Source: a virus
Virus record (IMG/VR): IMGVR_UViG_3300008259_000249
Location: 1 to 26,671 of that record
DNA length: 26,671 bases
Strand: one strand, 5' to 3'
Below are positions 1 through 26,671 of the stretch, in pieces. The notes under the pieces are model-generated. The model saw only the letters and a list, made by a program, of their open reading frames with translations, had not been told where the DNA came from and ran no database searches. The position numbers and the translations under genes were made by a program. Each line of letters opens with the position of its first letter. The stretch's first letter is position 1.

Positions 1-55
1 TCGGAAGCCCGGGAATGACCCCCCTACCCCCCTTAAATCGGAAGGTAGTGAGGTC

Positions 56-157
56 ATGCCTAAATGCCCGTATAGCCACGGTTGTTTAGACCCGCTGGAC
101 TTTGGTAAGCGATGTCCAGCCTGCTCCAAAAGAACAGCCCTTCGCCGACAGATTTAA
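56..157 (+). CDS. Cys4 zinc-ribbon-like microprotein (33 aa)
   Basis: A short ATG reading frame of 33 residues. It has a CPYSHGC pair near the N-terminus (Cys4, Cys10) and a CPAC pair (Cys20, Cys23), the spacing of a minimal zinc-binding knuckle, and it ends in a basic tail. GAAGG at 41-45 and GAGG at 50-53 precede the start, though the first is slightly far and the second slightly close. I do not recognise a family. Phage early regions often carry such small Cys-rich proteins that bind host proteins or nucleic acid, but no function can be read here. It is short enough to be chance; the four ordered cysteines are the main support. Confidence 0.4.
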   Translation: MPKCPYSHGCLDPLDFGKRCPACSKRTALRRQI

Positions 158-390
158 CCCATGTCGAGGGGCTGCGTGGTGGGGTGCTTGACACGACTAG
201 AACAGTCGTTCAGAATTCCATCACGCTCGAATAGCCTCGCAAGCGTAAGGGCATCCCCCCGCCCGCGTCAAGCCCTCCTCAACGGAGGGTTTGTCGTTTA
301 AGGGTTGGCGTCCGGGATAGTCCAATACAGTCCGGTCGCACAGGAAGCCGCACCAGAACGATTCTGGCGGCTTTACAGCAGGGCTATGGG
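158..390. other. Non-coding stretch with two hairpins
   Basis: No convincing gene lies between the microprotein and the repressor. The stretch holds an inverted repeat ACGACT-N5-AGTCGT at 193-209 and a stronger GC-rich hairpin at 273-289, listed separately as a possible terminator. The predicted frames crossing it on both strands lack ribosome-binding sites and resemble no phage protein I know. Confidence 0.4.
273..292 (+). terminator. Possible rho-independent terminator
   Basis: CCCTCC (273-278) pairs with GGAGGG (284-289) across a 5-nt loop and is followed by TTT and, after GTCG, another TTT on the plus strand. The stem is strong but the U tract is short and interrupted. It would end transcripts entering from the left, before the divergent control region. 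On the minus strand, downstream of the repressor, no T tract follows, so it is a poor terminator in that direction. Confidence 0.35.
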
Positions 391-585
391 TTACCCTTGG
401 GTGGCCGTGGAATCGGCTGCAATCGGCGGGGTCGAGGCTTCCAGAGCCTTCCATTGCCATACCCGCATCGCAGGCAGACGACCTGCCTTGACCCACCGGC
501 TGACGGCAGGCTTGGACACCCCGAGTTTCCGGGCGAGTTCGGCCTTGCGGCCCCCTACTGCGTCGAGTGCGGTCTGAATGTCCAT
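391..585 (-). CDS. Cro/YdaS-like helix-turn-helix repressor
   Basis: A 64-residue protein. Residues about 12-34 form a classic helix-turn-helix, with ELARKLGVSKPAVSRW covering the turn and recognition helix. The following VKAGRLPAMRVWQWKAL segment matches the usual end of YdaS/Cro-like domains, where the last helix helps dimerisation. I chose the ATG at 585 over an in-frame TTG at 594 because the HTH family normally begins close to this point. Neither start has a clear Shine-Dalgarno, so translation may be weak or near-leaderless. The gene diverges from the early operon, with a shared control region at about 595-671, and probably represses the rightward promoter. The domain call is strong; the identity as Cro rather than CI or a YdaS-type regulator is not resolved. 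Confidence 0.8.
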   Translation of the reverse strand: MDIQTALDAVGGRKAELARKLGVSKPAVSRWVKAGRLPAMRVWQWKALEASTPPIAADSTATQG

Positions 586-628
586 GCCGCGCAAGTTAAC
601 GCCCGTGAAAATAATTGCAAGGGGGGTG

Positions 629-656
629 TTGACATACCCGTAACCTGTGTTAACCT
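629..656 (+). promoter_or_regulatory. Putative early rightward promoter
   Basis: A perfect TTGACA -35 box lies at 629-634. A 16-nt spacer leads to TAACCT at 651-656 as a weak -10. The first gene with a good ribosome-binding site (AAGGAG at 691-696) starts at 704, so a transcript beginning near 663 would have a leader of about 40 nt. The -10 match is poor, which would fit a promoter under repressor or activator control. Confidence 0.5.
641..656. repeat. Direct repeat TAACCT, candidate operator
   Basis: TAACCT occurs at 641-646 and again at 651-656, exactly 10 bp apart, one turn of the helix. The second copy forms part of GTTAACCT, and GTTAAC is also present at 595-600 beside the repressor start. 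CTATC (655-659) and GATAG (667-671) add an inverted repeat. Such a cluster over a promoter between divergent genes suggests operators for the HTH protein; this is inference from position and spacing. Confidence 0.4.
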
Positions 657-703
657 ATCCCTCGTTGATAGATACAACCGCATCCACAGAAAGGAGCAGA
701 CAA

Positions 704-1006
704 ATGAGCCAGCCCTACAAGTTCACAGCCGAGCGTGTTGTCTACGACACGACCTTTGAGGCCGAAGTTGCCGAAGGTTTATGGTTTATGGTCGGTGCGT
801 GCATCGACCACGGCGACAATGTAAATCGCTGCGACCTCGTTGAAATCAAACTGCCGTCCGGCGAGTTCCAAGTTCTCGGGGAACCGATTAGTTGGATGGA
901 CGATGACCTTTGCGACCGCGCCGTTGAGCAGCACCAAGAAGCGTTGGCCGACTGGGCCGCTGAAGACCGGCTTGACCGCCGCCGTTCGTGGCAGGAGGGT
1001 CTGTGA
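704..1006 (+). CDS. Early hypothetical protein (100 aa)
   Basis: This is the first gene of the rightward early operon. The ATG at 704 is chosen because AAGGAG lies seven bases upstream at 691-696; a longer frame from 647 would start inside the promoter. The protein is acidic, with a central VGACIDHGDNVNRCDLVEIKLPSG segment split across predicted strands and a charged C-terminal helix rich in Asp, Glu and Arg. I do not recognise a family. Its stop overlaps the next start, which implies translational coupling. As first gene of the operon it could be a host-interaction protein, but nothing in the sequence shows this. Confidence 0.7.
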   Translation: MSQPYKFTAERVVYDTTFEAEVAEGLWFMVGACIDHGDNVNRCDLVEIKLPSGEFQVLGEPISWMDDDLCDRAVEQHQEALADWAAEDRLDRRRSWQEGL

Positions 1007-1236
1007 ACATCTGGGAAGAACTTGCTGGCCTTGAGTGCCGCATCACCGACAAGGCGTTACGCGCTGCATGGGCGCTCATGGTGCAGACCCGCAGCCCCAA
1101 GGACTGCGCGTTGGTGCAAAAAATCGCGGAGGATGTGCCGGACGCATTTTTGTTTTGGAAACTAGCGTACCGCGCCGAGGAACTTGCAGACATCGAACAA
1201 TCATTCAGACATTTGCTTGTAAAGGTGACGAAATGA
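1003..1236 (+). CDS. Early hypothetical protein (77 aa)
   Basis: The start is GTG at 1003, overlapping the upstream TGA (GTGA) with AGGAGG at 993-998 just upstream. A GTG at 988 in the same frame is less well placed because it precedes that ribosome-binding site. The product is predicted to be almost entirely helical, with repeated Glu, Ala, Leu and Arg, and has no recognisable motif. Its stop again overlaps the next ATG (ATGA at 1233-1236). Function unknown. Confidence 0.6.
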   Translation: MNIWEELAGLECRITDKALRAAWALMVQTRSPKDCALVQKIAEDVPDAFLFWKLAYRAEELADIEQSFRHLLVKVTK

Positions 1237-1295
1237 AAACCATTGGTTTGTACCTTTTCTCGTTCGTCATGTTTGGCGCGAACTCAAACAGATGA
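1233..1295 (+). CDS. Possible 20-aa peptide or frameshift remnant
   Basis: ATG at 1233 overlaps the previous stop and opens a 20-residue hydrophobic peptide beginning MKTIGLYLFSF. Another frame, from about 1260, reads RHVWRELKQMIEENTK and then stops at 1324-1326, just inside the next gene. Together they look like a short membrane-helix-plus-charged-tail protein broken by one frameshift, but the sequence is too short to be sure. The stretch does supply GAGGAG at 1299-1304 as ribosome-binding site for the annealing protein. Confidence 0.25.
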   Translation: MKTIGLYLFSFVMFGANSNR

Positions 1296-1311
1296 TTGAG
1301 GAGAACACGAA

Positions 1312-1830
1312 ATGTCAGACCTTTTAAAAATTAATGTTAACGACCATGTTGAGAAAAAGGGCAACCTTACTTATTTGAGTTGGGCATGGGCGTGGGCTGA
1401 AGTGCTAAAGATTGACCCCGGCGCACAATGGACGGCACATGAGTGGGACAACAGTCCTGTGATGTACCTGCGAAACGGCACGGCAATGGTTAAGGTCAGC
1501 GTCGAGATTAAGGGCAACATCAAAACTTGTTTGCTGCCTGTGATGGATAACAGAAACAGAGCAATCGTTGACCCAGATGCTTTTGCGGTAAACACCGCGA
1601 CGATGCGTTGCCTGACAAAGGCGATTGCGATGCACGGTTTGGCTCTGTACATTTTTGCGGGTGAAGATTTGCCCGAGGGCGAAAAGGTTGAGCCTAACCT
1701 TGAGGTGTTGGCGCAGATTGCAGCAGCCGCTGACCAGCCCACGCTGCTTACGCTTTTTAAGTCACTTGACGCTGCCACCCGCGCAACGCACATGGATGCT
1801 TTCAGCGCACGCAAAAAGGAGTTGACATGA
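1312..1830 (+). CDS. Single-strand annealing protein, DUF1071/Sak3-like
   Basis: A 172-residue protein. The N-terminal signature GNLTYLSWAWAWA (residues 18-29) is the hallmark of the DUF1071 family, phage recombinases related to the Sak/Erf/Red-beta annealing proteins. These bind single-stranded DNA and anneal complementary strands during phage recombination and end repair. The middle keeps the family pattern of a strand-rich core (ALYIFAGEDLP) after a conserved NTATMRCLTKAIAMHGLALY helix; the C-terminus is a loose helical tail. GAGGAG at 1299-1304 precedes the ATG. An exonuclease and an SSB-like gene follow at once, the standard two-component recombinase arrangement. Function is from family knowledge; annealing activity is not shown by sequence alone. 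Confidence 0.85.
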   Translation: MSDLLKINVNDHVEKKGNLTYLSWAWAWAEVLKIDPGAQWTAHEWDNSPVMYLRNGTAMVKVSVEIKGNIKTCLLPVMDNRNRAIVDPDAFAVNTATMRCLTKAIAMHGLALYIFAGEDLPEGEKVEPNLEVLAQIAAAADQPTLLTLFKSLDAATRATHMDAFSARKKELT

Positions 1831-2180
1831 ATTCTCTATTTGACCGAGCAATTATTATTTTGCAAGCCCTGCCTGCCGTCAAGTTCGTAATTGTATTGCC
1901 TGACGGCACAAAATATACGCAGGGTGATTTGCAACTGGAAACAGCAAAACGCAAACGCCGAAACTTGAAATATCCGATGGGAAGCGTAGCCCTGCATTAC
2001 AAGCCATACATTGCAAGTTTGCAGCCTAAAGGATTGATTGAAATTCCTTTTGATATGTTTGACGGTGAATCTCTGCGGAGCGGCATTGCCTCGCATTGTG
2101 TCGCAATCTGGGGTAAAGGTTCTGTTTTGACTTCAATAAACCGCAGCAAGCGATGCGTTGAAGTATTGAGGCTTGCTTGA
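1827..2180 (+). CDS. Hypothetical protein in recombination operon (117 aa)
   Basis: The ATG at 1827 overlaps the stop of the annealing protein (ATGA), and its own stop overlaps the start of the exonuclease, so it is co-translated with both. The N-terminus resembles a short helical segment followed by a strand (VKFVIVLPDGTKYTQGDL). A basic KRKRR patch comes next, and the C-terminal half is probably beta-rich with a WGKGSVLTSINRSKRCVEV segment that could contact nucleic acid. I do not recognise a family. Its position between two recombination genes suggests an accessory DNA-binding role, which is inference. Confidence 0.7.
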   Translation: MNSLFDRAIIILQALPAVKFVIVLPDGTKYTQGDLQLETAKRKRRNLKYPMGSVALHYKPYIASLQPKGLIEIPFDMFDGESLRSGIASHCVAIWGKGSVLTSINRSKRCVEVLRLA

Positions 2181-2788
2181 TGGAACAGCGTACTGACGAA
2201 TGGTTTGCCGCACGCATTGGCAAGGTCACGGCATCGCGTGTTGCTGATGTCATCGCCAAGACCAAGAGCGGGTATGGCGCAGGTCGCGCTAACTACCTTG
2301 CCGACCTTGTGGTGGAGCGCCTCACGGGTCAGAAGGCGCAAGGGTTTAGTAACGCCGCGATGGAATGGGGTACCCAGACCGAGCCGCAAGCCAGAGCCGC
2401 GTACAGCGCCAAGACGGGCATCTTGGTTGAGGAGGTAGGGTTTATCGACCACCCGACCGTGGCAATGTCTGGAGCCAGCCCTGACGGGTTTGCCGAGGAA
2501 GGTTTGATTGAGGTCAAGTGTCCGAACACCAGCACGATGCTGGAATTCATCCTCGACGGTAAGCCGCCCCAAAAGTATGTGACGCAGATGCAATGGCAGA
2601 TGGCCTGCACCGGCAGACCGTGGTGCGACTTTGTGTCATTCGACCCGCGCCTCCCCGAGCGGTTGCAACTGTTAGTGGTTCGTGTCCCGCGTGACGATGC
2701 TTACATTGCCATGTTGGAAACCGAAGTAAAGAAATTCCTTGCGGAACTTGACGACAATCTCAACAAACTGGAGAAGGTAAGCCTGTGA
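2180..2788 (+). CDS. YqaJ/lambda-type recombination exonuclease
   Basis: A 202-residue PD-(D/E)XK nuclease. The N-terminal RTDEWFAARIGKVTAS matches the YqaJ/lambda exonuclease opening. AMEWG (about residues 60-64) is the next family motif, and the catalytic core reads SPDG (Asp102) followed by IEVKCP (Glu111, Lys113). QMQWQMACTG further on matches the downstream family helix. Such enzymes resect double-stranded ends to give single strands for the annealing protein encoded just upstream. The ATG at 2180 overlaps the preceding stop as TGATG, with GAGG at 2168-2171 as ribosome-binding site. All catalytic residues are present. Confidence 0.93.
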   Translation: MEQRTDEWFAARIGKVTASRVADVIAKTKSGYGAGRANYLADLVVERLTGQKAQGFSNAAMEWGTQTEPQARAAYSAKTGILVEEVGFIDHPTVAMSGASPDGFAEEGLIEVKCPNTSTMLEFILDGKPPQKYVTQMQWQMACTGRPWCDFVSFDPRLPERLQLLVVRVPRDDAYIAMLETEVKKFLAELDDNLNKLEKVSL

Positions 2789-3042
2789 ACAAGCAATACG
2801 ACAACAACATGACCGGCGTTTTGTTCAAAAACGATAAGAAGGGCAACGACAAGCGACCGGACTATCGCGGCTCTGCCGTCATCGACAATGTAGACCTCAA
2901 CATCAGCGCATGGATTAAGCGCAGCCAAAAGACCGGCGATGCGTTCATGTCCCTGCGGTTTGAGGCCAAGGTTGCCGCACCGAAACGCGCCCCTGTGATG
3001 GACGAAACCCCGTTCGACGATGACAAGGACTTGCCGTTTTGA
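2785..3042 (+). CDS. Small SSB-like protein
   Basis: An 85-residue protein starting at GTG 2785, overlapping the exonuclease stop (GTGA), with GAGAAGG at 2771-2777 well spaced. Residues 9-60 (TGVLFKND, GSAVIDNVDLNISAW and FMSLRFEAK) resemble small phage proteins with an OB-like beta-barrel. The C-terminus ends in an acidic tail closing with DDDKDLPF, like the DDDIPF tail of bacterial SSB that docks partner proteins. Together with its place after the annealing protein and exonuclease this supports single-stranded DNA binding. It is shorter than true SSB (about 170 aa), so it may be a minimal or DUF736-like relative. Confidence 0.7.
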   Translation: MNKQYDNNMTGVLFKNDKKGNDKRPDYRGSAVIDNVDLNISAWIKRSQKTGDAFMSLRFEAKVAAPKRAPVMDETPFDDDKDLPF

Positions 3043-3722
3043 AACTCAAAATCTTCATTGGCTACGACAGCCGCGAGGATATCGCGTATGAGGTTGCACG
3101 CGCCTCCATCCTTGAACACATGGATGCCGAGGTGTTGGCGCTGCGACTGGATGACCTGCGTGAGATGGGGCTGTACTGGCGTGCGCCTGACCCCATGTCA
3201 GCGACGGAGTTTAGTTTTTCGCGGTTCCTCGTCCCTGCGCTCTGCAACTTTAGGGGTCGGGCGTTGTTCATGGATTGCGATTTTCTGGTTCGCAAGAGCC
3301 TCCAGTCGCTTTTCGAGTATTCCAACCCAGACATTGCGACATGGGTTGTTAAACACGATTACCGCCCGACTGCGTTGACCAAGATGGACGGTCAGGCACA
3401 GCGGGTCTATCCCCGCAAAAACTGGTCGTCGTTTATGTGGTTCAACTGCGAACACCCGATGACGCAAGGGTTAACGCCTGACATCGTAAACACAGAAACG
3501 GGAATGTATCTGCACCGATTTATGTGGGCTGCTGACAGGGTTATTGGTGAACTGCCGACGACATTCAACTACCTTGAGGGTTGGCACACACGGGCGCAGG
3601 TTCCTGACCCGACCTGTGTGCATTTTACCGAGGGTGGGCCGTGGTTCGACACCTACCAGAATGTCGAGTACGCGCACGAATGGAAACAGACCGCTGCGCG
3701 TGTGAGAGCATCCGAACGATGA
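3039..3722 (+). CDS. GT8-like glycosyltransferase
   Basis: A 227-residue GT-A-fold enzyme. The opening FIGYDSREDIAYEVARASI is the typical first strand and helix of family-8-like transferases. ALFMDCDFLV carries the DxD metal/nucleotide-sugar motif at Asp79-Cys-Asp81, and the C-terminal HFTEGGPW segment corresponds to the late His/Gly motif of the family. There is no signal peptide or membrane helix, so it acts in the cytoplasm. The start is a TTG at 3039 overlapping the previous stop (TTGA), with AAGGAC at 3025-3030 upstream; no nearby ATG suits the N-terminus. Its substrate is not visible: modified phage DNA, a virion protein or a host protein are all possible. Its place inside a recombination operon is unusual. 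Confidence 0.8.
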   Translation: MKLKIFIGYDSREDIAYEVARASILEHMDAEVLALRLDDLREMGLYWRAPDPMSATEFSFSRFLVPALCNFRGRALFMDCDFLVRKSLQSLFEYSNPDIATWVVKHDYRPTALTKMDGQAQRVYPRKNWSSFMWFNCEHPMTQGLTPDIVNTETGMYLHRFMWAADRVIGELPTTFNYLEGWHTRAQVPDPTCVHFTEGGPWFDTYQNVEYAHEWKQTAARVRASER

Positions 3723-4129
3723 AGCGTATCTTCCCGCGAGGCACCAGACCTGACGCGATGGCATCTGTCGTTGCGCGTATGGTGTCTAACCTTGACCCGC
3801 TTAAGACATGGGCGGTCGAGGTCACGGAATGGCGTAGGCCGCGCACCAACCAACAGAACAAGTTTCTGTGGGGCGTGGTGTATCCGTCCATCATCGAAGG
3901 TGGCGGGGAAGCGTTACGCGGATGGAATCGTGACGACTTGCACGATTACTTTCTGGGCGAGTGTTTTGGATGGGAGACGCTGGAGGGGTTTGGGCGTAAG
4001 CGTATGCGACCGCTCAAGCGTTCCTCGGCGCTCAACAAACAAGAGTTCAGCGACTACCTGTTGTTCCTTGAAACAAAGTGCATGGACATGGGTATCGTGA
4101 TACCGGAGCCGTCGTATGAACCTGCGTAA
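3719..4129 (+). CDS. ninB: NinB-like recombination protein
   Basis: A 136-residue protein, close to the roughly 146 of lambda NinB (Orf). The family core is clear: WAVEVTEWRRPRTNQQNKF around residues 31-49 matches the RSLDQNRKLWA segment of NinB. The later DDLHDYFLGECFG and SALNKQEFSDYLLFLE segments fit the two C-terminal helices. Lambda Orf binds single-stranded DNA and SSB and replaces host RecFOR in loading recombinase. The ATG at 3719 overlaps the glycosyltransferase stop (ATGA). An upstream extension to 3641 exists only in the overlap with that gene and is not needed. Neighbouring recombination genes support the call. Confidence 0.85.
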   Translation: MKRIFPRGTRPDAMASVVARMVSNLDPLKTWAVEVTEWRRPRTNQQNKFLWGVVYPSIIEGGGEALRGWNRDDLHDYFLGECFGWETLEGFGRKRMRPLKRSSALNKQEFSDYLLFLETKCMDMGIVIPEPSYEPA

Positions 4130-4400
4130 AGAGGCGAGGGGCCGAGGCTGCATGGTGCGGATACCCGAGGTCTGCAACCACAACAGCGAAACCGTGGTGC
4201 TTTGTCACTACAGGCTTGCCGGGGTGTCCGGCATGGGGATGAAGTCCCCTGACCTTATCGGGGCGTGGGCGTGTTCCTCCTGCCACGATGCTATCGACCG
4301 CCGAGCGCACACAGACCTCGACCGCGACTATGTGCGTTTGCTGCATCTGGAGGGGATGGCGCGAACCCTCGCACAACTCAACAGGGAGGGACTACTGTGA
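4116..4400 (+). CDS. YbcO/DUF1364 putative nuclease
   Basis: A 94-residue protein of the DUF1364 family (E. coli prophage YbcO). The N-terminus RKEARGRGCMVRIPEVCNHN, the CHYRLAG segment and the CSSCHDAIDRR motif are all present. Cys12, Cys20, His31, Cys53, Cys56 and His57 are candidate zinc or active-site ligands, in the order seen in HNH-like nucleases. The family often lies beside NinB and is thought to act as a nuclease in phage recombination. The ATG at 4116 has GGAG at 4105-4108 and overlaps ninB by 14 nt. Confidence 0.88.
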   Translation: MNLRKEARGRGCMVRIPEVCNHNSETVVLCHYRLAGVSGMGMKSPDLIGAWACSSCHDAIDRRAHTDLDRDYVRLLHLEGMARTLAQLNREGLL

Positions 4401-4978
4401 CCTTTATGGTAGACACCCCGTATGTCCCGGCGTACATCCGCAACGAATTCCTATATGACCACCAGACGGGCAGCGGGGAGTTTACCCCATGCACCATCTT
4501 CGGGTTCCGGGCTGAACCTGCCCGAGTACCCATGTTTAGCGTTATGACGGCCTGTGGGGCGCAATGGGCGAGGGTGCCTATCCATGCCCTTGTCAGCCGC
4601 CCATGCCCTCCAATGGCTTTAGAACTCGTCTGCTGGTGGGATTCCTTCAGCCGCCATGCCGAGGTGCGGGAAATGGAGTTCCTGCGGGGTCACCGCGTCC
4701 AAGCGAGGGGCAGGGACGGCGTATGGCGACCGGGCGTGTATGTGTTCAGCGTGTTTTGGCATCAGGGTGGATGGTCGGAGGTCAGCGACCAGAGCAAAGA
4801 CCACCACATCATCCGGCTGGAGTCGGGGCCGCTGATTGCGTACCCCAACAACAAACTGCATTGGGTTGACCCGAGCCATCTTTCGGGTAACCCGCCAAGG
4901 GACTGGCAATCTCCCTCACAGTCTTACTCGGTGGAGGCACTATGGTCAGATGGCTTGTCGAATGGTTCAACAAAATAA
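4397..4978 (+). CDS. Hypothetical early protein (193 aa)
   Basis: The start is GTG at 4397, overlapping the YbcO-like stop (GTGA), with GGGAGGG at 4384-4390 upstream. The protein is rich in Trp, Phe, His and Tyr and looks globular and beta-rich: PCTIFGFRAEPARVPMFSV and GVYVFSVFWHQGGWSEV are typical strand segments. There is no membrane segment. I recall similar unassigned proteins in environmental phages but know no function. It closes the coupled early operon, so a late-acting DNA-metabolism or regulatory role is possible but unproven. Confidence 0.7.
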   Translation: MTFMVDTPYVPAYIRNEFLYDHQTGSGEFTPCTIFGFRAEPARVPMFSVMTACGAQWARVPIHALVSRPCPPMALELVCWWDSFSRHAEVREMEFLRGHRVQARGRDGVWRPGVYVFSVFWHQGGWSEVSDQSKDHHIIRLESGPLIAYPNNKLHWVDPSHLSGNPPRDWQSPSQSYSVEALWSDGLSNGSTK

Positions 4979-5058
4979 ACACGCGACGGCAGTACGAATG
5001 GAGCCGCGTACCGCCCCCTAACTGGCGATGCAGCCGGGGCTACCGCGACACTTGGTAA
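4942..5058 (+). CDS. Basic Trp-rich microprotein (38 aa)
   Basis: A 38-residue frame starting with ATG at 4942, inside the end of the previous gene, preceded by GGAGG at 4933-4937 with a 4-nt gap. It begins MVRWLVEWFNKINTRRQYEW and ends in RGYRDTW, giving five Trp and many Arg: an amphipathic N-terminal helix and a basic tail. The overlapping start, ribosome-binding site and lack of any gap before the tRNA support it as real. Function unknown; a peripheral membrane or nucleic-acid contact would fit the composition. Confidence 0.5.
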   Translation: MVRWLVEWFNKINTRRQYEWSRVPPPNWRCSRGYRDTW

Positions 5059-5063
5059 ACGAT

Positions 5064-5134
5064 TGGCGAGTCGTCTAAAGGTCGGACAACGGACTTTGAC
5101 TCCGTGAATGAAGGTTCGATTCCTTCCTCGCCAT
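5064..5134 (+). tRNA. tRNA-Gln (anticodon TTG)
   Basis: A full cloverleaf folds by hand. The acceptor stem TGGCGAG (5064-5070) pairs with CTCGCCA (5127-5133). The D stem is GTCT/GGAC (5073-5076, 5084-5087). The anticodon stem ACGGA/TCCGT (5089-5093, 5101-5105) carries the loop CTTTGAC, giving anticodon TTG at 5096-5098, which reads CAA (Gln). The T stem is GAAGG/CCTTC with loop TTCGATT. The weak U1-A72 pair is typical of glutamine tRNAs. CCA is not encoded, and the discriminator base is T, which is unusual. Its 3' end touches the stop codon of the convergent M15 gene. Confidence 0.92.
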
Positions 5135-5364
5135 CACACCTTGCGCTCGAAGTGCGGGACATCCTTGAAGGACTTCCAGAACCCGCCCCATTGGTTCTTC
5201 GGGTTCAGACTCTGCCAATACTCACCGACCGGGGTGAGCGCAGGCTGCTGCTCCGGGGTGCGTGCAAGTTCGCCGCCCGTGACGACAAAGCCCAACTCGG
5301 TAGCCTTGTTGATGAGTTTGGCGACATCCAGCAGGAACGCCGCCTGTTCTGCTACTAGGCTCAC
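5134..5364 (-). CDS. M15 endolysin remnant with internal deletion
   Basis: A 76-residue protein built from the two ends of an M15 (LAS) peptidase. Residues about 5-38 (AEQAAFLLDVAKLI, TGGELARTPEQQ) match the N-terminus of phage M15 endolysins. Residues about 42-72 (LTPVGEYWQSLNP, WGGFWKSFKDVPHFER) match the C-terminus, including the catalytic Asp and third zinc-ligand His in DVPH. The intervening 35-40 residues, which should hold the SxHxxxxAxDL motif with the other two zinc ligands, are missing in frame. The GTG at 5364 overlaps the holin stop (GTGA), with a perfect AAGGAGG (5372-5378) seven bases upstream, so it is still translated. It is probably inactive as a peptidase unless it works in another way. 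Confidence 0.8.
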   Translation of the reverse strand: MSLVAEQAAFLLDVAKLINKATELGFVVTGGELARTPEQQPALTPVGEYWQSLNPKNQWGGFWKSFKDVPHFERKV

Positions 5365-5903
5365 TTGATGGCCTCCTTGAGTGCGTCGGTCTTGTCCTTG
5401 CTGCTCTGGCTAGAACCAAAGTAGTAACTGACGATTTGACTGGCAATGGCAGACAGCACGCCGAGGACATAGATGAGGATGTCCTTGCGGCTTGCCTCGA
5501 CCGGGGTATCGTCGAACATGACCACGCCGAAGAGGACAAAGGTCAACAGCAGAATAGACAACGCGAGAACGGGGGTAACAATCTTGTTGATGAGCGGAGC
5601 CTTGTCGGAGTTTGCAATCTGCACCTCACGCTCCCGAGCATCGTTTGTATCCTTCAGCCGCGCTTGCAGTTCTGCGAGGTCAAGTTTGTCTTCCTCCAGA
5701 CGCAACTTCAGCAGTTCTTCCTCATGCTCCATCTGGGCGATTTGAATCTTCGCCAAGTCCTCGCTGGACATATCCGGCTTCAGTTCTACGCCCAACTTTT
5801 CCTCGACCACCTTCTTGCCCTTTGCCATGACGGCGTTGGCAACGAGGTTGAGGCCGTTGGAGAGCAACGGTTGGATGATGGGCAACAAGGCTGCGGGAAT
5901 CAT
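5361..5903 (-). CDS. Holin-like protein with coiled coil
   Basis: A 180-residue protein. Residues 48-98 are a highly charged coiled coil. Two membrane helices follow, about residues 109-130 and 142-162, then a YYFGSSQSSKDK tail. This layout, helices ending in YYFGSS and a hydrophilic tail, is common in phage holins of the GTA_holin/3TM type. The N-terminal AALLPIIQPLL may be a third, amphipathic segment. It lies directly before the endolysin remnant, in the order holin-endolysin. The ATG at 5903 overlaps the stop of the upstream membrane protein. It probably forms or regulates the pore in the inner membrane; holin is inferred from topology and position. Confidence 0.7.
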   Translation of the reverse strand: MIPAALLPIIQPLLSNGLNLVANAVMAKGKKVVEEKLGVELKPDMSSEDLAKIQIAQMEHEEELLKLRLEEDKLDLAELQARLKDTNDAREREVQIANSDKAPLINKIVTPVLALSILLLTFVLFGVVMFDDTPVEASRKDILIYVLGVLSAIASQIVSYYFGSSQSSKDKTDALKEAIK

Positions 5904-6307
5904 TTCTTCGCCCTCACAGTATCGTCACCCTTGGTCACGGTCACATGGTCGCCTTCGACATCGACACGCATGGGCTGCTCCTTTCGGTCAAGTTTATCCA
6001 GTTTGCCGATGAGTTCCTTTATGACTCCGAACTCTGGCTTTTCTTCCTTCACCGTAGCACCGGCAATGCCGTTGAGCATGGAGATGAGCGCGGTCAGCGA
6101 GGCACCGAGCAATCCCATAACGGCTGCAATCTTTTCGCTGTCAAGGGCGAGGCTGGACAGTACGCCAATCACCACGATGACCGTGATGTAGGACAAGCCA
6201 TGCTTACCGATAGCCTTACCGGCTACATCCTTTGCGCTGCTGTTGGCTTCAAGACGCTGAAGTTCAGCCTTGATTTGTACCTTGAGCAGTTGGATATCTT
6301 CGCTCAC
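5900..6307 (-). CDS. Two-helix membrane protein, holin/antiholin candidate
   Basis: A 135-residue protein with membrane helices at about residues 39-55 and 60-83, the second rich in Gly, Ala and Leu. A charged C-terminal tail (KELIGKLDKLDRKEQ) ends the protein. GTG at 6307 is chosen because it overlaps the preceding stop (GTGA) and has GGAGA upstream; the longer frame to 6445 lies wholly inside the neighbouring gene. Two membrane proteins of similar layout beside each other suggest a holin-antiholin pair, which is inference. Confidence 0.65.
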   Translation of the reverse strand: MSEDIQLLKVQIKAELQRLEANSSAKDVAGKAIGKHGLSYITVIVVIGVLSSLALDSEKIAAVMGLLGASLTALISMLNGIAGATVKEEKPEFGVIKELIGKLDKLDRKEQPMRVDVEGDHVTVTKGDDTVRAKK

Positions 6308-6495
6308 TTGACCGTCTCCAAGAACATCATGGTCACCGTGCCAAACGCAGTCAGCAGGATAAGGATGATGGTTCCACCAACCTTGACCAACAGGTTCTCC
6401 ATCCGCTTCAGACGCGCATGGATGGCCTCGTACCTGACCGCGCACACTTCCTCGTGCGTAGACAGTCGAGCATCGGTGGCATCAATGGTGGACAT
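6304..6495 (-). CDS. XhlA-like small membrane protein
   Basis: A 63-residue protein. The N-terminal half is a helix with heptad-like HARLKRMENLLVKV, and it ends in one membrane helix (GGTIILILLTAFGTVTMMFL). This is the layout of XhlA-type hemolysin/lysis proteins, which work with holins at the membrane. The ATG at 6495 overlaps the stop of the DUF7936-like gene (ATGA). It opens the lysis cassette of three membrane proteins and the endolysin remnant. Confidence 0.65.
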   Translation of the reverse strand: MSTIDATDARLSTHEEVCAVRYEAIHARLKRMENLLVKVGGTIILILLTAFGTVTMMFLETVK

Positions 6496-6815
6496 CACAC
6501 AGCCCACGGAAGCGGAGGCGTTTGCACCGTCGGCGCAATCTGCTCTTGAATCTGCGCTTCGACCGCAGCCTGTGTCGCGTCCTTGTCCACGCCGTTGGCA
6601 TAAATCCAGCCAAGCACTTGGTCTTGCGTGAGGTCAGCATACGGGGTGAATGACCCCTCTGGAGCCGGTACGCTGCAAGTGCTGTAGACGCTGCCGTAGG
6701 TGTCTGCAAAGACCCCAGAGCAAGTCCAATGCACGGTGAAAACGACATCGTTGTGACCGCCTTCCTGCGTGTAGCAGTTCATCGCGGTAACAGTCCAAGT
6801 GAATACTGTGCTCAT
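6495..6815 (-). CDS. DUF7936-like tail-associated protein
   Basis: A 106-residue protein. The opening STVFTWTVTAMNCY, the central VVFTVHWTC and the C-terminal DLTQDQVLGWIYANGVDKDAT match a conserved small family I know from many environmental phages (DUF7936). It is predicted to be a beta-sandwich followed by a helix. Members usually sit just after the tail fibre, as here, so a virion surface or fibre-associated role is likely but untested. The ATG at 6815 has AGAAGGAAG upstream; a longer frame to 6845 overlaps the 52-residue gene and is not used. Confidence 0.75.
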   Translation of the reverse strand: MSTVFTWTVTAMNCYTQEGGHNDVVFTVHWTCSGVFADTYGSVYSTCSVPAPEGSFTPYADLTQDQVLGWIYANGVDKDATQAAVEAQIQEQIAPTVQTPPLPWAV

Positions 6816-6970
6816 TGTTTTACTTCCTTCTCGTTGGGCAGGCACGGCTCGACCTGCGATTTAAGTTTCTGGAACAGGGGATACGCACCCTGACTGGTCG
6901 GGAGTGAGCCGACGAGGTTCGTCAATGCGACGGCTTCTTCGAGGGTGAGGGTCAGGGTGATGTCTTGCAT
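6812..6970 (-). CDS. Small acidic protein after tail fibre (52 aa)
   Basis: A 52-residue frame starting MQDITLTLTLEEAVAL and containing LVGSLPTSQGAYPLFQKL before a charged C-terminal tail. Its ATG overlaps the fibre stop (TAATG) and its TGA overlaps the next ATG (ATGA), so it fills the gap exactly and is translationally coupled. Small helical proteins with this TLTLEEA start occur between fibre and lysis genes in other phages. Function unknown, possibly a fibre assembly factor. Confidence 0.75.
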   Translation of the reverse strand: MQDITLTLTLEEAVALTNLVGSLPTSQGAYPLFQKLKSQVEPCLPNEKEVKQ

Positions 6971-7728
6971 TACTTGGACTCCAGAGCGGTGACCTTTGCT
7001 TCAAGGGTTTCAATACGCGCCATTGCTTCTTGCAGGGCTTTGATAGCGGCGAAGGTGATGTCCTTTGTATAAACAGTCTTTAGCGGAACACCATCTTCCG
7101 GGGTGTCACCAAACCCGTCAGCGTCAACCCAGACAGGCTCAACGGTTTCAACCTGCTGCGCGATAACGCCAAGGTTTACATCGTCGTGAGTTTGGTCATT
7201 GTATTTGTAGGTGACAATCTCAAGAGCAGAAACCTTGCCCCACATGGACGCGGCCGGAATGATGTCTTTTTTCGTGCGTGCGTCGGACAAGTCAACATTG
7301 TTTGCTTGGTAGTTAGCCAAGCCACCGTTAGCACGGATAGATGCGCGAAGAGCGCCGCTGTCGTAGCAATAAACAAAGTTGCTAGAAGTGTTGTTTGGAG
7401 CAGCCGCAGAATAATTAACCGCCAAACCAAAGGGGGTGCTGCTAGTAGTGTTGCGGACAACAGCGGCCCACTTGTTGTTAGCATCCGCAGACAGCGCATG
7501 AAAGCCAGTAACTCCAGCAACCGCGACCGCAGCCGTGGCCCCAGCCAAAACCTCGCCGCTGCTCAAAATTCTGGCGCGTTCGGTGTTGTTGGTTAAAAAG
7601 TTAATGTAGCGAGTGCTTGCAGCAGAAATTTCAAGATTTGTACTTGCGGCATACACATAACCGGCGCTTGAGTTGCTATTACCAAAAGCAAGAACCGCAT
7701 CCGTTCCAAAGTCAGTGCTGATGTCGTC
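6970..7728 (-). CDS. Tail fibre, C-terminal part with S74 chaperone (second frame)
   Basis: About 252 residues in the -1 frame relative to the upstream fibre frame, with no credible start of its own. They begin as fibre shaft repeats (TDAVLAFGNSNSSAGYVY, NTERARILSSGEVLAG) and end in an intramolecular chaperone of the Peptidase_S74 type. That domain starts with DLSDARTKKDI, whose Ser-Asp is the self-cleavage site, and continues through EIVTYKYND and GVIAQQVETVEP. A final coiled coil, ALQEAMARIETLEAKVTALE, follows. S74 domains trimerise fibres and then cut themselves off. The part is joined to the upstream frame only if a -1 shift occurs near 7728-7731. Confidence 0.85.
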   Translation of the reverse strand, partial: DDISTDFGTDAVLAFGNSNSSAGYVYAASTNLEISAASTRYINFLTNNTERARILSSGEVLAGATAAVAVAGVTGFHALSADANNKWAAVVRNTTSSTPFGLAVNYSAAAPNNTSSNFVYCYDSGALRASIRANGGLANYQANNVDLSDARTKKDIIPAASMWGKVSALEIVTYKYNDQTHDDVNLGVIAQQVETVEPVWVDADGFGDTPEDGVPLKTVYTKDITFAAIKALQEAMARIETLEAKVTALESK

Positions 7729-9218
7729 CCCACCAGCAAATTCCCACTCGCATCCAGCGTCATCGCCTGCGTGAACGAGATGGCGTTGCCTGCGGTGCCG
7801 GAGGGGGCGGTGTGCCAAGAATGATTACCTCCCCCCGAAGGGCCGGTCATCTGATACCGAGCAGCGCCAATCCCGGTGTACTGATAAATCCAGTTTGTCC
7901 CGTTGAACCAAGCACCGTTTGCAACCTGCGTGAAAGTATCCCCCGATGCGGTAGACGCAATTGCTCCGGGGCCAGTAATGTCAAATGACTTGTACCCACC
8001 CGCCCATGCGCGAGGCGTTACGCCCAGACCGAGGCTGCCGGAGGCGTCGAGGCGCATGCGCTCCGACGGGGTAATACCGGTGAAAAAAGTAATCAGTCCA
8101 CCCGTATCTGCTGCCTTGGCAATAACTTGAGTTTCGCGGGTCGCCTCTAAAAACCGCAGGCCGTTTTCGTAAGTGGTGGAAAACTGCGTACCAATAAAAC
8201 GGTTATGGCTTGTTGCCCAAGTCTGGAGGATGTTCCCGGTTACTTCCAACTTCTGACCCGGCGAACTCGTCCCGATGCCGAGGCCCGTCGAGGTGAGGCG
8301 CATTTGTTCGGTAGTGTTGATTCCGAAGACAATATCACCCGCTGACTGCCGCGTGTTGATGGCAAAATCGTCCGTACCGCCACCGCCGATTAACTGATTG
8401 GCTATGCCAATCTCACCAACATTTGTTCCGTTGTGTTGCCACGCCGCATACGCGCCCGTCGCATTGTTGAGCAACAACCCAAGATTTGCCCCGGCTTGAA
8501 ATCTTCCAGTCGTTTCCAACACCGTGCCGTTGAAGGTCAGCGCACTCCCACTCGTCGCCACCTTGCTGCCGTTCAAGTACAACACGCCGTTGGCGGTGCC
8601 GCCGGAGAGAACAGGGTTTGCCGTAAAGGTAGCCACGCCGCCGACATTGAGCGCCGAGGTGATGGACACATTGGCAAAGGTCGCGTTACCGGCGCTGTTC
8701 AACTGCGAGACGACTTGGAAGCGCGTGCCGTCATAGACGACTACCACCACCTCACCGCTCTTGATGTCACCCGCAGCAAGCGCCACAGACCCGTCACGGG
8801 TCACAGCCTTTGCACCCAGCGAGTCGATGTTAAGCGTCACCGCGCCCGTGTTATCGCCTGTAGCGACGAAGTAGAACATCTGTCCGGCAGCGTAGGCGGC
8901 AACCACAGGCGCACCCACAGCCGTGATGGTGTCCGTCCCAGAGACGCTCGTAAGCAGTTTGGTGACCGTAGACTGTACCTGCGACAAGTTCGCAGAGTCC
9001 GTGGCGGCAGAGCCTACCCCAAGCCCCGTGAACTTGTAGGTGGACATCGGGATGTTAGCCGTAACCGTCGTCTGACCGTCCTTCGTAATGGCGGTCGAGA
9101 GGCCGGTGGCAAGGTCAGCCGTCAGGGCGTTAAACGCCGTGGACGAGATGACGGTACCAGAGACGACAGGCTGGCCTGCCGTGTTGATAAGGAATGTACC
9201 CGAGCCATTGAAAGACAT
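7593..9218 (-). CDS. Tail fibre, N-terminal part (first frame)
   Basis: A 541-residue frame, of which the first 497 or so are real fibre. The N-terminus (FNGSGTFLINTAGQPVV, ISSTAFNALTADLATGLSTA) is the usual virion-anchoring start of podophage fibres. The shaft has the repeated pattern GLGIGTSSPGQKLEVTGN, RMRLDASGSLGLGVTP and MTLDASGNLLVGTTS typical of beta-helical shafts. After about residue 497 the frame turns into unlike sequence (ERMRFLLLVIATQ), while the -1 frame carries the shaft on. ATG at 9218 has AGGAG nine bases upstream. The full protein would be about 749 residues and would bind the host surface. Confidence 0.88.
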   Translation of the reverse strand: MSFNGSGTFLINTAGQPVVSGTVISSTAFNALTADLATGLSTAITKDGQTTVTANIPMSTYKFTGLGVGSAATDSANLSQVQSTVTKLLTSVSGTDTITAVGAPVVAAYAAGQMFYFVATGDNTGAVTLNIDSLGAKAVTRDGSVALAAGDIKSGEVVVVVYDGTRFQVVSQLNSAGNATFANVSITSALNVGGVATFTANPVLSGGTANGVLYLNGSKVATSGSALTFNGTVLETTGRFQAGANLGLLLNNATGAYAAWQHNGTNVGEIGIANQLIGGGGTDDFAINTRQSAGDIVFGINTTEQMRLTSTGLGIGTSSPGQKLEVTGNILQTWATSHNRFIGTQFSTTYENGLRFLEATRETQVIAKAADTGGLITFFTGITPSERMRLDASGSLGLGVTPRAWAGGYKSFDITGPGAIASTASGDTFTQVANGAWFNGTNWIYQYTGIGAARYQMTGPSGGGNHSWHTAPSGTAGNAISFTQAMTLDASGNLLVGTTSALTLERMRFLLLVIATQAPVMCMPQVQILKFLLQALATLTF

Positions 9219-9224
9219 CTGTGA

Positions 9225-10934
9225 TTACTCCTGTTCTTGACTATTAGGCGCGGTCAACGCGCCGTATGTTGCGCCCGTCATGCCACGACGGCGAATGCTC
9301 GGGGGGCGTTCAAGCCTGTTTTGAAGCATACGACTTAATGCAACCGAGCGAGTTACTGGCCGAGCAAGCGGCAATCCAGCAGCCAATATGCCGGGAGCGC
9401 CAACAATCGGAAGCATTGATGTTCCGCCTGCCGCCATCGCGGCATCAAGTGCGCTCACGCCGGGGCTTCCATAAGTTTCTGGCGTAACACTTGCTTTAGG
9501 AAAATTGCCAGCAAATTGAGCAGCAGTCCGCAAGCCTCCAGTCAAGGGCTTGTCTGCTTTCAACTGTGCTGCAAGTTTTTTAGCGTTAACATTGCCAGAC
9601 AACTCAAGTGCGTTTTCAATGCTGTAAGTTTTAGCAATTCTTGTTCGCGCATCATTAAATTCGTTTATTAACTGCGTATCGCCAGACTGCGCGAGACGGC
9701 GACTAATTAACGCCTCCATTGCATCTGCTGCTTTGCGTTTAGCCGCTCCCAACGCTTGTTCTTCCGCAGTTGGCGCACCAGAAAAATGCTTTGTCGCTTG
9801 TTGGCGCAAAGTCTTTACTAAAGTAACTGCGGTTTTAGAATCAAAGTTTGGTTGATTTATAGCATTAACAAGGTTGTTAATTTTTTCTGCACCAGCCAAA
9901 GGCAAATCTGGAAAAGCGCGTAACAATTCTTGCGATTCCGCATTTATTGTAGCGATGTCAGAATAAAAATCATTGTCCGCAGAAAAAGCACCAAATGATT
10001 TAAGTTTTTCGTAAACTTTTCCAGACTCGGCACGAACTCGCTCTAATGCGGTTTTGGTGATTTGTTCACCAACAGGCAAACCAACGGCTTCGGCAGCAAG
10101 GCGATTGGTAACCTCTTGGTTTTTGCCGGAAGCAATCTGTTGCAACGCTGCTTTGCCGCTGACGCTTTCAAGAGCAATATTACCAACGGTTGGACGAACC
10201 GAAGCAGGAGGCACGACATATCCCTCTGGGCGTGCGGCTGCAAATTCTTTTTCCGCAACCGTTTTGCGTGGTGAAGCAATTTTTCCGTATGGCAAAGTAC
10301 CGCCTGCAATGCCTGCTGCTATTGCTAAAGGCGCAGGCGCTCCCATTTCTGTTGCGGTTTGGGCGCTTGCCGCGCTAGTTCCTGCGCCCATAATTTGACC
10401 ACTAGGGTTTTGCGCCATTAAGGACGCAATTCGCTGGCCTTGAGTTGCCCCGCGCTGATTAGCAATATTGGTTGCAATGGTTTGTGCGGTTCGCGGAATA
10501 CCCGATGCTCCAGTCATTGCGCGGGTTGCTTCGTATCCAACACGCTCGGCAGCCGTTTGCGGCTCCGGTAAACCAATAGCCGTCAATCCACGCTCTACTG
10601 CTTGGCGACCTCTGCCACCCATTAGCAAGGCATCTGCAAGTTCTGACAACCCGTAAGCAGTTACGCCTGCGGCTGCACCGGGAATTGCACCAACTCCGGC
10701 AAAAGGCGCACCTACGGCAGCGCCAGTACCGGCAGCGGCGGCATACGGAGCAATAGCGCGACCAACAAGGCCAAGCCCGCGCATGATGCCGGATTCTTCG
10801 GGTTGCGTTACAGGCGGCGCAACAGGCGCTTGGGGTGGCGCAACCTCTACCGGCACCCACTTGCCGTCGCGCCGGATAAGTTGTTCTCCGGTTTTTTTAT
10901 GCCGACCAATGGTGCCTTCTTTGATTTCAGCCAT
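9225..10934 (-). CDS. Ejection-type internal virion protein (569 aa)
   Basis: A long Ala/Gly-rich protein. Near the N-terminus is a glycine-zipper-like hydrophobic segment (residues about 53-100, with GAAVGAPFAGVGAIPGAAAG) that could enter membranes. The middle is helical with Asn and Ala (KINNLVNAINQ, EALISRRLAQSGD), and the C-terminal part has a second hydrophobic stretch (SMLPIVGAPGILAAGLPLA). This layout resembles podophage internal proteins ejected with DNA, such as P22 gp16 or gp20, and the gene lies after the tail genes as in P22. Start at ATG 10934 (TAATG overlap, GAGGTG upstream). The class is inferred from composition and order; I see no specific family motif. Confidence 0.6.
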   Translation of the reverse strand: MAEIKEGTIGRHKKTGEQLIRRDGKWVPVEVAPPQAPVAPPVTQPEESGIMRGLGLVGRAIAPYAAAAGTGAAVGAPFAGVGAIPGAAAGVTAYGLSELADALLMGGRGRQAVERGLTAIGLPEPQTAAERVGYEATRAMTGASGIPRTAQTIATNIANQRGATQGQRIASLMAQNPSGQIMGAGTSAASAQTATEMGAPAPLAIAAGIAGGTLPYGKIASPRKTVAEKEFAAARPEGYVVPPASVRPTVGNIALESVSGKAALQQIASGKNQEVTNRLAAEAVGLPVGEQITKTALERVRAESGKVYEKLKSFGAFSADNDFYSDIATINAESQELLRAFPDLPLAGAEKINNLVNAINQPNFDSKTAVTLVKTLRQQATKHFSGAPTAEEQALGAAKRKAADAMEALISRRLAQSGDTQLINEFNDARTRIAKTYSIENALELSGNVNAKKLAAQLKADKPLTGGLRTAAQFAGNFPKASVTPETYGSPGVSALDAAMAAGGTSMLPIVGAPGILAAGLPLARPVTRSVALSRMLQNRLERPPSIRRRGMTGATYGALTAPNSQEQE

Positions 10935-12340
10935 TATTGCACCTCAACATCTTCATCATCAATTTTACGCGGACGATAATTGGGGTTGGTAATGACAGAA
11001 CCAACATCTAATTTGCGATTTTCAGCAATTGTGGCGTATTCGTTAGCGTATTGACGAATTTTTGAATTGGCAGCCCGCTCATACAATTTGGAAAGGTCTG
11101 CAATTTGATTAATTGCACTAACATCAAGAGGCTTGCCTTGAGCAATCCTATCAATAAAGTTTCGAGCGCGAGCCTCAAGACCTTGCGCTTTGATTACGCG
11201 GTCAAACTCGCCTTCTCGAACAACCGAAGTGGGGTCAAGAAATTTGTTAAGCAAAATTACAATTGATTGTTGAGACATAGCGTCAATAGCGCGGGGGTCG
11301 TTTCTTGCAAAAACCATAATTTCATTAATTTTATTGATTGCTGACAATTCTCCACGCAACGGAGCGGTAATTGTTTCAAAATCGCCGCGCAATTTATCTT
11401 CGGCTCTCCAAATAGACGCTTCACTTGGGCCTTTATTAGCCGTATCGCGCACAACCACATCAGGACGCCTAGCGGCAGCAATACGCCCTTGTTGTTCTTC
11501 GTAACCGGGAATTGCAACAAACCTTTTTTGCGTTGCATCCCATTGCATCCCGCCACTTGTGGTTGGGGGTTTATCAGGCTGGTCGCGCATCTTTAGCACG
11601 CCAAAGTTTCCCGTGCGTTGATACTCCGCAAGGCTTTCCGGCGTAAAATCAGCAGGGCTAACTGCGCCAATCTCCGGTTGCTTCGGCTGCATTGCCCCGT
11701 ATTGCATCTGCCCAATTTTCTGCACAAGCGGGTTTTGACTGGTCAACACGCCCTCAAGGGCAAGCGCACGCTTTTGTTCAGGCGTAAATTCAGCCTTGTA
11801 TTGAGGATTGGCAAGCATTGCAGCCATGCGTTGCGGGTCAGTTTCTCGACCCGTTGCGGTTGGCATATACACTTGGTCATCTTCCGGTCTGCGCCCCAAG
11901 CGCACTTGTGGGCCTGCTTGCGGAACCATTTTGGGAGTTGGGGCAGGCATAGCGGTCTTGCGGTATTCCAACCGACCGTCTACCAGTTCCGGCGTTCCCG
12001 CTTGTGCAATGTCTTGCATTGCGGCTTCGCCAATCGTCATCGTTTTGGCAGGCTCGGTTAACGCACGAAGGAAATCCCGTGCCTCACGGGTTTGCGCTTT
12101 CATTGCGCCTTCTTCAGCCTCATCTGCCTTTCTTGAAAAGTACGCTTTAGTAAACGCTGAAATGGCCTGCGCTAAAGGGGCAAATTTTGGCAACGGGGCT
12201 GCTGAAGTTGTATTTGGCACATATTCCTGTTGGGCAAGCATCTCTGCCATACGGCGACGACGGCGTGCCTCGGAGGCTTGCCGTTGATACTCGTCTGGAA
12301 GCGCAAAGGTTGAGACTGTTTTGTAGCGTTCGTCAGCCAT
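10934..12340 (-). CDS. Ejection-type/structural protein (468 aa)
   Basis: A 468-residue, mostly helical and charged protein. The N-terminus has an Arg-rich segment (EARRRRRMAEMLAQQEYVP), and the middle is low-complexity Pro/Gln-rich (MVPQAGPQVRLGRRPEDD). The C-terminal half has long helices (GELSAINKINEIMVFA, NSKIRQYANEYATI). The start is ATG 12340 with GGGGAGG eight bases upstream; the in-frame TTG at 12346 is too close to that site. Its place next to the 569-residue protein suggests an internal virion protein ejected into the host, as in P22. No family recognised. Confidence 0.6.
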   Translation of the reverse strand: MADERYKTVSTFALPDEYQRQASEARRRRRMAEMLAQQEYVPNTTSAAPLPKFAPLAQAISAFTKAYFSRKADEAEEGAMKAQTREARDFLRALTEPAKTMTIGEAAMQDIAQAGTPELVDGRLEYRKTAMPAPTPKMVPQAGPQVRLGRRPEDDQVYMPTATGRETDPQRMAAMLANPQYKAEFTPEQKRALALEGVLTSQNPLVQKIGQMQYGAMQPKQPEIGAVSPADFTPESLAEYQRTGNFGVLKMRDQPDKPPTTSGGMQWDATQKRFVAIPGYEEQQGRIAAARRPDVVVRDTANKGPSEASIWRAEDKLRGDFETITAPLRGELSAINKINEIMVFARNDPRAIDAMSQQSIVILLNKFLDPTSVVREGEFDRVIKAQGLEARARNFIDRIAQGKPLDVSAINQIADLSKLYERAANSKIRQYANEYATIAENRKLDVGSVITNPNYRPRKIDDEDVEVQ

Positions 12341-12608
12341 TCTCAAATCCTCCCCGGTCGGGGCTACCCTGCGGGTTGGTCATCCCCGGCGATTTCTGCA
12401 TCTTCGGGTACTGCCGCAAAAACTGACGCGGCGCACGGTTGATGTCCGCAGCGTTCTGCGGGGGCGAATACTGCATATCGGTCTGCGCCCCTGCGTTGTT
12501 GCTCACCTGCTGGCTCTGGCCCTGCATCTGGAGCATACGCGCCATGCGCTGACCGCGACCGCCGTTCATCATGGGGGGAGCGTTAAAGGTTTGGTAAGGG
12601 GTTCTCAT
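12333..12608 (-). CDS. Small Met/Gln/Pro-rich virion protein (91 aa)
   Basis: A 91-residue protein of low complexity, dominated by Met, Gln, Pro, Asn and Arg (for example MARMLQMQGQSQQVSNN), with no predicted hydrophobic core. The ATG at 12608 overlaps the stop of the S74 protein, and its end overlaps the next start. Disordered small proteins of this kind sit beside ejection proteins in many podophages. Its role is unknown; linking or packing with the internal proteins is a guess. Confidence 0.65.
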   Translation of the reverse strand: MRTPYQTFNAPPMMNGGRGQRMARMLQMQGQSQQVSNNAGAQTDMQYSPPQNAADINRAPRQFLRQYPKMQKSPGMTNPQGSPDRGGFENG

Positions 12609-14845
12609 TGCAACATCCCGTAGTAGACCATCTTATAGCCTTCAGTCGGGTGCGTAGTGACCGCTTCCGGCTTTACCTGCTCAACCTCGTCAGCCATCAC
12701 ACCTATTTCCCTACGGTTGTCGATGTCGTATTCGTAGATGCCGATGCCGAGCGGGTGAGTGCCAACGCGCACGATGTTCGACTTCAATCGGCGGTCAGAT
12801 TTCATAGCAAAGCCGGTAGCAGCGCCGCCCAGAATTGAGCCGTACATACCCAATTTGGCGTTGTACGCGGCAACTTGGTTAGCGTAGTTCTGTTGCGCTG
12901 CGTTACCCGCCGCTTGTTGCGCTCCGAATATGGGAGCCGCTCCCACCTCTGCGCCCTGATAGGCTTGGAACTGCGGCATCTGCACTTGTGCGCCGCCCAT
13001 AATGGCTGCAACCTCGTTAAGCGGGAGCGCCCGAAGCGCCAACTGCTCTTGCAACGCCGCCTGACGCTGGGCGTTCTGGAAGTTTGCCGCCGCCTGCGCT
13101 TGGTTGAAGCCCTGTGCTTGGAGCGCCGCTTGAGCCTGCGCTTGCTGCAATGCCGCCTGTTGGTTCTGGGCAAGCGAGGCGTTATACAGCCCAGCAATGT
13201 CCATCTCCTGCCCAAACTGCTGACCGGCAGCAGCGTTGTACGCACCCGCCGCGCCCAAGCCCTGTTGGAAGTTCTGCGCGATGGCACGGTTAACGGCTTC
13301 CTGTGCAGCCTGTCCCGTCTGGAAGGATGCCATCTGCGCGTCTCGACCAAACTCACCCGCCGCAAGCCGCTGCGCGAACTGCTGCGCCTGCGCTTGGTTG
13401 GCAAACTGACCCGATTGGAGCGCCAGTTGAGCGTTTTGGGCGATTGCAGCGTTTTGTGCGCCCGTGGCCTGCTGACCCGCGCCAAACCCCGCCAGAGCCG
13501 CTTGGTTGGCAAAGCCGCCTAGAGCCTGTGCCTCGCCTAGCCCCTGTTGACGAGCCGCCATATCAAGGCTAATGCCCTGTAACGCGGCCTGCGTTCGGAG
13601 GTCGTTTTCCTGTTGTTGCTGCTCGGTGATGGCGGCGTTAAACGCCTCGCCACCACGCACCAGACCCTGATTGGCAAGTTGGGTTTCCAACTGCGCCCGT
13701 TGTCGCTGCAACTGCGGGTCGAGGCGCGACATGATGGCCTGCTGCGCCGTCATACCAGCGCCAACCGGCATTGCTGCAAGGTTCGAGGTATCCAACTGCC
13801 CTTGAAGGGTCGGGGCAGCGGGGCCACCCTGCGCCGTACCAAACTGGCCTGCGCCGGTCTGCACGCCGCTAATGCCGCTTGTGTCCAAGCCCTGCAAGTT
13901 CAGCCCTTGTGGGCCACCCGCAGCCATTCCGTACTGTCCTGCCGTGGGGCCGAAGTTAACCGGCAGCGCCGACACATCAGAGCGTGCGCGACCCTGCAAC
14001 TCGGGAAGGGTCGGCAGGTTGCCATAACCGCCAAAGTTGAATTGTTGTTCCGGCAAACCCTGCGGGGTGAAATCCGTGCCGTAAACATTTCGCACGCGCC
14101 CGATGGCCTGTTCGCCAAGGCCGGACAACGCACGCTCCACCCGCTGCTGCGCCTCTAGGGTCGCCTGTGCCTCGGGGGTCAGGTACTGCTCAATGTTGGG
14201 CGTGTCCAAGTCCACCATGGAGGTGAACATCTCTTCTGTTGGCTCTACATCGCCCATGTACTGATTGCTGCGATAGCCCTGTCCTGCCCTCGTAGCCGCC
14301 CCCGGCCCCATGCCAGAAGCATCGAAACGACCACCGCCTAACGGCATATCGCCGCCGTAACTTTGCGTGTAGTCCATGCCCTGCTGTTGCGCTCGGTTTG
14401 CAGCAGGCATCCCTTCACGCTTCATTCCGTCAAATTGCATTGCAGTGGGTTCGGGCGAAACGCCAAGGTCAGTTCCCATGCCGCCGCTGCCATACATACC
14501 GGCACCGCCTATGCCACCGCCCATCTGCACGCCACCGCCGCCCGTGGTGGGCTGTGCAGCGCCGCCGCCAATGTTTACAGGGGCGGTCGGGGGCGCGTTG
14601 CCAGCAGCCGGTGCGCCGGTAGTCTGCGCCTGACGCGCACGATATTGCGCCATTGCGGCATCGTATCCAGCCTTATCAAACTGCTTGCGCCCGAAGGTCA
14701 CACGCTGACCGCCAAGCGGGGTCTGGATGTTGGGGTTACCAAGTCGCGCAGTAAGCCGCGCCGCATCTAGGTTGGCTTGCCCTTGCTGCTGTGCCGCACC
14801 CGCGTAGTCAGGCGCTGGCGGTGGTGTTGGTGATTTTTTGCCCAT
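12605..14845 (-). CDS. Ala/Gln-rich virion protein ending in S74 chaperone
   Basis: A 746-residue protein starting MGKKSPTPPPAPDYAGAAQQQG, the usual start of this podophage structural family. The first third is Gly/Pro-rich and disordered. The middle is a very long Ala/Gln-rich helical region (AQNAQLALQSGQFANQAQAQ and similar), then the C-terminus carries an S74-like motif: SDRRLKSNIVRVG with YEYDIDN and GVMADEVEQVKPEA. S74 domains normally fold trimeric fibres. The ATG at 14845 is chosen because the family starts there; no strong ribosome-binding site is visible and it overlaps the GNAT gene by 38 nt. It may be a long helical fibre, a needle or an ejection protein. Confidence 0.75.
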   Translation of the reverse strand: MGKKSPTPPPAPDYAGAAQQQGQANLDAARLTARLGNPNIQTPLGGQRVTFGRKQFDKAGYDAAMAQYRARQAQTTGAPAAGNAPPTAPVNIGGGAAQPTTGGGGVQMGGGIGGAGMYGSGGMGTDLGVSPEPTAMQFDGMKREGMPAANRAQQQGMDYTQSYGGDMPLGGGRFDASGMGPGAATRAGQGYRSNQYMGDVEPTEEMFTSMVDLDTPNIEQYLTPEAQATLEAQQRVERALSGLGEQAIGRVRNVYGTDFTPQGLPEQQFNFGGYGNLPTLPELQGRARSDVSALPVNFGPTAGQYGMAAGGPQGLNLQGLDTSGISGVQTGAGQFGTAQGGPAAPTLQGQLDTSNLAAMPVGAGMTAQQAIMSRLDPQLQRQRAQLETQLANQGLVRGGEAFNAAITEQQQQENDLRTQAALQGISLDMAARQQGLGEAQALGGFANQAALAGFGAGQQATGAQNAAIAQNAQLALQSGQFANQAQAQQFAQRLAAGEFGRDAQMASFQTGQAAQEAVNRAIAQNFQQGLGAAGAYNAAAGQQFGQEMDIAGLYNASLAQNQQAALQQAQAQAALQAQGFNQAQAAANFQNAQRQAALQEQLALRALPLNEVAAIMGGAQVQMPQFQAYQGAEVGAAPIFGAQQAAGNAAQQNYANQVAAYNAKLGMYGSILGGAATGFAMKSDRRLKSNIVRVGTHPLGIGIYEYDIDNRREIGVMADEVEQVKPEAVTTHPTEGYKMVYYGMLQ

Positions 14846-15248
14846 AACGGTGTCCCAAAAAACGGCACGCATCGCGTGTCATGGTTAGGAAAACAATATC
14901 ACCGTCGGTGTCGGCGTTTTTGATTCGCGCTTCCTCGGTGAAACCCATTTTACGCACAAGCCTTATGGCTTTCGCGTTTTTGCTACCTACGGGGGCGATG
15001 ATTTTGTCAACCCCGCAGATGTTGAAAGGATAGTCAAACATGGCGGCAAGGTAAGCCGGGGTTAAGCGTGCCAAAGCGATATGGCAGACGATGCTGCGCC
15101 CGTTCCAGTTCTCATAGACCACGCCGCCGACAATCTCATCGCCCTTACGCAACCCGATGGCGTTCGACCGTTCGGCGTGATACCCGCCGCCCGTCTTGTC
15201 GCACACCCATTTGCCCACCTCGGGGCCGCTTGTTATATGCCAGCCCAT
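14808..15248 (-). CDS. GNAT N-acetyltransferase
   Basis: A 146-residue acetyltransferase of the GNAT fold. Strands and helices of the fold appear as EIVGGVVYENWNG, then VCHIALARLTPAYLAAMF, then the acetyl-CoA-binding APVGSKNAKAIRLVRKMGFTEE, where KMGF is the typical motif before the last strand. The ATG at 15248 is chosen because related proteins begin MGWH; the frame is open further upstream only inside the nozzle gene. Such a GNAT between tail genes is frequent in environmental podophages, but its target is unknown. It may modify a virion protein or a host factor. Confidence 0.85.
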   Translation of the reverse strand: MGWHITSGPEVGKWVCDKTGGGYHAERSNAIGLRKGDEIVGGVVYENWNGRSIVCHIALARLTPAYLAAMFDYPFNICGVDKIIAPVGSKNAKAIRLVRKMGFTEEARIKNADTDGDIVFLTMTRDACRFLGHRYGQKITNTTASA

Positions 15249-16795
15249 CCGAGTTGATACACCACATCGGTTGAAGCCCATTGGATAGCCAGTTTCTTGC
15301 TGCTGCTCTGGAACTGCACAGCACCGCAATATCCGACCCCCGTAACGCCCTGCCAGTTGTTCTGAATCTCTAGGTCAGAACCCCAGATGCCCGTATCCCA
15401 TACAGCCGAGTCCCAAAACGCGGTGACAGGCGGGGTAAACGAGATGGGAGCCACATTGTCGGAGATGTTGAAATCAACATTGATGCCGACCGTTACAGCA
15501 GGGGTGCCGTTGCTGAAGATACCGGGACGGGCGCGTGTGAAAATCTTCTTTACGCCGCGAGTCTCAAAGTAGTTAAAGGCTTGCAGTATCCTGCCGTTGA
15601 TGTTGTTTGTGTCGTCGATGTAGCCCGTGCTATCAACCGTCCAAGCCTTTGCGACAAAGGTAGCCGCGCCAAAGTACGGCGTGTCGTCAAGCAACCCAAA
15701 GTGAAAGGCGTTCCAGCCGGTGAACTTGCACCACGCCTTCGTGATGTTGTTCATCACAAACTGTTCTTGACCGCCCTCGCGCACCGGGACATTGACGATT
15801 AGGGCGTTGTTCTTCGGGTTGTACAACATGCACCAACCGAAGTTGTCCCTATACGCCGCAGCAGACGCTGCAAACGCGCCCTGTATCTTGTCCGACAAGG
15901 CAATGTTGGGGTCGAGCCGCGACGATTGCAGCGCCGAGGCCATCGGGATAAGCCCGTCGAGCGTCAGCACCAGAAGGTCGCCACCGTACTTCATCAGGCA
16001 GCGATTGCCGATAGGGGAACCGACAATCCACACGCCGATGAGCGCCCAAGTTGAGGCGGAGGACGGGTCTGTGCCGCGATAGACGATGACCTCGCCCTTG
16101 TCGGTGACAAACACAAGGTTGTCATCCACGCCGTAACCCGCGTCAATCGTCCACGATGCCATTGACACCAGCACGCCGCCAAGTCGCGCAATGGATGACA
16201 GGTCAAGAACATTTGCCGCGCCGCCAACGCTTGAGGTCGGCAGGTACCACGCCTTAAGGGTGTTCTTTTCGATGAACCACACGCGGTTCTTAAAGAGCGT
16301 AGGCGAGTTAAGGGTTGTCGTTGTTACGCCCGTAATGGCAGGCGTGGATATGCTCGTAATGCTTGTCCAAGTCGTACCGTTGTAAAGGTACGGCGTGTTG
16401 GTTCCGTTGGCGGCGTACAAATAGTTACCGCCTGCGGTAGTAACATTTGTATATTCCCACTTGCTGTTCGACAGACCGCTGACCGCCGCAGCGCCGATAG
16501 CACCCGCGCTCGTAGCGTTGTAGAACTTGCCGTCCGACACCGCCCACAGTTGGTCAGAGGTGCCGCCGCTGTAGGTCATCAGGGTTTCTACATCGTCAGG
16601 AAACCCCGTGGCGTGCTTTACATAGCCACCACGCAGCACGACATTTGACACGCCCGGAAAGTAGTTCTCCAACTGCACGGCATCCGTAGGAGCCATGTTG
16701 GCGAGAGAGTCCCGTGCGTTCCACCCGCCCACGGGCGAGGGGAGACTTGCGACATTTGCCGCAGCGCGTTGAACAAGGCGACGGGATACAGGCAT
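15233..16795 (-). CDS. Tail nozzle/hub protein (P22 gp10-like role)
   Basis: A 520-residue beta-rich protein. The N-terminus GGWNARDSLANMAPTDAVQLENYFP is the typical start of podophage tail tubular B/nozzle proteins. Repeated strands with Asn, Thr and Gly (LYAANGTNTPYLYNGTT, VLTLDGLIPMAS) suggest the propeller-like body of this class. Near the C-terminus a WDSAVWDTGIWG motif repeats Trp-Asp, as in several phage structural proteins. It follows the adaptor gene, the order gp4-gp10 in P22, so it would form the tail stub below the adaptor ring. Its ATG overlaps the adaptor stop (TAATG). Confidence 0.78.
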   Translation of the reverse strand: MPVSRRLVQRAAANVASLPSPVGGWNARDSLANMAPTDAVQLENYFPGVSNVVLRGGYVKHATGFPDDVETLMTYSGGTSDQLWAVSDGKFYNATSAGAIGAAAVSGLSNSKWEYTNVTTAGGNYLYAANGTNTPYLYNGTTWTSITSISTPAITGVTTTTLNSPTLFKNRVWFIEKNTLKAWYLPTSSVGGAANVLDLSSIARLGGVLVSMASWTIDAGYGVDDNLVFVTDKGEVIVYRGTDPSSASTWALIGVWIVGSPIGNRCLMKYGGDLLVLTLDGLIPMASALQSSRLDPNIALSDKIQGAFAASAAAYRDNFGWCMLYNPKNNALIVNVPVREGGQEQFVMNNITKAWCKFTGWNAFHFGLLDDTPYFGAATFVAKAWTVDSTGYIDDTNNINGRILQAFNYFETRGVKKIFTRARPGIFSNGTPAVTVGINVDFNISDNVAPISFTPPVTAFWDSAVWDTGIWGSDLEIQNNWQGVTGVGYCGAVQFQSSSKKLAIQWASTDVVYQLGWAGI

Positions 16796-17709
16796 TAGTT
16801 CTCGTACCCGTAGCCGCTGTCAGGAATGTTGTCGTAGCCGATGAGAACCGTACCCGGACGCGGGGCAAACGAGAGGTTGGCAGCGCCCGTGTCTTGCGCG
16901 ATAGCCGTCTCAAGTTCAGCGATGTAGTCGCGAAAGATGGCGGTCGTATCAAAGCCCTTCGACTCAAAATACTTGAGTTTGGTGGACAGCACCATCACGC
17001 GGTCGGGATAAATGCAGGTGTCATTGTCGGCAGTCAGCGAAGTCTTTGCGACACCTGTTGCGCTTTCGGCCCATGCGTTGCTGCGGTACTCAAAGCCGAG
17101 CAACTCCCCGGCGTTCATTCCGGGCCAAATCTGGAAATACTTGCCGAGCAAGCGATAACGGATACGGGGGCCGGTCGAGATGTAGCCCGACAGCAGCCAC
17201 TCCCATTGCTGTGCGCTCTCGGGGCCAAGCATCTCCCAACGCTTTGACTTGTCCCAATGTGTACGGTTGACGCTGCTGTAGTAGTCAGCGGGAAGCCCGT
17301 ACTTGACCTTCTGGAAGGTCAGGCCACCGTCTACCTGCGCCTCGGTTGGCTCGTAGTTGATGCTGACCGTGGTTGCAGACGGCACGCCCGTGACATAGGT
17401 GGCGTTAGGGATGCCAACGCCCTGCACCTGATAGGTCGTGTCAAGCGCGGCAGTCGAGGGGATGCCGGTGATGGTGTACGACGAGGTAGACCATGTGCCG
17501 GTCGTAGAAATCGCCTCGGTGTAGAAGGTGTGCTGTTTGGTGAGTTCGCGCCAATCAGCGCGACGCATCAACTCATACCCCGAGGCGTTCATCAACGCGA
17601 GGATTTGCACTACATCTTGGTTGGGATTACCCGCCACCGTTGAGGGGATGGGCAAGCCAAGTTCAGCCGTCACCTGCTGAACCAGCGCCAACATAGTTGT
17701 AGTACCCAT
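16795..17709 (-). CDS. Head-tail adaptor (tail tubular A/gp4-like)
   Basis: A 304-residue protein. The N-terminus LALVQQVTAELGLPIPSTVAGNPNQ with MNASGYELMRRADWREL is the signature of podophage head-tail connectors. The middle has YGLPADYYSSVNRTHWD and RWEMLGPESAQQWEWL, also typical, then GFEYRSNAWA. The protein would form the ring between portal and nozzle. It is followed by the nozzle gene with an overlapping stop/start. Length and motifs agree with the family. Confidence 0.88.
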   Translation of the reverse strand: MGTTTMLALVQQVTAELGLPIPSTVAGNPNQDVVQILALMNASGYELMRRADWRELTKQHTFYTEAISTTGTWSTSSYTITGIPSTAALDTTYQVQGVGIPNATYVTGVPSATTVSINYEPTEAQVDGGLTFQKVKYGLPADYYSSVNRTHWDKSKRWEMLGPESAQQWEWLLSGYISTGPRIRYRLLGKYFQIWPGMNAGELLGFEYRSNAWAESATGVAKTSLTADNDTCIYPDRVMVLSTKLKYFESKGFDTTAIFRDYIAELETAIAQDTGAANLSFAPRPGTVLIGYDNIPDSGYGYEN

Positions 17710-17712
17710 GCG

Positions 17713-18264
17713 TTAACTCTCCACGATGGCTTCCTTCTTCGGGCGACCAGCAGGCTTACGCGCCAAGAGCGAAGCCATTTGTGCCTGAAGTTCAGCCAAT
17801 TGCTTTTTGGTTTCGTCCAACTGGTTCTCTGTCTCGGAGCGATTGCGCCGATTAAGGAACGCCTTTGCCTTTTCACGCAGACCGGGGCCGCCCATGCCGA
17901 TGCGCTGCAACTGCGCGTCAGATGCGGCTGCAATCTGCTCTACGGTCTGGAACTTGAGGATGCGAAGTTCCTCGATGTGTCCACGGGTGATGTCGCCGTT
18001 GCCTTCAGCAAACCAGATGTCAAGCGAGGTTCCAACTGCGGGTGCGTCTTGCTCGTTCTGTTTCATCTGGAAGTACAGATACTGACGCGGAAACCGCTTC
18101 TTGTGGTCTTCCGTCATCGGCTGCTCGATGATGGTCGTCTTGTCGCCGGGGATGTTGATGCGAACGAACGGCTTACCGTCCCACTTCGGGTCTACTTCTT
18201 TTGCAAGGTAGAACTCAACCTGAAGTTGCTCATCGGCGTTGTAGATGTCGCTGTCTAAAGGCAT
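17713..18264 (-). CDS. Conserved phage protein with HhH-like motif (183 aa)
   Basis: A 183-residue protein. Residues 1-110 (YNADEQLQVEFYLAKEVDP, DGKPFVRINIPGDKTTIIEQP) look like a beta-rich domain conserved in phage head clusters. It is followed by AAASDAQLQRIGMGGPGLREKA, which resembles a helix-hairpin-helix. A coiled coil and a C-terminal KPAGRPKKE segment resembling an AT hook end it. ATG 18264 has AGGAG nine bases upstream. The combination suggests a DNA-contacting head protein, perhaps in completion of the packaged head. Function unproven. Confidence 0.7.
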   Translation of the reverse strand: MPLDSDIYNADEQLQVEFYLAKEVDPKWDGKPFVRINIPGDKTTIIEQPMTEDHKKRFPRQYLYFQMKQNEQDAPAVGTSLDIWFAEGNGDITRGHIEELRILKFQTVEQIAAASDAQLQRIGMGGPGLREKAKAFLNRRNRSETENQLDETKKQLAELQAQMASLLARKPAGRPKKEAIVES

Positions 18265-18296
18265 CGTCGTTTACTCCTGTGGGGAGGGTGGGAAAA

Positions 18297-19124
18297 TCAC
18301 AAGTTGTTTACTTGCGTTAAGGTAGCAATAACTGACGGAATCGCAGGCCAGACGCTTGTGGCGCTGGCCGCAAGGATTCTAACGCTGGTATCGTCTGTTG
18401 CCCACATCAATTCTACATATTGGGTGGGTTCTAACTGGATGATGAAGTTCCACGCCGCAACCGTTCTGGCAGCGGTTCCTTGAATGGCTATCGTGGTGGC
18501 TGTGTTCGGGACATTGGTTCCGTTCTTCCGAAGCCAGATGTAGATGTTCCCAGCGCCGCCAGAAGTCTTGTCCAATTGCGCCGAGAATTGCACATTGTAG
18601 ACACCTTGGAAGTCTGCAACGAGGCGCGAGGTAGGCGAACCGATAGACACGCCGTTGCTGCTGTCGGTGGTGTTAAACACCATGCCGTAGGCGGTATCAA
18701 TCGACGCTGCTGTTTGCGTGGTGGTGTCTGAAAAAGCCCCAAAGTGCAGGATGGGGACAGCGCGACCGAAGCCTTGCAGTTCTTCCCACAGCGAGTTGCT
18801 TACGGCAAAGAACATCCCAGAGCAATCGGGGCTAATCGTGCCGAAGCCTGCATTGTTGATGCTGCTGTTTGCGTCATACGGGTAAACCGTGATGGGGTTA
18901 GCCGTGCTGTTCTTGACGATGACGGTTGCACCCGCCTCGGTCTGCGGCAGCCTTACGCCCGTGCCAACCGCTGCGCTGTTCACATTGGTGTAAACATAGG
19001 TTATCTGCGTAGCGTTACCCGCAGATGTTCCGGCTGCGGTTGCCGTAGAGACACCATCGCCGCAGATGGACACGGTAGCCAGCGAGTTAACACCGGCTCC
19101 TAGCACCCTGCTCGGGATAGCCAT
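18297..19124 (-). CDS. Capsid decoration/head-fibre-like protein
   Basis: A 275-residue beta-rich protein. The first half is a Thr/Ala/Asn-rich virion domain (TGVRLPQTEAGATVIVKN, TVYPYDANSSINNAG). The second half reads like a TNF/C1q-like jelly roll: YNVQFSAQLDKTSGGAGNIY, IWLRKNGTNVP and VELMWATDDTSVRIL follow the strand order of that fold. Such proteins decorate capsids or form head fibres. The position among capsid genes fits. The ATG at 19124 overlaps the stop of the DUF115-like gene. Confidence 0.65.
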   Translation of the reverse strand: MAIPSRVLGAGVNSLATVSICGDGVSTATAAGTSAGNATQITYVYTNVNSAAVGTGVRLPQTEAGATVIVKNSTANPITVYPYDANSSINNAGFGTISPDCSGMFFAVSNSLWEELQGFGRAVPILHFGAFSDTTTQTAASIDTAYGMVFNTTDSSNGVSIGSPTSRLVADFQGVYNVQFSAQLDKTSGGAGNIYIWLRKNGTNVPNTATTIAIQGTAARTVAAWNFIIQLEPTQYVELMWATDDTSVRILAASATSVWPAIPSVIATLTQVNNL

Positions 19125-19897
19125 CAGGCCACCATGTCGAGCGCGTGGCGCTCCTTGATGATGGCGGCAATGAGGCCGGGGCCGACCGCCTCCACGGTGA
19201 TGTCAGGCATCACGCTGTAAATCATCTGGAATTCGTTAGCCTGCTGCGCCATCGCAGCATTGCAGGTGAACTTGCGTTTCTCAACGCCTACATACACATC
19301 CATCGTCGGGCCGGTCATTTCGCCCGTAAACCGCTTGATGCCATCGGCACGGTTGCAACTGTCGTAACCGTACAACACAAACTTGCGGAACCCGAAAAGG
19401 TATCCGATGTTGATGGCACGCATACCCGAGGTCGTGCCGCCGCCGACTGCAAGTTTGCCTGCGCCAAGCGCCTTGAACTCCGGGCCTTCCGTCCATGAGT
19501 GCCACAGCACAACCTTGCGCTCTTTCAGCGTGTCAAAGGTGGCGGGAGGGCAGCGGGAGGCAACGAGATAGGTCGTGTGCGCGTTATGGCGCTGTATACC
19601 GCTTGTACGGTCACGCGGGTCGAGGTTAACCCACAGGTCAGGCTCGATGCCGTTCTCGCACAGGAAGTCGTGTGCGGCCTTTACAGCGACGATGGGGCGA
19701 CCAGCCTTCTGGTGCGCCCTGATTTCTTCAACATAGTCGGGCATTGACCACCCACTCGCTACACACACGAATGTTCCATCGTGGGTGAAGAGAGCGGGGG
19801 CCAACTCTGGCAACCCACGGGCAAGCGACGAACGAATGTTGGAACAGAGTTCCTCCGGTTCGCCAGCCGCCTGCACCGTGAGTTCCAGTTTTCGCAT
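19124..19897 (-). CDS. DUF115/MptE-like protein
   Basis: A 257-residue protein. The Rossmann-like core FVCVASGWSMPDYVEEIRAH, PIVAVKAAHDFLCENGI and PDLWVNLDPRD matches the DUF115 family, named for 6-hydroxymethylpterin pyrophosphokinase MptE and bacterial motility accessory factors that add sugars to flagellin. GGGTTSGMRAINIGYLFG and FVLYGYDSC continue the pattern. Proteins of this family are common in phage capsid clusters, where their role is unknown. A sugar-transfer or nucleotide-sugar-binding role on virion proteins would fit, particularly with a GT8-like gene in the early operon. Confidence 0.75.
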   Translation of the reverse strand: MRKLELTVQAAGEPEELCSNIRSSLARGLPELAPALFTHDGTFVCVASGWSMPDYVEEIRAHQKAGRPIVAVKAAHDFLCENGIEPDLWVNLDPRDRTSGIQRHNAHTTYLVASRCPPATFDTLKERKVVLWHSWTEGPEFKALGAGKLAVGGGTTSGMRAINIGYLFGFRKFVLYGYDSCNRADGIKRFTGEMTGPTMDVYVGVEKRKFTCNAAMAQQANEFQMIYSVMPDITVEAVGPGLIAAIIKERHALDMVA

Positions 19898-19899
19898 GA

Positions 19900-20382
19900 T
19901 TACGGGGTTGCGTTAGACGGAACCGGGATAACCATGCTGTACGCCGCCACAGCCGTCATGGCCGAGGTAGCCGAGGCAGTCACTTCCGTGACCACGCCAG
20001 CGACCAGAGCGCCCGACACGGTGGCATCGTCCAACCGCCCTTCGGTGCTGGTGGTGTAGAGGGCAACTGCCGGGAGGCAGGAAGCCGACACATTCACCCG
20101 CACCTTGCCGCCGAGATGCACCCAGCCGTAGTAGCCGGAGGCAATCGACACCTGCGCGAAGCCGACACGCTTGGTGTCAGCAACACGGGCGGTGGTGGCG
20201 TTCAGAGCGATGTTGGTGTTGGGGATAGCGACGGCGTTGTACTGCGCGATGGCCGAAGCCGCCTGCACATACACAGCCATGCCACCGTCGTCGAGCGTCA
20301 CAACCGTGCCGGGATTGATGGCAGCAGTTGAGTCGGTCGAGCCGAGGGCGGGATACGCAAAACCATTTACGATAACAGCCAT
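19900..20382 (-). CDS. Capsid-associated decoration-like protein (160 aa)
   Basis: A 160-residue small beta-rich protein with alternating Val, Ala, Thr (IAQYNAVAIPNTNIALN, VAGVVTEVTASATSAMT). It lies immediately downstream of the capsid gene. Its composition and size match the small head decoration proteins that follow many capsid genes. ATG 20382 has AGGGGA seven bases upstream. No specific family motif recognised. Confidence 0.65.
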   Translation of the reverse strand: MAVIVNGFAYPALGSTDSTAAINPGTVVTLDDGGMAVYVQAASAIAQYNAVAIPNTNIALNATTARVADTKRVGFAQVSIASGYYGWVHLGGKVRVNVSASCLPAVALYTTSTEGRLDDATVSGALVAGVVTEVTASATSAMTAVAAYSMVIPVPSNATP

Positions 20383-20396
20383 TTTTGTATCCCCTA

Positions 20397-21918
20397 TCAG
20401 TTAATCAACACGCCGCAGAACTGCGGGCCGGAGGAGGTAAGGTTACCCGCCCAGCCAATCAGTTTCACAATCATTCTGTTACTTCGCCTTTCGGCTACTG
20501 ACCACCCTTTCGGATGGCGGGGCAACCTCTTCGGGTCACCCTCTGCGGCTTCTTTGGTTATACCGCAGTTCAGACTATCGCATGACAAGCCTTTTTCGCT
20601 TGTCCCCTCTCACTTAGTCGTTCAGCCTGCTTTCGCTTGGCCCCTGTTACCCGCTTCCGGGCTTCCAAGTCAATCAGAGAGGGTTTATAGACGCCATTAG
20701 TGAATCGTAGGTTTAGCGTCTTGGTTGACAGCCTGACGGTCGCCGCCAATCGGGACAAAGTTTCTGTCCTTGTGGGGGCGGAACATCAGGTACTTGGTGT
20801 TGAGGAACCACATATGGTTCGCGTTACCGACACCGCCGTTATACGACGACGAGCCGATACCACCGTCAAGCACCACATCCGAAGCCATGCCAGCGCCGAA
20901 ATACTTCAGCGAAGCAAAGCCAGCACCAGCCATGCCCGAACCGGAGTCCGTGATGCGCTGGATAGCCTGCAACGACTGCAAGTAGAACTTGTAGTAGTTG
21001 TTGTCGGCAACGATGAGGTCAGGCTTGTCGGTACCGCGAATCAACTGAACCGCAACCGCATCCATGTAACCTTGGATGTTGCTGCTGGTCACAGCGCCCG
21101 TGCCGTCGCCAGTCGCCGAGAAGGCAACCGAACGCCAGAACTGCCACACCTGACGGTTGATGCCGCCGTAGGTGCCGGTGGACGGGCTGTCAGGCACAGC
21201 GGCAGCAAGACCCGTGAGGTTCTTACCCGCGTTGCCGGTGCCGTCACCGTAGAGGTCACCGCTGATACGGTTCGCCAGTTGCGCCTCGGCAACCTCCATA
21301 CGACCGTCGAGCAGGTCGATGATGGCTTCCTTACCCGAGTTTTGAATCATTTCAAGACCCGAGATGGACACAGCAGACGCATACTGCGTGATGCTGAACT
21401 GCGCCGCACTACCAAATGTTCACAAGGTTTCGTTACTTCCTTGCCGCCCTTTCGGACTGCTGCATATTTCTATGCAGAGCAGACTATCTCACAACCCTTT
21501 CGGGTTCTTTGCACTTCGAGCCACTTGGCCCTACGAGGAGTCACCCTCTAGTCGTTACGCCTTCCCTTTCGGGCTTGGCTCGGTGTTGCCTTCAACTAAA
21601 TGGTCAGGGTTCCACCGAATTCACAAAGTTCATTCAATGCAAATTGCTTTGCAAGGCCACTAGTATGTCAATGGGACTATTCTGACCGACATTCAGCACC
21701 TCGTAACCCGAATAGGAATTCGTGTTGTTGGTGGTGGTGTCGTTGTACATGATTTCTTGCAAAATCACATTACCGCCCGAGAATGTTTTGACATTCCCGC
21801 GCTCTTTCAGTCGACGAAGCAACGCATTGTTGTTCGTGACATTATCCGCGAGTTCACCGCTACGGGATTGGATGTTAGTGGCGATGATATCGCTGATACT
21901 GGAATTGGCATAAGCCAT
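20397..21918 (-). CDS. Major capsid protein, split by two group I introns
   Basis: Three exons: 21671-21918 (248 nt), 20715-21411 (697 nt) and 20397-20471 (75 nt) join to 1020 nt, a continuous 339-residue protein. The N-terminus is MAYANSSISDIIATNIQSRS, the middle has ALLRRLKERGNVKTFSGGNV, and the C-terminus is IVKLIGWAGN ending in CGVLIN. Exon 1 ends in NSPI and exon 2 continues SAAQFSITQY. Exon 2 ends in DRQAVNQDA and exon 3 starts IVKLIG; both junctions restore sequence familiar from this podophage capsid family. Without splicing, translation stops after 94 residues. The gene follows the scaffold gene, and the ATG has AGGAG eight bases upstream. It assembles the shell around the scaffold. 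Confidence 0.9.
20472..20714 (-). ncRNA. Group I intron 2 in capsid gene (243 nt)
   Basis: The exon before it ends in U (20715) and the intron ends in G (20472). P1: exon AGACGCU (20721-20715) pairs with internal guide GGCGUCU (20695-20689), seven pairs with the required U-G at the splice site. P10: the 3' exon AUUG pairs with UAAU (20699-20696). P3: CCCUCUC (20683-20677) pairs with GAGAGGG (20611-20605). P7: GACUA (20619-20615) pairs with UAGUC (20577-20573). P8: GACAAGC pairs with GCUUGUC (20604-20598, 20590-20584). The order P3, P7, P3', P8, P7' is the group I core. P9 hairpins with GAAA loops follow. There is no ORF. Confidence 0.92.
21412..21670 (-). ncRNA. Group I intron 1 in capsid gene (259 nt)
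   Basis: Exon 1 ends in U (21671) and the intron ends in G (21412). P1: exon CCAU plus intron UG pair with UAGUGG (21662-21657), with U-G at the splice site. P10: 3' exon UAGU pairs with ACUA (21664-21661). P3: CUUUG (21628-21624) pairs with CAAAG (21511-21507). P7: GACUA (21553-21549) pairs with UAGUC (21486-21482). P8: AACCC-GAAA-GGGUU (21506-21493). Between the P7 5' strand and P3' lie two extra hairpins (GAGG/CCUC and GGGCC/GGCUC), like the P7.1/P7.2 of subgroup IA introns, common in phage. There is no ORF. Confidence 0.9.
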
Positions 21919-21941
21919 TTCAATACTCCTATATCAGTTAA

Positions 21942-22898
21942 TTACAACCGCGAACTGGATTCATCAAACGCTTCCTCCAGCATTGCGCGGCGACTATGCG
22001 CCTTGGGAGCCGTGTTGATTCCGGGTGTGGAACCTCTGACGCTTACCGCAGCAGCCCGAGCAGCCTTTGCCGCTCGGTCTTTCACTTGCGCTTGACGCTG
22101 CACAACCTCTGCCTGTCGGGCCGATTGCACTTTGTCAAACAAATCCGAATCCAACCGAATGGCCTTCTCGTAAGCATCGTCCAGCGTCTCAGCCACCCCA
22201 GATTGGAGCAACTGAATCATCGTCGGACGCGCCTCCTCGAAGTGTTCGGCTGTCATCGAAAAACTGTTGATTTCGTTCAGCAGGGTCTGGTTCTCTGCCA
22301 TTTCCTGCTGCTGTTTCCATCCCATGACCTCGCCGCGAACGGTGTTCAGTTCGTTCTGCAACTGGTACACCATCGGGTCAACCGAGGGTTGGGCGACCTG
22401 CTGACCGCCCTGCATGGCTTGGTTAAGGTTGATGCCGTAAGACGCAGCCAACTGCGTCAGGTACGCCATCTTCTGTTGTGGGGGGCTGTTACGCAGCGTG
22501 TAGTCGGCCTGCGCGAGAGCGGCAACCGCCTGCTCGGGCTTCATCCCTAGACCTTGGATGGTCGGCAGGTACGGCTCCAACGCCTGATTCATCGCATCGG
22601 CAAACTGCGCCTTGGAAAGCAGCGGCTCTACGCCGCGCTTCATCTGCTCTTCGCGCTGCCAAGCGTATTCTTGAATCTTGGGGTCGGCCTTTGACCAATA
22701 TTCGTGGTATTCCTTCTTCCACGAAGACGGGGGCTTGCGCCATACGGGTTCGTCGGCGGGTTCAGCGGCTTGCTGCTCGGCCTGCTTCTCGGCGTACCGG
22801 CCTACCTCGTCTCTCGGCTGCGCTTCGGCGCTCTGCTCAAACTGCTGCTCCAGCAATTCCTTGCGGTCGAGCGTTTCTGCCTGTGGGGCTTGTTCCAT
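21942..22898 (-). CDS. Scaffolding protein
   Basis: A 318-residue, highly charged, Gln/Glu/Ala-rich helical protein with no hydrophobic core, the typical composition of phage scaffolds. The N-terminal third includes WRKPPSSWKKEYHEYWSKADP, a segment familiar from podophage scaffolds. The middle is a long helix (QLQNELNTVRGEVMGWKQQQ), and the basic C-terminal tail (RDRAAKAARAA-like) is followed by RRAMLEEAFDESS, likely to bind coat subunits. It lies directly before the capsid gene. ATG 22898 overlaps the previous stop (TAATG), with GGAGA upstream. Confidence 0.82.
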   Translation of the reverse strand: MEQAPQAETLDRKELLEQQFEQSAEAQPRDEVGRYAEKQAEQQAAEPADEPVWRKPPSSWKKEYHEYWSKADPKIQEYAWQREEQMKRGVEPLLSKAQFADAMNQALEPYLPTIQGLGMKPEQAVAALAQADYTLRNSPPQQKMAYLTQLAASYGINLNQAMQGGQQVAQPSVDPMVYQLQNELNTVRGEVMGWKQQQEMAENQTLLNEINSFSMTAEHFEEARPTMIQLLQSGVAETLDDAYEKAIRLDSDLFDKVQSARQAEVVQRQAQVKDRAAKAARAAAVSVRGSTPGINTAPKAHSRRAMLEEAFDESSSRL

Positions 22899-23245
22899 TA
22901 CCGTCTCCTGTGGGGGTCGTGGGTAAATCGGACTTCATCGCGCAACCGCGACAACAACCGATTGGCATCCGAATGGGTCATGTTCGCCAACTGGTGACGC
23001 AACACATCCACTCGATTGCTTTTCGGCTTCTCTTTATTGACAAACTTGGTCGGGTCTTCGTTACCGACCTCAATGCAACCGTTGGCCTTGAGGTGCCGAC
23101 GGTGCTGCGAACGCGAGGTAATCATGCGTCCGTCAATCATGGACTTGTACGGCGCAATGTCGGGAAGGATGTAGTGGTGTCGCCCACGCTCATCGCGCTT
23201 GCGCTCTACAAACTCGCCATCGACCATCACATAAGTTCGTTTCAT
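22898..23245 (-). CDS. Conserved small head protein (115 aa)
   Basis: A 115-residue basic protein beginning KRTYVMVDGEFVERKRDERG, with ILPDIAPYKSMIDGRMITSRSQHRRHLKANG as a family-like core and a helical basic C-terminus. Proteins with the PYKS-IDG-ITSRSQHR pattern lie between portal and scaffold genes in many environmental phages. I know no function. The charged C-terminal half could contact packaged DNA or scaffold. The ATG at 23245 overlaps the previous stop (ATGA). Confidence 0.75.
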   Translation of the reverse strand: MKRTYVMVDGEFVERKRDERGRHHYILPDIAPYKSMIDGRMITSRSQHRRHLKANGCIEVGNEDPTKFVNKEKPKSNRVDVLRHQLANMTHSDANRLLSRLRDEVRFTHDPHRRR

Positions 23246-23886
23246 AGCAGCAACAATACTTCTTCGTCGTCCATCTCTTGATGCTCTCGCATCAACCTTT
23301 CCACTCGGTCAAGGTCGCCCAACAAGGCATCCCAGTTAACCGTGGGTTGCTCAATGTTAACAGTTAAATGCGGTTCAACAATCCTCTCTGCAACTTCTGG
23401 TCGTGTCTCATGCAGTTGTTCGTAAACCGAGATTAACTCTTGCTTGCGCCTTTCGCGCTTCGCTTGGTCTTCGTCCCAATTTTTCTTACGCTTTTTGTCG
23501 CCTTCATGCGAGTCGTCGAGGACGATGATTGGCTGGACAGAGGCGGTGAGGGTTCCGGTTGCTCCGGTCGCTTCCACACCGATAAGCGCAGCCTCTCCTT
23601 GAAGGTCGAGAGAACCTGTTTGACCAGATGCTCCCACACCGGAAAGGGCAACCTCGACCGAATCGGTTTCATCTCCAACGACTCCAACGGCGCTGACACC
23701 CGTAAGGCCCGCCGTAATGCTTGCTCCGAGGCTTCCCGTCTCGCCTGTAGCAGAATTGCCCGAGAGCGTGACGCTTTGCGAGGTGCCAAGGCTACCAACG
23801 CCGCCGGTTCCGGTGACGCTTGTGACCGGGAGGCTGTCCCATTGCGCGTCATCCCATGTACCTGTGTCCCACGGCCCCTTCGCCAC
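23242..23886 (-). CDS. Virion protein with five 20-residue repeats
   Basis: A 214-residue protein starting at GTG 23886. Residues 4-20 have a Trp-Asp motif (PWDTGTWDDAQWDSLP). Residues 21-120 are five tandem repeats of exactly 20 residues, each around LxGVxAxGxTGSL. The rest is a charged helical domain with basic KKRKK and QAKRERRKQEL patches. It ends in DDEEVLLLL, an acidic-hydrophobic tail known at the end of such phage proteins. The repeats would form a small beta structure. The role is probably a head surface or minor structural protein. The start lacks a clear ribosome-binding site. Confidence 0.7.
   Translation of the reverse strand: MAKGPWDTGTWDDAQWDSLPVTSVTGTGGVGSLGTSQSVTLSGNSATGETGSLGASITAGLTGVSAVGVVGDETDSVEVALSGVGASGQTGSLDLQGEAALIGVEATGATGTLTASVQPIIVLDDSHEGDKKRKKNWDEDQAKRERRKQELISVYEQLHETRPEVAERIVEPHLTVNIEQPTVNWDALLGDLDRVERLMREHQEMDDEEVLLLL
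23527..23826 (-). repeat. Five tandem 60-bp repeats coding 20-residue units
   Basis: Within the 214-residue protein, LSGN, LTGV, LSGV and LIGV begin at residues 41, 61, 81 and 101, exactly 20 apart, preceded by a more divergent unit from residue 21. Each unit carries the Gly-Thr-Gly-x-Leu core TGSL or its variants. The repeat is visible at protein level; the DNA copies have diverged, so it is old rather than a recent expansion. Confidence 0.8.
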
Positions 23887-23892
23887 GACTCA

Positions 23893-24348
23893 TCACACAA
23901 TCCGCAGGAGCGCGGTTGAGGCATCGTTGGTCGGCATGGTCAGGATGAAGTTACCCGCCGTGACCGTCTGCGACCCGAAGGTGTAAACCGCTACCGCCTT
24001 GTCACCCTGACTGCTGTTGTACATCAACACCGCGTCAAACGGCGTAGTCAGCGTCACCCCGGTGTAGGTCAGCGAGGCAGAGGGAGTCCAATACGCCGTG
24101 GTTCCCGTTGAGGTGGGCGCTGTGGCGTTCGTTACCGTGATGCCACCTGCGCTGTACCCTGCGCCCGACACCTCCCCAGAGGCGTTATAGGCGGTCGTGG
24201 CAGCGTTAACCGTGGCGGTGGCTTCGTAGAGCGCAGCCTTGAAGGTGTCCTTTGCAGTCGTGCCGCGAGTCGGGGGCGCGCCGATGGCGTGTACACCGCC
24301 CAGCATCTCGACCTTGAACGAGGTACACATTGCCTGCGTGTTAGGCAT
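23893..24348 (-). CDS. Conserved virion protein (151 aa)
   Basis: A 151-residue beta-rich protein beginning MPNTQAMCTSFKVEMLGGVHAIG, with ASGEVSGAGYSAGGITVTNAT and the C-terminal GSQTVTAGNFILTMPTNDAS. This pattern is familiar from small structural proteins encoded near portal genes in environmental podophages and siphophages. No signal or membrane segment is seen. It probably lies on the virion, though which part is not known. The ATG at 24348 overlaps the previous stop. Confidence 0.75.
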   Translation of the reverse strand: MPNTQAMCTSFKVEMLGGVHAIGAPPTRGTTAKDTFKAALYEATATVNAATTAYNASGEVSGAGYSAGGITVTNATAPTSTGTTAYWTPSASLTYTGVTLTTPFDAVLMYNSSQGDKAVAVYTFGSQTVTAGNFILTMPTNDASTALLRIV

Positions 24349-24533
24349 CAGAATTTCTCCAGTTCGGGGAACAGCGCCGGGGCTTCCTTGAGGTGGACAT
24401 GGACAGACCGATGGACAAGTTCACCCTCGTGCCAATACTCGACCCAGCGCGTATGTTCGTGGTCGTTGTTAACCTCGCCCTCGCGCTTCTCCAGCAGGGC
24501 TTCATCCATCATCCCTTTGGTCGTCGTAATCAT
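24348..24533 (-). CDS. Conserved small protein after portal (61 aa)
   Basis: A 61-residue protein beginning MITTTKGMMDEALLEKREG and continuing TRWVEYWHEGELVHRSVHVHLK. Its N-terminal half is helical and its C-terminal half beta-like. The ATG overlaps the portal stop (ATGA) and its own stop overlaps the next ATG, so it is translationally coupled to the portal. I recall similar proteins at this place in other phages. Function unknown. Confidence 0.72.
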   Translation of the reverse strand: MITTTKGMMDEALLEKREGEVNNDHEHTRWVEYWHEGELVHRSVHVHLKEAPALFPELEKF

Positions 24534-26671
24534 TGCAGTCGCGGCTCCAGTTCGAGGGTCTGCTGCACCGCCTCCACGCCCACAGCCCGACCGTCAGGGC
24601 CACGAATGATGCGCTTCGGGGCGGTCAGCGTCGAAAGGGCAGAGCGCACGCCCTTCATGTTCTCGTCGTTGGACGATGCCATCTGACCGTAGAGCGCCAC
24701 GAGGTTTTGCATGGCCTGCCTCACCTCACCGCCCATGTCCTGCATGACGCGCTCGGTGACGGCTTGCTGCTGCTCCAGAGCGGGGATGTCGAGGCCGGGG
24801 TTAGCCGAGATGCGTGCCACCATGATTTTGGTTGCAGCGTCCAAGTCTGCCTTGTACTTCGCCATCTGCTGTTCGGCGGCGATTTTCTGTTGTGCAAGTT
24901 GCGCCTCAAACTGCTGTTTCAGCGATTCAAGTTGCTGGTCGTTCTGCGCCTTCATCGCCTCGACCTGCGAAGCCTGCTGCAACTTCGCCTGCTCAACCTG
25001 CATCATCATCTGCGCCTTCGCCTGCTCGGCCTGCGCGACCATCTGTGCGCGTTGCGCCTCCGGGTTCTCACGCGGTTGCTGTGCAGCCATCTTCAATTGT
25101 TCCACCGCTGCGTCAATGCTGCCCTCAAGCGGTCGAGCCGCCTTGAACGCCTGCACGCCGTACTTGAGCAAGTCCATCATCACCGGGATGAGTTCGGGCG
25201 ATGCTTGCCCAACTGGGAGCGCCTGTTGCAAGAAGCCACCGAAGGCTTGCAGGAACTGCATCCTGTCCTGCTTCTCTTGCGCCTCGTCAATCTGCACAAG
25301 GCTGTCAGCGGCGATGTCAATGCGGAAATTACGCAACGGCTTGTCGCGGATGAGTTGCAACGCCTGCGGGATGAGCGCCTTGTCAGCGTCTGACATCTGC
25401 TCGGCGGCGGCGTAGGCGAGGATGGTCTGCGGCTGGTAGTGCAGGCACATCACCTGCGCCTTCAGCCGAATGACCTCGGTAGCGTAGAGCGCCACATCCT
25501 CCTGCATCGACCGCAGACGCAGGCCAGCGTACTGACCCTTAATCTGCTGCGCGGTTGCAGTCTCCGAGGCGGCAGACTGACCACGGATGATGTCAGCGAT
25601 GCCCGTGATTTCGTATATCTGACCCTTGATGTCGGCACGCGCTTGGTAGCATTGCAGAAGCGCCTGCGCGATGGTGTCGAGCGGCAGAAGGTCGATGCTG
25701 CCCTTGAGTCCACCCTTTTCGCCAAACGCTGCCCATTTGTCTACCGGGATGAGGGCGTTGTTGTCGCCCTCGGTCATCAGGCGTTGGAGCGCAGGTTGGC
25801 TTGCGTCGTACACGCCGCGCACCCGCAGAGCCTTCACCAATCCGTCGATACGGTCAGACAGGATGTCCAACTCCATCGCTTGGTCTTGGTACAGCACGAA
25901 GTCCGGGACGGGTACGAGGTTGTCCGAGGTCGTCGTGGCGTACAACGGTTTCGGACAAGGAAAGAACCCTTCCACGCCGAGCGGGTCTTCGCGCACATCA
26001 ATGAAGTGCGGCATACCCTTGCAGAACCAATAAACCTTTAGCGTCTCCTTGTCCCACAACTCGCATATTTTGGCGAGGTTGTACTGACGCTTGCTGTCGC
26101 GGTAGGCGTTGAGCGTCTCCGGGCCTTGGTCGGTCGGGATGGTGCGTGCCATTTCCTCGCCAAACCGCTCTACGATGGCCTCACGGGTCATGTAGACCCA
26201 GCGCCATACCTGTCCTACCTCTTCCCAAGTGCGCCCTTGAGAGTGTCCAAAGTCTTTCCAATGCACATAGTCAACCGGGGCGCGTTCGTACTCGACCTGC
26301 TCCAGCGGCGGCGGCGCACCTTCACCGGCTTCGATGTCCGAGGTGATAGATAGACCGTCATCCTCAACCCCGATGGGGGCCACATGGGGTTCGTACCGCA
26401 CCCATGAGGTTCCGCGACCGCCGAGGAATCTATCCTCGACATCGTATTTCATGGTCGAGCGGAAGTCGGGGTAATGCTCAATCTCAAAGTCTACGGCGCG
26501 TTCAATGAGGCGTGATGCCACGCGGCCCACGGGGTCGTTGTCACCGAAGCGGCGCTGTACATCAGCCTTCGGGAGTTTGGCGTAGACGGCAGGAATCAGC
26601 GTTTGGACATTTGACCACAGGATGTTGAACTTTGCCGTCTCGTTGCCGCCCGAGCCACGGGTATCGTCGCG
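24530..26671 (-). CDS. Portal protein (5' end beyond window)
   Basis: An open frame of 713 residues running off the right end, so the start is not visible. The visible N-terminal part reads KFNILWSNVQTLIPAVYAKL, then PKADVQRRFGDNDPVGRVAS, the typical opening of podophage portals. DFEIEHYPDFRSTMKYDVEDRFLGGRGT, EYERAPVDYVHWKDF and IYEITGIADIIRGQSAASETATAQQIKGQYAG follow, matching the stem and clip regions. The C-terminus is a long Gln/Ala coiled coil (QAEQAKAQMMMQVEQAKLQQ), like the barrel of P22-type portals. It forms the dodecameric vertex through which DNA is packaged and ejected. Confidence 0.93.
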   Translation of the reverse strand, partial: RDDTRGSGGNETAKFNILWSNVQTLIPAVYAKLPKADVQRRFGDNDPVGRVASRLIERAVDFEIEHYPDFRSTMKYDVEDRFLGGRGTSWVRYEPHVAPIGVEDDGLSITSDIEAGEGAPPPLEQVEYERAPVDYVHWKDFGHSQGRTWEEVGQVWRWVYMTREAIVERFGEEMARTIPTDQGPETLNAYRDSKRQYNLAKICELWDKETLKVYWFCKGMPHFIDVREDPLGVEGFFPCPKPLYATTTSDNLVPVPDFVLYQDQAMELDILSDRIDGLVKALRVRGVYDASQPALQRLMTEGDNNALIPVDKWAAFGEKGGLKGSIDLLPLDTIAQALLQCYQARADIKGQIYEITGIADIIRGQSAASETATAQQIKGQYAGLRLRSMQEDVALYATEVIRLKAQVMCLHYQPQTILAYAAAEQMSDADKALIPQALQLIRDKPLRNFRIDIAADSLVQIDEAQEKQDRMQFLQAFGGFLQQALPVGQASPELIPVMMDLLKYGVQAFKAARPLEGSIDAAVEQLKMAAQQPRENPEAQRAQMVAQAEQAKAQMMMQVEQAKLQQASQVEAMKAQNDQQLESLKQQFEAQLAQQKIAAEQQMAKYKADLDAATKIMVARISANPGLDIPALEQQQAVTERVMQDMGGEVRQAMQNLVALYGQMASSNDENMKGVRSALSTLTAPKRIIRGPDGRAVGVEAVQQTLELEPRLQ

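Follow-up and report, generated by a model that had tools for sequence, protein, structure and literature searches.

The major capsid gene of an uncultured phage is split by two ORF-less group I introns from separate lineages

The major capsid protein (MCP) gene on the minus strand of the window (the whole stretch of DNA analysed here, a 26,671-base virus record) is interrupted by two insertions that are very probably group I introns of separate lineages, excised by splicing and spreading between related phages. The window is probably a genome fragment, because the portal frame reaches near its end and no terminase was recognised in it. The gene consists of exon 1 (21671-21918, with the ATG at 21918 and the 3' end CCCAT), exon 2 (20715-21411, TAGTGCG...GACGCT) and exon 3 (20397-20471, ATTGTGAAACTG to the stop codon), all on the minus strand and all continuous in relatives. 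Between them lie intron 1 (21412-21670, 259 nt, TGACATACTA...ACATTTGG) and intron 2 (20472-20714, 243 nt, AAACCTACGA...AACAGAATG), both ORF-less and on the same strand. Without splicing, translation of the capsid gene ends after 94 codons, and joining 21918-21671, 21411-20715 and 20471-20397 yields 339 codons plus a stop. That codon count had been proposed in a first-pass annotation made from the sequence, and the joined exons do give an intact product, which matches phrog_9953 ('major head protein') over residues 5-338 with a profile E-value of 3.9e-104. Its identity to the MCPs of Myxococcus phage Mx8 and Stenotrophomonas phage BUCT555 is about 50%, and among known phages no close MCP was found, the best identity being 51%; for the introns, too, known phages yielded only distant kin, which we used to see what genes host them. 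An MptE-like gene (19124-19897, minus strand; PF01973, E 9e-15) stands in the structural cluster right after the capsid genes.

At least 594 IMG/VR stretches encode relatives of this capsid protein, and we kept the best 80. In most of these 80 the capsid gene is uninterrupted over 338 or 339 codons, with exact empty sites in, e.g., L002-L008; ten carry a 243-nt insertion at the second site as their sole insertion, and one more ends within that insertion. Intron 1 is likewise absent from the intron-less relatives. Since the relatives' gene is continuous at the aligned points, both stretches are insertions in an otherwise intact gene. The alignment to uninterrupted capsids, which the first-pass annotation had suggested as a check, places both insertion points at the positions it gave, with a one-base ambiguity at each that is settled by the U/G rule, so that its coordinates, frame and splice-site bases proved right to the base. 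The protein from the joined exons is 99% identical to that of uninterrupted relatives over the best segment, and L092, from another metagenome, has a capsid gene identical to that of the window.

Intron 1 is detected by the Rfam group I model RF00028 at 56.2 bits (cut-off 50) over 21682-21460, model positions 1-253; sub-threshold Rfam matches to isrG and mir-790 were disregarded. Its splice sites read CCAU|UGAC...UUUGG|UAGU, with U before the intron and G at its end. The guide ACUAGUGG (21657-21664, minus strand) pairs on both sides, GUGG with CCAU of exon 1 (P1, with a terminal U.G) and ACUA with UAGU of exon 2 (P10), so that the leader offers 4 bp of P1 and 5 bp of P10. The coding sequence has 217 T-ending positions, counting the real splice site, and 8 of them match this total; the P1/P10 complementarity of intron 1 is not decisive by itself. 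An exact 18-base core pattern retrieved 13 IMG/VR stretches with relatives of intron 1. Six of them (L082, L084, L085, L089, L091 and L092) carry it at this very site of the capsid gene with 97-100% identity; others are related introns elsewhere, in P22-like coat genes (L086, L093 and L090) and in another capsid-like gene (L087). L087 and L090 contain an ORF within the intron that looks HNH-like; these capsid and HNH labels were all given by reading. Another related intron interrupts the DNA polymerase gene of phage phiTE. Between P7 and P3, intron 1 has additional sequence that is able to form hairpins and is missing from intron 2, which, on a reading of the sequence, suggests that intron 1 belongs to subgroup IA.

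Intron 2 has no match to RF00028 even at E 10, and its relatives in L216 (24.7 bits) and L220 (20.8 bits) score below the cut-off. Copies of intron 2 with 94-100% identity occupy the corresponding site in many contigs. The two minus-strand matches to RF00028 that had been predicted for the window therefore materialised for intron 1 alone. Nevertheless, the exon again ends in U and the intron in G, as had been noted for both introns, and the guide UAAU-GGCGUCU (20689-20699, minus strand) pairs with AGACGCU of exon 2 through GGCGUCU (P1, with a terminal U.G) and with AUUG of exon 3 through UAAU (P10). The resulting total of 7 bp in P1 and 4 bp in P10 is reached at only 1 of the 217 T-ending positions, i.e., the real site; the pairing with flanking exons claimed for both introns thus holds for both, with the difference in specificity given above. 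The catalytic core P3-P8 occupies 20571-20686 on the minus strand, with P3 formed by 20683-20677 and 20611-20605 and P7 by 20619-20615 and 20577-20573.

The 18-base core CTGATTGACTTGGAAGCC retrieved at least 120 IMG/VR stretches with relatives of intron 2, from which 75 distinct cores were aligned. RNAalifold, run without structure input, recovered P3, P4, P5, P6 and P8 from these cores, and under the named structure, with the P7 pseudoknot included, 97.4% of cells are paired. Double changes occur in 18 of the 31 pairs, the cells with double changes number 338 versus 87 in shuffles, and the pairing collapses once partners are slid by one column. The sole variable pair of P7 (103-151) is AU in 54 and GC in 21 of the 75 sequences with no exception, whereas P4 and most of P7 are invariant, so that those helices rest on position. 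When members of the family sit in other genes, e.g., the P22-like coat gene of L125 or the ribonucleotide reductase gene of L126, the P1 guide differs and, judged by eye, still fits the exon with a U.G at the splice site. The model R1, built from this alignment with the window's own intron among its rows, gives a single match in the window (20686-20571, 109 bits), with none elsewhere in it or in the intron-less or intron-1-only loci searched. This strong core covariation despite the lack of an Rfam match indicates that it is the profile, not the structure, that fails, and that intron 2, by its sequence, belongs to a group I lineage that the Rfam model overlooks. The P3, P7 and P8 that the first-pass annotation had assigned to intron 2 thus fall within a covarying group I core, and its central proposal of two ORF-less group I introns in a single MCP gene stands as the best reading in view of the RF00028 match, the covariation, the P1 guides that shift with the exon and the empty sites.

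Both introns are polymorphic among related phages and, from sequence comparison, appear horizontally mobile between them. All four genotypes (neither intron, either one, or both) exist among relatives, and the two introns segregate independently. On an exon tree of 109 capsid genes (exons 1 and 2), a quick tree on which gain and loss are indistinguishable, intron 2 changes its presence 16 times and intron 1 four times. The sequence around site 1 differs with the presence of intron 1. In 7 of 7 carrier alleles, among them those of the window and of L092, which are identical, the flanks are AGTCCCAT|TAGTGCGGC with Ser-81 and Ser-84 both encoded by AGT, and AGT/AGT occurs in 0 of 104 alleles without intron 1; these are counts of alleles across kin, not of independent events. 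L112, an allele free of intron 1, differs from the window by 19 SNPs, 7 of which are no more than 8 nt away from site 1; L089 and L008 differ from each other at these seven positions as well. Although UAGU serves P10, the AGT of Ser-81 lies outside the P1 that was found, and selection alone is therefore an inadequate explanation; on this sequence evidence we read the AGT/AGT flanks as a probable co-conversion footprint of intron 1. At site 2, GCT, with U at position -1, precedes the site in 36 of 36 carriers of intron 2 versus 13 of 66 empty alleles. Because P1 needs a U at -1, this may reflect selection, co-conversion or both. Here, too, kin are counted separately, and as a Fisher p value takes no account of relatedness, we do not read it as a probability.

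The two introns share the core motifs AACGACTA and ATAGTCTG, as would be expected if intron 2 had arisen from intron 1 by duplication within the gene, but such motifs occur in group I introns at large. RF00028 detects intron 1 alone and R1 detects intron 2 alone, and their nearest kin differ, the introns of P22-like coat genes and of the phiTE DNA polymerase for intron 1 and a separate large family for intron 2. On these grounds the two belong to different lineages, and the gene was invaded twice; with relatives carrying either intron without the other, a duplication is extremely improbable. A broken capsid gene, with insertions that are decaying or do not splice, is in our view also very improbable. 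Excision of the introns is read from sequence, which leaves room for such a view, but the reading frame continues across both junctions, the exons encode a protein nearly identical to that of uninterrupted relatives despite diverged fourfold sites, the intron cores hold their pairing through double changes, and the allele recurs unaltered in L092 from another metagenome, next to many independent carriers.

The remaining alternatives concern how the introns came to be distributed. Intron 1 of the window is 97.3% identical to that of L082, where exons 1 and 2 are 78-79% identical, and intron 2 is 94.7-95.5% identical to that of L096, L102 and L122, where exon 2 is 81-82% and fourfold-degenerate sites are 55-59% identical. 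For intron 2, a structurally constrained sequence that is inherited vertically and lost time and again could produce such a picture without any horizontal movement: group I cores are constrained, the site is old, as deeply branching members of the gene family (L154, L217 and others) have an intron there, and parsimony is blind to gain versus loss. However, intron 2 at the same site falls to 78-82% identity in somewhat more distant carriers where exon 2 is 71-76% identical (L154, L167, L169, L217, L222, L229 and L240), against 94-96% where exon 2 is 80-82% identical. Constraint is hence an unlikely cause of the near-identity, which in the latter carriers covers loops as well as core, and we regard purely vertical descent as unlikely. 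A serious rival is that the introns do not home at all and are passive passengers on pieces of the MCP gene that co-infecting phages exchange by ordinary homologous recombination. The plus/minus pair L016 and L003 is identical over 4,000 nt upstream and 945 nt of the gene; the differences are the intron itself, two SNPs within exon 3 and further changes downstream. Homing that left these two SNPs as its footprint is not proven by the pair, which we use only as an example of plus and minus alleles: L120, whose exons 1 and 2 are exactly those of L003 and L016, is over 283 nt from exon 3 on 95.8% identical to L003 and 100% identical to the intron-plus L111, so that a crossover at the intron explains the pair equally well. 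We also rejected the idea that L003 descends from L016 through a spliced cDNA, because the two differ downstream. Exon 2 of the window is 97% and exon 1 88% identical to those of L085, which likewise fits exchange of gene pieces, and the window encodes two recombination proteins, Sak for annealing and the exonuclease YqaJ. On the other hand, in L082 for intron 1 and in L096, L102 and L122 for intron 2, both flanking exons are 78-87% identical to the window and the intron is 95-97% identical; diverged exons on both sides of a near-identical intron imply a transferred tract close to the intron itself, and the AGT/AGT footprint is local too. Passive shuffling as the route of spread is possible, if somewhat doubtful.

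In the mechanism that we favour, i.e., two mobile introns of separate origin, each intron would fold around its P3-P7 core, with the P1 helix and its U.G pair setting the 5' splice site, and the terminal G together with P10 setting the 3' splice site. An external guanosine would start the two transesterifications that excise the intron and restore the 339-codon message. The two lineages would have entered the capsid gene separately and would spread at the DNA level, an intron-plus allele converting an intron-minus allele in co-infected cells, with flanking exon bases travelling along with the intron. Because neither intron encodes an endonuclease, the break would most likely be supplied in trans, or else the introns would move by general recombination in an often-exchanged gene. 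The comparisons above show the insertions with their exact empty sites, the restored frame, the group I structure, the horizontal spread and the footprint in the flanks. We infer both splicing in vivo and the agent of mobility from the sequences, and it is a fair expectation that virion production depends on splicing.

No homing endonuclease ORF was found inside either intron, nor any homing endonuclease among those genes of the window that were compared with Pfam. The loci with an intron have 38 extra ORFs, which include a single HNH_3 ORF (L091:968-1471, E 2.3e-13); it is not in the window, and the contig that encodes it carries intron 1. By its sequence it is only a candidate for a trans-homing endonuclease. 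The YbcO nuclease of the window (4116-4400) was also considered as a trans-acting candidate and set aside, as nothing links it to the introns. Near the start of a portal gene, L171 (4300-5700) has two introns of the intron 2 type with an HNH-like ORF, recognised by reading, directly upstream, possibly a trans-acting endonuclease. Several relatives of intron 2 (L129, L130, L137, L148, L157, L161 and others) have extra sequence in the P6 region, in which a zinc-ribbon, HNH-like frame starts in some, such as L148 and L157 (by reading), and these extended introns may be the endonuclease-bearing form of the family. The Sak single-strand annealing protein and the YqaJ exonuclease form a recombination module at 1312-2788 (plus strand) of the window, which bears on the frequent exchange of the capsid gene. 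In the contig IMGVR_UViG_3300034018_000027 (L109/L114) the same capsid intron lies near both ends, 34,293 bp apart; we do not take these copies as two genes, since they look like end redundancy, and their spacing suggests a genome of about 34 kb for that phage group.

To see which genes host the intron 2 lineage, we surveyed 91 family members with a complete core among the matches listed from one exact 18-mer, grouping their exons by BLAST (single-linkage) and naming group representatives by PHROGs; contigs in this sample can be related. At least 72 of the 91 lie in MCP genes of about five capsid families, namely P22-like coat genes (phrog_283, 25), phrog_1357-type MCP genes (25), the Mx8-like MCP group (phrog_9953, 16), a phrog_14242 group (5) and phrog_1328 (1), the phrog_14242 label being the weakest (one member E 1.6e-7, another without a match). 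Five are in ribonucleotide reductase genes (named by reading), two in portal genes and three beside a gene that follows the phrog_1357-type MCP, and nine are without a named host gene. Several introns per gene also recur. The P22-like coat genes of L220 (6155-6985) and L216 (3389-5082), both on the minus strand, have three introns of the intron 2 family each with short exons between them, the third of L216 having been detected with R1; L201 has two R1 matches in one gene, labelled capsid by reading, and the capsid gene of L085 has two introns. Together with the published crAss-like cases (PMC7886860), these make the earlier description of two group I introns per capsid gene as uncommon too strong. 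It is quite possible, though short of an even chance, that this is a widespread, mostly ORF-less and Rfam-invisible lineage specialised on several unrelated MCP families, at two or three introns per gene, and homing by a nuclease acting in trans.

Introns in phage capsid genes have precedents. CrAss-like phages of the Zeta and Delta groups have MCP introns, with five ORF fragments in cMAG OLRF01000054 (PMC7886860), and resemble the window in having several group I introns per MCP gene in uncultured phages; they were, however, detected via intron-encoded endonuclease domains, whereas those of the window are ORF-less, 259 and 243 nt long and in another capsid family. Capsid introns are also known from mycobacteriophage LittleE, with splicing confirmed by RT-PCR, and from lactococcal phage Tuc2009 (PMC3706429). 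Like those of the window, they interrupt the MCP gene, follow a U and terminate in G, and plus and minus alleles occur among close relatives, but each of these genes has a single intron, which in LittleE spans about 819 bp with a putative homing endonuclease, instead of two ORF-less ones. In Jug phages, small group I introns averaging about 206 nt are numerous in each genome, and splicing of 37 of 76 is backed by metatranscriptomes (PMC12363816); these are huge gut phages with introns in genes such as terL, nrdD and DNA polymerase, in contrast to the MCP here. The P22-like coat gene of Caudoviricetes sp. ctn9Y15 (MW202674) contains an intron 74% identical to intron 2 over 210 nt, equally ORF-less in its core and splitting a coat gene, but in an unrelated coat family and at another insertion site, in a record without intron annotation. 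In collaborative (trans) homing, an ORF-less phage group I intron moves if a free-standing endonuclease cuts its insertion site (PMC3984707). The introns of the window are ORF-less like that one, and trans homing by a protein of the L091 HNH_3 type is a hypothesis that we put forward on this parallel.

The mechanism is that of ordinary group I introns, and the interest lies in the lineage, its host-gene bias and its spread without an encoded enzyme. A 2025 paper reported that phage group I introns prefer genes of nucleotide synthesis and DNA metabolism and called this pattern mysterious (PMC12350094); with at least 72 of 91 sampled members of one lineage in MCP genes, such a preference is not general. 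In the open-access papers searched we found no description of an Rfam-invisible, mostly ORF-less lineage concentrated in several capsid families, nor of a single MCP gene that hosts introns from two lineages and whose alleles segregate, and this silence is weak evidence. The plus and minus alleles in near-identical phages make it testable how introns move without an endonuclease gene, and how costly it is for a phage to splice the message of a highly expressed late gene. Where such introns go unrecognised, they split MCP genes and thereby disturb capsid annotation and the MCP-based classification of metagenomic phages.

Two further features of the window concern its annotation. Overlapping minus-strand frames at 6970-9218 (9218-7593 and 7818-6970, the latter with a Peptidase_S74 chaperone domain) resemble a single tail-fibre gene broken by a frameshift, either genuine or a sequence error. 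A tRNA-Gln (TTG) gene at 5064-5135 (plus strand) lies where the early and late gene blocks meet.
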